Positions 1-64,000 of a stretch of 64,000 nucleotides of DNA are shown here, one piece after another (position 1 is the first letter of the stretch; each line of letters starts with the position of its first letter). The stretch is from Desulfitobacterium dehalogenans ATCC 51507 (lineage in GTDB: Bacteria > Bacillota > Desulfitobacteriia > Desulfitobacteriales > Desulfitobacteriaceae): the NCBI RefSeq assembly GCF_000243155.2, contig NC_018017.1:2914001-2978000 (forward strand), given 5' to 3'. The notes below the pieces were generated by a model. It did no database searches and was not told the DNA's origin. It saw nothing but the letters and a program-made list of their open reading frames with translations. Position numbers and translations under genes: made by a program.

Positions 1-84
1 TGTCGTCTCCAGGTAAGTATTCCAACCCAAAACAGTGATTAAACAAACCATCGCCAGAGCCAGCCCAATCTTTTGACCTTTCAC
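1..84 (-). CDS. N-terminus of an exported or membrane-anchored protein (partial)
   Basis: Only the first 28 codons lie in the window; the gene runs off the left edge. I place the start at a GTG (84-82) with a G-rich ribosome binding site (six Gs, positions 94-99) just upstream. The peptide begins MKGQK, followed by a hydrophobic run (IGLALAMVCLITVLGW), which is what a signal peptide or single N-terminal anchor looks like. Nothing more can be said about its function. The terminator at 150-181 separates it from the XRE gene, so it is probably transcribed on its own. Confidence 0.5.
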   Translation of the reverse strand, partial: MKGQKIGLALAMVCLITVLGWNTYLETT

Positions 85-149
85 CTGTTATCCCCCCAAA
101 TACACAATTACTATCCGCCGCTTCGTTCTCACTTTATTCTATAGACGTA

Positions 150-181
150 AAAACCGAAGAAAAACTGGTTCCTTCGGTTTT
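150..181 (-). terminator. Intrinsic terminator of the XRE regulator gene
   Basis: Ten-bp inverted repeat AAAACCGAAG/CTTCGGTTTT with a 12-nt loop. On the minus strand the stem is followed by a T run. It lies just after the stop codon of the XRE gene. Confidence 0.75.
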
Positions 182-218
182 AATTCGAAAGCCTAGGATA
201 AGTACTATGATGACACCG

Positions 219-584
219 CTATTCTCTGGTTTTATGAATTTTCTCTTTTAGTTTTTGAAGTCCGATATACTCAACTACTGCACAACGTCCGATATTATTT
301 AAGGAGAGTATTTCTGTCAAAAGACGCCCGGTTGTGTAAGTTCCCACGAGAGATTGATTCAGTGCTTCAATTCCTTGTTGGCATTCCGTTCTGCCCAAAA
401 GATAATCTGTTGAAACATTGTAAAAATCCGCCAGTTTAATAATCGCCCGGGTTTGAAGATCACATTCTCCCTGCTCACATCGGGAATAATGCTGTTGTGT
501 CGTTCCAATAATTTCTGCAATATCGCGTTGCCTCAAATCTTTATCTTCCCGAAGCCCACGGATTATTTCATATGATTTTTTCAT
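219..584 (-). CDS. XRE-family helix-turn-helix transcriptional regulator
   Basis: A 121-residue protein with a Cro/C1-type helix-turn-helix over about residues 7-62. The recognition helix region reads RQRDIAEIIGTTQQHYSRCE, and the domain ends in the common YNVSTDYLLG motif. The C-terminal half (65-121) is a short helical tail of the kind used for dimerisation or ligand sensing, with no named domain. It is divergently transcribed from a tiny ORF and a GGDEF gene. The shared intergenic region carries a sigma-A promoter overlapped by two direct repeats, so it probably represses that promoter and perhaps its own. The start ATG follows a GGGGCG site. Confidence 0.85.
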   Translation of the reverse strand: MKKSYEIIRGLREDKDLRQRDIAEIIGTTQQHYSRCEQGECDLQTRAIIKLADFYNVSTDYLLGRTECQQGIEALNQSLVGTYTTGRLLTEILSLNNIGRCAVVEYIGLQKLKEKIHKTRE

Positions 585-632
585 GACTCGCCCCTTCTAC
601 ATTTTATCGGTGTATGAAATGATACCATACAC

Positions 633-673
633 ATTACTGATGTATTGACATAAATCCATTATTGATGTACAAT
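633..673 (+). promoter_or_regulatory. Sigma-A promoter overlapped by two direct repeats (candidate XRE operator)
   Basis: TTGACA (645-650), a 17-bp spacer and TACAAT (668-673) form a near-consensus promoter reading towards the small ORF and the GGDEF gene. The repeats ATTACTGATGTA (633-644) and ATTATTGATGTA (658-669) abut the -35 and overlap the -10, with starts 25 bp apart. That arrangement suits repression by the divergent XRE protein. Operator function is inferred. Confidence 0.65.
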
Positions 674-717
674 ACTTAATGATACATTTATAATGTGTAA
701 ATAAGGGGATTTTATTC

Positions 718-852
718 ATGGTGACTCACCTTGTGAATCAAAATTTATATTCATATAATGTGTATGGAAAGACAAAAAAAAATAGTCTGCGGATAACATC
801 GACCGATTCCCAAAATGACGCGCATAGGCGCGTCATTTCCTTATACTCCTGA
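718..852 (+). CDS. Small ORF, 44 aa, unknown
   Basis: The ORF starts at ATG 718 with AAGGGG ten bases upstream and ends 16 bp before the GGDEF start codon. It begins MVTHLVNQN and is basic, with no membrane segment or known motif. The hairpin at 813-838 lies inside its last third. It sits directly behind the XRE-controlled promoter, so it could be a leader peptide, a real small protein or a chance ORF. The ribosome binding site and position favour translation, but I have no homology evidence. Confidence 0.4.
   Translation: MVTHLVNQNLYSYNVYGKTKKNSLRITSTDSQNDAHRRVISLYS
813..838 (+). promoter_or_regulatory. Perfect 11-bp hairpin in the leader of the GGDEF gene
   Basis: AAATGACGCGC/GCGCGTCATTT with loop ATAG, followed by only a weak T-poor tail (CCTTATA). 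It lies inside the 44-codon ORF and 30 bp before the GGDEF start codon, where it could attenuate transcription, control translation or stabilise the mRNA. Confidence 0.55.
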
Positions 853-868
853 AAGAAAGGTGAATAAA

Positions 869-1729
869 ATGGTCTTTAATACTTTAGCGGAAGCCTTAAC
901 TAGTATTCAAGCATTGGAGTCGGCAAATACCTCAATTAACATTATAGACATTGACCATAACATCATTTATGAGAGCGCAAGGAAAGATCATAAGCAAAAT
1001 CTCCGTCCGGATGATCATAATAAAATTGACAATGGATTTTACCGTTCCAGAAACGCTGCATTTGGAATTCTCTTCATTGATAATTGGGTTACTGCCGTAA
1101 CAACAATACCCATCCTGATTGCTGATAAACCTTATTCACTGGAGTTCAGACAGTTTATCCGGAAAAATATCCATTACAGTCCAGAATCTCGAAATTTCGA
1201 AGATTTATCTATCCATCAAATAAAGGAAATGGCTATCACAGACTCCCTCACAAAGCTTTATAATCGAAGATATATTGATGAACGGCTACCCATCGATATG
1301 CAAAGTTCTTTCGAATTGGATCAGCCTTTAAGCGTTCTCTTTATAGATATTGATTACTTTAAAAGAATCAATGACCAAAATGGACATATGGCAGGTGACC
1401 AAGTTCTTCAGAAGCTGGCTCTCCTGCTGCAAAAGCAGCTGCGCAGGGGTAGTGGATGGGTTGCCCGGTACGGGGGGGACGAGATACTCATTTGCCTGCC
1501 TGGCAGCGGAAAAAAAATCGCCAAGAGCGTCGCCAATCGGCTCAGAGAAGCGATTGAAAATTGTACTTTTCACTATAAAGGAAAAGAACTCATTGTCACC
1601 TGCAGTATAGGCATCCAGACAATCTTTAAAGATTCTGGCGTAGCAAACGTATCTGAATTGATAGCTATGGCAGATAAGAATCTATATCGGGCGAAGAATG
1701 AAGGACGCAACAGAGTGTGCTCATTATGA
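869..1729 (+). CDS. GGDEF-domain diguanylate cyclase
   Basis: This 286-residue protein predicts synthesis of cyclic di-GMP from two GTP. The N-terminal part (about 10-110) is a soluble PAS-like sensor region without membrane segments. A GGDEF domain follows from about 122, with metal-binding D160 in LFIDIDYFKRIND and an intact YGGDEI signature at 201-206. The usual RxxD inhibitory site just upstream reads RGSG, so product inhibition is probably lost. I chose ATG 869 over an in-frame ATG at 815 because 869 has a good GAAAGAAAGG site and 815 lies inside a hairpin. It follows an XRE-controlled promoter. Confidence 0.85.
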   Translation: MVFNTLAEALTSIQALESANTSINIIDIDHNIIYESARKDHKQNLRPDDHNKIDNGFYRSRNAAFGILFIDNWVTAVTTIPILIADKPYSLEFRQFIRKNIHYSPESRNFEDLSIHQIKEMAITDSLTKLYNRRYIDERLPIDMQSSFELDQPLSVLFIDIDYFKRINDQNGHMAGDQVLQKLALLLQKQLRRGSGWVARYGGDEILICLPGSGKKIAKSVANRLREAIENCTFHYKGKELIVTCSIGIQTIFKDSGVANVSELIAMADKNLYRAKNEGRNRVCSL

Positions 1730-1799
1730 TACCTCCGCAGACAAAAACCGCTTCTTTTGAATAAAAGCCAATTGTTTAGCAGCTCATTGTTGTAATTTC

Positions 1800-1820
1800 A
1801 TATCTTATTGGATAAGATAT
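1800..1820. promoter_or_regulatory. Perfect 9-bp palindrome upstream of the ECF-methyltransferase gene
   Basis: ATATCTTAT-TGG-ATAAGATAT lies about 80 bp before the ECF-fusion start codon. It is AT-rich and operator-like. No binding protein can be named. Confidence 0.4.
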
Positions 1821-1897
1821 ATTAGTACATTACAAATATAAGTAAGCATTCTCATCTAGACTTTTTTCATTTTGTCTATTAAAAGGGGTGAGGGATA

Positions 1898-3169
1898 ATG
1901 TCTAAGGATTTAGCTGAGTCGACGAAGGAGCCATTAAAATTTGATGATATTTTCATGCAGTATTATCCCTGTATCTATAAGTTTATTCGGTGGATGACCC
2001 AAGACGAAGATTGTGCCCAGGATTTAGCACAGGAAACTTTTTTACGGGCTTTTGTTAATATAGGTACAAGACCGAATCATAATATTTCTGCCTGGCTGCA
2101 TACCATAGCCAGGAATCTTTGCAATGATTATTGGCGAAAAAACAAAAGAATTAGCAACAGTGAACTGTTGCTTAAGGATGCTCTAGAGTGTGAAGATATA
2201 GCTTTGAAGCCCCTGGCAGCAATTGAAAATGAGGAGACAGCCGAACAAATTTATAAGGTTTTAAATCTATTAAAAAGTGAGCAGCGAAGAGCACTGATCC
2301 TTCGTGAAATTGAGGGATTGTCCTATGACGATGCTGCTGAAATTATGGGGATAAGTGTGTCAGCCTATACTTCATTGTTAAGTCGGGCAAGAAATAGGTT
2401 CATTAAACTAATCATGGCTCCTTGCACAAAAATGGAAAAGGGTCTTTTTACCCCTAAGGAGTACACTGTCTTATACCGTTGGTTCGGCATTGATGCTTGG
2501 CCGGAGAACCCGGAACAGGAGATCGTTCATAAGGCTAAGAATTACTTTGATAACTCTGCCGACTCTTTTGATAAATTTAGAAATTCTCTTTACCCCTGTC
2601 ATCTGGATCAAATTATCTTAAGCAGAGTTTTAAATGAGGATCCCCATATGATTGGTGATTTCGGTTCAGGAACCGGACAATTTACATTGAAAGCTTCCTC
2701 CTCAACAAATCTCAAAAAGGCTTATGCCTTTGACATTTCTCCGAATATGATTAACTTTTCCAAACAGCGCTTTAAGCGCAAAGGTCTTCACCATATCCAT
2801 TGTTTACCTGCGGATTTAAATTCTATCCCTTTAGAAGATGAGACTTTAGATATTGGGTATTGCCTGGTAGTTCTTCACCATCTTTATGATCCCGGTAAAG
2901 CGATTAAAGAAATGACCAGGACCCTTAAGCCTGGTGGTCAGCTGATCATTGGCGATTTTGGCTCTCACAATTATAACCTTTTTGTTAAAAACAACAGAGA
3001 TCTATGGTCCGGCTTTAATCCAGATCAGATGGCGAAATGGTTAAATGAAGCCGGCTTGGAAAGCGTAGATATCAAGGAAGAAAAGGACTGTGTTTTTAGC
3101 TCTACAACACAAGAAGGGGAACTTGTTAAAATTCCCCTCCTTGTAAGCAGCGGTATTAAAAAAATCTAA
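1898..3169 (+). CDS. ECF sigma factor fused to a SAM-dependent methyltransferase
   Basis: A 423-residue two-domain protein. Residues 15-85 are sigma region 2 (DCAQDLAQETFLRAF, then a DYWRK end). Residues 112-172 are region 4 with a helix-turn-helix (LSYDDAAEIMGISVSAYTSLLSRAR). After a linker (175-235) comes a class I methyltransferase: motif I IGDFGSGTGQF at 252-262, acidic D279 for the ribose, and the post-II element LKPGGQLIIGDF at 343-354, as in the Methyltransf_11 family. The join is in frame with no internal start signal seen. A start with GGGGTGAGGG upstream is clear. No anti-sigma gene is adjacent. The substrate is unknown; the domains suggest transcription control coupled to SAM or to a methyl acceptor. 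Confidence 0.85.
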   Translation: MSKDLAESTKEPLKFDDIFMQYYPCIYKFIRWMTQDEDCAQDLAQETFLRAFVNIGTRPNHNISAWLHTIARNLCNDYWRKNKRISNSELLLKDALECEDIALKPLAAIENEETAEQIYKVLNLLKSEQRRALILREIEGLSYDDAAEIMGISVSAYTSLLSRARNRFIKLIMAPCTKMEKGLFTPKEYTVLYRWFGIDAWPENPEQEIVHKAKNYFDNSADSFDKFRNSLYPCHLDQIILSRVLNEDPHMIGDFGSGTGQFTLKASSSTNLKKAYAFDISPNMINFSKQRFKRKGLHHIHCLPADLNSIPLEDETLDIGYCLVVLHHLYDPGKAIKEMTRTLKPGGQLIIGDFGSHNYNLFVKNNRDLWSGFNPDQMAKWLNEAGLESVDIKEEKDCVFSSTTQEGELVKIPLLVSSGIKKI

Positions 3170-3219
3170 TTACCGCCTCTTCACAATTTTTACCGTTTAA
3201 AAGCATACAAATAATTAAT

Positions 3220-3275
3220 AGCAATAACCAACAACCAAGAAAGTGTTTACTTCAAAGTTGTTGGTTATTGCTTTT
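3220..3275 (+). terminator. Intrinsic terminator of the ECF-methyltransferase gene
   Basis: A 16-bp perfect stem AGCAATAACCAACAAC/GTTGTTGGTTATTGCT (3220-3235, 3257-3272) followed by TTT. The remaining bases up to the first small sporulation-type gene (3276-3551) show no ORF with a ribosome binding site. Confidence 0.8.
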
Positions 3276-3551
3276 AGTGGATAGATTTAATCGGCTTTAT
3301 AATCAAGAGTTTTCGCAGGAATAGTTAGCCTTTAATTCTTCCATATCCCCGGCTACAGGGCATTGATGTCTGTAAAAAGGTCATGCCCTGCCATGAGACG
3401 GCATTTTGGCTAAGAACCAATGGCGCGTTAACTATCGTTATCGGGCTGGTTTCTTTCTTTTAAAAAAGAATAAAAAATCAATTTCCATATTGTGGCAATT
3501 CATAAGAGATTTCATAAGCTATAGTATCTTCACACAAAGGAGGAACTCAAA

Positions 3552-3656
3552 ATGGCATTTGGCACTGGTTGCGCAGGCGGCACTAATTTCGGTGCAGGGA
3601 TTGCAATTATTGTGGTTATCATTCTGTTGTTAATTGCATTAGGAATCGTATTCTAA
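3552..3656 (+). CDS. YjcZ-like tiny membrane protein, 34 aa
   Basis: This very short gene begins at ATG 3552 behind an excellent AAAGGAGGAA site. The peptide has a Gly/Cys-rich head (MAFGTGCAGGTNFGAG) and a single hydrophobic segment ending IALGIVF. That layout is typical of the YjcZ family of small sporulation proteins in Firmicutes. The family role in spores is poorly defined, and the assignment here rests on pattern only. It is followed 24 bp later by a second gene of the same type, so the two form a tandem pair under one terminator. Confidence 0.7.
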   Translation: MAFGTGCAGGTNFGAGIAIIVVIILLLIALGIVF

Positions 3657-3680
3657 AATAAATTCTTAGGAGGTAAAACT

Positions 3681-3833
3681 ATGTACGGAATGGGTTCTTT
3701 TGGAATGGGCGGGGGATGTTGCCCTCAACCTATCACCCCAGTTTGCTGCGGCGGCGGATTCGGCTCAGGGATCGGTGTAGGAATTATAGCTATTGCTATC
3801 TTGATTCTTATTGCTTTAGGCGTGATTTTCTAA
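3681..3833 (+). CDS. YjcZ-like tiny membrane protein, 50 aa
   Basis: The second of the pair starts at ATG 3681 with an AGGAGG site. The head is longer and rich in Gly and Cys, including two CC pairs (residues 13-14 and 22-23). The C-terminal hydrophobic segment (IGVGIIAIAILILIALGVIF) closely matches the neighbour, which shows duplication followed by divergence of the head. The product is probably a membrane-inserted, disulfide-capable spore or envelope peptide. A terminator follows directly. Confidence 0.7.
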   Translation: MYGMGSFGMGGGCCPQPITPVCCGGGFGSGIGVGIIAIAILILIALGVIF

Positions 3834-3843
3834 AAATATTGGA

Positions 3844-3876
3844 GGGAGCATGGCATAGTGGGCGATGCTCCCTTTT
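3844..3876 (+). terminator. Terminator after the YjcZ-like pair
   Basis: GGGAGCAT/ATGCTCCC stem with a 13-nt loop, followed by TTTT. Confidence 0.75.
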
Positions 3877-3910
3877 CACTTTAGCTACGTCACCCATGCT
3901 AGGCAAATCA

Positions 3911-3937
3911 AAAAATGCGCGGCTACAGCCGCGCATT
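3911..3937 (-). terminator. Terminator overlapping the stop codon of the 160-aa protein gene
   Basis: Stem ATGCGCGGC/GCCGCGCAT with a 4-nt loop and a run of Ts on the minus strand. The TAG stop (3925-3923) lies inside the hairpin. Confidence 0.75.
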
Positions 3938-4405
3938 GCCGGGATAAACTATTTCATTTTTACTGTTTAAAATAATGATATCCTCTTTACGAAGCATTGT
4001 CTGTTGTGTACCTGCTTCCGAAGCCTCTTCTACAATCAAGTCCAGGATATTGTTGAGCGTCTCCTCCTTCAGCCCTTGCTCCACAGCCAACACAACGGAG
4101 CAGGAAACCATGCCAGCATCCCCATCCGGTACAGTCGTAAAGTGAATACGCACCATGTCACGATCTACTGCCATTTTATCGGCTACTAATGATGCTAGAT
4201 TAGTTTCTTTTTCACGTATCCAAAGGGGGACTACTTCTTCAATGCTAATAATTGGAGGTATAACCTTACTTTGTCCATTTGACAAAACTTCAGACATTTC
4301 CACTTCAACAGTCGGTACTTTCTCCGGTAGTTTTACAATAAGAATGCCAATAAAAAATAGAAAAATGCACAGGATAGAAAGGATTATCTTTTTCGATTTC
4401 ATCAT
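3923..4405 (-). CDS. Membrane-anchored protein of unknown function
   Basis: 160 residues: a short basic head, one N-terminal membrane segment (about 6-24) and a soluble part outside the membrane. The soluble part has an alternating alpha/beta pattern (LASLVADKMAVDRDMVRIHF, then LNNILDLIVEEA and EDIIILNSKNEIVYP). It faintly recalls the ring-building domains of FliF/SpoIIIAG-type proteins, but I cannot establish homology. It lies 19 bp downstream of a secreted protein gene and probably shares its transcript, so the two products may work together at the cell surface. Confidence 0.65.
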   Translation of the reverse strand: MMKSKKIILSILCIFLFFIGILIVKLPEKVPTVEVEMSEVLSNGQSKVIPPIISIEEVVPLWIREKETNLASLVADKMAVDRDMVRIHFTTVPDGDAGMVSCSVVLAVEQGLKEETLNNILDLIVEEASEAGTQQTMLRKEDIIILNSKNEIVYPGNARL

Positions 4406-4424
4406 CGAAATATTGCCTCACTCA

Positions 4425-5090
4425 TTAATATTCATACCAATAATCAATATCCACTTTATCATTGGGTATAGAATTGATCGAAACTTCCCTAAATGTTATC
4501 TTTTTATTCGCTAAAATTGGGCTAGTGTATGTGATACTTCCAGAAGTAGGAACGATAATACCACCATTCAAAGATTGATCTATATAAGTTGAGGTGGTGT
4601 ATCCATTATAGCCCGTTGGAGGAGTACCACTTATCGTAACTTGGTTAACAGTTATATAATGATAGGTAGTTGAGCCTACATAGCCACCTACGGTATAGTT
4701 CACTTTATACAAGGTTGTGTCACCATAACCTAGCACATTAGAAACCGTTAATGTGTAATTATAGTTACTATATGAAGTGACATTGTAAGTATTCCGTCCT
4801 ACAGCATCACCTCTAGCTTTTAAGTCTTCTTGATTTGTAATTTTAACATCAACAATAACGCCTTCATCTACAGGTATGCTAAAACTCCATGGTTCTTGAC
4901 TGTCTTCTTCCATTAAATATGCGTTTTCATCTAAATATTCAAAAACCGCTTTCATTCTCATATCAATTTTTTCTTGACTTAAATCACTTATTCCTTGTCC
5001 AGCCTCTGTTTGGGCAAAAGCGCTCATTGGTGCTACCGCAACAATGACTGTCATTAGCGCTACAACTAAAAACTGTTTAATTCTTTTCAT
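4425..5090 (-). CDS. Secreted protein of unknown function
   Basis: I place the start at ATG 5090, which has an AGAGGAGGA site, rather than at an upstream in-frame ATG (5174). The 221-residue product then begins with a classical signal peptide (MKRIKQFLVVALMTVIVAVA, cleavage probably after SAFA). The mature part is rich in Tyr, Thr, Asn and Ser (NVTSYSNYNYTLTVSN and similar) with alternating hydrophobic residues, suggesting a beta-sandwich surface or matrix protein. There are no cysteines in the mature region. It is co-oriented with and close to the 160-aa membrane-anchored protein. Confidence 0.7.
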   Translation of the reverse strand: MKRIKQFLVVALMTVIVAVAPMSAFAQTEAGQGISDLSQEKIDMRMKAVFEYLDENAYLMEEDSQEPWSFSIPVDEGVIVDVKITNQEDLKARGDAVGRNTYNVTSYSNYNYTLTVSNVLGYGDTTLYKVNYTVGGYVGSTTYHYITVNQVTISGTPPTGYNGYTTSTYIDQSLNGGIIVPTSGSITYTSPILANKKITFREVSINSIPNDKVDIDYWYEY

Positions 5091-5286
5091 AATAAAATCC
5101 TCCTCTAAATTCTTTTTTCTATCCTGTGAAAATCTATTTAATCCAATTATTCTATATTTTTCCTGAACAGTCAATATTGATAATTTCGACCTAATTATTT
5201 ACTTTTATCCATTATAATCAAAAAATCAACATGTACTACTAAAGGCAATCAGCAGTAGTTAAGGCATTCAACGGGAATTGGACGGC

Positions 5287-5324
5287 AAAAAAAAACAGCC
5301 CAAAGTTCAAATGCCCTTGGGCTG
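5287..5324 (-). terminator. Terminator of the 162-aa membrane protein gene
   Basis: CAGCCCAA/TTGGGCTG stem with a run of nine Ts on the minus strand. Confidence 0.85.
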
Positions 5325-5359
5325 CACTTCTGTACAGGTAGCAACCTATACTCCGTTCA

Positions 5360-5848
5360 TTATTCCGGCTTTAAACGACGCTGATAATAAATAAAGACAG
5401 GAAGAGGAATCACGATCCAGCCAAAGCTCTTAATCAGGCTGTTTAAAGCCCGCTCTTTAGATCTGTTTTTCTCATCATTCACCATGGTCTGATAATCTGC
5501 TTTTAGCTGTTCTTCAGTTTTCTTCACAGCAGGGGGCGTGGTTTCCATTCCTTTATCGTAGCTCTGGCTCCGTTTATATTCTTCGAAAGACATATAGTAA
5601 CTCTGAGGAGCCAATAAATCCGCCACAGCCATGAAGGCCGCCACACTTCCCCCGATGGTCATCATCAAGGTAGCGAACAATATCAAATAGGTGTATACAG
5701 TCTTAATCATTCCTTTTCCCCTTTCCTTTTGCTCAGTTGGTTCTTCATTCCGATTATGTGAGCGTACTGATAACGCAATTCCTGCGATGACCAAGACAAC
5801 TACTATTATGGCTATTCCTAAAACCATGATTAACGAAAAGCCCACCAA
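5360..5848 (-). CDS. Membrane protein with three predicted membrane segments, unknown
   Basis: The reading frame is open into the upstream map gene, but a strong GGGAGGGGG site stands before TTG 5848, which I take as the start. This gives 162 residues. Predicted membrane segments are at about 3-27, 48-73 and 139-157; between the last two is a charged, Lys/Glu-rich loop (about 85-135). It resembles DUF5671-like membrane proteins only in general layout, so no function is assigned. It follows map on the same strand and ends at a strong terminator. Confidence 0.6.
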   Translation of the reverse strand: MVGFSLIMVLGIAIIVVVLVIAGIALSVRSHNRNEEPTEQKERGKGMIKTVYTYLILFATLMMTIGGSVAAFMAVADLLAPQSYYMSFEEYKRSQSYDKGMETTPPAVKKTEEQLKADYQTMVNDEKNRSKERALNSLIKSFGWIVIPLPVFIYYQRRLKPE

Positions 5849-6006
5849 GATTTCCCCCTCCCTTTTTATCATAGTATCATGTATTCTGTTTAATAGTATA
5901 GACGGTAAAGAGAAATTCTTTCTTCTGCGCCCGACTAAAACAAATTGTATTAAAGTGCCAAAAAACGGCAGCTTTAATCTCAAAGCCACCGTCAAAATAT
6001 GCCACT

Positions 6007-6882
6007 TTAATAGGTCAACACTTCGCATCCTGTGTCCGTAACCAGAACCGTCTTTTCCCATTGGGCAGAGGGCTTGCCATCAGCTGTATAAACTGTCCAG
6101 CCATCTTTTTGGTCGAGAACTATGTTTGCCTTGCCCATATTGATCATCGGTTCTACAGTGAACACCAGTCCAGGCACAAGCAGCATTCCTGTACCTCGTT
6201 TAGATACATAGCTCACCCATGGATCTTCCTGGAACTTCTCACCAATGCCATGTCCCCCTATCTCTTTAACTACAGAGTAACCGTTCTTTTTCGCATGGTC
6301 ATTCACCGCTTGCCCCACATCCCCAAGAAATCCCCAGGGTTTAACTTGTCGTATTCCCAGCTCCGTACATTCTTTGGCCACCTCGACAAGTTTTCTCTTT
6401 TCATCAGAGACTCCGCCAATACAAAACATGCGTGAGGAATCTGAATAATAGCCCCTGTATAGAGTGGAAATATCAATATTGACTATATCCCCGTTTTGCA
6501 GCCTTACCCGGCTTAACGGGATACCATGGCATACCACCTCATTGATAGAAATACAAACACTTTTTTGAAATCCCTTGTAGTTCAGGGTTGCAGGTATCCC
6601 GCCCAGTTCTTTTGTTTTGTTGTATATGAGACGGTCAAGCTCTTCGGTGGTTACACCTTCAACGACAAAATCTTCTATATAGTCCAGCAGGACTATGTTG
6701 AGCTTACTGCTCTCGCGGATACCCTCAATCTGCTTTGGGTTTTTCAGTAAACTGCGTTCCGGTATCTCATAACCTTTTGCGGCATAACTTATTATTCTTT
6801 CATCCAGAATGGCATGACACTTTTTGTATTTTTGTCCGCTGCCACACCAACACGCTTCATTCCTGCTTAATTTATTCAACAT
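6007..6882 (-). CDS. map: Methionine aminopeptidase, type I, with SEC-C zinc motif
   Basis: Removes the initiator methionine from new proteins. The 291-residue protein has an N-terminal SEC-C motif (CWCGSGQKYKKCH, 11-23) of the type that binds zinc and, in related proteins, helps ribosome contact. The catalytic pita-bread domain follows. The five metal ligands are visible: D137 (NIDIS), D148 (YYSDSS), H211 (GGHGIG), E244 (TVEP) and E276 (QWEKT). It is not next to secY/adk, where the housekeeping copy often sits, so it may be an additional paralogue. Confidence 0.93.
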   Translation of the reverse strand: MLNKLSRNEACWCGSGQKYKKCHAILDERIISYAAKGYEIPERSLLKNPKQIEGIRESSKLNIVLLDYIEDFVVEGVTTEELDRLIYNKTKELGGIPATLNYKGFQKSVCISINEVVCHGIPLSRVRLQNGDIVNIDISTLYRGYYSDSSRMFCIGGVSDEKRKLVEVAKECTELGIRQVKPWGFLGDVGQAVNDHAKKNGYSVVKEIGGHGIGEKFQEDPWVSYVSKRGTGMLLVPGLVFTVEPMINMGKANIVLDQKDGWTVYTADGKPSAQWEKTVLVTDTGCEVLTY

Positions 6883-6921
6883 AAAGACACCCCACCTTGA
6901 AAAAATAGAATCCTGCCCCGT

Positions 6922-7266
6922 TTAAAGCTCAGGAAAAGATGTGCCTGGCGGAGATTTCCGGAATTGACTCGGGGAGCATTTAAACACGGCGGCAAAAGCC
7001 CTCGTCAAGGATTCCGACGAGGAATAACCATAACGGAAGGCAATTTCCGTTATCTTATCTTTGGTATTGAGCAGATCGTGTGCAGCGGCCTTCAATCTGC
7101 ACTGGGCAAGAAATTGTTTATATGTCATGCCGATATGTTCGTGGAACTTCGCCGAGCAATAGTAAGGTGAATATCCCACATAGGACGACATTTCTGTCAA
7201 GGTTGGATTCTTGGCGATATTATCCTCGACCCATTTTGCCATGGCTTCTATGGTTTGCACTGACAT
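6922..7266 (-). CDS. AraC/MarA-type short transcriptional regulator
   Basis: 114 residues from ATG 7266, chosen for the GTGAGG site; an in-frame ATG at 7281 lacks one. The product is only the double helix-turn-helix of the AraC family: helix set 1 around TEMSSYVGYSPYYCSAKF, and set 2 around ITEIAFRYGYSSSESLTRAF with the FKCSPSQFRK ending. There is no ligand-binding domain, as in MarA/SoxS, so activity is probably set by abundance. The target is unknown; map is downstream. Confidence 0.85.
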   Translation of the reverse strand: MSVQTIEAMAKWVEDNIAKNPTLTEMSSYVGYSPYYCSAKFHEHIGMTYKQFLAQCRLKAAAHDLLNTKDKITEIAFRYGYSSSESLTRAFAAVFKCSPSQFRKSPPGTSFPEL

Positions 7267-7356
7267 TTGCCTCACTCCCATTCTATTTTACTAAAACTAT
7301 CAATCAAATGCCTGATATAAGTTGTAAACTTTTTACTTCATACTATTTTAACCATA

Positions 7357-7400
7357 AAAAAACCCTTTTCAATCAATAGGGACTATTGATTGAAAAGGGT
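7357..7400 (-). terminator. spo0A terminator
   Basis: An 18-bp perfect stem (7362-7379, 7383-7400) with a 3-nt loop, flanked by T/A runs on both sides, so it can act in both directions. It begins 8 bp after the spo0A stop codon. Confidence 0.9.
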
Positions 7401-7407
7401 GGTTTTT

Positions 7408-8232
7408 TTACAGCATTTTCGCCATTCTTAATTTATCCGCCACCATCGCGATGAATTCGGAATTGGTGGGTTTACCCCGGTCCACATTGATAGTATAACC
7501 GAAAAAGCGATTCATAAATTCGATATTGCCACGGTCCCAAGCCAGCTCAATTGCATGGCGGATAGCTCGTTCCACCCGGCTGGGAGTGGTATTGTATTTT
7601 TCAGCAATCATTGGATAAAGCTCTTTTGTCACAGCTCCCAGGAGAGATACATCCTGAACCACACAGACGATAGCATCTCTTAAGTATTGATAGCCCTTGA
7701 CATGAGCAGGTACACCCATCTGATGGATCATACGGGTCACTTCCACTTCAAGATTGCGTGGATTCGTACCAACGGCTGAAGGGGAGGCCGAAGCAATAGG
7801 AGGTACCGGAGCCGCACCGTTTCCAGAGTTCTCATTATTGTTATATTTGGCCAAAGGAATGACGCCTTGGAGTTGGCGGATTCTTTTGCCCAGTATCTCT
7901 AAGTCAAAAGGCTTTAGAATAAAATAATCCGCACCCAGTTGAACAGCTCTTTGGGTCATACTTTCTTGGCCAAAAGCTGTAAGTATAACCACGCGGGGTT
8001 TCTTAATGTCTCCTTGAAGTTTTTCTAAAACTCCCAGACCATCCAGGTGGGGCATGATTATGTCCAAGACCACCAGATCGGGTTGTTCACGGTAGATTAG
8101 GTCCAATGCTTCATTACCATGGTAGGCAATTCCTACCAGCTGCATATCCTGTTGACGTATAATATACTCCTTTAAAACCTCTACAAACTCCCGATTATCA
8201 TCGGCTAATAAAACTCTGATGGGCTTTTGCAT
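7408..8232 (-). CDS. spo0A: Stage 0 sporulation response regulator Spo0A
   Basis: Master regulator that, once phosphorylated, commits the cell to sporulation. I start at ATG 8232 (AAGGGGGAG site), giving 274 residues. The receiver domain (about 5-120) has the acidic pair D11-D12, phospho-acceptor D57 (VVLDIIMP), T85 and K107. A Gly/Ala/Pro/Ser linker follows (about 130-160), then the DNA-binding Spo0A domain with the recognition helix region [17 protein letters not shown]. It lies just downstream of spoIVB, the standard order in clostridia and bacilli. Two 0A boxes and candidate sigma-H and sigma-A promoters lie upstream. Confidence 0.97.
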
Positions 8233-8268
8233 AAAAAACGGCTCCCCCTTGCACGAAAACATGGTTAG

Positions 8269-8298
8269 TCTTTCGACAATTGTACATTTATTTCCTGC
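8269..8298 (-). promoter_or_regulatory. Candidate sigma-H promoter overlapping a perfect 0A box
   Basis: On the minus strand, GCAGGAAAT (8298-8290), a 12-bp spacer and GTCGAAAGA (8277-8269) match the sigma-H pattern with one mismatch. Within it TTGTCGAAA (8279-8271) is a consensus Spo0A box. This matches the known autoregulation of spo0A in Bacillus. Here it is inferred from sequence. Confidence 0.55.
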
Positions 8299-8379
8299 TA
8301 TACACAGATAAATTTACAATCCTAGCTTAATTAGTTCTTAATTTTCTACTTTTTGTGAAAAAATTAAGCAACTTATTAC

Positions 8380-8407
8380 AGTATACCATTTGAAATGAAC
8401 TATTCAA
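8380..8407 (-). promoter_or_regulatory. Candidate sigma-A promoter of spo0A
   Basis: TTGAAT (8407-8402), a 16-bp spacer and TATACT (8385-8380) on the minus strand, about 150 bp before the start codon. The rest of the gap up to spoIVB shows no gene. Confidence 0.5.
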
Positions 8408-8451
8408 GACTACTTCCCAAATTTTTCTAACATTCAGTCAAATGTTTTATT

Positions 8452-8460
8452 ATTCGACAA
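8452..8460 (-). promoter_or_regulatory. Second 0A box
   Basis: TTGTCGAAT on the minus strand, one base from the 0A box consensus, about 45 bp upstream of the sigma-A -35 element. Confidence 0.45.
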
Positions 8461-8491
8461 TAAATCTAATAAATCTCTCCAAATAGAAATA

Positions 8492-8520
8492 CTTCCATTG
8501 AGAACACATCTCAATGGAAG
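8492..8520 (-). terminator. Hairpin after spoIVB
   Basis: A 12-bp perfect stem CTTCCATTGAGA/TCTCAATGGAAG with a 5-nt loop and an imperfect T tract. It separates spoIVB from the spo0A promoters. Confidence 0.6.
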
Positions 8521-8543
8521 CAAGGAAGGTGATTTAGATTTAA

Positions 8544-9803
8544 TTATGCTACTTCTTTTTTATCAATTATTTCGGCATCCTTAAGCATATTTTGAATGAA
8601 AACACCATATCCACGGGAAGCATCATTGACAAAAACATGAGTGACCGCTCCAATGATTTTGCCATCTTGAACGATAGGACTTCCTGACATGCCCTGAATA
8701 ATCCCGCCCGTCTTCTCGATAAGCTCCGGGTCGGTTACTTTAATAACCATATTTTTGCTATCCATACGATTGTTCATAATCCGCTCTATCTGTACATCAT
8801 ACTCTTCAATTCGTTCTCCTTCTAATACAGTGTAAATTTTTGCCGGCCCTTCTTTAATCTCAGATTCCCAGCCTACGGGAACAGGTTCTTTGAAGTAGGG
8901 ATTATTGACTTCTCCTTTTAAAGAACCAAAAATTCCAGAGACAGTGTTCTTCTCGATATTGCCTGAGAATTTTGATTGGTTAACGAATGAGCCAATTTTT
9001 TCTCCGGGATGTCCTCGTTTCCCTTTCTCAATGGCATAGATTGTGGAAGCTACCACATTGCCGTTGAGGATCTCAATTCTTTGATTGGTATCCACATCAT
9101 TGATGACATGACCTAAGGCTCCGTATTTGTGACTTGTAGGATCGTAGAAGGTTAAAGTTCCTACACCCGCCGCTTCATTTCTTACATAAAGACCTACCCG
9201 ATGACGATTGGTTTCAGGGCAATAGACTGTTGACACCCGCTTTTGAGTGGTTTGACCATTGTGATTTAAAAGAATTTCTGAGAATCCTTGCTTTTCACCG
9301 GCACGATTGATGGCATTGGCTACATCCTGATCACTGTTCATTTCGCGGCCATCAATTTTTAGTATGATATCTCCCACTTCGATTCCTGCATCTTTGGCCG
9401 GATACACTAATTTCCCCTCTTGGTTCTGTACTGCTGCTTGACCGACCACCATGACACCTTTAGCCTGTAAGCTTACTCCAATGGATTGTCCACCTGGTAA
9501 AAGCATCAGCTGGGGCATGACTTGAATGGCACTGGATTTAAAGGGAATCAGTCCAAACAGTTTGTAAGTGACCTGAACAACTTCAGACTTTCCCGTATTC
9601 GCAGCCATGATCGCGTCCGTTTCGGCAGCTTTTACTTCTTCTGTAACGATCAGGTTGGACAAAACTCCCGTCAGTTGTGGAAGATTGCTCTGACTGGATT
9701 CTTGGAGCACCGGAAGCCTGGCTACCTGATGGAGTGTTGGATTAAGACTGAGAAAGGTACAGAGAAGAACACTGGCGAAGACCATGGCTCTCTTCGTTTT
9801 CAC
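8544..9803 (-). CDS. spoIVB: SpoIVB serine peptidase (family S55)
   Basis: Forespore-made protease that crosses the inner forespore membrane and triggers pro-sigma-K processing. I start at GTG 9803 (GGAGGG site, ten-base spacer), giving 419 residues. An N-terminal membrane/signal segment (about 6-22) is followed by a PDZ domain around KDAGIEVGDIILKIDGREM. The S55 peptidase domain has the histidine motif YGALGHVIND and the serine motif GMSGSPIVQDGKIIGAVTH near the C-terminus. It sits between recN and spo0A, the classic arrangement. Expected to be sigma-G/sigma-F controlled, but I did not identify the promoter. Confidence 0.95.
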   Translation of the reverse strand: MKTKRAMVFASVLLCTFLSLNPTLHQVARLPVLQESSQSNLPQLTGVLSNLIVTEEVKAAETDAIMAANTGKSEVVQVTYKLFGLIPFKSSAIQVMPQLMLLPGGQSIGVSLQAKGVMVVGQAAVQNQEGKLVYPAKDAGIEVGDIILKIDGREMNSDQDVANAINRAGEKQGFSEILLNHNGQTTQKRVSTVYCPETNRHRVGLYVRNEAAGVGTLTFYDPTSHKYGALGHVINDVDTNQRIEILNGNVVASTIYAIEKGKRGHPGEKIGSFVNQSKFSGNIEKNTVSGIFGSLKGEVNNPYFKEPVPVGWESEIKEGPAKIYTVLEGERIEEYDVQIERIMNNRMDSKNMVIKVTDPELIEKTGGIIQGMSGSPIVQDGKIIGAVTHVFVNDASRGYGVFIQNMLKDAEIIDKKEVA

Positions 9804-9940
9804 TCTCTTATCACCCTCCGTCTTTTTGTCTCCCCATGTTCTTCCTTTCTCCCTATGCAATTATTTTTTTCGGAATCTAATAATAAATTAACCATTGCGA
9901 TTTCTTTTCATCCTGTCAATTCCGTTCTGAATTACCAAAT

Positions 9941-9971
9941 AAAAAAATAGAAGGCCAAATTCACCTTCTAT
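9941..9971 (-). terminator. recN terminator
   Basis: ATAGAAGG/CCTTCTAT stem with seven Ts on the minus strand, 40 bp after the recN stop. Confidence 0.75.
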
Positions 9972-10012
9972 TCTATAAAATCTCCATAATAGTTCATTTC
10001 TATAAGAGATTA

Positions 10013-11677
10013 TTAAATTTTTTTCCTAAGGTTGCGTGCATGCTCCAGAGCAATCGTTTCTTCATCTCCGCCCAGCATACGGGCCAATTCATGAATCCTC
10101 TCTTCTTCCGTTAACTGTTGAATGCGGGTTCGCGTTCTTTCATTGATAATTTCTTTTTGAATGCCAAAATGATGATCCCCAAAAGCGGCCACTTGAGCAG
10201 CATGGGTTATACAAAAAACCTGTTTTCCCTCGGCTATCTTGGCTAACTTTTCTCCTACCTTCTGAATGGTACGCCCACCGACACCGCTGTCCACTTCATC
10301 AAAGACAAAGGTTCCCACACTTTCAATTTTCGAGAGTAAGCTTTTCATGGCCAACATTAAGCGGGACATCTCTCCACCCGAGGCTACCTTGGCCAGAGGC
10401 TTAAGGGGTTCCCCCACATTGGCACTAAAATAAAATTCAGCCTGTTCGGATCCACCGACTTGAGGCTCACTCAAGGCTGTGAAATGAACCTCGAAACTGC
10501 TTTTCTCCAACCCCAAATCAGCACATTCTTCTTTCAAACCTTCTGCTAACCGTTGAGCTTGAAATCCCCGGAGCTGGGATAACACCTTGGCTTTTTGTTC
10601 ATAGCCCTTGAGGCTTTTTTCCTTATCCCGGACCAAAGCCTCAAGCTCACCCTGGAGATGGGTTATGGTATGAAGCTCTTTCAACATCTCTTCTTTGGTT
10701 TGGAGAACCTCCTGCACCGTGTGTCCGTATTTTCGCAAACGCTGCAATTGGATTAAGCGTTCCTCGATTTGGTCTAAGCGACCAGGATCAAAGTCAAAGC
10801 CTTCCCGGTAAGACATGACTTGAGAGGCCAAATCTTCAATCATGTAATAAATGGACTCGATAGGCTCAAGCATAGTGCTGCAGTCCTCATCATACCGGAG
10901 GATTTCCTGCAATGCTTTCCTTATCCGTCCGATTTGATCAAAAGCGGAGGATTGCCCATTGCCCTCATATAAAAGGGCATACACTTCCGTAATATTTCCC
11001 ATGATCTTTTCCGAATTGACCAAACGCTTCTTTTCCTGTAATAATGAGTCCTCTTCATCCGGTTGAGGATCGACCAAGGTGATCTCATCGATTTGATAGC
11101 GCAAAATATCTTCACGACGCTCTCTGTCCGCTTCGCTGCGCAGAAGTTGCTGCTCTCTTTGGAGAAGAGTGCGATAAGCTCTGGCCGCTTGATTTACCTG
11201 GTTAAGGAGCACCAGCTGCTTCTCTCCTCCGAAAGCATCCAGTAACCCGCGATGACTGTCCGGGTTAAACAGGGATTGGTGTTCCATTTGACCGTGGATA
11301 TCCACCAAACCCTGGACTAAGGTTCGATAGAGGGTTAAGGGGACTGTTCTTCCTTGAACACGACAGATATTTCTGCCACTGCGATTAATTTCACGGGAAA
11401 GGATAAGTTGGCCGTCTTCAAGAAGATAACCGGCTTCTTCCAGACCTTCAATAACCTCCGGGGGACATTCTTCAAAAATTCCCTCCACCAAAGCTTTTTC
11501 CATACCATGGCGAATAAAATCCGTGCTGGCTCTACCCCCAAGCAATACCCCAAGAGCATCAATAAGCATGGATTTACCCGTACCCGTTTCTCCCGAAAAA
11601 ATAGTCAATCCCCTGGAAAAGGATAATTGCACCGCTTCCATCAAGGCGAAATTCTCCACATGGATTTCTGTTAACAT
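10013..11677 (-). CDS. recN: DNA repair protein RecN
   Basis: SMC-like ATPase that acts early in double-strand break repair. ATG 11677 (residues MLTEIHVENFALM) matches the family start and is ten bases from GGGGAG; an ATG two codons upstream is too close to it. Of 554 residues, the Walker A GETGTGKS is near residue 30 and the ABC signature ASGGEMSRLMLA and Walker B FVFDEVDSGVGG are in the last third. Between them is a long coiled coil rich in Gln, Glu, Lys and Leu. It follows argR by 30 bp, as in Bacillus. Confidence 0.96.
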   Translation of the reverse strand: MLTEIHVENFALMEAVQLSFSRGLTIFSGETGTGKSMLIDALGVLLGGRASTDFIRHGMEKALVEGIFEECPPEVIEGLEEAGYLLEDGQLILSREINRSGRNICRVQGRTVPLTLYRTLVQGLVDIHGQMEHQSLFNPDSHRGLLDAFGGEKQLVLLNQVNQAARAYRTLLQREQQLLRSEADRERREDILRYQIDEITLVDPQPDEEDSLLQEKKRLVNSEKIMGNITEVYALLYEGNGQSSAFDQIGRIRKALQEILRYDEDCSTMLEPIESIYYMIEDLASQVMSYREGFDFDPGRLDQIEERLIQLQRLRKYGHTVQEVLQTKEEMLKELHTITHLQGELEALVRDKEKSLKGYEQKAKVLSQLRGFQAQRLAEGLKEECADLGLEKSSFEVHFTALSEPQVGGSEQAEFYFSANVGEPLKPLAKVASGGEMSRLMLAMKSLLSKIESVGTFVFDEVDSGVGGRTIQKVGEKLAKIAEGKQVFCITHAAQVAAFGDHHFGIQKEIINERTRTRIQQLTEEERIHELARMLGGDEETIALEHARNLRKKI

Positions 11678-11707
11678 GTCCATCCATCTCCCCTTTGGCT
11701 AATGACC

Positions 11708-12160
11708 CTATTCCATGAACTGAGCGATACGTCCCCGGACGATGGGGACCGCATCGGCAGGCTTTACCACTAAGAGAATGGTATCATCCCCTGCCACCGT
11801 TCCGATCACTTCTTCCCAATTGCTGTGATCGATCAGGCTGGCAAGGGCCTGCGCATTTCCGGGAATGGTCCGCAGGACCACTAAATTCTCGCTGTCATTA
11901 ATTGTAACTACAGTTTCTCTCATCCGTCGTTTTAACCGATCCGGTGTGCTGAGAGGCTGAGTCGTACCCGGAACAGCATACCGGTAATCATCTTCTGAGG
12001 TAGGTACTTTGATTAATCCCATTTCTTTGATGTCACGGGATACGGTAGCCTGGGTTACATCAAAGCCTTCCTTCCTTAATAACTCTGCAAGCTCCTCCTG
12101 GGTATGAATCACTTGATTATTAATAATTTCTTGGATTTTCATCTGGCGACGGGTCTTCAT
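11708..12160 (-). CDS. argR: Arginine repressor ArgR/AhrC
   Basis: 150-residue arginine-responsive regulator. The N-terminal winged helix carries QEELAELLRKEGFDVTQATVSRDIKEMGLIKVP (about 17-50), with the family's conserved TQATVSRDI helix. The C-terminal hexamerisation and arginine-binding domain has IPGNAQALASLID and the GTVAGDDTILLVV motif containing the conserved GDD. Its first codon overlaps the upstream methyltransferase gene by 4 bp, so translation is probably coupled. Confidence 0.95.
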   Translation of the reverse strand: MKTRRQMKIQEIINNQVIHTQEELAELLRKEGFDVTQATVSRDIKEMGLIKVPTSEDDYRYAVPGTTQPLSTPDRLKRRMRETVVTINDSENLVVLRTIPGNAQALASLIDHSNWEEVIGTVAGDDTILLVVKPADAVPIVRGRIAQFME

Positions 12161-12738
12161 TCAGTATCCCCCTTATTCTTCTGAACCAAAATCCAGTACG
12201 GCGCATTAAGAGCTTGATTGATATACTCTCCCCGCAAAACACTGTACTTTCGTCGAGGTAAACAGCTTAAGAACTCCTCCACTGCAGCCGCTTCTTCCAC
12301 CCCACCGGGATGACCGCGATACACCGTAAGCGCGATGACACCGCCTTGGCGAAGCAATTGGAGTACAGCCTCCAGGGCCGCAAGGGTTGAGGCGGCTTGG
12401 GTGGTAATCTCCTGACTATGCCCTGGCAGGTATCCCAAATTAAACATAGCTGCTTGGACGGGGCATTGAACCTTTTCCAGTAACCGCCCATGATCCCAAT
12501 GATACAGACAAACACGATCTTCAACTTGATGTTCCTCGAGAAGTATTTTGGTTTGCTGAAGGGCAACCTCCTGAACATCAAAGGCATAAACCCTTCCTGA
12601 CCCTCCCACCTGCTGGGCAAGAAACAGAGTATCCCGTCCCCGGCCGGCTGTGAGATCCAAGACAATATCTCCTGGTTGTATACTTGCCCTAAGAATAGTC
12701 CTCAGAAATCCTTGTATATCTTGAAGTCGGTTATTCAT
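12157..12738 (-). CDS. YtqB-like SAM-dependent methyltransferase (rRNA_methylase family)
   Basis: 193 residues. The Rossmann methyltransferase core has motif I VLDLTAGRGRDTLFLAQ at about 27-43, an acidic D in YAFDVQ, a catalytic-region motif NLGYLPG at about 101-107, and the tail AVEEFLSCLP. This matches the PF06962 group that includes Bacillus YtqB. Members act on tRNA or rRNA; the exact target here is unknown. It overlaps nadK by 8 bp and argR by 4 bp. Confidence 0.85.
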   Translation of the reverse strand: MNNRLQDIQGFLRTILRASIQPGDIVLDLTAGRGRDTLFLAQQVGGSGRVYAFDVQEVALQQTKILLEEHQVEDRVCLYHWDHGRLLEKVQCPVQAAMFNLGYLPGHSQEITTQAASTLAALEAVLQLLRQGGVIALTVYRGHPGGVEEAAAVEEFLSCLPRRKYSVLRGEYINQALNAPYWILVQKNKGDTE

Positions 12739-13537
12739 GCCAACGATCCTTTAACTTTTCCCGCACCACATGGGGAAAGCTCCTTTTCCCCAGGCGAATC
12801 AATAAAGCGTTAATGGAAGCCCGCTTAATAACTACCTTTTCGCCATATTTGACAACCGTACGATGATAGCCGTCAAAACTGACGATACACTCTTCCCCAC
12901 GGGCTAAGATAATTTCAATGTTCTCCTTAGCCGAAATGACCATGGGACGGGCTGATAAGGAATGAGCTGCCAGTGGAATCAGCAATATGGCCTCTACGTT
13001 AGGGCTCATGATGGGGCCCCCTGCGGATAGGGCATAGGCAGTAGAGCCTGTGGGCGTGGATACAATCAAGCCGTCGGCCGGGTAGCTTACAGAGGGTTCT
13101 CCCGTTAGGTTAGCCTGCAGGGTAACCATGGCTGAAGAAGGATCTCTTAAAAAGACCACATCATTTAACACACAGAAAGCCTGGTCTGAATCATTTACTG
13201 TTGCTGTGAGCATAAGACGTTCTTGGATGTTATACTCATGATCAATGACCTTGTCTAAAGCATCAAAGATCTCATTTCGTTCAATTTCACAAAGAAAACC
13301 CAGGCGGCCAAGATTGACACCTAGGACGGGAATAGCATAAGGAGCAGCCTCCCGGGAAGCTTCGAGCAATGTCCCGTCTCCTCCTAAGGAGATGAGAAAA
13401 CTCACACCCTGAGCAGTGATCTTTTCCCAATCGGTATAAACATCCCACCCACGTTCTTCAAACCAATGGGTGATCTGCTCGGCTAAGGTTATGGCTTCAG
13501 GTTTACTGCGATTAATCCATAAGCCGACTCGATCCAC
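12731..13537 (-). CDS. nadK: NAD kinase
   Basis: Phosphorylates NAD to NADP using ATP or polyphosphate. The 268-residue protein carries the diagnostic GGDGTLLEASR motif (about 54-64) and the NE-containing LCEIERNE segment. The active-site PTGSTAYALSAGGP motif is at about 161-174, and DGYH lies near the C-terminus. Length and motifs are typical of the bacterial PpnK family. It ends inside the methyltransferase start region and begins 9 bp after tlyA, so it is co-transcribed. Confidence 0.95.
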   Translation of the reverse strand: MDRVGLWINRSKPEAITLAEQITHWFEERGWDVYTDWEKITAQGVSFLISLGGDGTLLEASREAAPYAIPVLGVNLGRLGFLCEIERNEIFDALDKVIDHEYNIQERLMLTATVNDSDQAFCVLNDVVFLRDPSSAMVTLQANLTGEPSVSYPADGLIVSTPTGSTAYALSAGGPIMSPNVEAILLIPLAAHSLSARPMVISAKENIEIILARGEECIVSFDGYHRTVVKYGEKVVIKRASINALLIRLGKRSFPHVVREKLKDRWHE

Positions 13538-13546
13538 AGCTTTTCA

Positions 13547-14353
13547 CTACCTTCCTAGTTGAGCATCTTGTACAATCTCAGGAATCAGTTCCCGCCAAGG
13601 CAAACTATGATCCTGTTCACGGTTTAACCAAGCCAAATATTCGATATTTCCCTCTGGGCCTCGGATAGGGGAAAAATCCAAGCCTTTAACCTTAAGTCCA
13701 TTTTTCTCCGCCTCTTCAAGAACATGGACTAAGACCCCTTGGTGAACCTGGGGATCCTTCACAACTCCCTTTTTCCCGATATGCTCCCGTCCCGCCTCGA
13801 ACTGTGGTTTAATCAGAGTAATAATTTGGCCATCCTCTTTGAGTATCTCCAGCATGGCCGGAAATATTTTCGTGACGGAGATAAAGGCCACATCAGACAC
13901 CACAAAATCCACCTGTTCCGGCAAGGAATCCCGCTTAAGATAGCGGGCATTGACGCGTTCCATACAGACAACCCGAGAATCCGTGCGCAGCTTCCAATCC
14001 AACTGACCATAGCCTACATCGATGGCATAGACCCGCTGAGCACCGTTTTGCAAAGCACAATCCGTAAACCCTCCGGTAGAGGCCCCAATATCAGCTACAA
14101 CAGCTCCGGCAAAGGATGCGGGAAATACTTTGAGAGCCTTCTCCAGCTTGAGGCCGCCCCGGGAAACATAGGGTATCAAGTCTCCCCTGACTTCCAGGAC
14201 AGTATCCTCTGCCAGTTCCAAGCCCGGTTTATCCAGCCGCTGTCCCTGGCTGAAGACCAGCCCGGCCATGACGGCGGCCTTGGCTTTTTCCCGGCTTGGG
14301 GACAGACCCTTTTTTACCAGCAAACTATCCAGTCGTTCTTTTCCTTTAGACAC
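13547..14353 (-). CDS. tlyA: TlyA-family rRNA 2'-O-methyltransferase
   Basis: Two domains in 268 residues: an N-terminal S4 RNA-binding domain (ERLDSLLVKKGLSPSREKAKAAVMAGLV) and an FtsJ-like methyltransferase with GASTGGFTDCALQNGA and the catalytic-type VVSDVAFIS. Characterised TlyA proteins methylate 16S and 23S rRNA cytidines; older annotations call it hemolysin A. I choose GTG 14353 (GAGGG site); a TTG at 14368 is the alternative. Either start overlaps the end of dxs. Confidence 0.9.
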   Translation of the reverse strand: MSKGKERLDSLLVKKGLSPSREKAKAAVMAGLVFSQGQRLDKPGLELAEDTVLEVRGDLIPYVSRGGLKLEKALKVFPASFAGAVVADIGASTGGFTDCALQNGAQRVYAIDVGYGQLDWKLRTDSRVVCMERVNARYLKRDSLPEQVDFVVSDVAFISVTKIFPAMLEILKEDGQIITLIKPQFEAGREHIGKKGVVKDPQVHQGVLVHVLEEAEKNGLKVKGLDFSPIRGPEGNIEYLAWLNREQDHSLPWRELIPEIVQDAQLGR

Positions 14354-16241
14354 TGCTTCTACCCTCAATCCGCTGTAAAACCTTTAAACGCTCCGCTGCC
14401 TTTAGTATACCAACAACAGATAAACCATACCCTTGATGCAGCAAAGAAATGGCTCCTTGATCTACATAATCGTCATAACCTAAACGTTCGACGACCACAT
14501 CGGCCAATCCCTCATCAGCCAGAACTTCTATAATGGCGCTTCCCATGCCCCCTGCCAGCATATGGTCCTCGACTGTAATGAGGCGCTTGGTCATCCGGGC
14601 ATAGCGAAGAATCGTCTCTCGATCCAAAGGATTGATATAACGCAGATTAATGACGGTTGCTTCCACTCCGCGGTGACGGAGCTCCACTGCCGCGGCCATG
14701 CAGGTATACACCATAGGACCAATCCCAATCAGGGTAATATCCTTGCCTTCTTGAATGACCTCGGCTTTACCCACGGGAAGTTCCTTGAGCTCTTCAGTCA
14801 ATTCCACCCCTTGACCCACAGAACGGGGATAACGTAAAGCGACAGGTCCGTCCAGTTGCAAAGAAGTGTAAAGCATATGGCGCAGCTCATTCTCATCCTT
14901 CGGCGCCATAAAGACCAAATTCGGTATTACCCTTAAAAAGGAAATATCAAAAACTCCGTGATGGGTCGGTCCATCATCCCCGACCACGCCGGCACGATCA
15001 ATAGCCATGACCACATTGGCATGGGGCAAGCAGACATCATGGAGAACCTGGTCATAAGCACGTTGATAAAAGGTAGAATAGATGGACACCACGGGCTTCA
15101 TCCCCCCAAAGGCCAAGGCCGCTGAAAAGGTCACCGCATGCTGTTCCGCGATTCCGACATCAAAGAAACGGTCGGGAAATTTTTGAGCGAAGAGATTAAG
15201 GCCTGTGCCACCAGGCATGGCCGCAGTAATCGCTGCAATCCGCAGATCTGTTTCAGCAATCTCGCACAGGGTCTTCCCAAAGACTTCGGTATAGGTAGGT
15301 GGGGCCGGCTTTTTGATTACTTCCCCTGTCACCTTATTGAAAGGTCCCACCCCATGGAAGAGGGAGGGGTTTTTTTCTGAAGGCTCATAGCCCTTTCCCT
15401 TTTGAGTCAAAACATGGACAAGTACAGGTTCCTTCACCATTTTGGCTTGTTCGAGAACCTGTTCCAAAGCAATTTGATCATGACCGTTAATAGGGCCAAG
15501 ATAGGTAAATCCCATTTCTTCAAATAATAGTCCCGGCACCAGCAGATACTTCAAGCTGTCTTTGGCTTTCTCCGCGGCTTTGGCCACCTTGGAACCAATT
15601 CCCGGAATCCTCTTGAGGAGATTTTCGATCTCATCTTTGCTGCGATCATAGCGTGGGTCTGTACGCAACCGGTTAAGATAAGAGGACATAGCCCCTACAT
15701 TTTGGGCGATAGCCATTTCATTATCATTGAGGACCACAATCATATTGGTTTTGGTATGACCAGCGTGGTTCAATGCTTCAAAAGCCATTCCCCCGGTCAT
15801 AGCTCCATCACCGATGACAGCAACCACTTGATTCTTCTCTTTGCGCAGATCTCTTGCTTTAGCAAAGCCGACAGCTGCCGAAATGGAGGTGCTGGAATGA
15901 CCTGTTTCAAAGCAATCATGAGGGCTTTCACAGCGTTTGGGGAAACCGGATAGGCCTTTATAAAGTCGTAAGCTTTTAAATTCCTTTTGTCTACCTGTGA
16001 CTAATTTATGAACATAGCTCTGATGGCCCACATCCCAGATGATTTTATCCTTCGGGCTGTCAAAAACGCGATGCAAGGCAAGGGTTAATTCTACGACTCC
16101 AAGATTGGGAGCCAAATGCCCTCCATTGGAGGAGACCACATCAATCATTTCTGTGCGGATTTCCTGGGCAAGCTGTTCTAGTTCGGGATAAGTCAGCCCT
16201 TTTAGATCCTGGGGCTGGTCAATTTCTTCGAGAATCCCCAC
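14346..16241 (-). CDS. dxs: 1-deoxy-D-xylulose-5-phosphate synthase
   Basis: First enzyme of the MEP isoprenoid pathway: condenses pyruvate and glyceraldehyde 3-phosphate using thiamine diphosphate. The 631 residues are the usual length. Visible motifs are DVGHQSYVHKLVTGR near 69-83, the ThDP-binding GDGAMTGG...N segment (about 144-172), and the transketolase-like IAEQHAVTFSAALAF with the catalytic Glu. The GDDGPTHHG motif lies near 420 and the C-terminal transketolase domain completes it. It is grouped with ispA, so isoprenoid precursor genes cluster here. Confidence 0.97.
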   Translation of the reverse strand: MGILEEIDQPQDLKGLTYPELEQLAQEIRTEMIDVVSSNGGHLAPNLGVVELTLALHRVFDSPKDKIIWDVGHQSYVHKLVTGRQKEFKSLRLYKGLSGFPKRCESPHDCFETGHSSTSISAAVGFAKARDLRKEKNQVVAVIGDGAMTGGMAFEALNHAGHTKTNMIVVLNDNEMAIAQNVGAMSSYLNRLRTDPRYDRSKDEIENLLKRIPGIGSKVAKAAEKAKDSLKYLLVPGLLFEEMGFTYLGPINGHDQIALEQVLEQAKMVKEPVLVHVLTQKGKGYEPSEKNPSLFHGVGPFNKVTGEVIKKPAPPTYTEVFGKTLCEIAETDLRIAAITAAMPGGTGLNLFAQKFPDRFFDVGIAEQHAVTFSAALAFGGMKPVVSIYSTFYQRAYDQVLHDVCLPHANVVMAIDRAGVVGDDGPTHHGVFDISFLRVIPNLVFMAPKDENELRHMLYTSLQLDGPVALRYPRSVGQGVELTEELKELPVGKAEVIQEGKDITLIGIGPMVYTCMAAAVELRHRGVEATVINLRYINPLDRETILRYARMTKRLITVEDHMLAGGMGSAIIEVLADEGLADVVVERLGYDDYVDQGAISLLHQGYGLSVVGILKAAERLKVLQRIEGRSSV

Positions 16242-16824
16242 TACGCTTCCCCCCCTTCCGTTTTTTATCTGTAACTGTCCAACCTGTTAAATCTTCAACT
16301 CGGGCCATGAGACTTCCCACCTGCCCTATAATCTCGTCGGCTTTTTGAATAGCAAAGGTCTTACCCGCCGCCTTTCCCGTCACTGTAACGGAGGCCACCA
16401 GAGCAATCAGCAAGGTACTGATCCAAATCTCATGGGCTTCCAGGGTAGGGTAGGTCCTAATGATTTCTAAGACAATGGAGGCGGACATCCCTCCGCTTAT
16501 GGCACCTGTCACATCGCCGACAATATCATTGGCAAAATTGGCAACGGTATCCGCATGTCGGACTAAAAAGACGGTTTGCCGTGCACCGGGAACCTTGTTT
16601 GCCGCTTTGGCATGATGAGGCTTCTCCGTGGCAGCCGTGGCAGCGATCCCAATTATATCAAAACCAATATTGATAGTAATAATGACCAGCAAAAGAACGA
16701 GGGCTAAAAAAATATTTGTTTTTCGCATTAAAATTTCGGTTCCCAAGCTGGCAATGACCGCTAATGAAAAACTAAGCAGGAAGACAAAGGCGATATGCTT
16801 CCAACTCTTGCGTTTATACCCCAA
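16219..16824 (-). CDS. Conserved membrane protein, unknown
   Basis: 201 residues. Two N-terminal membrane segments (about 11-31 and 35-60) are followed by a conserved-looking stretch (EKPHHAKAANKVPGARQTVFLVRHADTVANFANDIVGDV, written here in parts: EKPHHAKAANKVPGAR and HADTVANFANDIVGDV). One or two further hydrophobic segments follow, then a very basic tail ending KRSGDSRRN. The segment after the second helix resembles the CNNM/DUF21 transporter-domain pattern, but the CBS domains of that family are absent. It sits between the PAP2-like gene and dxs and overlaps dxs by 23 bp. Confidence 0.7.
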   Translation of the reverse strand: MGYKRKSWKHIAFVFLLSFSLAVIASLGTEILMRKTNIFLALVLLLVIITINIGFDIIGIAATAATEKPHHAKAANKVPGARQTVFLVRHADTVANFANDIVGDVTGAISGGMSASIVLEIIRTYPTLEAHEIWISTLLIALVASVTVTGKAAGKTFAIQKADEIIGQVGSLMARVEDLTGWTVTDKKRKGGKRSGDSRRN

Positions 16825-16847
16825 TAGTGACCCTCCAAATCGATCCG

Positions 16848-17291
16848 TTACATCAACGCCCCGACAATAATACCCACAATCGCCCCGGCAAAAACCTCAA
16901 AAGGGGTATGACCGATTAATTCCTTAAGGCGTTCTTGGGACAGATGGGACATTTGTTGATAAAGCTCCTCAACCAATTGATTGATCACTTCGGCTTGTTT
17001 GCCGGCTGCCCTTCGTACCCCGGCCGCATCATACATAACAATCATGCCAAAAATCACAGCAATAGCAAAAATCGGCGAACTCCATCCATAGTATTTCCCA
17101 ACCCCAATGGCCAGGGCACTCACTGTAGCGGAGTGTGAACTGGGAAATCCTCCTGAGCTGAAGAGGAAGCCCACATCAAAGGTTCTATGAATGGAAAAGT
17201 TGATGATAAGTTTCAAGGTCTGGGCAATAAACCAGGCCATAATAGCAGAGATAAGTATGATATTATCGAGAATTCCTGATATTACGCTCAT
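16848..17291 (-). CDS. Divergent PAP2-family membrane protein (DUF212)
   Basis: 147 residues with several membrane segments. It has the family hallmarks FSSGGFPSSHSATVSALA (about 46-63) and MYDAAGVRRAAGKQAEVIN, ending with GHTPFEVFAGAIVGIIVG. The SxxPSSHS and GHTPxE features mirror the acid phosphatase/PAP2 active site, suggesting action on a lipid or polyprenyl phosphate. That would suit its place between ispA and dxs, but activity is unproven for the family. It begins 8 bp after ispA. Confidence 0.88.
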   Translation of the reverse strand: MSVISGILDNIILISAIMAWFIAQTLKLIINFSIHRTFDVGFLFSSGGFPSSHSATVSALAIGVGKYYGWSSPIFAIAVIFGMIVMYDAAGVRRAAGKQAEVINQLVEELYQQMSHLSQERLKELIGHTPFEVFAGAIVGIIVGALM

Positions 17292-17299
17292 GCTTCACC

Positions 17300-18169
17300 T
17301 CAATGCTTCCGCTGAGCAATATAATCAGCAAATTCGTGCAGAAAGCCGGCCCGCTCTCCTAAAACCTCCAAGGCGGCATGAGCTTCATCGGTCTTTACCT
17401 TCAATTCCAGCTTAGCGCCTTCCAGTCCCATTAAAGAGGGGTAGGTGGATTTATGCTGTCGGAGATCGCTATGAACGGGCTTACCCAGGGTTTCGCTATC
17501 ACTTTCAAGATCGAGGATATCGTCCTTAATCTGGAAAGCGAGACCGATGGCTTGGGCGTACCGGGTCAAAGCGTCGATCTTCTCTTCCGTTCCTCCGGCA
17601 AGAATAGCTCCTAAACGAGCGGAAACTACCAGCATCGCCCCGGTTTTCAGACGATGGACTTGCTCCAGCTCGGAAAGGTTCAGCTGCTTTTCTTCAGCTT
17701 CCAAATCCAGCACCTGTCCACCTACCATTCCCGCAGGTCCTGCTGCCTGGGCAACTTCCCTGATGGCCCGAAGCTGACGTTGGGGCTCTACCCCGCCCAT
17801 GGGTTGAGCAAGAAGTTCAAAGGCATAAGTTAAAAGGGCATCACCGGCAAGAATGGCCTGTCCTTCCCCGAAAACTTTATGATTGGATAAACTCCCCCGC
17901 CGGTAATCGTCATCGTCCATGGCGGGAAGATCATCATGGATTAAGGAATAGGTATGTATAAGCTCCAAACCACAGACTGCCGGAAGGATATCTTCACCTT
18001 CACCCCCCACAGCATGAGCCGCCGCAAGAGCCAGAACAGGGCGAATGCGTTTGCCCCCTGCAGAAAGGGAATACTTCATGCTTTCAGTAAGGGTACCGGC
18101 CTGCCAAGGAAGTCGTGCCAAATAGGAGTCCACTAATCGAGCATAATCATCTAATTCCTTCTGAAACAT
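17300..18169 (-). CDS. ispA: Farnesyl/geranyl diphosphate synthase
   Basis: Chain-elongating prenyltransferase that makes farnesyl diphosphate from IPP and DMAPP. In 289 residues the GGKRIRP motif (about 34-40) and the first aspartate-rich motif HDDLPAMDDDDYRRG (about 78-92) are followed by the second motif FQIKDDILDLE (about 211-221). The two residues inserted within the first aspartate motif are typical of bacterial type II FPP synthases. It lies directly after xseB (4 bp gap) and upstream of a PAP2-like gene and dxs. Confidence 0.95.
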   Translation of the reverse strand: MFQKELDDYARLVDSYLARLPWQAGTLTESMKYSLSAGGKRIRPVLALAAAHAVGGEGEDILPAVCGLELIHTYSLIHDDLPAMDDDDYRRGSLSNHKVFGEGQAILAGDALLTYAFELLAQPMGGVEPQRQLRAIREVAQAAGPAGMVGGQVLDLEAEEKQLNLSELEQVHRLKTGAMLVVSARLGAILAGGTEEKIDALTRYAQAIGLAFQIKDDILDLESDSETLGKPVHSDLRQHKSTYPSLMGLEGAKLELKVKTDEAHAALEVLGERAGFLHEFADYIAQRKH

Positions 18170-18173
18170 TAAA

Positions 18174-18419
18174 TCATCCTTCCACAGGAAAATCTGCCGG
18201 ACGTACTTCTAATTCCCCATTGGGATTTTCCAAGAGAATTTGCATTTGCTTTTCAGCATAATCAAGCTGGTTATTGCAATTCTGAACAAGCTCTATTCCC
18301 TGGCGAAAGAGATTCAAAGCCTGCTCAAGGGGTACTTCTTTTTGCTCTAGCTCCCGTACAATACGCTCTAAATGCTCGATCCCCTCTTCAAAGGATAGTT
18401 CTTTATTCACTGTTTCCAT
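18174..18419 (-). CDS. xseB: Exodeoxyribonuclease VII small subunit
   Basis: 81 residues, all-helical. The family signature LSFEEGIEHLERIVRELEQKEVPLEQALNLFRQGIELV (here split: FEEGIEHLERIVRELE and PLEQALNLFRQGIELV) is clear. Several copies bind one XseA large subunit to form the nuclease that degrades single-stranded DNA. It lies 27 bp downstream of xseA. Confidence 0.95.
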   Translation of the reverse strand: METVNKELSFEEGIEHLERIVRELEQKEVPLEQALNLFRQGIELVQNCNNQLDYAEKQMQILLENPNGELEVRPADFPVEG

Positions 18420-18446
18420 CGTATTTCCCCTTTAAGAATCTGCTTA

Positions 18447-19667
18447 TTAATTGGAATCAACACTTTTAGCTAATACGGCGCAAGTCAGTATACCTTCTTG
18501 CAGCCGTACTTGCACCTGTTGACCCACATTGATATCTTCACTCCTGCGCAGAACATTCCCTTTCGGACCATAAGTGAGGGAGTAACCCCTCCCCAAAATC
18601 GCTAAAGGACTTAGTAGATCCAGCTTCGCAGTCAATAGTTTTAGTATACCATTTTTATCAGAAACAAATCTAGTCATCCCTTGCTCCATACGTTCACTGA
18701 GGGAATCCAAGCGTTGGCGATTTTGGTCGATACGCCAGAAAGGATTGGAAAGGGGCCCTATTCCTTTCAAGCTGTCCAACCGCTGCCTTTTGCGCTGAAG
18801 CTGCGAGTTCATGGCGCTGTGTAGCCGAGACTTCAACTGCTCGAGATCGGTTTTTAATTCCAGCCACACAGGAACAGCCAGTTCAGCGGCAGCCGAAGGA
18901 GTGGGAGCTCGCAGATCTGCCACCATATCCGCAATGGTCACATCGGTCTCATGGCCTACTGCAGAAATCACCGGTATCCCGGATGCGGCAATGGCACGAG
19001 CTACCTCTTCGGTATTGAAAGCCCAAAGCTCTTCCAGGGAGCCTCCGCCGCGGCCGACAATGATCACATCCACTTGAGAGTGCCGATTCAGCCGGGCTAT
19101 AGCCTGAGCTACTTCCCTGGGAGCAAGTTCTCCTTGAACAGCGGCAGGTGCCAGAATCCAGGAAATTTGCGGATTACGGCGAAACATGACCTTCAGTATA
19201 TCTTTAATAGCAGCTCCCGTGGGGCTGGTAACAATACCTATGCGACGGGGGTAGCGGGGAATGGCCTTTTTGCGTTCCGGAGCAAATAAACCTTCTTGGG
19301 CTAAACGCTCCTTTAGCTGTTCGAAAGCTAAATAAAGGGCACCTACCCCGCTGGGCTGCATCTCCTCGGCATAAAGCTGAATCGTGCCATCCCGCTCATA
19401 GATGCGAATACTTCCCCGCACCAGGATTTTCATTCCATCTTGAGGGGTGAAGCGAACCCGTTCGGCACGGCTTCGGAACATGACCCCTTTAATGCTGGAA
19501 TGTTCATCTTTTAAGGTAAAATACCAGTGTCCCGAGGGACGGTGGTTTTTGTAATTGGAAATTTCCCCGCTGACCCAGCAATTTATAAAATCCGGGTTGT
19601 CATTGAGGGTCTGACCGATTTCTCGGGTTAATTCAGCAACTGTCCAAATCTTGGGCACAATTTTCAC
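18447..19667 (-). CDS. xseA: Exodeoxyribonuclease VII large subunit
   Basis: 406 residues. An N-terminal OB-fold (VAELTREIGQTLNDNPDF, WVSGEISNYKNHRPSGHWYFTLKD) is followed by the catalytic domain with GIVTSPTGAAIKDIL and DVIIVGRGGGSLEELWAFN, plus AVGHETDVTIADMVADLRAPTPSAAAE (in parts AVGHETDVTIAD and RAPTPSAAAE). The remainder is a coiled coil that binds XseB, with a C-terminal LGRGYSLTY motif. It is complete and of normal length, and leads the xseA-xseB-ispA-dxs-tlyA-nadK-argR-recN run. Confidence 0.97.
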   Translation of the reverse strand: MKIVPKIWTVAELTREIGQTLNDNPDFINCWVSGEISNYKNHRPSGHWYFTLKDEHSSIKGVMFRSRAERVRFTPQDGMKILVRGSIRIYERDGTIQLYAEEMQPSGVGALYLAFEQLKERLAQEGLFAPERKKAIPRYPRRIGIVTSPTGAAIKDILKVMFRRNPQISWILAPAAVQGELAPREVAQAIARLNRHSQVDVIIVGRGGGSLEELWAFNTEEVARAIAASGIPVISAVGHETDVTIADMVADLRAPTPSAAAELAVPVWLELKTDLEQLKSRLHSAMNSQLQRKRQRLDSLKGIGPLSNPFWRIDQNRQRLDSLSERMEQGMTRFVSDKNGILKLLTAKLDLLSPLAILGRGYSLTYGPKGNVLRRSEDINVGQQVQVRLQEGILTCAVLAKSVDSN

Positions 19668-19719
19668 CTCTTACTCATAATACAAAGACGCCTGCGACTT
19701 TTCAAGATAGAGTAAAAGC

Positions 19720-19740
19720 AAAAAGGGAGGTTTCCCTCCC
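19720..19740 (-). terminator. corA terminator
   Basis: GGGAGG-GAAA-CCTCCC with a TTTTT tail on the minus strand, 2 bp after the corA stop. Confidence 0.85.
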
Positions 19741-19742
19741 TA

Positions 19743-20693
19743 TCAGAACATTTTCTTTTTCCACAAGGCCAAGGCACTGATACCGGCAATACTAAACGCA
19801 ATCACGGTAACCAAGCCAAAACCGTAAGGGTTATCCCCAAAAGGAACGGGAACATTCATTCCCCAAAAGCTGGCCAACATGGTCGGTACCGCCATAATAA
19901 TGGTTATAGAAGTCAAAAGCTTGATGACCATATTCTGATTGTTGGAGATGATCGAAGCAAAAGCATCGGAGAAACCAACGATAATATGGCTGTACATCTC
20001 AACCATTTGGATCGCCTGATTGTTTTCAATGATGACATCTTCCAGCAAATCCTCATCTTCTTCATACATCTTAATCAAGTGCTGGCTTTGACTATTGGAA
20101 CGTAAACGCATCAAACGGTCCATGACCACTCCATTGGAGCGAAGTGAGACCGTAAAATAGGTCAATCCTTTTTGCAGATCCATCAATTGAAAAATCTCCT
20201 GATTTTTCATGGAAGTGCGCAGGTCCATCTCAATTTGATCCGTGTACTTATTAATCTGGCGCAGGTACTTCAGATAATAGGAAGCAGATTTATAGAGGAG
20301 CTGGAATAAAAAGCGGGTCCGCTTCGCCGTATTAAAGCTCCGACAAGTATCGGCATTAAACTCCGCAAACACTGGGTTGTCTTCCAAGCAGACCGTAATA
20401 ATATGATCTTTTGTCACAATCATCCCCAGGGGCAGAGTATCGTAATTGGTCTCGTTAATCATCAAAGGAATATTAGTAATTACCAATATGCAATGGTCTT
20501 CCAGTTCAATACGTGATCGTTCTTCTTCGTCCAAGGCAGCTTTGAGAATATCCATGGGCACTTCCGTAGCCTCAGCTACGGCATTGAGTTCCCATGAGGT
20601 CGGATTCACAAGTTGAATCCAGACTCCTTTAACCAGATCGTTCAAAGATAATTCTTGATAATTGCCCGCATCATTTTTACAAATTTTGAGCAT
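19743..20693 (-). CDS. corA: CorA-family magnesium/cobalt transporter
   Basis: 316 residues. A large cytosolic N-terminal domain (about 1-250) includes the long helical stalk. Two C-terminal membrane segments follow, the first just before the signature GMN tripeptide (SFWGMNVPVPFGDNP). The tail ends KKKMF. The family forms pentamers that conduct Mg2+ or related divalent cations across the cytoplasmic membrane. It stands alone with its own sigma-A promoter (20844-20872), a leader of about 145 nt and a terminator. Confidence 0.93.
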   Translation of the reverse strand: MLKICKNDAGNYQELSLNDLVKGVWIQLVNPTSWELNAVAEATEVPMDILKAALDEEERSRIELEDHCILVITNIPLMINETNYDTLPLGMIVTKDHIITVCLEDNPVFAEFNADTCRSFNTAKRTRFLFQLLYKSASYYLKYLRQINKYTDQIEMDLRTSMKNQEIFQLMDLQKGLTYFTVSLRSNGVVMDRLMRLRSNSQSQHLIKMYEEDEDLLEDVIIENNQAIQMVEMYSHIIVGFSDAFASIISNNQNMVIKLLTSITIIMAVPTMLASFWGMNVPVPFGDNPYGFGLVTVIAFSIAGISALALWKKKMF

Positions 20694-20843
20694 CCGGTCC
20701 CCCCCTTTAGGTGGCCGGCTGAATCACAAACCTTGCTTCAAAACCGGACACACCCTTATTTTTGGATAAACTATTCAATTTCCTTCGACTAGGGCCTCCT
20801 GCGTCCAGTTTAATCACATCCCATCATTCTAAGCTACATTAGA

Positions 20844-20872
20844 ACTATACTCCTTGAACTAATATGTGTCAA
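20844..20872 (-). promoter_or_regulatory. Sigma-A promoter of corA
   Basis: On the minus strand TTGACA (20872-20867), a 17-bp spacer and TATAGT (20849-20844). The predicted transcript has a leader of about 145 nt before the corA start. I do not recognise an M-box or other known riboswitch in it. Confidence 0.75.
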
Positions 20873-21103
20873 TAAGCTACTCTCTTATAAAAATGCATAG
20901 TGTTACATATTTTTTATTCTCAAAGGCAAAAGCTTCTCTCCAAAACACTGGAAAAATAGGTTAAAAGATATTACTATTATGGCCAAAAGAAAAACATAAA
21001 CATACTTCTATCACCGTCTGTCATTTTTCAGGGTAGTTGGCCATGCCGCTTGCGGGTCTTTTTTGCTCTTTTCTGGTCTCTTTTAGGATAGTGTTAAGAT
21101 ATG

Positions 21104-21160
21104 AAATGGGAGCACCGTCGGCTACCTTAAAGCAAGTAGTTTTACGACACTCCCATTTTT
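21104..21160 (+). terminator. Compound hairpin with T tail
   Basis: Outer stem AAATGGGAG/CTCCCATTT, then inner GTCG/CGAC and CTAC/GTAG helices, followed on the plus strand by a run of Ts. It can also serve the minus-strand folD-fchA transcript. No plus-strand gene precedes it, so it could alternatively end a short unannotated RNA. Confidence 0.5.
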
Positions 21161-21255
21161 AATCAAACACTAACATTTATATACAACCCTGGATTACAGA
21201 GCTTCCATTGTTTAATCCAAACTTCGCAAAAAAGTTCAAGGTTAGGCGTCAAGAA

Positions 21256-21891
21256 CTACAGTCTGCTTTGCACCACAGCTACGGTCTCATTCTTAAGCCT
21301 TTCAGCTTGGGCAAAGAGGCGTTCCCGCTCTAGCTTCACCTTATCCTGATAGTCGCTGTCTTTGACCTGGGGAAGATTAATATCCACACTGAACATGGCT
21401 GCTTTGAGGGCGCTTTCGGCTAGATAGGCGGCCACACCCACATCACTAATGGCCCCTTTATTGCCGATGGGGGCCAGTTCTTGTGCCAACTCCAAAACTG
21501 CGTAGCAGTTTTGAGCAATTGCCAAGGGAGTATCCGTAGCTGAAACCAAGACTTCCTGCATTTTTGCCGAGCGCACTTGTTTTTGTTCCTCCGTATCCTT
21601 AGGCAGCTTCAATACAGCCATAAAATTGGAGAATTCTTCAATATCCTGAGTCAAGCCGTTCTTAAGGTCATGGAGCAGCTTCTCACCTTTTTCCAAGATT
21701 ACCTGGACTTGAGGCTCTACATCCTTATATTTTTCTTTACCTACAGTCAGATTTGCAACCATGCACACCATGGAGGCGCCTAAAGCTCCTACATATCCAG
21801 ACACGCTTCCGCCACCGGGAGTGGGGGCAGCGCTGGCGGACTGTGCTAAAAATTCCGCGGTTGTCCATTGCCAGATTGTGTTCTCAGACAT
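21256..21891 (-). CDS. fchA: Methenyltetrahydrofolate cyclohydrolase (FTCD_C family)
   Basis: 211 residues of the cyclodeaminase/cyclohydrolase family. Family features are SAAPTPGGGSVSGYVGALGASMVCMVANLTVGKEKY (in parts APTPGGGSVSGYVGALGASM and ANLTVGKEKY), the helical core, and GNKGAISDVGVAAYLAESAL. Alone and beside folD, this protein is usually FchA of anaerobes, which converts methenyl- to formyl-tetrahydrofolate in C1 metabolism and the Wood-Ljungdahl pathway. The alternative is formimino-tetrahydrofolate cyclodeaminase of histidine breakdown, but no hut genes are present. Its ATG overlaps the folD stop (TAATG). Confidence 0.85.
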   Translation of the reverse strand: MSENTIWQWTTAEFLAQSASAAPTPGGGSVSGYVGALGASMVCMVANLTVGKEKYKDVEPQVQVILEKGEKLLHDLKNGLTQDIEEFSNFMAVLKLPKDTEEQKQVRSAKMQEVLVSATDTPLAIAQNCYAVLELAQELAPIGNKGAISDVGVAAYLAESALKAAMFSVDINLPQVKDSDYQDKVKLERERLFAQAERLKNETVAVVQSRL

Positions 21892-22745
21892 TATTGACCC
21901 TCCTTATGCTGCAAGGTAATCCCCTTCAGAACATTTTTCATGATTAACGCAGTCGTTAATGAGCCTACTCCACCCGGTACTGGGGAAATGAGAGAGGCGA
22001 CTTCTTTAACTTCCTCAAAATCGACGTCCCCACAGATTCCGCCCGGGATCTCATTGATACCGGCATCAACGACTATGGCACCTGGTTTTACCATATCCTT
22101 CTTGACGAGTTTCGCTTTGCCTACAGCTGCTACGATGATATCTGCCTGGCGGGTAAAGGCCCCCAGATCCGGAGTACGGGAATGGCAGATGGTTACAGTA
22201 GCATTATGTTTAAGGATTAGGAAGACCAAAGGCTTTCCTACCGTCTCTCCCCGCCCGATGATGACCACATGCTTTCCGGCAATTTCAACCCCTGAACGGA
22301 GCATAATTTCAATACAGCTTTCGGGAGTCGCTGGGAACAGGCCTTCTTCTCCGCTAAGGATATATCCACGATTAATGGGATGAACTCCGTCCACATCCTT
22401 ATCAGGACGCACGGCTGCCATGACACGCTCTTTTGAGATATGCTTCGGTAAGGGCAGCTCAATCATAATACCATGAACATCCGGATTGGCATTAAGGGAA
22501 TCAATAAGGGCCAGGATGGATTCTTCTGAGCTGTCGGCAGGCAAAACGGAAAGTTCAAAATCAATGCCTAAGCTGTCACTTACTTTTTGCTTGGATTTCG
22601 CGTAGACCACAGAGGCCGGGTCGTCCCCAACGAGAACCACCGCCAGCTTAGGATTCACCCCTTGTTCCTTCCACCTCTTCACTTCTTCCTTGATCTCTTC
22701 TTTTAAGACTTTAGAAATTTCTTTTCCGTCTAACAATTGAGCCAA
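21891..22745 (-). CDS. folD: Bifunctional methylene-THF dehydrogenase/cyclohydrolase FolD
   Basis: Interconverts methylene-, methenyl- and formyl-tetrahydrofolate with NAD(P). I start at TTG 22745, ten bases from AGGAG; this puts the conserved DGK six residues in, as in other FolD proteins, and gives 284 residues. Upstream in-frame ATGs (22805, 22769) are poorer. Visible motifs are YAKSKQKVSDSLGI with the catalytic Lys, IELPLPKHI, DVDGVHPINRG, VVIIGRGETVGKPL and the C-terminal PVPGGVGSLTTALIMKN. It is translationally coupled to fchA. Confidence 0.95.
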   Translation of the reverse strand: MAQLLDGKEISKVLKEEIKEEVKRWKEQGVNPKLAVVLVGDDPASVVYAKSKQKVSDSLGIDFELSVLPADSSEESILALIDSLNANPDVHGIMIELPLPKHISKERVMAAVRPDKDVDGVHPINRGYILSGEEGLFPATPESCIEIMLRSGVEIAGKHVVIIGRGETVGKPLVFLILKHNATVTICHSRTPDLGAFTRQADIIVAAVGKAKLVKKDMVKPGAIVVDAGINEIPGGICGDVDFEEVKEVASLISPVPGGVGSLTTALIMKNVLKGITLQHKEGQ

Positions 22746-22865
22746 TGAAATCCCACTCCTCTCTTTCATGTATGAAATATAAGTTCGCCCTTTACTATTC
22801 TCCATTACGACTTGAATTCCCTCTCCTTGGAAGCAATTTGTGAAGTATTTTTGTAAACCTTTCGA

Positions 22866-23627
22866 TTATTCTGTCATCCATTTTTCTTTGACACTTTCGG
22901 CCATCTTAATCAACTCTGCTCGGTCTACTTCTCCGATAAGGGAAAACAATGAATCATCTTCCCAGACAATGCTGACCAAGCCCTGCTTTTCGGCTAAAAG
23001 TGCATCTCTGTCGTGAATTAAAATATTTTGCAGCACGGCGCCTTCCGTATCTATTCTCACATCGGTATTGCTGTTCAAATATCGGGTGAAACGGATGGTT
23101 TGACCCTGGTCGTTGGAGTAGTAAATGATTTCCAGATGCTCCCGCTTTTCTGTTTTGTCCACATTAAATCCTTGAGGAACATAGCTAGGAGCATACCCCT
23201 GCCAATCCGGCGGAATTTGCTTATGTCCCTGGTTAGCTTGCCCTTTATGTTTGTCTGTGGATTGAATACTGGTGTATTGATTCTGTATATCCAGAATGAT
23301 ATTTAAAGCCTTTACTCTTAATGCTTGAACACTGGCCACGACGATTGTAAAGCTTCCTAATAAAACCAGCAAGAAAACAGCTGCTTTAGGCAGGAACCTG
23401 ATGGTTCGTTCTTTTATCCTGGTCAATGTTTCCTTTCTGTCATGCTTAGCAATCAGCTTCTGCATTTTCTGGTCAAAATCAGGCGGAAGTGTGACCTCGG
23501 AAGAGGAATCGTCCTCTAGAGGATACTCAGAGTTTATATTTTCCACATGACAGGCCGCAGCATATTCCAGGAGGGCTTCCAGCATTTTTTCTTTGGCTAG
23601 TATTTTTGCTGATTCTTGTTCACTCAT
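22866..23627 (-). CDS. Anti-sigma factor-like membrane protein with DUF4367 domain
   Basis: 253 residues. A cytosolic N-terminal region (about 1-88) is followed by one membrane segment (about 90-110) and an exported C-terminal DUF4367-type domain. The domain shows WQGYAPSYVPQGFNVDKTEK, IIYYSNDQGQTIRFTRY and VSIVWEDDSLFSLIGE. The gene overlaps the preceding ECF sigma gene by 8 bp, the standard arrangement for a cognate anti-sigma factor that holds the sigma at the membrane until a surface signal arrives. The stimulus is unknown. Confidence 0.82.
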   Translation of the reverse strand: MSEQESAKILAKEKMLEALLEYAAACHVENINSEYPLEDDSSSEVTLPPDFDQKMQKLIAKHDRKETLTRIKERTIRFLPKAAVFLLVLLGSFTIVVASVQALRVKALNIILDIQNQYTSIQSTDKHKGQANQGHKQIPPDWQGYAPSYVPQGFNVDKTEKREHLEIIYYSNDQGQTIRFTRYLNSNTDVRIDTEGAVLQNILIHDRDALLAEKQGLVSIVWEDDSLFSLIGEVDRAELIKMAESVKEKWMTE

Positions 23628-24180
23628 GATGCCTTCCCTCCTGTTCTTGGGATAATAACTTGAGCAGACTCTTGCGGGCCCGATGGAGCCGGGTGCGGAC
23701 GCTTCCGTGCGTAATATTCAACACCCGGGCTATTTCCTCGTCGTTATAGTGGTAATAGAGTTTAAGGGAAAGAATATCGGCATAAGCAGGCGGTAATTCT
23801 TTGATAAGTTCTGTTACTCTGGTAAAAGCCTCATTGCCCAGGATGATGTCCTCAACACTGGGGCCCGGCTCAGAGATATGTTCTTCAATCTCTTCCGCAG
23901 CCACGCTATATTGTTTTTTTCTTCGCCGATAAATATTTATGGCGGAGTTCCTAACAATAATAACGCATAAAGCTCTTGGTTTGTTACACTCGGTGCCCAT
24001 GGTTTTATCAAGGTTGCGGGCGATATTGATAAAGGCTTCCTGAACAGCGTCCTCGGCCAGATGTTCATCCTTCAGGATTCGATAAGCTACCTTATACATA
24101 GCGGATGCATGATCTCTATATAAAACTTCCAGCTGGCTGCGGCTTTTTTTATTATGTACGAATGCCAAAGCGATCAGCAT
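23620..24180 (-). CDS. ECF-type RNA polymerase sigma factor
   Basis: 186 residues. Region 2 (about 20-85: LYRDHASAMYKVAYRIL, DEHLAEDAVQEAFINIARNL) and region 4 (about 125-178: ELPPAYADILSLKLYYHYNDEEIARVLNITHGSVRTRLHRARKSL, here abbreviated) with the helix-turn-helix EIARVLNITHGSVRTRLHRA. The start is at ATG 24180, with AGGAGGA upstream. It forms an operon with the DUF4367 anti-sigma gene. I did not identify its target promoters. Confidence 0.92.
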   Translation of the reverse strand: MLIALAFVHNKKSRSQLEVLYRDHASAMYKVAYRILKDEHLAEDAVQEAFINIARNLDKTMGTECNKPRALCVIIVRNSAINIYRRRKKQYSVAAEEIEEHISEPGPSVEDIILGNEAFTRVTELIKELPPAYADILSLKLYYHYNDEEIARVLNITHGSVRTRLHRARKSLLKLLSQEQEGRHHE

Positions 24181-24389
24181 GAGTTTATCCTCCTTTTTCA
24201 GGGTGAGCTTTAGTGATCTGGGCAGGGCAATAAGGTTATTATATTATAGCACAATATCCTTAAATTTACAGGTTTGGAGATTCTTCAAGAAACAGGCAAC
24301 TCTTATAACAATTATCCTTAAATCTTTTCAAAGTTTTTTCTTAATAAGTGTAACAGACTCCCTTCTTCATTTGTTAATTAGTATGAAGG

Positions 24390-24448
24390 ACAAAATCATT
24401 ATTGGTGCCGGCATCCAGCACTATAGTTTTAATTCTTTTAAAGTGTAA
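24390..24448 (+). pseudogene. Fossil fragment of a DUF6147-like gene
   Basis: Translated in frame, this stretch reads KIIIGAGIQHYSFNSFK, matching KVVIEASIQQYSNGSWQ of the intact gene at 26103-26531. The DNA before it (about 24340-24390, TTTGTTAATTAGTATGAAGGAC) matches the DNA just before the intact gene (about 26060-26082). So the upstream region is joined directly to an internal piece by deletion. No function expected. Confidence 0.55.
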
Positions 24449-24470
24449 CGTTTTAGGAAGGAGGAAAGGC

Positions 24471-24653
24471 ATGAATTTTCCGGCTGATCAAAACCGGGTT
24501 ATCCAAAGCTTGACCTACAGAGAAAAGGAAGTACTGCGATTAAGGGCGAAAGGCTATAGCAGTAAAAAAATCGCAGCTACATTAAATATTGAAATAACTA
24601 CAGTAAGGACTCATCTCAAACATATTAAAACTAGGAGTTTCAAGCCAAATTGA
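24471..24653 (+). CDS. LuxR-type helix-turn-helix protein, domain only (60 aa)
   Basis: It starts at ATG 24471 behind AAGGAGGAAA; a longer in-frame reading from 24402 lacks a site. The product is essentially a lone LuxR/GerE DNA-binding domain: LTYREKEVLRLRAKGYSSKKIAATLNIEITTVRTHLKHI (in parts LTYREKEVLRLRAKGYSSK and IAATLNIEITTVRTHLKHI). Size and layout are close to GerE (about 74 aa), a sporulation regulator. It opens the exported-protein island, so it may control those genes. A perfect 9-bp palindrome follows at 24706-24725. Confidence 0.75.
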   Translation: MNFPADQNRVIQSLTYREKEVLRLRAKGYSSKKIAATLNIEITTVRTHLKHIKTRSFKPN

Positions 24654-24705
24654 GTTGATTCAATTCGTGTATAAAATGCACATTTAGGAAGAAAACAGTC
24701 GAAAA

Positions 24706-24725
24706 TATCCTCCATGTGGAGGATA
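24706..24725. promoter_or_regulatory. Perfect 9-bp inverted repeat (candidate operator)
   Basis: TATCCTCCA-TG-TGGAGGATA between the LuxR-type gene and the first exported-protein gene. The loop is too short for a good hairpin, so a dimer binding site is more likely. About 45 bp on (24771-24782) AAGCATATGCTT is a perfect palindrome, also found imperfectly at 28031-28045. Confidence 0.4.
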
Positions 24726-24866
24726 GACCAGCATTATAAAACGATGCAGAATAGACATAAAAGAAAGTATAAGCATATGCTTAGGTCAAAGAAGGGAGGT
24801 GAGTATCTATATTAAACCTCAGATTCATGGATAACTTACCTGTATAAATTATGAAAGGAGAAAATT

Positions 24867-25304
24867 ATGTTTAAGCGATTCAGAATTACCTTTTTTACTT
24901 TCGTTTTGGGTTTTTTTCTCTCGTTTTCAGCTGTGGCCTTAGCAGCTAGTGCATCCAGCCCACTATCATCATTTGGAACCATTTATAATCACGCTTACTG
25001 GGGTGATGCAACTGTCTTTACCGATAGTGGACATGCCGCTGGATCCGCTGGCATAGAATGCGGCAATTCAGCACCTGCAGGTTACATGGGAGCACGTGCG
25101 TATTTGTATAGGCAATCGGTGGGATCTTATGTAAGTCTTTCTGAATGGTCTTACAACTCACTCACTGCTACGTCATGGGGGACTTCAACGGATTGGTATA
25201 GCGGTTATAGTGACTACTATAGAGCAAGAGGTAATTTCAACATATATAATGGCTATGACTATACTGAGAAGTTTAGTGGTTATACCCCATATTTACACAA
25301 TTAG
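24867..25304 (+). CDS. Small secreted protein, unknown
   Basis: 145 residues with a good signal peptide (MFKRFRITFFTFVLGFFLSF, cleavage near ALAAS) and ribosome binding site AAAGGAG. The mature part is aromatic- and Ser/Thr-rich (SLSEWSYNSLTATSWGT, YSGYSDYYRARGNFNIYNGY) with GYMGARAYLYRQ, which I associate with small beta-sandwich exported proteins of Gram-positives. A single Cys remains after cleavage. A lactococcin-972-like bacteriocin was considered, but the core motifs do not match. The next gene starts 17 bp later, so they are probably paired. Confidence 0.7.
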   Translation: MFKRFRITFFTFVLGFFLSFSAVALAASASSPLSSFGTIYNHAYWGDATVFTDSGHAAGSAGIECGNSAPAGYMGARAYLYRQSVGSYVSLSEWSYNSLTATSWGTSTDWYSGYSDYYRARGNFNIYNGYDYTEKFSGYTPYLHN

Positions 25305-25321
25305 GAGGTGGAGTAACAGTT

Positions 25322-25789
25322 ATGATTAAAAGAAGATCTCATGCTTTAACTATCGCAGGCGCTCTTGTTATAGGTCTAATAGCTGGATCGTTAAGTTTTG
25401 GTCCAATATCTTTATTTGCCGAGACCGTTCAAACGACTGCTGCTGTTCCTCAATATAAAATTAACGAGAATGGCCAGACGTATGGCTCCGGGATGTATGC
25501 ACCTGATTCTTTAAGCTTACCCGACTTAATTTTGGCAGATGGAGATAATGGTGTTCAAGGGTATATAAAAAAGGCTGATATTAATAATGATTTACCTAAA
25601 AACCCAACAGAAGCTCTGGAGTGGAACAAAAAACTGGAGAGCGCTCCAGCATATCGCGAAGTACCGCTATATGATTTTGATGGTGTGACTGTCGTTGGTA
25701 GCTTTAAAATCTTTAACCCTTTAGCTGAAGACAGTAAAGAAATAGTGAATAAACTGCTCAATAATGCTGGCGTTGAAGATGTTGAGTAG
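25322..25789 (+). CDS. Exported protein of unknown function
   Basis: 155 residues. A signal peptide or N-terminal anchor (about 7-33, AGALVIGLIAGSLSF) is followed by a mature part starting near AETVQTT. The motif YKINENGQTYGSG and the block LPDLILADGDNGVQGYIKKADINND look like a conserved module I have seen in exported Firmicute proteins of unknown role. AGGAGGTGGAG lies upstream, and the gene is 17 bp from the preceding secreted protein. It is probably part of a two-gene unit ending at the hairpin 25854-25894. Confidence 0.7.
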   Translation: MIKRRSHALTIAGALVIGLIAGSLSFGPISLFAETVQTTAAVPQYKINENGQTYGSGMYAPDSLSLPDLILADGDNGVQGYIKKADINNDLPKNPTEALEWNKKLESAPAYREVPLYDFDGVTVVGSFKIFNPLAEDSKEIVNKLLNNAGVEDVE

Positions 25790-25853
25790 ATCGTTTAAGC
25801 CGACTCCAATAGTAATGTGTATATGTGTTTCATAGGCACAGTAAAGTCCTTGG

Positions 25854-25894
25854 GGGTGCCGCAAAACGTGATGAAAATACGTTTTGCGACACCC
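25854..25894 (+). terminator. Hairpin after the exported-protein pair
   Basis: A 16-bp stem (15 of 16 paired) GGGTGCCGCAAAACGT/ACGTTTTGCGACACCC with a 9-nt loop and a weak T tail. The remaining bases to 26102 hold only the repeat shared with 24340-24390. Confidence 0.6.
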
Positions 25895-26102
25895 TCTTGT
25901 ACTTGTGGAAAAAACCAAACTAGAGGAAAACATCCCCATTTAAGCTCTCTCTATGCAGGACTTATCTTACAGGTTCCGGCCAATCTCTTAGTGCATTATA
26001 AGAATCGCCCTAAATCTTTTTGAAAGTTTTGTTCAATATGTGTAACATTTCTCATCCCTCATTTGTTAATTGGTATGAAGGACAATGAAGGGAGGTGATA
26101 TT

Positions 26103-26531
26103 ATGCGGAAGAGAATAATAGCGTTTGCTCTGTCACTATTAATTCTTTGTCTGACCCCAATACAGATGTTTGCTCAGAGCACAAGTCAGGCAACAGAATC
26201 AGAAGTAGGCCCCATGTGGACCCACATTACTGAATTCACCAATTCCTTTGACATTTCCAGCAGCGGTTTAGCTCAATTTGATACCAGTCTTTACGCCCGC
26301 AGCAACGTAAACAAAGTTGTCATTGAGGCCAGCATCCAGCAATACAGCAATGGAAGCTGGCAAACGATTAAAAGCTGGACGAGCACTTCCAACACCAACA
26401 GCGGTTATCTGGCTCAAAAATGGTATGTCGTGAGCGGATACTATTACCGGCTGGTTTCGACAGGAGCCGTCTATCAGAATGATGTGCTGATGGAGCAAAC
26501 TTCGTTCACAGGGTCAAGCTATTGGTATTAA
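26103..26531 (+). CDS. Secreted DUF6147-like protein
   Basis: 142 residues from ATG 26103 (GAAGGGAGGTGAT site). Signal peptide MRKRIIAFALSLLILCLTP with cleavage near MFAQS. The mature part looks like an all-beta exported domain: ITEFTNSFDISSSGLAQFDT, KVVIEASIQQYSNGSWQTIKSW, GYYYRLVSTGAVYQ. It resembles clostridial DUF6147 proteins in layout. It is the intact member of a local family; a frameshifted copy lies at 28070-28497 and a fossil at 24390. No function is known. Confidence 0.72.
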   Translation: MRKRIIAFALSLLILCLTPIQMFAQSTSQATESEVGPMWTHITEFTNSFDISSSGLAQFDTSLYARSNVNKVVIEASIQQYSNGSWQTIKSWTSTSNTNSGYLAQKWYVVSGYYYRLVSTGAVYQNDVLMEQTSFTGSSYWY

Positions 26532-26596
26532 GTTAATTTAGTTTGATAGACTAGCAACATAATTCAAATCTAAACAGCAAGAAAGTGGGAATATCT

Positions 26597-27532
26597 ATGT
26601 TTAAAAAACTACTCTCAAGTGTTTTGTCTCTTGTGTTGATTTTAACTATGGGGACTACTGTATTAGCAACTGAAATTTCTAGTTCAGAGTTAAACACTAA
26701 TTCTTTAGATGAAAAAATCACCAATTCACAACCATATACATTTACTGTTAACGAATATGATGTCTATGTTTCCACAAGAAATAAAACAAATGAACAATTG
26801 CTTAAAGAGGGGTATGAAACAGAAACCATTAAAGCCATCAAATCTAACTTAATTGAAGAAACTTTACTCAAGTATTCTAAGATGCCTACAGAAGAACTGA
26901 TAGAAAAGTATGGATACACTAAAGAGCAAGCACAAATCATAAAAAATTATGATGGTTCTCCTATTGAAAAATCGCCAGAGCTGCGTGCGATCCTTGCTAC
27001 AATGACTTGTACTGTTGAGGGGATTTCGGCAACTGTTGGTACTCTTTCAATTAAGTTCAGTTGGGACTGGTCGAATTGTCCGATACTGTCTGGGCCTGCC
27101 ATTAAGGATATTGTCGGCATAAGATGGCAAGGTACAGATACCGCTGGTCAACCAATCAATTTAGCACTTGAATTTTCGTCTTGTACATTACACCATTATA
27201 ATTATACCGGTACTACTTATCAATTCTCAACGACTGCATCTGTTGCAACAGATAACCCTTATGGTCACGCTTACTCAAAATTTCCAATGAGTATTAATGG
27301 TAGTAGTAGCGATTATGTCAAAAAAGGAGCTTTAATAGTTACAGTAAGTCGAACAGGAACTAACCATATTAAAGAGGCTGCGTTTGTTTTTGGATACGGA
27401 CATACTATCTTGTCTCTGGAACCTTCTCTCTCATTACCTGTTGCGTTTGGTATAGGATTTTCTGCAGGTGTTGAAAAAATGGTCGAAAAGGCTGTAAGAA
27501 TGACCAATACTGGAAACATTATTAGCTACTAA
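26597..27532 (+). CDS. Large secreted protein of unknown function
   Basis: 311 residues from ATG 26597 (in-frame GTG 26585 is the alternative). Signal peptide MFKKLLSSVLSLVLILTMG, cleavage near VLATE. The N-terminal half of the mature protein is helical and charged (NKTNEQLLKEGYETETIKAI, KYGYTKEQAQIIKNYDG). The C-terminal half has CTVEGISATVGTLSIKFSWDWSNCP, a Ser/Thr-rich beta region and a hydrophobic stretch (SLEPSLSLPVAFGIGFSAG) that could insert in a membrane. The stop codon is one base from the start of a 60-aa membrane protein, suggesting a functional pair such as an exported effector and its membrane partner; this is inference. Confidence 0.7.
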   Translation: MFKKLLSSVLSLVLILTMGTTVLATEISSSELNTNSLDEKITNSQPYTFTVNEYDVYVSTRNKTNEQLLKEGYETETIKAIKSNLIEETLLKYSKMPTEELIEKYGYTKEQAQIIKNYDGSPIEKSPELRAILATMTCTVEGISATVGTLSIKFSWDWSNCPILSGPAIKDIVGIRWQGTDTAGQPINLALEFSSCTLHHYNYTGTTYQFSTTASVATDNPYGHAYSKFPMSINGSSSDYVKKGALIVTVSRTGTNHIKEAAFVFGYGHTILSLEPSLSLPVAFGIGFSAGVEKMVEKAVRMTNTGNIISY

Positions 27533-27533
27533 T

Positions 27534-27716
27534 ATGATTATTGAAGTAATTGCAATACTTGGAAGCCTGGTTGGAGTCCTTATCTTTCCCGTGACCCTCA
27601 TCACCGCAATCAAAAAAATTCGCGACAATAAAAGCACCAAGATAGAAACTTTCATTATGACTCTTGTTTGCGCTTTAATATGGTGCGTTTTGTATGTACT
27701 TTATCTAACTAATTAG
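27534..27716 (+). CDS. Small membrane protein, 60 aa
   Basis: Begins one base after the stop of the 311-residue secreted protein, with no separate ribosome binding site, so it depends on translational coupling. Two hydrophobic helices (about 3-25 and 42-57) are joined by a basic loop (KKIRDNKSTK). Small two-helix proteins coupled to an exported partner are often immunity or chaperone proteins, but nothing here proves it. Confidence 0.6.
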   Translation: MIIEVIAILGSLVGVLIFPVTLITAIKKIRDNKSTKIETFIMTLVCALIWCVLYVLYLTN

Positions 27717-27744
27717 AACGTAGCAATCTTTGAGGCAAAGGTAT

Positions 27745-28010
27745 ATATCCATGTGCTTCCATGTTATATTAAAGAAATCAAAGAATCTCCTGGGTTATCC
27801 ATGATTATGGAATTTGAATAATATGAGCAAGCCTCAAGAGACACTTCTCCGGAGGCTTGCTTTATTTTTGTCTATTCAATTGCCTGAATTCTGCTGCCTG
27901 GAATTAACCCTTATTCTTAAGATAGGCGTTAATTCCCGCAGCGGCTTTCTTTCCAGCTCCCATGGCCAGAATAATCGTAGCTGCACCGGTCACAATATCG
28001 CCCCCTGCGA
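27745..28010 (+). pseudogene. Decayed duplicate of the lipoprotein 3' end, its terminator and the nfnB 3' end
   Basis: 27745-27815 matches the last part of the DUF4829-like lipoprotein gene (about 29862-29987) with an internal deletion. 27827-27867 matches its terminator. 27904-28010 matches the last 107 bp of nfnB (30076-30182) with about seven differences and includes the nfnB stop codon on the minus strand. The match breaks at 28010, where DNA resembling 24749-24805 begins. This is an insertion/duplication scar, not a functional gene. Confidence 0.8.
27827..27867 (+). terminator. Duplicated terminator
   Basis: GCAAGCCTC/GAGGCTTGC stem with TTTATTTTT tail; sister of the one at 29999-30037. 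Confidence 0.75.
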
Positions 28011-28069
28011 AAATAGACATAGGCGAAAGCATAAGTATATGCTTAAGTCAAAGAAGGGGGGTGATTACC

Positions 28070-28497
28070 ATGAGGAGAAAAGCAGTAATTCTTGCCCTGT
28101 CCCTTTTTATTCTTTGTCTGACCCCTATGCAGATATTTGCTCAGAGCACAAGTCAGGCAATGGAGCCAGAAGTAGGCCCAATGTGGGTCAATATTACTGA
28201 ATTCACCAATTCCTTTGACATTTCCAGCAGTGGTTTAGCTCAATTTGATACCAGTCTTTATGCCCGCAGCAACATAAATAAAGTCGTCATAGACGCCAGC
28301 ATCCAGCAATACACCAATGGAAGCTGGCAAACGGTTAAAAGCTGGGCGAGTACTTCAAACAGCAACAGCGGGTATTTAGTCCAAAAAAGTATGTCGTAAG
28401 CGGGTATTATTACCGCCTGATTTCGACAGGGGCAGTTTATCAGAATGATGCATCGGTAGAGAAGGCTTATTACACAAGTTCAAGTTATTGGTATTGA
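28070..28497 (+). pseudogene. Frameshifted copy of the DUF6147-like gene
   Basis: From ATG 28070 (AAGGGGGGTG site) the product follows the intact copy at 26103-26531 closely for about 105 residues. At the codons for QKWYVV the intact gene reads CAAAAATGGTATGTC and this one CAAAAAAGTATGTC, a one-base loss that causes a stop at 28399. The following frame still encodes the expected end (VSGYYYRLISTGAVYQND to SSSYWY, stop 28497). The 109-residue truncated product might still be secreted. Confidence 0.85.
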
Positions 28498-28557
28498 CAA
28501 GCGGAATGTTTTATTTCCAAATTAACACTCCTTTTAGTTGGAAAGAGGTTGATTTTA

Positions 28558-29417
28558 ATGAAAACCAGACGAAACTTCTTCGCTTTCCTGCTCGTAGCTG
28601 TGTTATTTGTATTCGGTATTGCGCCTAACACTTTGGCAGCAACAAGTAATTCAAATCCTTTATCTGCGGAAGAGGCGGTCAAATCTGTGATCTCCCAGTA
28701 TTTTGACAATTATTTCAAATCATATCAGACCCTTGAGCTTATCGATTCAGATGATCTGGTTGAAGAGAACGAAAACACCTTATTATATAAGAAAATGCAC
28801 GAGGTTTTCATTGATGGAAATAAAACTCCTTTAATAGAATGCTTGCCCGTAATTGGGCGCATAGATTTGCTGAACTAGGTGAATCTGACCGGTTCTTTTA
28901 TACTGCTTGCGGAAATGATTGTACCAATTTTGTCTCTCAATGTATTTGGGCCGGTTACGGAGGATATATTGAAGGAAATGATACGCAGACCAAAAATAAT
29001 ATCTTTAATAGGGTCAGAATGGTTAACAATGTATGGCAAGCGGGTGCAATCGGAGGAGGAGGAGTTCCTAATTGGGAAAATGCCACCAATCTGTGGAACT
29101 ATGTTACGACAAATACAGGAGACGGACCGCGAGCAACAGGAGCAAACAACAATCAGCCCTACTATAACCTTCCACCAAGCAGCATCTATTATGGAAATGC
29201 TTTACAGATTAGAAGCGGTAGTTCTGGAGAGTATGCTCACTCAGTATTTGTAACCTACAGCTTGGATTCTTCGACAACGGAATATAACCAGGTACTGGTG
29301 TCTCAACACACATACGATAAATATAACCGTAACCTTTGGGAGCTTATTACAGCATGGGGCGGAAATAATTGCTATATCAGAAAAATGTCCTTTAATAGCG
29401 CTAATTTCAGTAGTTAA
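28558..29417 (+). pseudogene. Broken secreted amidase (Amidase_6 domain)
   Basis: Two overlapping frames make one ancestral gene. Frame 1 (28558-28878) encodes a signal peptide (MKTRRNFFAFLLVAVLFVFG, cleavage near LAATS) and a helical pro-region up to FIDGNKTPL. Another frame (28839-29417) encodes the amidase-type domain: RNWAHRFAELGESDRFFY, the catalytic-Cys block ACGNDCTNFVSQCIWAGYGG, and the His region EYAHSVFVTY. Intact relatives have a longer stretch between the parts, so a deletion plus frameshift is likely. The second frame has ATG 28839 but no strong ribosome binding site, so residual expression would be intracellular. Confidence 0.75.
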
Positions 29418-29510
29418 TCAAACTATATCACGAGAACGGAATTTGTTTTGAATGATTCAGCAATTCCGTTCTCATCCTTACTTAAATATCGAAAGGAGCG
29501 ATCCTTAATC

Positions 29511-29987
29511 ATGAAAAGGCTCATTTTAGCCGCCTTCCTATTCATTTTTTCCTTCACTGTGATAGCTTGCTCCCCTATGCAAAACAACACTCAAAATAAT
29601 AGTTCTTTAGTCGAGCAAAATATTACCACGAAAGATATCGAAGAAAGCAAACAAGTGATCAAAGATCATATTGATGCTTTAAATAACGGAGATTTAAAAG
29701 CGTTAAACAAAACAATCGGCAGGTATAAACAAGAGCTTTATAACAATGGCAACATTGGTAATTACACACTAAAAATTGAGTCTATCGAATATCCGGGTCA
29801 ATATACCACAGCTAACATTCCCCCGAGCAGCTATCGTACCAACTACGGTCAGGACCCCTATAAATCCATGTGCCTTCATGTGATTTTTTCCGAAGGCTGG
29901 GAAGGAAGAGGTATGGATAATTGGGATTATATTCTCATTAAAGAAACCGAAGAATCTCCCTGGGTTATCCATGATTGGGGGGGTTGA
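29511..29987 (+). CDS. Lipoprotein with DUF4829-like domain
   Basis: 158 residues from ATG 29511 (AAAGGAGCGA site). Lipoprotein signal MKRLILAAFLFIFSFTVIAC with lipobox VIAC, so the mature protein is lipid-anchored on the outer face of the membrane. An Asn/Gln-rich spacer precedes a domain with IKDHIDALNNGDLKALNKTI and a beta-rich end (WDYILIKETEESPWVIHDWG), the layout of DUF4829/NTF2-like exported domains. A decayed copy of its 3' end lies at 27745-27815. Convergent with nfnB across a shared terminator. Confidence 0.75.
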   Translation: MKRLILAAFLFIFSFTVIACSPMQNNTQNNSSLVEQNITTKDIEESKQVIKDHIDALNNGDLKALNKTIGRYKQELYNNGNIGNYTLKIESIEYPGQYTTANIPPSSYRTNYGQDPYKSMCLHVIFSEGWEGRGMDNWDYILIKETEESPWVIHDWGG

Positions 29988-29998
29988 AAAATACGAAA

Positions 29999-30037
29999 CA
30001 AGCCTCGAGAGATGATTCTCCAGAGGCTTGCTTTATT
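29999..30037. terminator. Terminator between the lipoprotein gene and nfnB
   Basis: CAAGCCTC/GAGGCTTG with a TTTATTTTTT tail on the plus strand; it also lies just past nfnB on the minus strand. Confidence 0.75.
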
Positions 30038-30075
30038 TTTTGGCTATTGAATTGCCTGAATTCTACTGCCTGGAA

Positions 30076-31467
30076 TTAACCCTTATTCTTAAGATAGGCG
30101 TTAATTCCCGCAGCGGCTTTCTTGCCGGCGCCCATAGCCAGAATAACCGTAGCGGCACCGGTCACAATATCGCCCCCTGCGAAAACTCCGGGAATAGAGG
30201 TTTCCAGGGTTTCTTCATTGACTACGATATTGCCCCATTTGTTCAGTTCCAATCCTTCAGTGGATTGAGTGACCAGGGGATTGGGGCCTTGCCCAATCGC
30301 GACAACGACAGTATCCACTTCAATGTCAAACTCAGATCCAGGGATGGGCACGGGAGAGCGACGACCGGAGGCATCCGGTTCTCCCAGCTCGTAGCGGAGA
30401 CAGGTAAGGGACTTGACCGCACCCTTTTCATCCCCTTGGATGGATACCGGGTTGGTAAGAAGTTGGAATTTAACCCCTTCCTCCTCTGCGTGCTCAAGCT
30501 CTTCATGACGGGCAGGCATTTCCGCCCGGGAACGACGGTAGACAATGCTGACTTCTTCCGCACCCAAACGCAGCGCTGTACGGGCAGCATCCATGGCTAC
30601 GTTACCGGCACCAAAGACAACAACTTTCTTGCCCACTTTAACCGGAGTCTTGTACTCAGGGAAACGATACCCTTTCATAAGATTGGTACGGGTTAAGAAC
30701 TCATTGGCGGAATAGACTCCGTTTAAATTTTCACCGGGAATTCCCAAGAAATTAGGCAGTCCGGCCCCTGTGCCGATGAACACCGCATCATAGCCATTTT
30801 GCAAAAGCTCATGGACAGAGGTCACCTTACCCACCACTTGGTTAACCAGAATCTCAACACCCATGGGTTCTAGGTTACAGATTTCGTTTTGAACAATATC
30901 TTTGGGCAGACGGAATTCAGGAATACCGTACATCAGAACTCCGCCGGCGACATGGAGCGCCTCGAAGATCGTTACTTTATGCCCAGCCTTGGCCAAATCG
31001 CCGGCACAGGCTAAGCCTGCCGGCCCCGCACCGATGATGGCAACCTTCTTACCGCTGGGTGGAGCCACCTCAGGAATTTTACATCCTTTGCTGATTTCGT
31101 AGTCAGCAACAAAGCGCTCCAGGCGGCCAATGGCCACCGATTCACCCTTGATCCCTAAGATACATTTAGCCTCACACTGGGACTCCTGGGGACAGACCCG
31201 ACCGCACACTGCGGGCAAGGAACTGCTTTGCTTAATAATTGCTGCAGCTCCTTCAAAATCCTCTTCCGTAATTTTTTGGATAAATTCTGGAATGGAAATA
31301 TTCACAGGGCAGCCCTGAACACACTTGGGATTCTTACATTGAAGACAACGTTGAGCCTCTTCGATAGCAGTTTCCGAAGCATATCCCAAGGCGACTTCAT
31401 TGAAATTGTGAGCACGCTCTTTTGGGTCCTGGCAGGGCATTTCATGACGGGGTACTTTTAAAGCCAT
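30076..31467 (-). CDS. nfnB: NfnB: NADPH-binding large subunit of NADH-dependent ferredoxin:NADP oxidoreductase
   Basis: Large subunit of the flavin-based bifurcating transhydrogenase NfnAB. I start at ATG 31467 with GGGGGCGC upstream, giving 463 residues. N-terminal iron-sulfur cysteine motifs are CLQCKNPKCVQGCPV and CGRVCPQESQCEAKC. They are followed by FAD-binding IIGAGPAGLACAGDLA and NADPH-binding VVFGAGNVAMDAARTALRLG. The family is widely labelled glutamate synthase small chain (GltD), but the partner here is NfnA, not a GltB large chain. The gap to nfnA is 2 bp. Its 3' end is partly duplicated at 27904-28010. Confidence 0.9.
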   Translation of the reverse strand: MALKVPRHEMPCQDPKERAHNFNEVALGYASETAIEEAQRCLQCKNPKCVQGCPVNISIPEFIQKITEEDFEGAAAIIKQSSSLPAVCGRVCPQESQCEAKCILGIKGESVAIGRLERFVADYEISKGCKIPEVAPPSGKKVAIIGAGPAGLACAGDLAKAGHKVTIFEALHVAGGVLMYGIPEFRLPKDIVQNEICNLEPMGVEILVNQVVGKVTSVHELLQNGYDAVFIGTGAGLPNFLGIPGENLNGVYSANEFLTRTNLMKGYRFPEYKTPVKVGKKVVVFGAGNVAMDAARTALRLGAEEVSIVYRRSRAEMPARHEELEHAEEEGVKFQLLTNPVSIQGDEKGAVKSLTCLRYELGEPDASGRRSPVPIPGSEFDIEVDTVVVAIGQGPNPLVTQSTEGLELNKWGNIVVNEETLETSIPGVFAGGDIVTGAATVILAMGAGKKAAAGINAYLKNKG

Positions 31468-31469
31468 TA

Positions 31470-32318
31470 TTATTGCGCCCCCTTTCCGCAATCACAGTCT
31501 TTAGAGATTTTGGCACGCTCTTCTTCATCTTTATAAAAACTGAGCCGCTTCATTGCCAGATCAAAATCCACCAGGTGACCGTCAAACTCAGGCCCATCCA
31601 CACAGGCAAACTTGGTCTCATCCCCTACAGTAAGGCGGCATGCACCGCACATCCCCGTACCGTCCACCATGATGGGATTCATGCTGACGATGGTTTTGAT
31701 ACCTAAGGGACGGGTAAAGTTGGCTACGGAACGCATCATGACCACCGGACCGATAGCCCAAATGGCATCGATCTTAGTCCCTTGAGCAAGAATCTGCTCC
31801 AGGCCATTGGTGACAAAGCCTTTGATCCCTTTGCTCCCATCATCGGTGGCAATGACAAGCTCATCACTGATAGCAGCCATTTCTTCTTCAAGAATAAGGA
31901 TGTCGGCACTCCGTGCACCAATGACAGAAATAAGCTTATTGCCTGCTTCTTTTAAGGCCCGGGCAATGGGGTATACCGGTGCCACGCCGAGTCCTCCTCC
32001 AATGCAGACCACTGTACCATGATTCTCAATTTCGGAAGGAACCCCCAGGGGACCTACAAAATCAAGGAAGTAGCTCCCCTCCTCCATGGAGTTAATCATA
32101 GCTGAGGAATAGCCTACATCCTGAATAACAATGGTTATGGTGCCCTTTTCCCGATCAAAGTCCATGACGGTGAGCGGGATACGTTCAGATTGTTCATCCA
32201 TACGCACAATGACAAATTGGCCTGGTTCGACTTTTGCTGCGACTGCTGGGGCTTCAACTTCCAGCAAAACGATGCAGGGAGCTGAAGCGAGCTGCCTTCT
32301 TTTCACTACCCGATACAC
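31470..32318 (-). CDS. nfnA: NfnA: ferredoxin-NADP reductase-like small subunit
   Basis: 282 residues from GTG 32318, six bases from AAGGAGGA (a GTG at 32324 is too close). The protein is like dihydroorotate dehydrogenase electron-transfer subunits: FAD domain with RIPLTVMDFD, nucleotide motif VCIGGGLGVAPVYPIARAL, and a C-terminal [2Fe-2S] site DGTGMCGACRLTVGDETKFACVDGPEFDGH (in parts GTGMCGACRLT and KFACVDGPEFDGH). The Asp/Cys pattern and nfnB neighbour point to NfnA, which couples NADH and ferredoxin oxidation to NADPH formation. SudB is another name for the same type. Confidence 0.9.
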   Translation of the reverse strand: MYRVVKRRQLASAPCIVLLEVEAPAVAAKVEPGQFVIVRMDEQSERIPLTVMDFDREKGTITIVIQDVGYSSAMINSMEEGSYFLDFVGPLGVPSEIENHGTVVCIGGGLGVAPVYPIARALKEAGNKLISVIGARSADILILEEEMAAISDELVIATDDGSKGIKGFVTNGLEQILAQGTKIDAIWAIGPVVMMRSVANFTRPLGIKTIVSMNPIMVDGTGMCGACRLTVGDETKFACVDGPEFDGHLVDFDLAMKRLSFYKDEEERAKISKDCDCGKGAQ

Positions 32319-32394
32319 GTGCACTCCTCCTTAATTTCTATACAAAAAGATAACAACTTTCTAACTATTCGATATGGTCTGTCATATTTCCTGC

Positions 32395-33360
32395 CTATAT
32401 TATACGTCCCCTGACTTTTTCCAAGGTAAGTATTGCCACACCAATCGCGTTATCCCGGCTCCAATCGGGTTGTGCCCAGTGAAGGTTGGCATGTTTAACA
32501 AGTTTCTTTTCCAGTTCTTTGCGGATGAATTGATTGGAAGCTACACCACCCACAATGAGAATTTCTGCTAATGCTGTCTTTTCCATTCCTGCCCGCAGTA
32601 GTTTTCCTAAGGTTCGAACGATACACCCTTCCACGGCTCGAGCCACATCGGCGGGATTTTTGCCCTGATCGATTAACCTTTGCGCAGCGGTTTCCACTCC
32701 GGAAAAACTCACTTCAAATCCCCTGACAGCCGAAGGAAGCCATGCCGCTGCCTCTGGATCGGCCTTGCGGGCCAACTCCTCCAAGTCTTTGCCCGCTGGA
32801 AAGGGCAGACCTAAACGGACTCCCACCCGATCAACGAATTGACCGGCATGGAGATCCGTTGTCCCTCCTAAAAGCCGTATATCGAGTTTTCCCGGCTGAA
32901 CATGATGAACTTCCAATAGCTCAGTGGTTCCCCCTGAAATATGAACGGCCAGAAAATGAGATTCTTTCAGCTTGCTGGAGGCAATTCCTGCCGCCAAGTG
33001 GCCTTCCTGATGACTGGTTTCAACCAAGGGGATACAGCGGGCAGAAGCCATAGCCGATGCCACACCATATCCGGGAAGAAAAACCGGCATATAGGACTCT
33101 CTGAGAGGACGAGGTGCAGTGCTTACTCCCAGAGCACTGATTTTCTCCCAGTATTCCGACGGCACCGAGGTCACCAGTTGAGGCAAATTCTGAACATGCT
33201 GAAAAAGGGCTGCCGATTGAGCGAGCCCTCTTTCACCTTTGGGAACGGTCAAAACCTTCCTATTTTCATAGACCAGCTCAGCCCGCTCATCCACAATCGC
33301 TAATGAAGTGGTATATGCACTTGTATCAATTCCGAGGTAGAGTGTCATTCCCTTTTTCAT
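32395..33360 (-). CDS. TsaD-like M22 family protein (Kae1-like paralogue)
   Basis: 321 residues with the ASKHA fold of the TsaD/Kae1 group: LGIDTSAYTTSLAIVD at the N-terminus, the metal-binding HQEGH motif (about 114-118), the glycine loop HISGGTTELLEV and a C-terminal IVGGVASNQFIRKEL...RDNAIGVA with the metal-ligand Asp. The N-terminal third (PKGERGLAQSAALFQHVQNLP) differs from housekeeping TsaD, so this is probably a paralogue rather than the t6A synthase. It overlaps nusB by 35 bp. Role unknown. Confidence 0.75.
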   Translation of the reverse strand: MKKGMTLYLGIDTSAYTTSLAIVDERAELVYENRKVLTVPKGERGLAQSAALFQHVQNLPQLVTSVPSEYWEKISALGVSTAPRPLRESYMPVFLPGYGVASAMASARCIPLVETSHQEGHLAAGIASSKLKESHFLAVHISGGTTELLEVHHVQPGKLDIRLLGGTTDLHAGQFVDRVGVRLGLPFPAGKDLEELARKADPEAAAWLPSAVRGFEVSFSGVETAAQRLIDQGKNPADVARAVEGCIVRTLGKLLRAGMEKTALAEILIVGGVASNQFIRKELEKKLVKHANLHWAQPDWSRDNAIGVAILTLEKVRGRII

Positions 33361-33772
33361 CCCTTTTGTTGACGCTTTCTACGACCTTATCCAATATCCC
33401 ATTGATGAATTTGCCGGATTCTTCACTACCATAGCGTTTAGCAATCTCTATGGCTTCATTAATGGTCACCCGGCCGGGAATATCTTCCCGAAAGAGAATT
33501 TCATAACTGGCAAGACGTAAAAGATTCCGATCCACATTGGCCATGCGTGATAATGACCAGCCTTCGGATAATTTCTCCAGGTTCTCATCGATCACTTCTT
33601 TATGGGTCCATGTTCCTTCCACCAGTTCCTCCGCAAAAGGAATGCTTCCTTCCGGAACAGCAAATTCCTCCGCCCATTTGTGAATTGTGGGCTTCAGATC
33701 TTGGTTTTCCCCGGTCATGTCCAGCTGGAATAAAACTTGCAATGCGGTCTCCCGAGCTAATCTGCGGCTCAT
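33326..33772 (-). CDS. nusB: Transcription antitermination factor NusB
   Basis: 148-residue all-helical RNA-binding protein that, with NusE (S10), supports rRNA antitermination. Family features are RRLARETALQVLFQLDMT at the N-terminus, the central LLRLASYEILF and the C-terminal VTINEAIEIAKRYGSEESGKFINGILDKV (in parts TINEAIEIAKRYGSEESGKF and INGILDKV). It lies downstream of amaP and overlaps the M22 gene, the expected neighbourhood in Peptococcaceae. Confidence 0.96.
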   Translation of the reverse strand: MSRRLARETALQVLFQLDMTGENQDLKPTIHKWAEEFAVPEGSIPFAEELVEGTWTHKEVIDENLEKLSEGWSLSRMANVDRNLLRLASYEILFREDIPGRVTINEAIEIAKRYGSEESGKFINGILDKVVESVNKRDEKGNDTLPRN

Positions 33773-33854
33773 AGGTTCCTCCTAGAATTATTAATTTAGG
33801 TCACGGATTTATGTCATAGATCACTATATTATGTATTACTCTCCGTTCAAAAGC

Positions 33855-34391
33855 TTACCTGACTCGCGGGGAACGATTGGGCTGAACAGGATCCAAACGG
33901 CGCACCAACACTTTCACCTCAGCAACTTTAATTCCGGTGAAACGTTCTACATCCTCTTTGATTTGAGTCTGCAGTTGCTCTGACACCTCTGTAATCACCG
34001 TTTCAGGATTAAATTGGCAGTCCAGAAGAATTTCCAGTCCATCTTCCCTCTGCTTAATCAAAGGCTTGACCAGACGCACCCCATTTTTACTCTGAGCACT
34101 GCGCACAATTAGATCCCCAATGGCATCCACAGTAACCCGCACTTCACCTAACTGGGAAACTGTGCGGAAGGTATGGTCTATGCTTTTTCGGGGTTTTATG
34201 AAGGGCAATATTCCCAGAACTATAATAAAGATGGCTATGATTAAGCTTTCCCAAGTATTGGCTCTTAACCAGTTTAATCCATCCAATATAAGTTCATAAG
34301 GAAGTCTCCACCCAGTACCTATGGCTAAAATATATCCCCCTATGACTACCAATAAGGCACCAACACTATACCCTATCAAATCGGTCACCAC
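33855..34391 (-). CDS. amaP: AmaP-like alkaline shock membrane anchor protein
   Basis: 178 residues. Two N-terminal membrane helices (about 6-27 and 48-66) precede a cytosolic Asp23/Gls24-like alpha/beta domain. In Staphylococcus AmaP tethers Asp23 to the membrane; here asp23 is the gene just upstream. It starts at tandem GTG codons (34391/34388) with a weak AAGGTG site. The striking 14-bp hairpin at 34402-34432 ends about ten bases before that start, so translation may depend on its folding. Confidence 0.85.
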   Translation of the reverse strand: MVTDLIGYSVGALLVVIGGYILAIGTGWRLPYELILDGLNWLRANTWESLIIAIFIIVLGILPFIKPRKSIDHTFRTVSQLGEVRVTVDAIGDLIVRSAQSKNGVRLVKPLIKQREDGLEILLDCQFNPETVITEVSEQLQTQIKEDVERFTGIKVAEVKVLVRRLDPVQPNRSPRVR

Positions 34392-34401
34392 CTTATATTT
34401 G

Positions 34402-34432
34402 TTTACCCCCCCTGGTCACCAGGGGGGGTAAA
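34402..34432 (-). promoter_or_regulatory. Perfect 14-bp G/C-run hairpin between asp23 and amaP
   Basis: TTTACCCCCCCTGG, loop TCA, CCAGGGGGGGTAAA. There is no T tract on either strand, so it is unlikely to be a simple terminator. It sits just before the amaP start and may be a stability or translation-control element. Confidence 0.7.
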
Positions 34433-34441
34433 TCCATTCGC

Positions 34442-34840
34442 TTATTTTAACCGAGCAAGTTCTTCATCTTTAATCTCTGGAACAGGGCGGAAATTAACTC
34501 CCTGGACATGGACATTGGTTTCTACTACTAATAGACCGGTCATACCTTCAATAGCCTCTTTCACGGCTTCTTGAACCTTTAAAGACACCTCAGGTATAGA
34601 CACACCATATTCCACAACGAGATAAAGATTGACAGCAGCTTCCTGTTCTCCAACTTCAACCTTAACGCCCTTGGAGAGGTTCTTGCCGCGACCAAGCATC
34701 TGGGCGATATCTCCCACAAGACCACCGCTCATGCCGGCTACACCTTCCACTTGAGAAGCAGCCAGACCGGCAATGATTTCTACCACTTCATCTGCAATCT
34801 TTATCGTTCCCAGTGTATTTTCTATATCTGGTTTTTCCAT
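34442..34840 (-). CDS. Asp23/Gls24 family envelope stress protein
   Basis: 132 residues. The Asp23 fold is shown by GTIKIADEVVEIIAGLAASQVEGVAGMSGG at the N-terminus, the segment VNLYLVVEYGVSIPEVSLKVQEAVKEAIEGMTGLLV, and VETNVHVQGVNF near the end. It is a soluble protein thought to form membrane-associated structures through AmaP, encoded downstream. The unit follows accC, as in many Firmicutes (accBC-asp23-nusB). Confidence 0.93.
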   Translation of the reverse strand: MEKPDIENTLGTIKIADEVVEIIAGLAASQVEGVAGMSGGLVGDIAQMLGRGKNLSKGVKVEVGEQEAAVNLYLVVEYGVSIPEVSLKVQEAVKEAIEGMTGLLVVETNVHVQGVNFRPVPEIKDEELARLK

Positions 34841-34930
34841 ATTTTCACCTCATATCCACTTAATAAATCCATAAGTATCTTTTGTCATTATAACAAAAGA
34901 ATACCATGCTGGCAAAGGTGAATGTACTAT

Positions 34931-36277
34931 CTATTCTCCTAAAATCCGCCTTTGTATAAAGTTTGTGTACACTTCTCCCCGACGGAAAAAAGCATTGTCC
35001 AGCACTTTGAGATGGAAGGGAATAGTGGTGTGAACTCCTTCGATATAAAACTCTTCCAAAGCACGCTTCATTCTTTGGATGGCTTCTTCCCGATCAGCAC
35101 CCCAAACGATCAGCTTTCCTATCATGGAGTCATAATAAGGTGGGATGGTATAGCCCTGATAAGCAGCACTGTCCACCCGAACTCCCGGGCCGCCCGGAGG
35201 ATGATAGAATTCGATGGTCCCCGGTGAGGGCATAAAGTTCTTTTCTGAGTTTTCTGCATTGATCCGGCATTCCATAGCCCAGCCGCGAATTTGAACATCT
35301 TCTTGTTTAATTCCTAAAGGCTCACCGGCTGCAACGCGGATCTGCGCTTTCAACAGATCAATCCCGGTTATAAGCTCCGTCACCGGATGCTCGACTTGAA
35401 TTCGTGTGTTCATCTCAATGAAGTAGTAATTTCCGTGCTTATCCAGAAGGAATTCGATGGTCCCGGCACTGGAATAATTGGCAGCTTTGGCAGCCTTTAC
35501 TGCCGCTTCTCCCATGGCTTGACGCAGCTCGGGAGTAAGGGCACTGGAAGGAGCTTCCTCCAGTAATTTTTGATTCCGCCTTTGCAGGGAGCAGTCTCGT
35601 TCTCCGAGATGAATCACATTGCCATGTTTGTCCGCCAGAATTTGAAACTCGATATGACGAGGTTCCTCCACATACTTCTCTAAGTAAATCTCCGAATTGC
35701 CAAAGGCTGCCTGAGCTTCACTTTGAGCAGCTTGAATGGATTTGGCCAGTTCTTTGGGGTTCTGGGCAATGCGCATCCCTTTACCTCCGCCTCCCGCCGA
35801 GGCTTTGATCATGACAGGATACCCAATCTCCTTGGCCAAAACCGAGGCGGATTCCACATCGGTAAGCACCTCTTTGGAACCGGGAACCACCGGGACCCCG
35901 GCTTCGATCATGGTCTTACGGGCAGTCGCTTTATCGCCCATGGTTTCAATCGCTTTCGGCGAAGGACCGATAAAGGTGATACCGCAGGATTCACAAATCT
36001 CGGCAAATCGTGCATTCTCCGATAAGAACCCATAACCGGGATGAATAGCATCCACATCGGTTAACTCAGCAGCGCTGATGATATTGGGGATATTCAAATA
36101 ACTCCTGGCTGAAGGGTGGGGACCGATGCATAGTGCCTGGTCAGCTTCCCGGACATGCAAAGCATCCCGATCAGCCTCGGAAAAGACGGCCACGGTCTCA
36201 ATATCCATTTCCCGGCACGCCCTTATGATCCGTAAGGCAATCTCTCCCCGATTCGCTATCAATATCTTTTTAAACAT
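34931..36277 (-). CDS. accC: Biotin carboxylase (AccC / PycA type)
   Basis: Carboxylates biotin on its carrier protein using ATP and bicarbonate. I start at ATG 36277 (AGGAGATAGG site), giving 448 residues. Features are [21 protein letters not shown]-grasp motifs with [33 protein letters not shown], and the catalytic [20 protein letters not shown]. It lies 16 bp after a gene that fuses a carboxyltransferase with a biotin carrier, so it may serve both acetyl-CoA carboxylase and a two-subunit pyruvate carboxylase. Confidence 0.95.
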
Positions 36278-36293
36278 GCTGCCTATCTCCTCA

Positions 36294-36779
36294 TTATTCA
36301 ACTGCAAACAAAGGCTGACCGAATTCCACCGGTTGACCGTTTTCCACCAAAATCTCTACGATTCGTCCACTGATTTCCGCCTCTATCTCATTCATGAGTT
36401 TCATGGCTTCAATAATACATACCGTCTGGGACTCTTTAACCATCTGTCCCAGCTCAACAAAGGATGGAGCATCTGGAGCCGGCGAACGATAGAAGGTTCC
36501 CACCATAGGCGCCTTGATGTATTGTAGGTTTTTCTTAGGAGCTTCAGCAGGGTTTTGAATTTCTGGGGAAGCTTTAACCACCGGTGCACCGACCACTGTC
36601 GATGCAGGCTGGAGGCTGACTTCCGTGGCCGTTCCTCCCATTACAGGCAGTGCCATGGCCGGTACGGCCGTACTGCCCTTTTTGATGGCGACTTTTACTC
36701 CTTGGCTTTCAAGGTTCAACTCTGTGATATCGGTGTCTCCGATAAGTTTTATGAGCTCTTTGATTTCTTTTAAATCCAT
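36294..36779 (-). CDS. accB: Possible separate AccB made from an internal start
   Basis: Inside the 623-residue frame, AAGGAGGA lies seven bases before ATG 36779, in the same frame. Starting there gives 161 residues that match free-standing AccB end to end ([17 protein letters not shown] through the biotinyl site to FGQPLFAVE). A consensus ribosome binding site at a domain junction strongly suggests independent translation, so the gene would yield both the fusion and a free biotin carrier. Alternatively it is a relic of two once-separate genes. Confidence 0.55.
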
Positions 36780-38165
36780 TTTGGAATCCTCCTTCGAAAC
36801 TGGGACCGACGGGCTTTTAGCAGCGACCGTGACTCCCTTCTCTCTCTCAATAAAGAACTTTTTAGCCACCTGTGGAAACAGGGCATAACTCAAGACATCC
36901 TCCCGGGATAAGGCAAACTCTTTGCTTTCCTGTTCTGCCTTTTTAAGACCAGGTTCTAATTTATCCGCAGGACGAATAGTGAGGACTTCTTCATCTCCGA
37001 TAATCAGCTTCTGGATCTCGGGATCCACGGGTGCGGGAGGTCTGCCATAAAGCCCACGGACATAGGCCTTAACCTCGGCAGGCACTAATTTATATCTTGC
37101 CCCGCTCAACACATTCAATACAGCTTGAGTCCCCACGATTTGGCTGGTTGGCGTTACCAAGGGTGGATAACCCAATTCTGCCCTAACACTGGGTATCTCG
37201 TCAAGCACTTCATTGATGCGATTAAGGGCTTTTTGCTCTTCCAGTTGGGATACGAGGTTGGAGATCATTCCTCCGGGTACTTGGTGTTCAAAGACACGCA
37301 TATCCGAAATGCGAGTGATTCCCCGTTCAAAGCCTCTGCTCTTGCGGAGATCCTCAAAATAATTGGCAATGGTAAAGAGCTGAGGAATGTTCATCTCCGG
37401 AGCGAATTCAAATTCTTGAAGCGCCCGTACCACAAGCTCTACGGGTGGTTGACTTGCACCGAAGGCTAAGGGAACACTGGCTGTATCGATAACATCCACA
37501 CCCGCTTCGGCAGCCTTGAGATAGGCAATGGTTCCCATACCGCCGATATAATGGGTATGTAACTGAACCATGACCCCTAGTTCCTCTTTGAGCAATCTGA
37601 CGAGTTTATGCCCACGCTGTGGGGTCAGCAGACCAGCCATATCCTTAATGCAAATGGAGTCCGCTCCTAAATCCACAAGGGCTTTAGCTGTTTCCAGGTA
37701 ATGCTCCAAAGTATGCACAGGACTGATGGTATAGACCACGGAAGCTTGAACATGGGCTCCGGCTGCTTTGGCCGCTTCCATGGGAACAATCATATTGCGA
37801 ACATCATTTAAAGCATCGAAAATTCGAATAATATCAATTCCATTTTTTACACTCAGTTGAACAAATTCCCGAACCACATCATCAGGATAATGCTGATACC
37901 CCACTAAAGATTGCCCTCTTAACAGCATCTGCAATGGGGTTTTCTTGACATGCTGTTTTATTGTTCTTAATCTTTCCCAGGGATCTTCCCCAAGAAAACG
38001 CAGGCACACATCAAAAGTCGCTCCGCCCCAGACCTCAAGGGAATGATATCCCACTTGATCCAATTCTGCTAGAATAGGGAGCATATCTTCTGTCTTCATC
38101 CGGGTAGCCCAAAGGCTTTGATGAGCATCACGCAGTGTCGTATCCGTAATTTTTACCGGTTTCAT
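36294..38165 (-). CDS. Pyruvate/oxaloacetate carboxyltransferase fused to AccB-type biotin carrier
   Basis: 623 residues. Residues 1 to about 300 form the TIM-barrel carboxyltransferase ([42 protein letters not shown] with metal-binding HxH), followed by a helical PYC/OADA region to about 445. From M463 on, the sequence is a complete Acc[21 protein letters not shown], a Pro/Ala linker, [16 protein letters not shown] and the biotin site EAMKLMNE (K589). Neighbour accC suggests a two-gene pyruvate carboxylase; oxaloacetate decarboxylase alpha is the alternative, but no membrane beta subunit is adjacent. See the internal start at 36779. Confidence 0.9.
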
Positions 38166-38230
38166 CCAGCATAACCCCTCTCTCTAATACCCTGTATCAC
38201 TTTTCTCTTTCTAAATTTGGTTTATGTTTT

Positions 38231-38259
38231 ATTATATGAAACTGGTAAATCTTTTTCAA
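38231..38259 (-). promoter_or_regulatory. Sigma-A promoter of the carboxylase operon
   Basis: On the minus strand TTGAAA (38259-38254), a 17-bp spacer and TATAAT (38236-38231), about 65 bp before the start of the 623-residue gene. Confidence 0.8.
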
Positions 38260-38335
38260 CGAAACATCGTCAAGTATACAATATCACGCCAAAGTATACA
38301 GTATATACTTCGAGATCGGATCTATGCGCAAATCG

Positions 38336-38393
38336 AAAAGATTCTGTACTTTATATTTTGATAATCCCATGGCTGCCATGCACAGAATCTTTT
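38336..38393 (-). terminator. Terminator of the spoIIIA operon
   Basis: AAAAGATTCTGT/ACAGAATCTTTT, a 12-bp perfect stem with a long loop and a short T tail on the minus strand, 6 bp after the spoIIIAH stop. Confidence 0.6.
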
Positions 38394-38398
38394 TGATG

Positions 38399-38968
38399 TT
38401 AATAACGGTAAGATATTCGGATTTGATCTTTGGAAGTATTGGTAACACGAAGAACAATGTCGCGAATGAGCTTGATTTCTGCTGCTTCCAGATTGGGAGC
38501 ATAGACAATAACTGCAACTTCATTATTCCCAAAATCAGCGATGGCATCCTTAATTCCACTGATTTTAAGGAGATTCTCTATCTCTTCTTCCTTTTGAATC
38601 TTGTGACTCAGCTGTAGCCATTTTCCTTGGGCTTCCTCCCTTGTTTTTACAACACTGGAATCTAAAAGGGGAGCCAGCATATTCTTGGCCTCTTGCCGGG
38701 AAGCTTCCCGCTGCAGCCGATAATTGACAAAATAATCCCCTCCTTGAGGCAAAGGCTTGACCACCTCCGAGGAAAAATAAATGCTCCGGCTTTCCGGCTG
38801 TGCCTGGACCGGTACACTTTCTTGAGTGGGACGGCTAAAGGTTTCATTGCCGTGAACCAGATGCCAAATAGTGTACAGCAGCAGAAACGCTACCATGACA
38901 ACTCCCACCAGCAGCCATTTTTGTCCTTTGCTTAAATCACCCCAACGTTTCAGAGTCATGATTTTCAT
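38399..38968 (-). CDS. spoIIIAH: Stage III sporulation protein SpoIIIAH
   Basis: 189 residues. One N-terminal membrane helix (about 20-38) is followed by a region outside the mother-cell membrane with FSSEVVKPLPQGGDYFVNYRLQREASRQEAKNML (in parts GGDYFVNYRLQREASRQEAK) and a C-terminal YscJ/FliF-like ring-building domain (ENLLKISGIKDAIADFGNNEVAVIVY). It pairs with forespore SpoIIQ to form the channel linking mother cell and forespore. It overlaps spoIIIAG by 4 bp. Confidence 0.95.
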   Translation of the reverse strand: MKIMTLKRWGDLSKGQKWLLVGVVMVAFLLLYTIWHLVHGNETFSRPTQESVPVQAQPESRSIYFSSEVVKPLPQGGDYFVNYRLQREASRQEAKNMLAPLLDSSVVKTREEAQGKWLQLSHKIQKEEEIENLLKISGIKDAIADFGNNEVAVIVYAPNLEAAEIKLIRDIVLRVTNTSKDQIRISYRY

Positions 38969-39525
38969 AGTACCCCTCCCATGGGCTGAACATTGATCTT
39001 ATCGGAAGGAATATTTAATAAAGTTCGTACGGCGTTATGGATATTTTCCCGGACATTCGGATCGCTGGCCCCCTCGGCAATGATCAGAACTCCTGCAACA
39101 TTAGGCCGTTCTTCCATGACAATCACCGGTTGGCTGGCACCGTTGGGCATCACCAGCTGATTGTTTTCGGTGACCTCTGTGGACTCCCGTGTCCCGCCAC
39201 TTTTATCGGACTCTTTCGTCGTTTTCTTGGTCACACTGCCATTGGTAGCATAATCGGAACGAAGACTGGAGGATAAGGTTACGGATACTTGAACACTTCC
39301 AACCCCTGACATCTGCTGAAGGTTCTGTACCAACTTCTTCTCCATTTCTTTTTCCAAAGTGCTGATTCGGGTAACTTCAACGGGATCCCGGGTCTCCACG
39401 GCCTGATTCATGGGCACCACCGGCGCACTGCCCCCACCTTTGCTATAGAGCAGCATACATACCGCAGCTACTACGAGCACAGCGGGAATTAGGATTTTGG
39501 GCTGGATATCTTTAAAAAGATTCAT
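38965..39525 (-). CDS. spoIIIAG: Stage III sporulation protein SpoIIIAG
   Basis: 186 residues: an N-terminal membrane helix (about 10-28) and a ring-forming extracellular domain (VQNLQQMSGVGSVQVSVTL, then VAGVLIIAEGASDPNVRENIHNAV). In Bacillus it assembles a large ring at the engulfment membranes. Start ATG 39525 has a good GGGAGGAA site. Unusually, it is separated from spoIIIAF by 851 bp of structured non-coding DNA; in Bacillus these genes are adjacent. Confidence 0.95.
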   Translation of the reverse strand: MNLFKDIQPKILIPAVLVVAAVCMLLYSKGGGSAPVVPMNQAVETRDPVEVTRISTLEKEMEKKLVQNLQQMSGVGSVQVSVTLSSSLRSDYATNGSVTKKTTKESDKSGGTRESTEVTENNQLVMPNGASQPVIVMEERPNVAGVLIIAEGASDPNVRENIHNAVRTLLNIPSDKINVQPMGGVL

Positions 39526-39674
39526 GAGTTATTCCTCCCTTACTTTCTAATCTTTTCTGTTTTTATCATTGATCGTGCTGTCAGCAGCATGGGCAACGAC
39601 TGCGAAAAAAAGTTGCAAGCCGGTTGGCTGGAAGCGGATTCTCCAGAAACAGGGGTCCCGGGGCGGGGATCTTC

Positions 39675-39969
39675 AGGATTTTGCTTTACGCCGTTCACTC
39701 CATAAGCTATGCGGAGCAATCTAATCGCTCAAGACCTCCACTCCGTCGGTACCTGCGCCGTTAAGTCATTCTCTGTGGTGTGGCGGCTTGGGCGAAACCC
39801 TCGTCCGGGTTTCGGTCCGGCCAAATCGCTCCTCGAAAGCACTGCTTTCGCACTTGTTCTCAATGGCCGGTTGGAAACGTCCTGTTTCCAACCCGACTCC
39901 GCTGCAGTCTTTCGCAAAGATTGCTTACCTGCTCGCTTAAATCCGTTCACTTCTGTAAAGCAAAATCCT
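39675..39969. repeat. Element A: 295-bp unit with 15-bp perfect terminal inverted repeats
   Basis: AGGATTTTGCTTTAC (39675-39689) pairs with GTAAAGCAAAATCCT (39955-39969). Just inside lie direct repeats CCGTTCACT (39691-39699, 39943-39951). Internal perfect hairpins are CGAAACCC/GGGTTTCG (39793-39814), CGAAAGC/GCTTTCG (39834-39850) nested in CCGGCC/GGCCGG (39817-39870), and GGTTGGAAAC/GTTTCCAACC (39869-39893). It fits a non-autonomous element or structured RNA. No clear target duplication flanks it. Confidence 0.75.
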
Positions 39970-40088
39970 TGGGCTGCCTTTCGGGTCTGAGCGGTGTGAT
40001 ATAGGTACGCTACCTGACCCGGATAACACTTCTCATCTTTTGCTGGTGCTGCAGCAGCAGCATGGGAGTCTACCCAGAAAATAGATCT

Positions 40089-40340
40089 GAAAAAGGCTCA
40101 TAAAATATGCTCTAAAGAAGTGCTAAAAGAGACCTACAAGCGTAGCTTTACGCACAAGGGCGAACGGCTTTAGCGGAGGGGTGGTCGGGTCAACAAGGCT
40201 TTCTTAACTTGGACGAGCCACCGGTTCACATCAGGTATTACCCAGAGGTTTGGCTTGACTGTTAAGAAAGCGGGTTGACCAGCCCCGGAGCTATAGAGTG
40301 AGCGTTGTGCGCAAAGCTACACGACCCAAGCAGCTTTTTC
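40089..40340. repeat. Element B: roughly 250-nt long foldback
   Basis: Nested arms: GAAAAAG (40089-40095)/CTTTTTC (40334-40340); GTAGCTTTACGCACAA (40142-40157) with 40305-40320, 15 of 16 paired; GGTCAAC (40188-40194)/GTTGACC (40274-40280); and GCTTTCTTAAC (40198-40208)/GTTAAGAAAGC (40261-40271), closing a 52-nt loop. TCTACCC at 40069-40075 and 40376-40382 flanks it and could be a target duplication that includes the spoIIIAF stop codon. Confidence 0.7.
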
Positions 40341-40376
40341 ACCCACTGCCGGCACTGCCGCAGGCAGTATGAAAAT

Positions 40377-40976
40377 CTACCCTTCCGTTATAATGATCTG
40401 TTCCCTGGGCATCTGCATAAAGACAGCTACTTTATCCCGGATTTCCAGAGCTGCTGCCGACAATACCGGCTCCTTATCCGACTTGGGCTCATCCATGCTG
40501 ATCACAATGTCTTCAATAGGTTGGATTCCCTGTTCCTCGGGATCCAAATGAATCATAATCCGGTTGATGCGAGGTATATCTGTCAATCCTCTTGAGCCTT
40601 CAGCCAAATCCACGTTCACCTGAAGCTCCTTAACTCCCTCAATTCCGACGCTTAAGGCTTTAATCTGGTTGACGACGATGGCTTTGTACTGCTCTTGCAC
40701 TGCATTGGTACCGATGGTCTCGCCCTCTTCCCCAGAGGCAAGAACCGCCAACTCCTGGGCGGAGCTTTCGGTCCAAGCCGGTATTGTGCTCTCCATGGTC
40801 ATTCCCAATAATGAAGTAATGGGAGTAAGGATCGCCGAAATGACAAACAATCCCATAACCAGTTTGACGAAGCCCTTCATGGACTTATTAGGGAGCAGCA
40901 TCTCCAGAAAGCTTGCCAAAAGCAAGATGATAGCTAAATTGCGAACAAGAGTTTGTAAACTCTCCAAAAACCTCAC
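40377..40976 (-). CDS. spoIIIAF: Stage III sporulation protein SpoIIIAF
   Basis: 199 residues. Two N-terminal membrane helices (about 7-28 and 33-55, MKGFVKLVMGLFVISAILTP) are followed by a soluble domain with QVNVDLAEGSRGL. It is a component of the SpoIIIA channel complex. The last codons (ITEG) are intact, but the stop falls at the very edge of the structured insertion. The gap to spoIIIAE is 4 bp. Confidence 0.94.
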   Translation of the reverse strand: MRFLESLQTLVRNLAIILLLASFLEMLLPNKSMKGFVKLVMGLFVISAILTPITSLLGMTMESTIPAWTESSAQELAVLASGEEGETIGTNAVQEQYKAIVVNQIKALSVGIEGVKELQVNVDLAEGSRGLTDIPRINRIMIHLDPEEQGIQPIEDIVISMDEPKSDKEPVLSAAALEIRDKVAVFMQMPREQIIITEG

Positions 40977-40980
40977 CCCC

Positions 40981-42150
40981 CTACCGCAGCATTACTGTTA
41001 AATTGCCGGACCCCACCACCACGGTAATGGCCATAAAGAACATGATCGCTACAGAGGCTACGGATGCAAAAATAAAGATCAAACTCTTGGACATTTCTTG
41101 AAGGGTATCCGCTAATTCCTTTTGTCCAAGAGGTTCAATCAAAGCCGAGGAGATTTTAAAAACCAGAATCATGGCGACCAGCTTAACCACCGGACCTAAA
41201 CAAATTAAAGCCAGGGCGATAATGGCTACGATCCCTAAAGCATTTTTTAACAAGAGTCCTGAAGTAACCACCAATTCCACTGCATCTTTAAAGAATTTAC
41301 CCACCACAGGGATCAGGTCTGCGGAGTATTTTGCTGTACGCAGAACCACTCCATCAGCCACTCCTCCCGTAACCCCTTGAACCGCCATGACTCCAATGAA
41401 GACGGTTAGGATAATACCTAAGCTTAATTTTCCGGTAAACTCCAGGAGGCCGGCTAGTCTGCTGAGTTTGAATTCGTTGGAAATATGATTAAAGAGTTTC
41501 AGTACTGCAGCTAAAAAGAACAAGGGTAAGGCTACAGTTTTGATTAAGGTAGCCAAAAAGGTCAAGCTGCCTAATACTATAGGCTTGAATAAGGCGGCAG
41601 TGGTCAAATTTCCCATAGCCACCAGCATGGTCATCATGACCGGGAGGAGGGTCTGCATGAACCCTGTCATGGTTTGAATGGAATCAGAGGCCACTTTTAT
41701 GGCTATTTGGAAGGTGGCCAGGGCAATCCCCATCAGCACTAAATAAGCAAGAATCTGAGCCATTTTTCCCACTTCACCGCTAAATGCCGATTGAAGTTGT
41801 TGAAGAACAGCGGTCAATACAGCCAGAATTAAGAGCTTTCCGATTAAGGGAGCACTCTCGAGAATCTCTTTTCCTAATAAAGCGAGCAGTGTTCTGCCAA
41901 TCTCCACAGGGTGAAGATTAATATTACCTTGGCGCAGGTCATCAAAGAGTTTAGCTAAGGAAAAATTGGGCAAAGACTCCTGAACATCCCGATCAATCTG
42001 CTCCAGAAATCCCCGAACTTCTGTCAGATCCACTTGAACGGCAAGGTCTGCCGAAGGTTCAGTGATTTCTCCTTCAGCATAAACCAAGGAGGGAGTTGTC
42101 CCATTTCCTATGAAAAAAAAGAAAAGAAAGATTAGAATTACTCGCTGCAT
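40981..42150 (-). CDS. spoIIIAE: Stage III sporulation protein SpoIIIAE
   Basis: 389-residue polytopic membrane protein. An N-terminal signal-like segment (about 1-20) precedes a domain with DVQESLPNFSLAKLFDDLRQGNINLHP (in parts) and several membrane helices (LILAVLTAVLQQL, MTMLVAMGNLTTAALFKPIVLG, and GIVAIIALALICLGPVVKLVAMILV shown in part). It is probably the export-gate-like core of the SpoIIIA channel. Confidence 0.95.
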   Translation of the reverse strand: MQRVILIFLFFFFIGNGTTPSLVYAEGEITEPSADLAVQVDLTEVRGFLEQIDRDVQESLPNFSLAKLFDDLRQGNINLHPVEIGRTLLALLGKEILESAPLIGKLLILAVLTAVLQQLQSAFSGEVGKMAQILAYLVLMGIALATFQIAIKVASDSIQTMTGFMQTLLPVMMTMLVAMGNLTTAALFKPIVLGSLTFLATLIKTVALPLFFLAAVLKLFNHISNEFKLSRLAGLLEFTGKLSLGIILTVFIGVMAVQGVTGGVADGVVLRTAKYSADLIPVVGKFFKDAVELVVTSGLLLKNALGIVAIIALALICLGPVVKLVAMILVFKISSALIEPLGQKELADTLQEMSKSLIFIFASVASVAIMFFMAITVVVGSGNLTVMLR

Positions 42151-42159
42151 TTTTTCACC

Positions 42160-42546
42160 TCACGGCACAAGTCGCATAACGGACTCCAGTATCGCTACGA
42201 TAATAGGAATCGCCAGAACTAAGACCCCCACTTTGGCGGCGATCTCTATTTTAGTTGCAAGGGCTTTTTCTCCCGCATCCCTACAGATATCAGCACCAAA
42301 TTCCGCCAGATAGGCGACCCCAACAATTTTTAAGACAATAATCAAGTAGTAAGAGCTAATATTGGCCTGATCCGCAAGATTCTGCAGTAAATCGATGACG
42401 ATCTTGATTTTGTCCAGAATCAGGGTAAAGATAATGACTCCGGTCAATATTGTCAATTGAAGGGCAATTTCTTTGCGTAATTCTTTTAAAACCACCCCGA
42501 TAATGGCTACCACTAAGGCAATTCCTACAATCTGCCATATCTCCAC
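42160..42546 (-). CDS. spoIIIAD: Stage III sporulation protein SpoIIIAD
   Basis: 128 residues with three to four hydrophobic helices, including a first one with IVGIALVVAIIGVVLKELRKEIA, a second LTGVIIFTLILDKI and a C-terminal VGVLVLAIPIIVAIL. It is paralogous to SpoIIIAC upstream. Gaps are 9 bp to AE and 12 bp to AC. Confidence 0.94.
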   Translation of the reverse strand: MEIWQIVGIALVVAIIGVVLKELRKEIALQLTILTGVIIFTLILDKIKIVIDLLQNLADQANISSYYLIIVLKIVGVAYLAEFGADICRDAGEKALATKIEIAAKVGVLVLAIPIIVAILESVMRLVP

Positions 42547-42558
42547 ATTCAGACCTCC

Positions 42559-42765
42559 CTAATAGATCTGAAATACACTGCGTACAAGGTTAAAAAGGTC
42601 AGCCACAGCCTGAACTACAATATAGAGAACGACCACAACCCCTGCCAAAACGGTAAGCTGTGCAATATCTTTGCGGTTGGCCTGCTCCAGAACCATGACG
42701 AGAACTCCCACCAGAAGCCCGATTCCCGCTATTTTCATCACCATGTAAAAATCCATATTCTCCAC
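42559..42765 (-). CDS. spoIIIAC: Stage III sporulation protein SpoIIIAC
   Basis: 68-residue two-helix membrane protein (IAGIGLLVGVLVMVLEQANRKD and LTVLAGVVVVLYIVVQAVADL), typical of SpoIIIAC in size and position. Related to SpoIIIAD. Confidence 0.94.
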   Translation of the reverse strand: MENMDFYMVMKIAGIGLLVGVLVMVLEQANRKDIAQLTVLAGVVVVLYIVVQAVADLFNLVRSVFQIY

Positions 42766-42774
42766 CTCATCTGC

Positions 42775-43284
42775 CTAAATTAAGAAGAGAACTACAGCGG
42801 CTCCCCCCAAAAATCCGAGATAGGACCACATCTTGGCTTGTTTCTCAGACCATTGGGCTGCATGTTCTTTAACAAGAGAAACTTGTTGTTTGACCAACTC
42901 TATTTGCTTATGCTGTTCTTGACGATCAGAGCGTCCCAGGCCTTTACCTGCGTCTTTTATCACCTGCCAATCCTCAGTCTTTAAGCAAAAATTCTTCTTT
43001 TGGTGTTCAATAGTAGCATTCCAGGCATCATAGGCCCCTTCTCCTTTATGCAGCCGTTCAGCTAATTCTGCAAAAAAACCGGACCATGCTCCGTCCGTCC
43101 TGTCCTTTAAAATTGAAAAAGCCTCCGGCAAGGGAGTATTCCCCCAAAAGATTTCCGTATCAAGAAGGGTTAGAGCCGTCAGGAACTCCCTCAATTCCAC
43201 CGGCCTTTTGCGGATGCGGGCGGCACTATAGAGCCCTAAACTTCCGCAACCCATAATCATTAAAAAAGCACCCACCCAAATCAA
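42775..43284 (-). CDS. spoIIIAB: Stage III sporulation protein SpoIIIAB
   Basis: 169 residues. N-terminal membrane helix (about 2-20), a helical soluble middle (ELREFLTALTLLDTEIFWGNTPLPEAF) and a C-terminal helix (YLGFLGGAAVVLFLI). The layout resembles GspF/T2SF-type proteins, consistent with the idea that SpoIIIAA-AB are a secretion-type motor and platform. It overlaps spoIIIAA by 4 bp. Confidence 0.94.
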   Translation of the reverse strand: MIWVGAFLMIMGCGSLGLYSAARIRKRPVELREFLTALTLLDTEIFWGNTPLPEAFSILKDRTDGAWSGFFAELAERLHKGEGAYDAWNATIEHQKKNFCLKTEDWQVIKDAGKGLGRSDRQEQHKQIELVKQQVSLVKEHAAQWSEKQAKMWSYLGFLGGAAVVLFLI

Positions 43285-44360
43285 AGATCATTCCCCCTTA
43301 CCATCCCTAAATGGCTCTTATGCATTTGCTCCAAAATGATAATCTCTTCCACGGTTCCGGGCCCTTGGCGGCGACTGAGTACAACCACCCGTTCAAAAAC
43401 CCCGAGCTCGAACAAAGACCTTAGGGTGGGACGTTTCAATGCCTCGTCCATATTGGATGCATGGGCGGTACTTAAAATTTTTACCCCCGTTCTCAAAGCA
43501 TCCAAGACAGCCTCCACATCTTCAGGATGCCCTAGCTCATCCACGGCCACCACCTGAGGAGCCATGGAGCGGATGAGCATGTTGATGCCCATGCGTTTGG
43601 GACAGCCATCCAGAATATCGGTACGGCACCCTAAGTTATAAGCAGGAATCCCCTGCCACATACCGGCCAGTTCTCTCCGTTCATCTACCACCCCTACAGT
43701 CTGCCCCGGCAGGTTTAGTCCAGGACTGCCATCGCTGAGTCTTCGGATTAAATCTCTCAGCAGGGTGGTCTTCCCTCCTCGTGGAGGTGAAAGAATTAAA
43801 GTATGATGCAAAGCCCCTTCTTTCGTTAAAAGCTTTGGTAAAATAAGCTCTGCCCTGCCTTCAACGGCCTTGGCCAAGCGGATATTCAAAGCTGAAATAT
43901 GCTTCAGAGTCTGTACTTCCCCGTTCTTCATGATAGCTTCACCCGTGATCCCAACCCGATGCCCCCCAGGCAGAGTGATAAACCCCTGTTTCATTTCCTC
44001 CTCGGCAGCATATAGGGAGCTTTGAGTCATGCGTTCCAAGGCTTGCAAAACATCTTCCCGCTGAACCCGATACCCTTTTTCTGCTGCAACAACTCTACCC
44101 TGTCCATCAATGAACAGTTCTTTATGATGACCCCGGATCAAAAGGGGCCGATTGACGCGCAAGCGGATTTCTTCCATATCTTTGAAAGCCATAGCATGAA
44201 TCTGCATGAAAATATGAGCGAGATTGTTTCCGAACCAACGTCCAAAATCCTCCAGGGACTTTTTTTCTTCCTCTTTCTCCTGATTTACAGAAAAAGTTAT
44301 CGATTTGGATTTGAGTTCAGGATTGGGTTTCGCGGAATGTAAGGTATAACGCAGCGACAC
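43281..44360 (-). CDS. spoIIIAA: Stage III sporulation ATPase SpoIIIAA
   Basis: Secretion-type ATPase of the mother cell channel. The start is GTG 44360, eight bases from GGGGG, giving 359 residues. That is about 50 longer than the Bacillus protein because of an N-terminal extension. Walker A LSPPRGGKTTLLRDLIRRLSDG, then VGVVDERRELAGMWQG and the Walker B-like VVAVDELGHPEDVEAV. First gene of spoIIIAA-AH. Expected to be sigma-E controlled, but I did not identify a clear promoter. Confidence 0.95.
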   Translation of the reverse strand: MSLRYTLHSAKPNPELKSKSITFSVNQEKEEEKKSLEDFGRWFGNNLAHIFMQIHAMAFKDMEEIRLRVNRPLLIRGHHKELFIDGQGRVVAAEKGYRVQREDVLQALERMTQSSLYAAEEEMKQGFITLPGGHRVGITGEAIMKNGEVQTLKHISALNIRLAKAVEGRAELILPKLLTKEGALHHTLILSPPRGGKTTLLRDLIRRLSDGSPGLNLPGQTVGVVDERRELAGMWQGIPAYNLGCRTDILDGCPKRMGINMLIRSMAPQVVAVDELGHPEDVEAVLDALRTGVKILSTAHASNMDEALKRPTLRSLFELGVFERVVVLSRRQGPGTVEEIIILEQMHKSHLGMVRGNDL

Positions 44361-44466
44361 GGTGTTGTCCCCCTTTGTTAAAAAGGTATGTCTGTACCTA
44401 AAGTTTTAGACATGCTTTTCGTACTCCCCGCCAAAAAACTTGTCCATGGGCAGTCACCTTTTTCAG

Positions 44467-44511
44467 GAAAAAAAAGAGACCCGATTGCCTATCCAGGCTC
44501 ATCGAGTCTCT
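44467..44511 (-). terminator. RNase J gene terminator
   Basis: AGAGAC/GTCTCT outer stem with inner CGAT/ATCG pairs and eight Ts on the minus strand. Confidence 0.8.
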
Positions 44512-44581
44512 TTGCTGTCACAACAAGCACCTTGGTCCGGAGGACCACTTTATCAGTTCCCTTGGTTCCCAGCCATAGCTC

Positions 44582-46240
44582 CTAAAACTGGAGGAGCACA
44601 GGTAGGATCATGGGCCTTCTGCGGGTTTTATCCCAAAGGTATTGACTTAAGGATTCATGGATGGACCCTCGGAGAACTCCCCATTCCCAGCGCTCTTTGC
44701 TGATCTGAGCTTCGATACTGGCCGCGACAACCTTCTTTGCCCCCTCCACCAGTTCCTCTGCCTCCTTCATAAAAGTAAAGCCGCGGGAGATAATATCCGG
44801 TCCTGACACCAATGTGGTAGGAGATCCTTTACTAAGTGCCGCCACTACCACTACCACTCCATCCTGGGAGAGCTGCTGACGATCCCTGAGGACGATCTGC
44901 CCCACATCACCAATCCCCAATCCATCCACAAAAACGCTGCCGGATTCCACCCGTTCGGCACATTCCATCTTATCCGTATCCAGAAGAACACGAGTTCCAA
45001 TCTGAGTTATGGCAATCTTTTGATCATCATAACCCATAAGATTGCCAATCTTGCGGAAGGCCACCTGATGTCTTACTTCACCATGGTGAGGAATTAAAAA
45101 TCTCGGCCGGGTTAAGCGAATGATGAGCTTAATCTCCTCTTGATTGGCGTGTCCGGAGACATGAACCAATCCCATATCCTTCGTAATGACCTCTGCTCCT
45201 ATCTGGAACAGATGATTGATCGTTCTTCCAATGAGTTTTTCATTCCCTGGAACAGGTGTGGCTGAGATAACTACAGTGTCCCCTGCCGAAACATTCACCT
45301 GACGGTGACTTCCGGTAGCCATCCGTGTCAAAGCCGCCAAGGGTTCTCCCTGGCTGCCCGTGGTTAGGATAAGTAAACGGGATGGTGATATCTCATTCAC
45401 TGAACCGGGATCAATCAGCATATCCGGATCAGGAAAGTGGAGATACCCTAGTTCCTTGGCAGTGGCCACTACCGCTTCCATACTCCGGCCTACCACGCAT
45501 ACCTTCCGCTTAAGTATGGCCGCTGCCTCAAGTGCTTGTTGTATACGATGAACATTGGATGCAAAGGTAGCCATAATTATTTTTCCTTCAGCCCTGGAGA
45601 AAGCATCCCTCAAAGTTTTCCCCACAACCTTCTCTGAAATGGTGGAGCCGCTGCGCTCTGCATTGGTAGAATCACAGAGCAGCGCCAAAACTCCTTCCTG
45701 ACCCCAGGCTGCCAACCTTCCTAAATCCATCTCCTGACCATCAATGGGAGTATAATCCACTTTAAAATCCCCGGTGTATACCACTCGTCCTATGGGAGTC
45801 AGAATTCCATATCCTACGGCATCCGGTACACTATGGGTTACCCTAAAGGCTTCGACCTCGAAGTCCCTCATCTTAACAGGCTCCCCTGGATTAATGATCC
45901 TCAGTAAATTTTCCGGGTATCCGCCACGTTCTCTTAGCTTAGCCCGAACCAAACCCATGGTGAGCTTAGTGCCGTAAACGGGGGCTTCTAATTTAGGCAG
46001 AATAAAGGGCAGACCGCCAATATGATCTTCGTGGCCATGGGTAATGAAGATACCTTGAATTTTGCTCTTCCGTTTCTCTAAATAAGTAATATCCGGTATA
46101 ACAAGATCGATTCCTAAAAGTTCATCGTCGGGAAATTTAACCCCACCGTCAATGACAATAATGGAATCTCCAAATTCAAATACCAAGAGATTTTTGCCGA
46201 TTTCACCGGTTCCCCCTAAAGGGATAATACTTAACTTCAT
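44582..46240 (-). CDS. rnjA: Ribonuclease J
   Basis: 552-residue metallo-beta-lactamase/beta-CASP ribonuclease with 5'-exo and endonuclease activity in mRNA and rRNA processing. Motifs are GTGEIGKN, the zinc site THGHEDHIGGLPF, THSVPDAVGYGI, YTGDFKVD and the beta-CASP segments LCDSTNAERSG, MATFASNVHRIQQ and HVSGHANQEEIKL. The C-terminal domain holds the PRRFMILP-like end (KTRRRPMILPVLLQF). It is flanked by efp and the spoIIIA operon. Confidence 0.95.
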   Translation of the reverse strand: MKLSIIPLGGTGEIGKNLLVFEFGDSIIVIDGGVKFPDDELLGIDLVIPDITYLEKRKSKIQGIFITHGHEDHIGGLPFILPKLEAPVYGTKLTMGLVRAKLRERGGYPENLLRIINPGEPVKMRDFEVEAFRVTHSVPDAVGYGILTPIGRVVYTGDFKVDYTPIDGQEMDLGRLAAWGQEGVLALLCDSTNAERSGSTISEKVVGKTLRDAFSRAEGKIIMATFASNVHRIQQALEAAAILKRKVCVVGRSMEAVVATAKELGYLHFPDPDMLIDPGSVNEISPSRLLILTTGSQGEPLAALTRMATGSHRQVNVSAGDTVVISATPVPGNEKLIGRTINHLFQIGAEVITKDMGLVHVSGHANQEEIKLIIRLTRPRFLIPHHGEVRHQVAFRKIGNLMGYDDQKIAITQIGTRVLLDTDKMECAERVESGSVFVDGLGIGDVGQIVLRDRQQLSQDGVVVVVAALSKGSPTTLVSGPDIISRGFTFMKEAEELVEGAKKVVAASIEAQISKERWEWGVLRGSIHESLSQYLWDKTRRRPMILPVLLQF

Positions 46241-46332
46241 ACAATAAAAACCCCCTCTGGTACACCTTTTCTAACAAAAGGGTTCCCTAAAGGAGGTATT
46301 ATGATTCGAGAATCTATGAAGATATGCTATCC

Positions 46333-46890
46333 TTAAGCCCGTTGGACATAGTTTCCTGTGCGGGTATCGATGATCAATTTTTCTCCTTCGTTGACAAAGA
46401 AAGGAACCTGAACCACTGCACCAGTCTCCAAAGTTGCCGGTTTGGAGCCGCCTGTAGCTGTATCGCCGCGAACACCGGGTTCAGTATGAGCAACCTCAAG
46501 AATTACGGTGTTAGGAAGGTCGACGCCAATGACAGTGCCGTTGAAGAAAAGGATACCTAAGTTCATATTCTCTTTAAGATATTTTACTCCATCACCGATT
46601 TGAGCCTCAGTCAAAGAGGTTTGCTCATAGGTCTCATTATCCATAGCCACGAAATGCTCGCCATCTTTATAGAGATATTGCATTTCGCGACGCTCCACAT
46701 GAGCCTTCGGCACTTTTTCACCTGCATTGAACTTCCGCTCGATAATACCGCCGGTTTTTACATTCTTCAATTTAGTTCTTACAAAAGCCGCACCTTTACC
46801 TGGCTTAACGTGCTGGAACTCAATAATTGTATACACATCATTGTCCACTTCGATTGTTAGACCCGTCTTAAATTCATTGGATGAAATCAT
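46333..46890 (-). CDS. efp: Elongation factor P
   Basis: 185 residues, three OB-like beta-barrels. It helps ribosomes make poly-proline bonds. Family features are [16 protein letters not shown], the modification-loop region [17 protein letters not shown] with the conserved Lys, [16 protein letters not shown] and the end [24 protein letters not shown] (in part). Upstream is aroQ. Confidence 0.97.
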
Positions 46891-47027
46891 AATTATCCTC
46901 CTAAATATTCATTTTTATTGTTGTTTAGCTTATCCCAATCGAACCAAATTTACTTCTTAATTGTCCTCACAGAGGATAAGTCGGCTAAGCTTGTGAACAA
47001 GCAAGCTTCCTATATAATGAACTTTCT

Positions 47028-47465
47028 TTAATTCTGTGTCAAGACCTCCAGGGCATAATCCAAGGCCAAACTATAGCTTTTTCCACCCAAGCCGGAAATT
47101 TGTCCACGGCAGACAGGAGCAATGACCGAGGTCTTTCGGAATTCTTCCCGGGCATGGATATTGGATAAATGAACCTCGATAGCCGGCACCTGAACGCTGG
47201 TTATGGCATCCCGTACAGCGTAGCTGTAATGGGTCCATGCTCCAGGATTAATAATCAGAAAGTCATCCGGTCCCATACTATGAATCCACTGAATTAACTC
47301 CCCTTCGAAGTTGGTCTGCTCCACCTGTATAGGAATTCCTACAGTTTGAGCCTTATGTATAAGTTCCTTGTTAATTTCTTCGAGAGTCTGAACCCCGTAT
47401 TTATCCGGCTCACGTCGTCCCAACAAATTCAAATTAGGGCCATGAAGCACCCAAATCTTTCCCAT
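47028..47465 (-). CDS. aroQ: 3-dehydroquinate dehydratase, type II
   Basis: Third shikimate-pathway step. I start at ATG 47465 (AAGGA site), 145 residues. VLHGPNLNLLGRREPDKYG with the catalytic Tyr loop, NFEGELIQWIH, INPGAWTHYSYAVRDAI and EVHLSNIHAREEFRKTSVIAPVCRGQISGLG (in parts) are all present. It lies apart from the other aro genes at 56-60 kb but on the same strand. Confidence 0.96.
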   Translation of the reverse strand: MGKIWVLHGPNLNLLGRREPDKYGVQTLEEINKELIHKAQTVGIPIQVEQTNFEGELIQWIHSMGPDDFLIINPGAWTHYSYAVRDAITSVQVPAIEVHLSNIHAREEFRKTSVIAPVCRGQISGLGGKSYSLALDYALEVLTQN

Positions 47466-47730
47466 AGTATTCACTTCCTTAATACACGCCGTACACCCCA
47501 GAATTTTATCATAATTTTCTTCTTTCCACCAGTGTCCACGACAAAAAAACGTAGAGATTGACCCTCAGAACATCCGAAAAGGAAGGTTTTTTCCCTTTCA
47601 GAATACCACAGAGGTCTCTCCCTACGGTTAGGTGTAAGATCATTTCTAAAAACGAATATTAGCATACGCCCAAAAAGTCATGATATTCTATTCTTTGCCA
47701 TATCAAGGGATTCCATCGGTCGTCAAATGA

Positions 47731-48303
47731 CTAAAAAATAGGCCGATCCTGCCGCACATCGGAGTAAAGCTCCCTGACTTGAGAAAGTTCCGGCGCTCCG
47801 CTATTATTCTGCTGAGCATTCTCTTGATTACCTTGGGTTGTAGCGCTATTCTGGGTTTCAGTGCGGGGCCGATCGCTCATTAAGCGGGGAGAATGAATGA
47901 GATTGACATTACTTAGCATAATCTGTACTTCACAGGGACCATTATCACCATAAGGCTGAATCTTACGTATTTCGGTTCTCGGTACTGTAAGATGAACTTC
48001 ATGAGGAATTCTACTTTCCCCTATCCGTTTGATTCTGAACTTTACTCCCTCGACTTCCATCTCCACTTCGTCAAGATGATCTCCCGAATACTCCATTCCC
48101 TGATGTGGTGTAATAACAGCATAGTGCTCATTCCCTCTGGGATTCGCCAATCGGGGAAGATAAACCTTCTGGCCAATTTGCAGATAATCCGGGTTCATCC
48201 CCGGATTGGCTAATTGCCACTCCTCACAGGTTCCCCCCCATCTTTGGGCAAGCCGGTAAAAGGTATCTCCCGGTTGAATCAGATAGTCTTCCACTGGGTC
48301 CAC
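47731..48303 (-). CDS. LysM-domain protein, probably spore or cell-wall associated
   Basis: 190 residues. An N-terminal LysM motif (YLIQPGDTFYRLAQRWGGTCEEWQLANPGMNP, in parts, about 7-40; ends VYLPRL) binds peptidoglycan or chitin-like glycans. A beta-rich middle segment follows, then a disordered Gln/Asn-rich tail (TQGNQENAQQNNSGAPE). There is no signal peptide, as in SafA-like spore coat proteins, so a mother-cell coat or cortex role is possible. It lies just after the pilus operon. Confidence 0.75.
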   Translation of the reverse strand: MDPVEDYLIQPGDTFYRLAQRWGGTCEEWQLANPGMNPDYLQIGQKVYLPRLANPRGNEHYAVITPHQGMEYSGDHLDEVEMEVEGVKFRIKRIGESRIPHEVHLTVPRTEIRKIQPYGDNGPCEVQIMLSNVNLIHSPRLMSDRPRTETQNSATTQGNQENAQQNNSGAPELSQVRELYSDVRQDRPIF

Positions 48304-48324
48304 CCCCTCTTACCCATCTTATGG

Positions 48325-48828
48325 TTAAGAGAGATTGTCAGGTTCAAGGAAAAAGAGCTTAAGGAGAATTTCTCCCCCATTCTCTTCTAAAACTACTTCT
48401 TCCACATGAATACCACCCCGGGGCATGGTTTCAATATGGGTTAATCCTCTCTCTATCTCTGCCCACGAGCCTTGCACCCGTAAACGAATTAATGCGAAGC
48501 GGAGAATAGATGGATTAACCTCTCCTTCAAGAATCCCTTCAAGATGATAAGAAAAGACCGTTAGCTTTTCATCCGTGAAACCCTTAACACATTCATCCAT
48601 GATCACAAGCAAATCATCCATCAGCAATGGATCTGAAGCAGCCTCTTTTGCCGAAGTCTGAAGGATAAGCCCTTCTATATGGCTTATCTCTTTGCGAAGA
48701 GCCCCAACCTCTTGTCGGCGAAGAACCAATATCCCACCAATCAGGCAGAGCACAATCACCAGGGTTAACAGGACGATATGGCTGAGCTTTGGGAGGTGTT
48801 TCCTCATGATCTCTTTCTTTTTAATCAT
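48325..48828 (-). CDS. PilO-like pilus assembly protein
   Basis: 167 residues. A short basic head, one membrane helix (about 17-36), a coiled-coil stretch (LRKEISHIEGLILQTSAK) and a C-terminal alpha/beta domain (LRFALIRLRVQGSWAEIERGLTHIETM). That is the layout of PilO, which partners with PilN in type IV pilus alignment complexes. It overlaps the PilM/PilN-like gene by 8 bp. Sequence similarity is weak, and context carries the call. Confidence 0.65.
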   Translation of the reverse strand: MIKKKEIMRKHLPKLSHIVLLTLVIVLCLIGGILVLRRQEVGALRKEISHIEGLILQTSAKEAASDPLLMDDLLVIMDECVKGFTDEKLTVFSYHLEGILEGEVNPSILRFALIRLRVQGSWAEIERGLTHIETMPRGGIHVEEVVLEENGGEILLKLFFLEPDNLS

Positions 48829-50281
48829 ATCCCTCCGCCTTCAAAACGAATTGAATCAGCATTCCCTCCCTAATTGAATCCCCTGCTGTTTGATATTTTG
48901 CCAATTGGACCTTCCCCCATCCTAATGCTTGAAGTTGCTGAAACATCCTTTGAACCTCCAGGGATTCTGTGGCAAGGCCTTGTATTGACAAAGTCCGCCC
49001 TTTAATCTCAATCCGTTCAAGGTGAATCCCCTTAGGTGCATTGGCTGTTAACTCCTTTATCCCCTGACCCACAGCGGTGGGGTTCCCCGCAATCTTATCC
49101 CAGGTCTGCTTTTGGGCAGTTTGCTTCTCATTCTCCCAAGTCTGGCTGGTGTTTATTTCACTTAGCCGTTGAGCCTCTACCTGCAAGCTATCAAGGGTCT
49201 GCCGGGTGGATACAAGCATTCCCGAACCGCTTATACTCACAAGCAACATGACCCCTGCGGCAATCCACTTTATCTGTTGTTCCTTTTTCCTTAGATTTTC
49301 GGTTCTATGGAAATTATTCAGCGCCCATTTCTCCTCCTCAAGGGCCAGCCCTAATACGGTTAAGTACTTTTCCGGGTCATAAGAATGAAAGGCATCGAAA
49401 GATTTCGCTCCCCAAAAAGCATAGAAAGCTTCATCCACCCCTTGCAAGGCGGGTACTTTTCCTCCGACGCCCTTTAGGTATTCCCCTATTCTTTTCCCTG
49501 TTTTTTCGGCCTCCCTGTTCTGGCCCCAGAGGATTCTATTCAACTCCACTTGGTCATGAAGTGATGAAAGATAGAGCAGCATCCGATAAATCTCATGATT
49601 CCATTCTTTCTCGCCGAAGGATTGAAGGGCGAAGGGAAGGCTGCGAACGATCTCAGGTATCCTTCCTTTATAGAAGATATATTGAATCTGCCCCTCATCT
49701 TCCCTGAGAAACAGAGTATTCCCATCTGAGCCAAACCCCAATGCCTTTCCCCAAGCCAGCTGAGAAAAGCATACCCTGTTAATCTCAAAGCCTGCTTTCC
49801 TAAAGCAAAGAATGACCGGAGATAAAACCGAATCCCTTATCCCTGATAAAATCACCTTCAATCCCTGGGATGACTCCTTTTGCTCTTCAAGGGAGTAATC
49901 GTAAACCAATTCTTCTTGAGGAATAGGGATTTCTTCCTCAGCCAGATAGTGAAGAAGTCCGGCACGGTTTCCTTTTTTCACCCAAGGCAAATGATACTCA
50001 CGAATGAATTGGTTCTGGAGAGGTAACCCAATACAAATCTTTGGGCTACGATAGAATTTGAAATCCGCCTTTCGTTGCTCAAGGTATCCTTGTAAAATCG
50101 CCAGGAAGGTGTCTGGATGGAGAATTTTTCCCTGCTTTATTAACCCTCTGGGAAGAGGGGTAATCTCGAACTGAGTAGGTAGAAAAGACCACTTGTCCTT
50201 CCCTTTTTGGGTATACCAAAGCCAACGCAGTTCGTGATCGGTTAGTTCAACACAGACTCGACCTTGATCTGCAAACCTCAT
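48821..50281 (-). CDS. PilM-PilN-like fusion protein of the pilus alignment complex
   Basis: 486 residues. The N-terminal part (about 1-320) has the actin-like PilM pattern (LPLQNQFIREYHLPWV, IPIPQEELVYDYSL, PVILCFRKAGFEINRVCF). A membrane helix (about 333-350, IKWIAAGVMLLVSISGSGML) is followed by a PilN-like tail with coiled coil and an ITANAPKGIHLERIEIKG-type domain (ELTANAPKGIHLERIEIKG). Elsewhere PilM and PilN are separate genes, so here they are fused. It lies between a prepilin peptidase gene and a PilO-like gene. Confidence 0.75.
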   Translation of the reverse strand: MRFADQGRVCVELTDHELRWLWYTQKGKDKWSFLPTQFEITPLPRGLIKQGKILHPDTFLAILQGYLEQRKADFKFYRSPKICIGLPLQNQFIREYHLPWVKKGNRAGLLHYLAEEEIPIPQEELVYDYSLEEQKESSQGLKVILSGIRDSVLSPVILCFRKAGFEINRVCFSQLAWGKALGFGSDGNTLFLREDEGQIQYIFYKGRIPEIVRSLPFALQSFGEKEWNHEIYRMLLYLSSLHDQVELNRILWGQNREAEKTGKRIGEYLKGVGGKVPALQGVDEAFYAFWGAKSFDAFHSYDPEKYLTVLGLALEEEKWALNNFHRTENLRKKEQQIKWIAAGVMLLVSISGSGMLVSTRQTLDSLQVEAQRLSEINTSQTWENEKQTAQKQTWDKIAGNPTAVGQGIKELTANAPKGIHLERIEIKGRTLSIQGLATESLEVQRMFQQLQALGWGKVQLAKYQTAGDSIREGMLIQFVLKAEGYD

Positions 50282-50306
50282 GCATCAAATCCTCCAAAAA
50301 CCAATA

Positions 50307-51068
50307 TCAAAACAGAGAATTATAAAAAGAAAGGATATCTTGTCCCCAAAAGAACACAATCCAAGCCCCCAATACCAAATAAGGTCCAAAAGGAATCGGA
50401 TCCCTGTAACTTCTTTTTTTGAAGGATAGGATCAAAAGTCCACCTATGGACCCTGTAAAGCTAGCAATGAAAATAGCTATTAAAGCTTCCGGAAACCCCA
50501 AAAATGCGCCCAGTCCGGCAATAAGCTTTATATCCCCCAAGCCCATCCCTTCAGGATAGATCCGAGTGATCATCCAAAATACTCCACCTACCCCCAGAGC
50601 TGTAGCCAGACTTTCCCACCCCGATGGACCCTGGGGCAGAAAAAAGCCTGCCATAATGCCGACGCCCAGTAAAGGAAGAGTGAAAACATCCGGCAGACTG
50701 TAGGTATCCCAATCAATAGCAGCGAGAACTAAAAGCACAGATAGAAAATAGAAATTGATCCCCAACTGGAGAAATGAGCCACTTTTGTTTAGCCAAGCAG
50801 CATAAAAATACAAACATCCATTGAGGACCTCAATTAAGGGATAACGCCATGAAATCTTCTCCTGACATTGAGTACATCGTCCCTTTAAGATGAGAAAGCT
50901 TAGAACCGGAACCAGTTCCCAAGGGCGAAGATTATGACCACATGCGGCACAATGAGAACCGGGGAAAACAATAGACTTTCCTTGAGGAACACGATAAATC
51001 ACCACATTTAAAAAGCTCCCGATGATCACCCCCACTATTCCGGATAATATACTGAATTCAACTCCCAC
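50307..51068 (-). CDS. pilD: Prepilin peptidase (A24 family, PilD type)
   Basis: 253 residues. Cleaves and N-methylates prepilins. The zinc-type cysteines CAAC...CTQC (about 41-75) belong to the methylase domain. The two catalytic aspartates lie in AAIDWDTYSLPD and the GMGLGDIKLIAGLG motif. There are seven to eight membrane segments. It serves the prepilin genes in this operon and the one at 59.4 kb. Confidence 0.93.
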   Translation of the reverse strand: MGVEFSILSGIVGVIIGSFLNVVIYRVPQGKSIVFPGSHCAACGHNLRPWELVPVLSFLILKGRCTQCQEKISWRYPLIEVLNGCLYFYAAWLNKSGSFLQLGINFYFLSVLLVLAAIDWDTYSLPDVFTLPLLGVGIMAGFFLPQGPSGWESLATALGVGGVFWMITRIYPEGMGLGDIKLIAGLGAFLGFPEALIAIFIASFTGSIGGLLILSFKKRSYRDPIPFGPYLVLGAWIVFFWGQDILSFYNSLF

Positions 51069-51136
51069 TCGCTTCGTCCTTTCTATTATGGAAATAATGA
51101 TGTATCACTGAAGGTTAGTTCAATGAGCTCGCTGGC

Positions 51137-51628
51137 TTAATTAGCTGAGCTCCAAAGTACCTTGGTTAAGTTTGCGTCATAGACTCGTACTTCCGCAGCC
51201 GATCCATCGGCAGTGAGATAGAGCATAATAAGATGGGTCTGGCTACCCTCAGGTATGGACCCATCGGCAGCCAAGGTTCCGATGCCAAAGCCCTTTTTCC
51301 CTTCAGACACTTCTTGCTGTGTAGTGTGCACACCCAACTTGGCGATATATTTAGGGATAAGTACAGGTATAGAAATATTCCCTCCATCTTGGGTTACTTC
51401 GGCGGATTTTGGATATCTCCCATTCTCCACTTGATAACGATCTAAAGCAGACTTCACTTGATGACCTGTAGCAATATCTGAGTTCTTCCGTGCTGTTTCT
51501 GAACTTGCACTTACCCTGGGAATGATGATTGCAGACAGTATGGCTATGATAAAGACCACCATTAATATTTCAATTAAGGTAAAGCCCTCCTGTCCTTTGC
51601 CTCTTTTTCTCTGCCCAAAGTGCATCAT
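51137..51628 (-). CDS. Major-type prepilin/pseudopilin
   Basis: 163 residues with a type III leader: a basic head ending KGQEG, cleavage before FTLIEILMVVFIIAILSAIII. The conserved Glu5 is at mature position 5. The globular domain is small, with a central segment KSALDRYQVENGRYPKSAEV typical of GspG-like pseudopilins and a beta-rich end (TADGSAAEVRVYDANLTKVLW). Probably the principal subunit of the fibre encoded here. Confidence 0.88.
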   Translation of the reverse strand: MMHFGQRKRGKGQEGFTLIEILMVVFIIAILSAIIIPRVSASSETARKNSDIATGHQVKSALDRYQVENGRYPKSAEVTQDGGNISIPVLIPKYIAKLGVHTTQQEVSEGKKGFGIGTLAADGSIPEGSQTHLIMLYLTADGSAAEVRVYDANLTKVLWSSAN

Positions 51629-51658
51629 ATCCTACTCTCCCTTTATCAAAACTCCTCC

Positions 51659-52885
51659 CTATTGAAGGTGCGTCCCCAAATCAAAGATAGGCAATAGTAC
51701 ACCGACAGCCACCAGGCCGATGACTCCCGCTAAAACCATGACGAGCAGCGGTCCCACCAGGTGGGGCACTTTATTCATCTGCTCTTCAAGCTCCATCCGA
51801 AACAATCGACTCAAGTGGTGCAGCATTGTGCTCAGTTGACCCGATTCCTCTCCTACTTCAAGCATCTGTGCCGCATCCCCAGGAAAATCGGATCGATTGA
51901 CCAGAACAGCAGCCAGCCCCTTCCCCGTCCGTGCCCCTTCCTCAAGGTCTCCGACCACTCTTTTCATAGAAGAGGTGAGTACTGCCCCTTGGGTCAGCTT
52001 TAAGGCCTCCAGAAGTGGAATTCCTGCCTCCAGTAATGTCCCCAGCACCTGAGAAAATTGCAGATAATCATTAAGCTGATATATTCTTCCAAAGAGAGGT
52101 ACCTTACTCAGTGCATCCCATAGTTTCTCTCTCCAATCATCCGGCCGACGAAAGCGCAGAACGAGAAAATAAATAATTCCCACGATTAACACCCCCAGGA
52201 CCAAAAACGGCAAACCATGGGAGACCTGAAATATGACTTGAGTCAGAATTGATAATTCAGCATCCATATCTAGGAAGATCTGTTCATATACAGGTAAAAC
52301 CAAGCGGTTTAGAACATAAATCAACCCTAATGTCAGCACAAGCAAGAATAGAGGATAAGCCAGGGCGCCTTTGAGTCTGTGACGATAAGTATGCTCCTCA
52401 AAAAGGTCTCTGGAAAGATTATCGAGAATCTCCGGCAATCTGCCAGCACGTTCACCGGCCTGAACCATGGCCCGGATATAAGGTGTAGGAGGGGGTATCA
52501 GGAAGTCAAGGGCTTCTGATAATTCCACACCCGCTTCCAGTTGTTCTTTCGCCCCAATCCAGGCTGAGGGTGTTATCCGCAGTCCCTTACTCCGCTTTTC
52601 CAAAATATTAATAGCTTTGAGCAAAGGCAGACCAGCCCCTGAAAGAAGGGATAGGTGCTGAGTGATACCTGCCCAGATCCTTAGTTGATCACTTTTCTTA
52701 TTCAGGAATTCAAGGTATGAGAGGATATCGAAAAGCCTGCGGCGGCGGGGGCTGATGGATAAAGGGTAATATCCTTTGGCAAATAAACGGCTTCTGACTT
52801 CTCTCCCCTGCCGGACTTCCCAAATCCCTTCGAGTATATTCCCCTCTTGATCCAAAGCCCTCCATGCAAAGGTACGACATCTCAT
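51659..52885 (-). CDS. pilC: Type IV pilus/type II secretion inner membrane platform protein (PilC/GspF)
   Basis: I start at ATG 52885 (GAGGGATGG site), giving 408 residues, the usual length; the frame is open further upstream into pilB without a site. Two GspF domains are visible. The first contains WAGITQHLSLLSGAGLPLLKAINIL, and the second FSQVLGTLLEAGIPLLEALKLT and MLEVGEESGQLSTML. Three membrane segments are predicted. Forms the platform on which the PilB ATPase acts. Confidence 0.92.
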   Translation of the reverse strand: MRCRTFAWRALDQEGNILEGIWEVRQGREVRSRLFAKGYYPLSISPRRRRLFDILSYLEFLNKKSDQLRIWAGITQHLSLLSGAGLPLLKAINILEKRSKGLRITPSAWIGAKEQLEAGVELSEALDFLIPPPTPYIRAMVQAGERAGRLPEILDNLSRDLFEEHTYRHRLKGALAYPLFLLVLTLGLIYVLNRLVLPVYEQIFLDMDAELSILTQVIFQVSHGLPFLVLGVLIVGIIYFLVLRFRRPDDWREKLWDALSKVPLFGRIYQLNDYLQFSQVLGTLLEAGIPLLEALKLTQGAVLTSSMKRVVGDLEEGARTGKGLAAVLVNRSDFPGDAAQMLEVGEESGQLSTMLHHLSRLFRMELEEQMNKVPHLVGPLLVMVLAGVIGLVAVGVLLPIFDLGTHLQ

Positions 52886-52935
52886 AAACCATCCCTCATT
52901 CCCCGCACTCTGTATACTTTTTGAGTGGCTTCTCC

Positions 52936-54699
52936 TCATCTCATTATGCCGCTGGTTGAATACCAGATTTCCTCCAGGCTTGTTAAGCCCTGCTGTACTT
53001 TGCTATACCCGTCCCGGCGCAGGGGGATCATTCCATTGGCAATAGCTTTTTCTTCTATTGCCCCTGCGCCTTGACCTTCCAACACCAAATCCCTGATATC
53101 CTGGTGGTAAAGCAGTAATTCGTGGATGCCGATACGTCCGGAATAACCGGTGCCCCGGCATTGAGGGCAGCCTCTTGCTCTAAATACCTGCTGGATGCCC
53201 TCCGGTAAATCCATGGCATCTTTTTCATGGGAATCCAGGCGCCAAAGTTCTTTACAATGTTCACAAAGACGGCGAACCAAACGTTGTGACAGAACTCCCC
53301 TCAAAACGGCCGCCACCAGATAGGGTTCTATACCCATATCCAAAAGGCGGGTAAACGCTTCAGCAGCTGTATTGGTATGCAAGGTAGACAAAACCAAATG
53401 GCCCGTCAAGGCCGCAGCAATAGCAATGCGGGCTGTCTCTTCATCTCGTATTTCCCCAATCATAATTACATCGGGATCCTGTCGTAATATGGAGCGCAAC
53501 CCTTGGGCAAAGGTTAGACCAATCTTTGGCTGAACCTGAACAGATACAACTCCGGGCAACTGATATTCCACCGGATCTTCGATGGAGACCAAATTAAGCT
53601 GCTCAGAAATGAGCTCTTGCAGCAAAGCATAAAGGGTAGTGGTTTTCCCGCTGCCGGTAGGACCTACTACGAGGATAATTCCGTGGGGCTCCTTGATTAA
53701 GCGTTGAATACTCTTTTCAACCGATCCGCTCATCCCCAAAGATTGCAAGGAACGTTGTGCCGTATCCTGATCCAGAATACGTATTACGATTTTCTCCCCA
53801 TAGACCGTTGGGAGGCTGGATACTCGTAGATCAATCGTTTTTCCGCTGACAAAAAAGCTGCTTCTTCCGTCTTGGGGCAGCCTCCGCTCCGCCACGTCCA
53901 TGCCGGACATAATCTTAATCCGGGCCAGCACATTTCGGACAACCCCCAAGGGAAAGGTACGCTTGGTTTCCAACTTCCCATCAATCCGGTAACGCACTCG
54001 CATTACCACCTCACCCGGCTCCCAATGAATATCACTGGCTCCCAGCATAATGGCATCCCGAAGCAGAAAATCCACCAACTGAATCGTTGGGGCATCTTTT
54101 CCCTCCTCGGAATCAAGTGTATCTATCCGCCCCCTCCTTTTGCCCCATAGTTCATCCTGTCCTAAGGTGAGTTCCGCAATGCTTTTCTCCACAGTGAGAT
54201 ATTTCTTGATGGCCGTCACCACCTGGGCCTCCTCTGCCAGCAGGGGCTCGACCTCAAAACCTGTTAATATCCGAATATTCTCCACATAACGATGGTTTCC
54301 CGGGTCAAACATGGCGACCTGCAAAATTCTATCCTTAAGTCCTACAGGAATAGCACCATAACGCAATGCAGCCTGCTCACTCAGCAGGGAGGCTACTTCA
54401 GGGTCGATATCGACCTGAGTCAAATCCACTTTAACGACACCCAGATATCTGCTAAGCTCGATGAGCAATTCCTCCAAGGCGAGTGCCTTATGCCGGACAA
54501 GAATTTCTCCCAAACGGGCGCCTGTTTTTTCTTGCTCCTGTAAAGCACTGGACAACTGACCGAAGTCAATTTTCTGTTGACTTATTAAATATTGTCCAAA
54601 TCCTCCCTCACGGGAGGTCTGTTGCTTCCACTCTTCTCGAAAACTCTCCTGGCCTCCAGCCCTCTTGCGACGATTCAGCCAAAGGGGTATCTTATTCAT
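52936..54699 (-). CDS. pilB: Pilus extension ATPase PilB/GspE
   Basis: 587 residues. An N-terminal MshEN-type domain (GQYLISQQKIDFGQLSSAL...LGEILV), a nucleotide-binding half with VGPTGSGKTTTLYALLQEL (Walker A), an Asp box ASDIHWEP, Walker B LRSILRQDPDVIMIGEIRDEETA (in part) and a His box TGHLVLSTLHTNTA. A four-cysteine zinc site CEHC...CPQC follows. It drives pilin polymerisation at the cytosolic face. It overlaps the PilX-like gene by 8 bp. Confidence 0.95.
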   Translation of the reverse strand: MNKIPLWLNRRKRAGGQESFREEWKQQTSREGGFGQYLISQQKIDFGQLSSALQEQEKTGARLGEILVRHKALALEELLIELSRYLGVVKVDLTQVDIDPEVASLLSEQAALRYGAIPVGLKDRILQVAMFDPGNHRYVENIRILTGFEVEPLLAEEAQVVTAIKKYLTVEKSIAELTLGQDELWGKRRGRIDTLDSEEGKDAPTIQLVDFLLRDAIMLGASDIHWEPGEVVMRVRYRIDGKLETKRTFPLGVVRNVLARIKIMSGMDVAERRLPQDGRSSFFVSGKTIDLRVSSLPTVYGEKIVIRILDQDTAQRSLQSLGMSGSVEKSIQRLIKEPHGIILVVGPTGSGKTTTLYALLQELISEQLNLVSIEDPVEYQLPGVVSVQVQPKIGLTFAQGLRSILRQDPDVIMIGEIRDEETARIAIAAALTGHLVLSTLHTNTAAEAFTRLLDMGIEPYLVAAVLRGVLSQRLVRRLCEHCKELWRLDSHEKDAMDLPEGIQQVFRARGCPQCRGTGYSGRIGIHELLLYHQDIRDLVLEGQGAGAIEEKAIANGMIPLRRDGYSKVQQGLTSLEEIWYSTSGIMR

Positions 54700-55102
54700 T
54701 CCCGTGAATCTCCTGATACTTTGTAATCAGCCAACGCCCGTCCACCTTTTCCAGTTCCACTTTAAGCTTCCGTTGGGCCCGGCCGTATTGAGCCAAAGAA
54801 GTTATAGTATAATCTCCTTCCCTGGCTATGACCTTAACCTTCACTGTACCTTCCCCGATGCTGATGTCTCCTCCCATAAAGGTCGGATCCTTTTCCAGCA
54901 TCACCTTAGCCCATTCAATACCGCCTTCAGCTCCGTAGATTGCCTGACGGGAGCTCACCTCCCGCCGGGCAATCTTATTTTCCGAATGGGCCTTCACATA
55001 CATTTCCAAACCATACGACGAAAATGTGGCAACGAGAATGAGGATTAAGAGGGTAATATACCCTAATTCACCTCGTCCCTTGCTCTGATCCTTCCCTGCC
55101 AA
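54692..55102 (-). CDS. PilX-like minor pilus protein
   Basis: The frame is open from 55177, but that part overlaps the preceding gene by 115 bp. A TTG at 55102 after AGAAGG gives about 136 residues. A single membrane helix (GYITLLILILVATFSSYGLEMYV, about 12-34) is followed by an alpha/beta domain with QAIYGAEGGIEWAKVML, the pattern seen in PilX/GspK-like assembly factors. There is no cleavable pilin leader. The start codon is uncertain. Confidence 0.65.
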   Translation of the reverse strand: MAGKDQSKGRGELGYITLLILILVATFSSYGLEMYVKAHSENKIARREVSSRQAIYGAEGGIEWAKVMLEKDPTFMGGDISIGEGTVKVKVIAREGDYTITSLAQYGRAQRKLKVELEKVDGRWLITKYQEIHGNE

Positions 55103-55617
55103 TAAACCTTCTGCTTCCCTATTTCTCCTTGAAAGGTTATCGTCCACAACCCTGATACTCCTTGAGTGCAATTCCAATCCACAATCCCGCCCACTACGGG
55201 GTTATGGGCACCTTTATGATAACGATACAAATCTTTAACCCCATCATAATCTTTATCATCAAGATAATACTGGTCACTATAGGTCTCCCCGCTGGGGGTT
55301 ACTGTCAGAGTCCATTTTCCTAGATGGGCCCACTGAACCGACTCGGCTTCGCGGATGGCATCACTCACCCATCTTCCGGCAGTGACCACAGCATAATGAG
55401 CCTCCATTTTATCTTTTATGGTCCGGCTGGTATTCCACTCCCCGTAAAAAAACCTCAAGGCGACAGTTAAAAGTATGCCGGTTATTAAAAGGGCAAATAA
55501 AACTTCTATTAAGGTAAAGCCCCTATCCTGTCCTATTCTGTCTAAACGCTCTTTTTGATTCCCTCGAATATTTTGCATAACGAAGCCCCTCCGCCTAATC
55601 GGGACTATTGGATTCAT
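55063..55617 (-). CDS. Minor prepilin (PilW/GspJ-like)
   Basis: 184 residues with a prepilin leader: a basic stretch ending GQDRG, then FTLIEVLFALLITGILLTVAL. The mature domain has a beta-rich core with GETYSDQYYLDDKDYDGVKDLYRYH. The true start may be ATG 55578 (MQNIRGNQ), about 13 residues in. It overlaps the next minor pilin and shares 4 bp with the one before, a tight minor-pilin cassette. Confidence 0.82.
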   Translation of the reverse strand: MNPIVPIRRRGFVMQNIRGNQKERLDRIGQDRGFTLIEVLFALLITGILLTVALRFFYGEWNTSRTIKDKMEAHYAVVTAGRWVSDAIREAESVQWAHLGKWTLTVTPSGETYSDQYYLDDKDYDGVKDLYRYHKGAHNPVVGGIVDWNCTQGVSGLWTITFQGEIGKQKVYWQGRIRARDEVN

Positions 55618-55997
55618 TGCAATGAATAGAGGCTTTCTAAGGCATAACTCTGAACATTTCCTTGTTCCGGCCAGGAAACCTCTACCTTAACTCTCAAAAG
55701 TTCGTCCGGGATATCCCAATCGGCATGAACTTTCCAGCGGAAAAGCCCCTCTTCCCCTCCCACTTCTCCACCAGGAATAATGCGTCCTCTATGGATGTTG
55801 TCGAGCCAAGACTCCGCCCCTAAGGTTTCCATGATACTTTGAGCATGATTGGCCGCTTCCGTAAGACGAAGGGCTTGGTCCGCTTCAGCCAAAGCATTCT
55901 CGCTTAAACCATACAAAGCCACAAAACCTACGGTAAAAAGAAAGAGGGCCAGGATGACATCCAAGAGAACAAAGCCTTTTTCACCATAACTTTTCAT
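55614..55997 (-). CDS. Minor prepilin (PilV/GspI-like)
   Basis: 127 residues. Leader MKSYGEKG, then FVLLDVILALFLFTVGFVAL. Position 5 of the mature protein is Asp rather than the usual Glu, a notable substitution because that residue pairs with the N-terminus of the next subunit. The helical region EADQALRLTEAANHAQSIMETL follows. It overlaps its neighbours by 4 bp on both sides. Confidence 0.8.
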   Translation of the reverse strand: MKSYGEKGFVLLDVILALFLFTVGFVALYGLSENALAEADQALRLTEAANHAQSIMETLGAESWLDNIHRGRIIPGGEVGGEEGLFRWKVHADWDIPDELLRVKVEVSWPEQGNVQSYALESLYSLQ

Positions 55998-56332
55998 GGG
56001 ATGACTTTACCTCGCTCATTAAGTTCATAACTTTCTCCATTACGGGTAGGTTTGACAAAATCTTGTCTGAGGTAAGGCCCCCGCCAGCCTTTTATTCCCG
56101 GAGGGGGTGAATATAAAGCATCAATTCCTTCAGGCAACATTCCTGTATCCAATTTGTACAGCTCCACTGCCCCTTCGATACGCACTCGATTGGCTAAATC
56201 TCCTTGGGTAGAAGTGTAATTCTCAGCTGAGCTCCATCGGGGTGATGCAATACCGATAATTACCATCATCAAACAAAGAATCAAAAGGACTTCAAGCAGT
56301 GTAAAACCTTCCTGTTTACGTTGATTCCCCAT
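55994..56332 (-). CDS. Prepilin (GspG/PilA-like)
   Basis: I start at ATG 56332 so that a short leader (MGNQRKQEG) precedes FTLLEVLLILCLMMVIIGIA; an upstream ATG (56410) would give an implausibly long leader. 112 residues. The mature part has GAVELYKLDTGMLPEGIDAL and PYLRQDFVKPTRNGESYELNERGKV (in part), the GspG-like calcium loop region. It is the first gene of the main pilus operon. Confidence 0.82.
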   Translation of the reverse strand: MGNQRKQEGFTLLEVLLILCLMMVIIGIASPRWSSAENYTSTQGDLANRVRIEGAVELYKLDTGMLPEGIDALYSPPPGIKGWRGPYLRQDFVKPTRNGESYELNERGKVIP

Positions 56333-56551
56333 AAAATCATACCATTCTCCTATATTCCATAGTAATTTAGTCCTATTTTGGATACAAACATAATATTCTA
56401 CCAATTCCATGAAGAATTCCTTCTTTAGAACTCTTATTAGACAATCTTTCTTTAATTTAGGGAGAATTTTTCTTATTCAAAGGTTTTCTTACTTATTTTA
56501 GTGCTATTCGACTTTAAGGCTCTTCAAAGACCCTAAACCGTAGAGATACTA

Positions 56552-56578
56552 AAAAACCACGACGCAAAGCCGTGGTTT
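56552..56578 (-). terminator. aroB terminator
   Basis: AAACCACG/CGTGGTTT stem with six Ts on the minus strand, 26 bp after aroB. It separates the aro genes from the pilus operon. Confidence 0.8.
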
Positions 56579-56603
56579 TCTTTTATGTTTGAAGTTAAAT
56601 TTC

Positions 56604-57689
56604 TTACTCAATCACTTTATTCCAAGCTCTTAGAATTTCCTCATTATCCGCATCACGAATCACGATCCCTTGACCTATCCCTTTAGGTAAGACCAGAACT
56701 TTTTGTCCTTTGTAGTTCTTTTTATCTGCTCCCATAAGATTGATCAATGCTTGAGAATCTTTATTCTTAATGGTTACCGGCAGACCGAAACCTTTGAGAA
56801 GCTTAATCAGTCGTTCCACTTCCCCATTATTCATAAATCCTCGTTCATGAGCCAGATGCGCAGCCGCTACCATGCCGATGCTGACACCCTGTCCATGCGT
56901 AATCCCTTGATAGGCCATCTCAGCCTCGAGAGCATGGCCAAAGCTATGACCGTAATTAAGAAACATCCTCTTCCCTTGTTCTGTCTCATCCTCAGAAACC
57001 AGCCTGACTTTTACCGCTGAGGAGCGAGAAGTCAATTCCTTATACAACTCAGGCTTCCGTGCTTTGATTTCTTCCTGGTGTTTTTCGATAAAGGAGAGAA
57101 GTTCTCCATCAGCAATGACAGCATGCTTGATAGTCTCTGCCAAGCCATTGAGCATTTCTTCCCAAGGCAAGGTCTCTAATGTACTAAAATCAGTCCATAC
57201 AGCCAGAGGTGGGTAAAAATCCCCCAGCAGGTTCTTCCCTGCAGCATGATTTACCGCGACCTTACCACCGATGCTGCTATCCACCATAGCCAGAAGAGTG
57301 GTGGGAATCTGAACATAACGTATCCCCCGCATAAACATGCTGGCAAAGAAGCCGGCTAAATCTCCAATAACCCCTCCGCCTAAGGCCAAGACCACAGTCT
57401 TGCGATCCGCACCACAAGCAATGGCTTCACTGGTTAAATCACTGAGACGGTTCAAGGATTTTTCGTCCTCACCTTGAGGTACAATCAGGGTATTTACACT
57501 AAATGCACCTAATCCTTTTTTCAAGGTATCCATATAGTCAGCCGCAATATTAGGATGAGTAATCACTAAAAGATGCTCTCCAGCCCCGATACGGGTGGTC
57601 AGATACTCACCCAGATCTTCCAGCCTGGCCCCCAGGAAAACGGGATAGGGCTTCACAGAGACAACATCAATCCTCTGTCCTTGCATCAT
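56604..57689 (-). CDS. aroB: 3-dehydroquinate synthase
   Basis: Second step of the shikimate pathway (DAHP to 3-dehydroquinate; NAD and a divalent metal). 361 residues. Motifs are VPQGEDEKSLNRL, LGGGVIGDLAGFFASMFMRGI, TTLLAMVDSSIGGKVAVNH and the metal-binding NYGHSFGHALEA. It overlaps aroK by 23 bp, so the two are translated together. Confidence 0.96.
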   Translation of the reverse strand: MMQGQRIDVVSVKPYPVFLGARLEDLGEYLTTRIGAGEHLLVITHPNIAADYMDTLKKGLGAFSVNTLIVPQGEDEKSLNRLSDLTSEAIACGADRKTVVLALGGGVIGDLAGFFASMFMRGIRYVQIPTTLLAMVDSSIGGKVAVNHAAGKNLLGDFYPPLAVWTDFSTLETLPWEEMLNGLAETIKHAVIADGELLSFIEKHQEEIKARKPELYKELTSRSSAVKVRLVSEDETEQGKRMFLNYGHSFGHALEAEMAYQGITHGQGVSIGMVAAAHLAHERGFMNNGEVERLIKLLKGFGLPVTIKNKDSQALINLMGADKKNYKGQKVLVLPKGIGQGIVIRDADNEEILRAWNKVIE

Positions 57690-58296
57690 TCATAAAACCT
57701 CCTTCATATAGGCTGAAAATTTCTTCTACCACTTCTTCAATTCCTTTATGGGTGGTATCGATGGTCCAATCCGCTTGGTCATAAATAGGCTGTCTCTTTG
57801 CCCACAGCAGTTCAACCTCTTGGCGGTCTCCTCTTAAGAGAGGGCGGTCGTTGCGATAACCAATCCGTTTGTAGATCTCATCCAGCGGCGCATATAAGCC
57901 GATAATAACACCGCTTCGTGCTAAATCCTGCCAATTCTCAGGATTCAACACGGTTCCTCCCCCCGTAGCAATAACATACCCTTTATGTTCAGCCAAGCGT
58001 TTCACCAAAAGCCGCTCCTCCGAACGAAAACGGGTTTCTCCATGCCGGCGGAAAATTTCTGATACAGTCATTTCCGTTAATCTTTCGATCTCCACATCCG
58101 TATCGATAAACTCCCGTTCCAGGAGTTTGGCCAAGCGCCTGCCCACGGTGCTTTTGCCGGTACCCATAAACCCCACAAGAACAATATTATCCTTTGGTAC
58201 GGCATGTGGAGGTCCCTCAGGTTCTAACTCCGGGGGATTGTTTTTATAGGGGTTCATCTCATTATTAGAAAAGTCATTGCTCATACTATTGCTCAC
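57667..58296 (-). CDS. aroK: Shikimate kinase
   Basis: 209 residues, longer than the usual 170 because of an Asn/Pro-rich N-terminal extension (about 1-33). The kinase core has Walker A GFMGTGKSTVGRRLA, the shikimate-binding DTDVEIERLTEMTVSEIF, RSEERLLVKRLA, ATGGGTVLN and the lid NDRPLLRG. The extension suggests that translation may begin further in, but no better ribosome binding site is evident. It overlaps aroC by 11 bp. Confidence 0.95.
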   Translation of the reverse strand: MSNSMSNDFSNNEMNPYKNNPPELEPEGPPHAVPKDNIVLVGFMGTGKSTVGRRLAKLLEREFIDTDVEIERLTEMTVSEIFRRHGETRFRSEERLLVKRLAEHKGYVIATGGGTVLNPENWQDLARSGVIIGLYAPLDEIYKRIGYRNDRPLLRGDRQEVELLWAKRQPIYDQADWTIDTTHKGIEEVVEEIFSLYEGGFMNDARTED

Positions 58297-59434
58297 TCAC
58301 AAATCGTTTATAATCCTGCCAAGCCTTATACAGCTCATCCCATGTATCGGAAGGGAATTTTTCCAGGACAGCCTGAAGTATTTCCCAAGCCACTACATGC
58401 TTGAGAACCACCAGGGCGGCAGGAACCGCACACACATCACTGCGCTCTACACTGGCCTCCATGACTTCTTTCGTCTCCAGATTAACCGTTGGCAAAGGAC
58501 TGTATAAGGTAGGGATTGGCTTCATGACTGCTTCAATCATCACCGGTTCCCCATTGGTCATTCCGCCTTCAATCCCGCCGGCATTATTGCTATAACGGTA
58601 ATACCCCCGCCCGCTGTCATAACCGATGGGATCATGGACTTCGGACCCAAAGCGTTGGCCTGCTGTAAAGCCCATGCCAAAGGATACTCCCTTCATCGCC
58701 TGGACAGATAAGACAGCCTGAGCCAACCGGCCATCCAATTTTCTATCCCACTGGACATAGGAGCCTAAGCCCGGTACCAGGTTCTTCACTTGGATCCGAA
58801 GTATGCCCCCCAATGATTCTCCTTTGTTCCGAGCCTCTTGCAATTGGGCATATAACGCTTCTTCACCCTTGGGATCTCCTACCTTCCATTCGGAAGCCTG
58901 GACCCGTTCCCAATACTCAGGGGTATCCTCGCTGTCCATATGGATTTTTCCGACAGATAGGACCTGCCCGCCCATCTCCACCCCTAAGGCTTCCAAGATC
59001 TGCAAGGCAATATTCCCGATGGCGACCCGCATGGCTGTCTCCCGGGCACTGGCCCGCTCCAGTACATTGCGCACTTCTGTCCGATATTTCAAATGTCCCG
59101 TCAAATCCGCATGGCCCGGTCGTGGTGTGATGACTTTACGACTTTCCAAATCCGCTTCATCGTCCCAAGCCATAATTTTTTCCCAATTGGACCAGTCCCG
59201 GTTGATAATCTCTAAGGCTATCGGCGCACCTGTGGTCAGCCCCCCCCGGACTCCGGAAAGAATAGTGACCTGATCCTTCTCAATCTTCATTCTCCCCCCA
59301 CGGCCGGGACCCTTTTGCCGTTCTTGCAATGCTTGATCGATCTTTTCCTTATCTATCTTAGCCCCTGAGGGAACCCCTTCGAGGATTCCTACAAGCTTTA
59401 GTCCGTGAGATTCACCTGCTGTCAAATAACGCAT
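58286..59434 (-). CDS. aroC: Chorismate synthase
   Basis: Final step: EPSP to chorismate with reduced FMN. 382 residues. Signatures are MRYLTAGESHGLKLVGILEG, RGGRMKIEKDQV, RPGHADLTGHLKYR, RASARETAMRVAIGNIA, GGIEGGMTNGEPV and the end RSDVCAVPAALVV. It follows the GspH-like prepilin gene by 11 bp. Confidence 0.97.
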   Translation of the reverse strand: MRYLTAGESHGLKLVGILEGVPSGAKIDKEKIDQALQERQKGPGRGGRMKIEKDQVTILSGVRGGLTTGAPIALEIINRDWSNWEKIMAWDDEADLESRKVITPRPGHADLTGHLKYRTEVRNVLERASARETAMRVAIGNIALQILEALGVEMGGQVLSVGKIHMDSEDTPEYWERVQASEWKVGDPKGEEALYAQLQEARNKGESLGGILRIQVKNLVPGLGSYVQWDRKLDGRLAQAVLSVQAMKGVSFGMGFTAGQRFGSEVHDPIGYDSGRGYYRYSNNAGGIEGGMTNGEPVMIEAVMKPIPTLYSPLPTVNLETKEVMEASVERSDVCAVPAALVVLKHVVAWEILQAVLEKFPSDTWDELYKAWQDYKRFVSEQ

Positions 59435-59445
59435 TCCTTACCTCC

Positions 59446-59922
59446 TCACCTGATTTCTTCCCGAACTCTTCCCGTAATCAAGGCTGTAATGACATACCTG
59501 GTGTCTTTTCCATTGGTTAAGAATATACTGCCGCTTAGGATTGGCCCCCCTAGAAATATAGGGACTCCCTCTGCTGAAAAGCGCACAGTATTCGGTTGAT
59601 TGGCGAAACTAATTTTCTCCGGAAGTGCGATAGTCTTCTCCAACACACCTTCTCTAAAAATGCGATAGGTATTATTGCTTGGGTAAAAGCGGATTTCATA
59701 CCAGGTATTTTCGGCTAGGGCGCTTGCCCTTACATCCCGCAGTTCCTGAATGAGTTGAGTGCTGGCTAAAGACAAATTACGGTTTTCCGCCTCCACAGGG
59801 AGCTTCACCAAAAGCACAAAGCCTACCCCTGCCAAAAGGGTCAGGACCAGAAGGACCTCAAGGAGGGTAAAACCCCTTGCTTTGTCAGATTGGCCGTCCT
59901 TAGGCTGACTCTTTCTCCTCAT
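59446..59922 (-). CDS. Prepilin (GspH/FimT-like)
   Basis: 158 residues. Leader with a basic head ending KARG, then FTLLEVLLVLTLLAGVGFVLL, with Glu5 present. The domain has TQLIQELRDVRASALAENTWYEI and a beta-rich end, as in GspH/FimT minor pseudopilins. It lies between aroE and aroC rather than in the pilus operon, so its expression is linked to the aromatic genes. Confidence 0.87.
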   Translation of the reverse strand: MRRKSQPKDGQSDKARGFTLLEVLLVLTLLAGVGFVLLVKLPVEAENRNLSLASTQLIQELRDVRASALAENTWYEIRFYPSNNTYRIFREGVLEKTIALPEKISFANQPNTVRFSAEGVPIFLGGPILSGSIFLTNGKDTRYVITALITGRVREEIR

Positions 59923-59940
59923 TCGTGCTCGCTCCTTCTG

Positions 59941-60765
59941 CTACACCTGAGCCAAGGCTTGATACAAAGCCTTCCTCATAGCATCTACAGGGGCCTTATC
60001 TTCCAGCCAAAATTCCCAGGCATTGACACCCTGATAAAGAAGCATATCCATTCCGTTGACAATCTTGCAGCCCAAGACTTTTGCCGACTGTAAAAAAGGA
60101 GTTTCCCAGGGGTTAAAGATGATATCCACCACCAAAGTACCTGGATGTATCCCTTCCAGTGAAAAAGGGTAGTCTTCCTTTTTTAATCCCAGGCTGGTCG
60201 TTTGGATAACACAATCCGCCTGTGTCAGCCACTCTCCCCTTCCCCATACCTCTTGGCGTGCCTGTCCGCCCCACTCCCGTATTTTTTCCAACAGTTCCGC
60301 CCCTCGCTCAGGAGTGCGATTCATAATGCAAAGCTGGACTCCGAAAGGTGCCAGGGCCATGGCAATCCCCTTAGCAGCACCTCCAGCCCCCAGGAGAACA
60401 ATTTTCTTGCCCTCACCGAGCTCCATATGTTCCTGCAGGGAACGAACAAAACCTGAACCGTCGGTATTATGGCCGATCAACCGACCCTTGTGCACTTTTA
60501 CGGTGTTCACCGCTCCAGCCCGCCTGGCTTCCTCAGTCAGTTCATCCAGAAAAGGGAGGATGGCTTCTTTATGGGGGACGGTCACATTCCAGCCGCTGAA
60601 CCCCAGGGCTTTAAGACCAAGTACAGCCTCGCCCAAATCTTCAGGGCTTACTTGAAACTTTTGATAGTCTGCGGCTAAGTCTAAAGCCTTGTATCCTGCA
60701 TTATGCATCACCGGAGATAGGGAATGAGCAATCGGGCAGCCAATCACTGCAAAATGCTTTACCAA
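59941..60765 (-). CDS. aroE: Shikimate dehydrogenase
   Basis: NADPH-dependent reduction of 3-dehydroshikimate. I take TTG 60765 (GGGGGGTG site) as the start, giving 274 residues; an upstream frame to 60798 is less likely. Motifs are VIGCPIAHSLSPVMHNAGYK, the catalytic NVTVPHKEAI, GHNTDGSGFVRSL, VLLGAGGAAKGIAMAL and the C-terminal LYQGVNAWEFW. First of aroE-gspH-aroC-aroK-aroB. Confidence 0.94.
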   Translation of the reverse strand: MVKHFAVIGCPIAHSLSPVMHNAGYKALDLAADYQKFQVSPEDLGEAVLGLKALGFSGWNVTVPHKEAILPFLDELTEEARRAGAVNTVKVHKGRLIGHNTDGSGFVRSLQEHMELGEGKKIVLLGAGGAAKGIAMALAPFGVQLCIMNRTPERGAELLEKIREWGGQARQEVWGRGEWLTQADCVIQTTSLGLKKEDYPFSLEGIHPGTLVVDIIFNPWETPFLQSAKVLGCKIVNGMDMLLYQGVNAWEFWLEDKAPVDAMRKALYQALAQV

Positions 60766-60844
60766 GCTTACACCCCCCAAAGCTTTTGGATAGCACAACG
60801 GAATGGTTTTCCCATTCCGTCATCTTCGTCATGAAATTCCTTGT

Positions 60845-61375
60845 TTAGCGTACCTTTGTACCATGGGGCTCCGACGTTTCATAACGCTTCATCAACCAGA
60901 CCAAGACCCGCTCCATTCTGCGCAAGAACCGTGTACCGATAAATTCCTTATCATTAATGGGAAGAACCAAAATCGTATACATTCCCATACGATTCCCTCC
61001 CAGGATATCAGTAAACAATTGATCCCCAATAACAGCGGTATCCGAAATCCCGGTCCCCAAAATATTCATTCCTGCTTGAAAAGCCTTACGACGTGGTTTC
61101 GTTGCCCGAAAAACAAAAGGTATTCCTAAACGATCCGCTACAACGGCCACCCGTTGTTTGCGCTTATTATTGGATACGACACATGCCTGAATCCCTGCCG
61201 CTTTAAGTTTCTCAAACCATGCTACAACTTTTGGTCCAACTTCTAAGTCATTCCAGGGCGTCATCGTGTTGTCAAGATCTATAATAAGCCCGCGAATACC
61301 ATCCCTCTTCAAAACGTCCACGGGTATACTATCCAGTGAATCCGCTTGAAAAGTCGGTTTGAAGAGATCAAACAT
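60845..61375 (-). CDS. yqeG: YqeG-family HAD IIIA phosphatase
   Basis: I start at ATG 61375 (GGGGAGGAC site), 176 residues. HAD motif I LIIDLDNTMTPW, motif II ACVVSNNKRKQRV and the end AVIGDQLFTDILGGNRMGMYTILV with the motif IV-type GDQ are present. The family acts on phosphorylated substrates, with phosphatidylglycerophosphate suggested for some members; the substrate here is not shown. It lies divergent to psd, itself a phospholipid gene. Confidence 0.88.
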   Translation of the reverse strand: MFDLFKPTFQADSLDSIPVDVLKRDGIRGLIIDLDNTMTPWNDLEVGPKVVAWFEKLKAAGIQACVVSNNKRKQRVAVVADRLGIPFVFRATKPRRKAFQAGMNILGTGISDTAVIGDQLFTDILGGNRMGMYTILVLPINDKEFIGTRFLRRMERVLVWLMKRYETSEPHGTKVR

Positions 61376-61412
61376 AGTGTCCTCCCCACATGGCATTTTT
61401 TACTTATTATAT

Positions 61413-61431
61413 CCCAGAGTTTTACTCTGGG
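61413..61431. promoter_or_regulatory. 8-bp palindrome between yqeG and psd
   Basis: CCCAGAGT-TTT-ACTCTGGG in the divergent intergenic region, about 40 bp before yqeG. It could be an operator or a leader hairpin. Confidence 0.4.
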
Positions 61432-61551
61432 CAAGCTAAATGGAATAGGGCTTTAGAAATATCGAGGTTCTTTTACAATATATTCATTCACTAACCTCTG
61501 GTGAAACCTGAGAAAATATCATAAAATGTCCTGTATAGGAGTTGAAATTGC

Positions 61552-62454
61552 TTGATTAAATATTATGACCGAAAAACCCAAACCTATCAGACAGAAAAAG
61601 TGGCCGGAGAGAAAATGATTCGCTGGACTTATACCTCTCCTGTAGGGATGAGACTTCTGGAAGCGGTAGTCAAGAAAAAAATGTGCTCCAGCTTTTATGG
61701 CTGGTATCTGGATCAGCGAATCAGCCGGCGGAAAATCCATCCTTTTGTCCATAAATTTGATTTGGACTTATCCATTGCGGAGAAGAACGTAAAAGAATTT
61801 TCCTCATTTAATGATTTCTTTTACCGTAAGCTAAAACCTTCAGCCCGCTCTATTGACCCACATAAGGACTCCCTCATCTCTTTGGGGGATGGGAAATTAC
61901 TGGCTTATGAACATATTAATTTAGACCGTTTGGTTCAGGTTAAAGGTATTACCTATAGCCTTCAAGAACTGATTAAAAGCCCAGAGGTGGCGTTAAAATA
62001 CAACAGAGGCACTTGCTTAATTCTAAGGCTATGCCCTACGGATTACCACCGCTTTCATTTTATCGACAGCGGTATCTGTGAGCCCTCTCACCGTATTAAA
62101 GGAGCTTACTATTCAGTTAATCCCGTTGCCTTGCAAAAGGTTGAAAAGCTTTTTTGCGAAAACAAAAGAGAATGGAGCATTTTCCATTCTGATCATTTTG
62201 GAGATATCCTTACCATTGAAGTAGGGGCTACCTTTGTAGGCTCCATCATTCAGACTTACCCTCCCCATCAAAAAGTGGCTCGAGGAGATGAAAAAGGCTA
62301 TTTTAAGTTCGGCGGCTCCACCGTTCTGCTTTTTTTCGAAGAAAATAAGGTTAGGATCGACCCGGAAATTATTGAGCAAACGAAATTAGGTTATGAGACC
62401 TATGTTCTCTTTGGTGAAAAAGTCGGTGTCCGGGGCGGGTCTTTTTCAGGGTAG
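61552..62454 (+). CDS. psd: Phosphatidylserine decarboxylase
   Basis: Converts phosphatidylserine to phosphatidylethanolamine. Start TTG 61552, ten bases from AGGAG, 300 residues. Clostridial-type N-terminus ([19 protein letters not shown]). Conserved blocks are [29 protein letters not shown], the HFHFIDSG region with the catalytic His (DYHRFHFID), and the self-cleavage motif [12 protein letters not shown] (GGST in place of LGST), which would generate the pyruvoyl group. Only plus-strand core gene in this half of the window. Confidence 0.93.
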
Positions 62455-62481
62455 GCGGCCATGCTGCTGCGGCACCCCCTC

Positions 62482-62817
62482 TTACACAAATACGAATTGT
62501 ACCAAGGCCATATAGAGCACTGTTCCCCCGCCGATGCTCAGAAGCACATTATTCTTCCAGAGATGAATCAAGACAATAAACCCAATTGCAATCCCTTCAG
62601 GCAGCCCATATGAGGCGGTCAGGAGGGATACATTTTTTAGACAGTAAACGATTAGCATAGCAATGGCAGCAAAGGGAATCACCTTCCCCAGATAAAGGAT
62701 AAAAGGGGGAGTTTCCCTGCCGGATGGGAATAAAAGAAAGGGCAAGGACCTGGTGAGAAAGGTCCCCAGAGCGATCACGACGATAATAATGAGTGACTGT
62801 TGAGCGGTGAGCATCAT
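62482..62817 (-). CDS. azlD: AzlD-type branched-chain amino acid transport subunit
   Basis: 111 residues with four membrane segments: an N-terminal SLIIIVVIALGTFLTRSLPFLLF, then VIPFAAIAMLIVYCL and further helices. Small partner of AzlC in export of branched-chain amino acids and analogues. It overlaps azlC by 4 bp. Confidence 0.9.
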   Translation of the reverse strand: MMLTAQQSLIIIVVIALGTFLTRSLPFLLFPSGRETPPFILYLGKVIPFAAIAMLIVYCLKNVSLLTASYGLPEGIAIGFIVLIHLWKNNVLLSIGGGTVLYMALVQFVFV

Positions 62818-63578
62818 ACGACGTTCTCCTCCTTAAGAACTTTTCCTGTGCCGTCGGCCTCATCGAGAATATCCAACCTATTGAGCTTATCTAAATTCTC
62901 CAGAGGCCTCCTGAACAGTGAAAAAACAGCAATAATCAAAGCCATTGAAGGAATTATGAAGTTTACCGGTCCAAACACCCATAAGCAAAAAACTGACGCT
63001 CCTATTCCGATCAGAGCCGGTGCATGCTGCTTTTGCGATTTCCATTGTTCAAGAAAGATGACAACAAACAAGGCCGTCATGACAAAGTCGATTCCTTTCG
63101 TATTAAAGGACACCATGGAGCCTAAAATTCCACCCAATGCACAGGCAGAAACCCAGTAACTCTGATTAAGCAAAGTGACGAAAAACATAAACCACCCTCG
63201 GTCCACTCCCTGAGGAGGGTTCGCGGCACAGAGAATGGAAAAGGTTTCATCCGTCAGCCCAAACATCAGATAGGGCTTTTTCTTTCCCCCTTCGCTGAAT
63301 TTTCCCAAGAGGGAAAGTCCGTAAAATAAATGTCTGGCATTAACCATCAGAGTCATAAGAAAGGCATTTAAAGGGCTGAAAGCCATGGTAAGCAAGTTTA
63401 TAGCCACATATTGCATGGAGCCGGCGTAGATAAAAACGCTCATAAGTATGGCCCAGCCAAAGTGATATCCCTTACTATTCAAAAGAATACCAAAGGCCAT
63501 GCCGAGAAATAGATAACCGGCCATAACGGGTAGGGTATAAGGAAAGGCGGCTTTCAGGGCTTTTCTCTTTTCCTGCAT
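62814..63578 (-). CDS. azlC: AzlC-type branched-chain amino acid exporter
   Basis: 254 residues, multi-spanning. AzlC hallmarks are YLFLGMAFGILLNSKGYHFGWA, SVFIYAGSMQYVAINLL, NARHLFYGLSLLGKF, LTDETFSILC and the C-terminal segment. It forms a two-gene exporter with azlD. An Lrp/AsnC regulator gene precedes it, as in azlB-azlCD of Bacillus, so control by branched-chain amino acids is likely. Confidence 0.93.
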   Translation of the reverse strand: MQEKRKALKAAFPYTLPVMAGYLFLGMAFGILLNSKGYHFGWAILMSVFIYAGSMQYVAINLLTMAFSPLNAFLMTLMVNARHLFYGLSLLGKFSEGGKKKPYLMFGLTDETFSILCAANPPQGVDRGWFMFFVTLLNQSYWVSACALGGILGSMVSFNTKGIDFVMTALFVVIFLEQWKSQKQHAPALIGIGASVFCLWVFGPVNFIIPSMALIIAVFSLFRRPLENLDKLNRLDILDEADGTGKVLKEENVV

Positions 63579-63598
63579 TCTGGATTACTCCTCTTCCA

Positions 63599-64000
63599 CT
63601 ATTTTACCTGATCCAAGTCCAAGGGTATGGTTAGCGTGCGTTTGTCCGTATTCATGACAATGCTGGTTTCTACTTTATCCACCCCTGGAATGGCCATAAT
63701 CGTATCGATAATAAAATCCCGGAACGTTGCGATATCCTTCGCTACCACCTTTAATAAAAAGTCCCGGCTGCCGGTAACCGTATAGCATTCGAGAACATTG
63801 GGTATTTCGTTAATTGTAGCTAAAAAATTATTGGCAATCTCCCGGTTGAGCGGGGAAAGATTCACCATTGTAAACGCGATTAATTCAATACCGATCTTTT
63901 TTTCATCAACAAATGCCGTATACTGCTTGATAACCCTTTGTTCTCTCAGGTTTTTCGTTCGTGCCAGACATGCGGAAGGAGATAAACCAATTTTCTTTGA
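63599..64000 (-). CDS. Lrp/AsnC-family regulator (5' part beyond window)
   Basis: 134 C-terminal residues are present; the gene starts to the right of the window. Translating past the first in-window ATG (63868) keeps the frame open to the edge and adds KKIGLSPSACLARTKNLREQRVIKQYTAFVD, typical of the AsnC helix-turn-helix end (in parts LSPSACLARTKNLREQ and VIKQYTAFVD). The RAM ligand-binding domain follows (LECYTVTGSRDFLLKVVAKD, IPGVDKVETSIVM). It probably controls azlCD. Confidence 0.93.
   Translation of the reverse strand, partial: SKKIGLSPSACLARTKNLREQRVIKQYTAFVDEKKIGIELIAFTMVNLSPLNREIANNFLATINEIPNVLECYTVTGSRDFLLKVVAKDIATFRDFIIDTIMAIPGVDKVETSIVMNTDKRTLTIPLDLDQVK

Follow-up and report, generated by a model that had tools for sequence, protein, structure and literature searches.

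The spoIIIA operon of Desulfitobacterium dehalogenans ATCC 51507 raises the question of whether a large structured stretch of DNA within it serves the spore genes or has only lodged between them. In the window, the whole 64,000-nucleotide stretch of chromosome that was analyzed, the spoIIIAF and spoIIIAG coding sequences lie 851 bp apart (39526-40376). A preliminary description, made from the sequence alone, pictured a gene-less, hairpin-dense spacer of two modules between intact genes, and the physical part of that picture is confirmed. By Pfam, spoIIIAF (PF09581, E 9e-40) and spoIIIAH (PF12685) are intact; spoIIIAG has no Pfam match and is collinear with its orthologues in relatives, to which it is 46-96% identical. 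No conserved protein is apparent in the gap, where none of five open reading frames tested matches Pfam. The hairpins exceed chance on both strands (minimum free energy z = -4.7 on the plus strand and -4.3 on the minus strand, with none of 20 shuffles as low), and a perfect inverted repeat of 15 bp lies at 39675-39689/39955-39969. Alignment of both flanks to the closest relative, a genome of the same genus (G002), delimits the inserted DNA, which spares spoIIIAF, spoIIIAG and the spoIIIAG ribosome-binding site. Both modules, A and B, are borne out; hairpins of a third type, C, separate A from B and follow B, with a degenerate C preceding A. The copy thus has the order C-A-C-B-C, spans about 39570 to 40386 and lies antisense to the spoIIIA operon. 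Its features are as follows.

39545-40375, no strand assigned: whole insert, 831 bp, not present at the orthologous AF-AG junction of G002 (flank alignment).
39570-39610, plus strand: degenerate C hairpin on the A side, a 74% direct repeat of the C lying between A and B (reading of the sequence).
39665-39981, plus strand: module A, a branched hairpin closed by GGATTTTGC/GCAAAATCC (match to covariance model R2; covariation).
39870-39892, plus strand: A tip hairpin, GTTGGAAACGTCCTGTTTCCAAC, nearly invariant (alignment of A copies).
40016-40087, plus strand: hairpin C between A and B (match to model R1, E 4e-12).
40126-40334, plus strand: module B, a hairpin of about 200 nt with internal loops (match to model R3; covariation).
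40215-40254, plus strand: B apical core, 93-98% identical in other genera (sequence comparison).
40323-40386, plus strand: hairpin C after B, overlapping the end of spoIIIAF (match to model R1, E 3e-6).
40377-40380, minus strand: GTAG end tag, whose TAG is the spoIIIAF stop codon (sequence).
40377-40976, minus strand: spoIIIAF, intact flank (PF09581).
38965-39525, minus strand: spoIIIAG, intact flank with its ribosome-binding site kept (orthologues in relatives; sequence).

Module A contains an optional inner block and ends in the tip hairpin, of which the GTCCT loop persists even in copies whose stem has been replaced. Some copies of B have extra hairpins at fixed places. Two forms of the B apex, CAGGTATTACCC and GCAGAAAGCAGCGGGG, are interchangeable within a single genome (window 40215-40254 and the B alignment). 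A peripheral hairpin, GAAAGCCTCCAGTGGAGGGTTTC, is found with close variants in B of this genome (L017, L044, L164, L205) and in A of another genus (L036), as if hairpins were moving between modules. C is an imperfect palindrome ending in CTAC; the consensus of this end, GGCATGGCCGGCTAC (GTAG on the opposite strand), is lost in part of the copies.

The insert is not alone in its genome. Dozens of copies are found by blastn, and covariance models built on aligned copies (R1 for C, R2 for A and R3 for B) give 83 A and 75 B matches, which resolve into 95 loci: 55 A-B, two A-B-B, 21 A alone, 14 B alone, one B-B and two with inverted copies of A. Together they occupy 44 kb, or 1.0% of the chromosome (4,321,753 bp). 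Model R1 adds 84 C matches at E <= 1, the weakest of which are doubtful. With the assembly in a single contig and the element present at about 95 independent sites, misassembly of the AF-AG gap is unlikely. In all 57 loci that hold both modules, A precedes B on one strand, and this strict order weakens another candidate explanation, the chance stacking of units at CTACYC sites. Promoter and terminator scans remain at chance level, and the replication-strand bias of the repeat is weak and varies with the assumed terminus.

The same operon in relatives bears directly on regulation. In 10 of 12 relatives the AF-AG gap measures 19-130 bp (19 bp at the G002 junction, and an aligned-end distance of 37-130 bp in nine further genomes); in the remaining two it is 218 and 404 bp, the sequence there running into a divergent spoIIIAG start. 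The insert is found between AF and AG in none of the 12, so that the site is empty where a cis-regulatory RNA of the operon would be expected to be conserved. The preliminary description had proposed three identities for the spacer, and only one of them holds up. A structured regulatory RNA controlling the ratio or timing of AF and AG expression would suit DNA with a position inside the operon and strong structure on both strands. However, in addition to the empty sites in relatives, the approximately 94 other loci adjoin unrelated genes, orientation to genes is random, A-B is antisense to the operon and the AG ribosome-binding site is intact, and this explanation is very improbable. Nothing speaks for removal of the DNA during sporulation: there is no recombinase inside, no gene is interrupted, and related copies occupy 94 other loci. 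The third proposal, a composite of non-autonomous mobile elements, agrees with the roughly 95 loci, the empty orthologous sites, the modular A/B/C construction and the lack of genes. The AF-AG insert is thus probably a mobile passenger and not a spore-gene switch, and for the spoIIIA copy the simplest view is a gain in the D. dehalogenans lineage, tolerated by the operon. The insert could have a side effect on AF/AG expression. REP hairpins can serve as weak attenuators or as barriers to exonucleases, and by analogy the insert could do so in spoIIIA.

Comparison with G002 shows other clear gains besides spoIIIA (L003, L005, L007, L162, L206), along with older copies occupied in both species (L026, L172, L180). 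At some sites each species keeps different parts, either A-B versus A (L004, L016) or palindrome-deleted remnants (L002, L174). Three apparently empty G002 sites (L002/L109, L174/L227, L028/L117) are deletion remnants and are not counted as gains. Short direct repeats flank the copies at L162 (CCTACT), L019 (CTTCTC) and spoIIIA (TCTA) and are lacking at other junctions; the repeat has no sharp ends, and at many junctions a clean duplication cannot be seen. The gaps occupied comprise 69 between unidirectional, 18 between convergent and 4 between divergent genes. Orientation to the flanking genes, called as longest open reading frames and not from curated annotation, is random (89:74, p 0.27). 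At five loci (spoIIIAF, L005, L006, L026 and L162), the GTAG end of C supplies the TAG stop codon of the neighboring gene.

These properties recall REP elements. GTAG REPs are palindromes of 20-40 bp with GTAG at one end; they are intergenic, found mainly between unidirectional and convergent genes, and their ends often supply the TAG stop of flanking open reading frames (PMC3733652). C is likewise a palindrome tagged by GTAG at one end, and the repeat shares the intergenic position, the preference for unidirectional and convergent gaps (69/18, with 4 divergent) and the TAG stops at five loci. Unlike a GTAG REP, C is about 70 bp long and is accompanied by A (about 320 bp) and B (about 210 bp), and neither a RAYT gene in the genome nor a repeat-flanked RAYT is found. 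REPINs consist of two inverted REPs, span about 100 bp, form hairpins and are moved by RAYTs; they are non-autonomous units with compensatory changes, and their solo forms resemble remnants of the composite unit (PMC3116915). The present repeat is similarly a non-autonomous hairpin unit with compensatory changes and with solos that look like composite remnants, but its C copies stand around A and B as direct repeats, not as an inverted pair, and the unit is 600-850 bp long. Since it departs in unit size, in RAYT association and in the lack of an inverted REP pair, the repeat is not filed under REP or REPIN. BOX, RUP and ERIC are modular, MITE-like repeats that are gene-less, intergenic and structured. 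The repeat resembles them in all of these respects, although it is much larger and no terminal inverted repeats were found. We call it a variant among the interspersed, gene-less, hairpin-forming repeats of bacteria.

The best reading is therefore a large non-autonomous mobile repeat that is REP/REPIN-like, with no claim to membership in either group. At a probability of roughly 0.68, the insert is one copy of such a gene-less interspersed repeat, which spreads, or once spread, in the manner of GTAG-tagged REP/REPIN elements. In the putative mechanism, the element would fold into hairpins as single-stranded DNA, and an HUH/Y1-type enzyme, or a different enzyme recognizing the GTAG hairpin, would join it beside a GRGTAG target. 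As this target would often be a stop codon, genes would be spared; copies may later decay through loss of A or B and deletion of palindromes. Several observations weigh against a REP/REPIN-like repeat, including the lack of a RAYT in the genome, the direct C copies, the blurred ends with many junctions lacking a clean duplication, and a plus-strand preference and cross-family core conservation in B that go beyond the needs of a selfish hairpin.

The search for a mover gives few candidates. PF01797 matches in D. dehalogenans comprise IS200-type TnpA at two loci only, and this search found no RAYT. Other genomes of the family have RAYT-like genes (about 260 aa), with scores of 77.9 and 79.5, slightly below the NCBIfam cut-off of 80. 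Two genomes (G003, G009) carry the repeat without a PF01797 match, two others (G006, G014) have PF01797 matches without module A, and none of A, B or C flanks the RAYT-like genes read in relatives. A RAYT as mover was thus rejected: it is missing from the genome, not co-distributed with the repeat and not flanked by it. Both IS200-type TnpA copies (L136, L137/L138) contain an in-frame TAG at the identical place (TR*NCKYHIVF). Desulfitobacterium encodes pyrrolysine, and read-through of this codon is conceivable. Inverted pairs of A in G020 and G021 were considered as the ends of an autonomous transposon and set aside; their interior consists of tandem hairpin repeats of about 115 bp in which no transposase is seen. 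In two Desulfosporosinus-like genomes (L154:1501-2440 and L155:1500-2440), inverted A-like hairpins enclose such a tandem array of approximately 115-bp hairpin units, located between an RNase E/G-like gene and its neighbor.

A DDE transposase offers a different route, in which the repeat would be a MITE-like composite moved by, for example, the IS1182 family that carries B in G040. There, B sits within a 2.03-kb IS1182 element (NF033551, 449 bits) that is 99.7-100% identical at the four places read and has different flanks at each, and the possible 6-bp direct repeats at L162 and L019 would agree with such a mover. Like the repeat, the IS element holds B, upstream of its transposase; it differs in having IS ends and a transposase and no recognized A or C. 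At these four places (L271-L274), B is located between the promoter of the transposase and the end of the IS and has the opposite orientation to the transposase. However, the ends of the repeat are unrelated, not the mutual inverted repeats of a MITE, and do not match IS ends. Moreover, another G040 copy of B (L270) is shared with a sister species outside the IS1182 element, and B in G040 consequently looks like a passenger of the IS. Movement by a DDE transposase is accordingly improbable.

The folds of both modules are conserved. Scored on structure-blind MAFFT alignments, with 500 shuffles and a partner slid by one to three columns as controls, both modules show strong compensatory base-pair change: of 53 pairs in B, 30 have changed on both sides with the pair kept, and of 49 in A, 26 have done so. 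No shuffle reaches the observed values (0/500), and sliding the partner leaves 4-12 pairs. At sites common to D. dehalogenans and G002, the pairs of A show 18 two-sided changes that keep pairing, 6 one-sided changes that keep it and 7 that break it; the corresponding numbers for B are 6, 18 and 13. Much of the A signal is due to two sites with different copy subtypes (L004/L111 and L016/L121), which may have undergone gene conversion or received a second insertion. Concerted changes could also arise without selection, through template switching in hairpins.

An RNA role of one strand should leave a clear excess of G-U over A-C on that strand. Among pairs present in the predictions for both strands, A has 30 G-U against 31 A-C and thus no strand preference, as expected if pairing matters in DNA, and B has 65 G-U against 37 A-C (p 0.007), a plus-strand preference. 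Within the genome, the better-folding strand is plus in 61 of 68 B copies and minus in 59 of 75 A copies, and plus is the more stable strand in all 10 B copies folded from other genomes. The strand data favor a DNA-level palindrome for A and leave room for RNA in B.

B is also the more widespread module. Within the class, 33 of 46 genomes from the window's family contain A, against none of 37 from outside the family; when the A tip was searched for as an exact match, with the D. dehalogenans genome left out, the only named genomes to have it were Desulfosporosinus and related MAGs. B occurs in 12 of 398 genomes across the phylum, six of them outside the family, where the apical core is common and the stems differ; for the weakest matches (35-50 bits), part of the score may be one that any long hairpin would earn. 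Single B copies in two genomes (L258, L259 and L264 in G078 and G077) lie in sense orientation within operons, before a murD-like gene and before leuB, and the copy at the leuB site is common to two species.

It may be, then, that the repeats are a family of functional structured RNAs, with B and perhaps A transcribed and acting in cis or trans and the copy number reflecting that use. The B core kept in several families while stems are replaced, the better plus-strand fold of B in both own and foreign copies, and the pairing maintained at sites common to two species speak for such RNAs. Against them stand the random orientation to genes, the unrelated neighbors, the strand neutrality of A, the large turnover of sites between sister species and the absence of an Rfam family, and on balance this account is unlikely. 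A related and rather doubtful possibility, put forward tentatively, is that B is a structured RNA element (or single-stranded DNA element) of a new and widespread class, with its own function. Several families of the phylum retain its core, GGTTCAC(A/T)TGCAGAAnAGCCCAGAGGTTT(T)GG or the CAGGTATTACCC variant, with other stems around it, and A-B would be the vehicle that has multiplied B to about 1% of the genome.

The mobile repeat favored here appears to be undescribed. Rfam 15 covariance models give no match at gathering thresholds and only chance-level matches at permissive ones, so that no group II intron, HEARO or other catalogued RNA is recognized. Searches of viral contigs, phages and plasmids as carriers likewise give no match. 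The D. hafniense DCB-2 genome paper makes no mention of repeats, and we could not find a description of this one in the open-access literature, to which the search was confined, subscription papers being outside its scope.

The repeat warns against taking a structured spacer in the spoIIIA operon for a sporulation control element. With about 95 loci and 44 kb, it would stand among the larger and the more numerous of the structured intergenic repeats known from bacteria, and the extent of its compensatory changes is one that would usually count as proof of an RNA function. The different strand behavior of A and B, together with copies at the same sites in sister species, makes it a testable question whether covariation in a bacterial repeat arises from selection on RNA, from selection for mobility as single-stranded DNA, or from template switching in hairpins.
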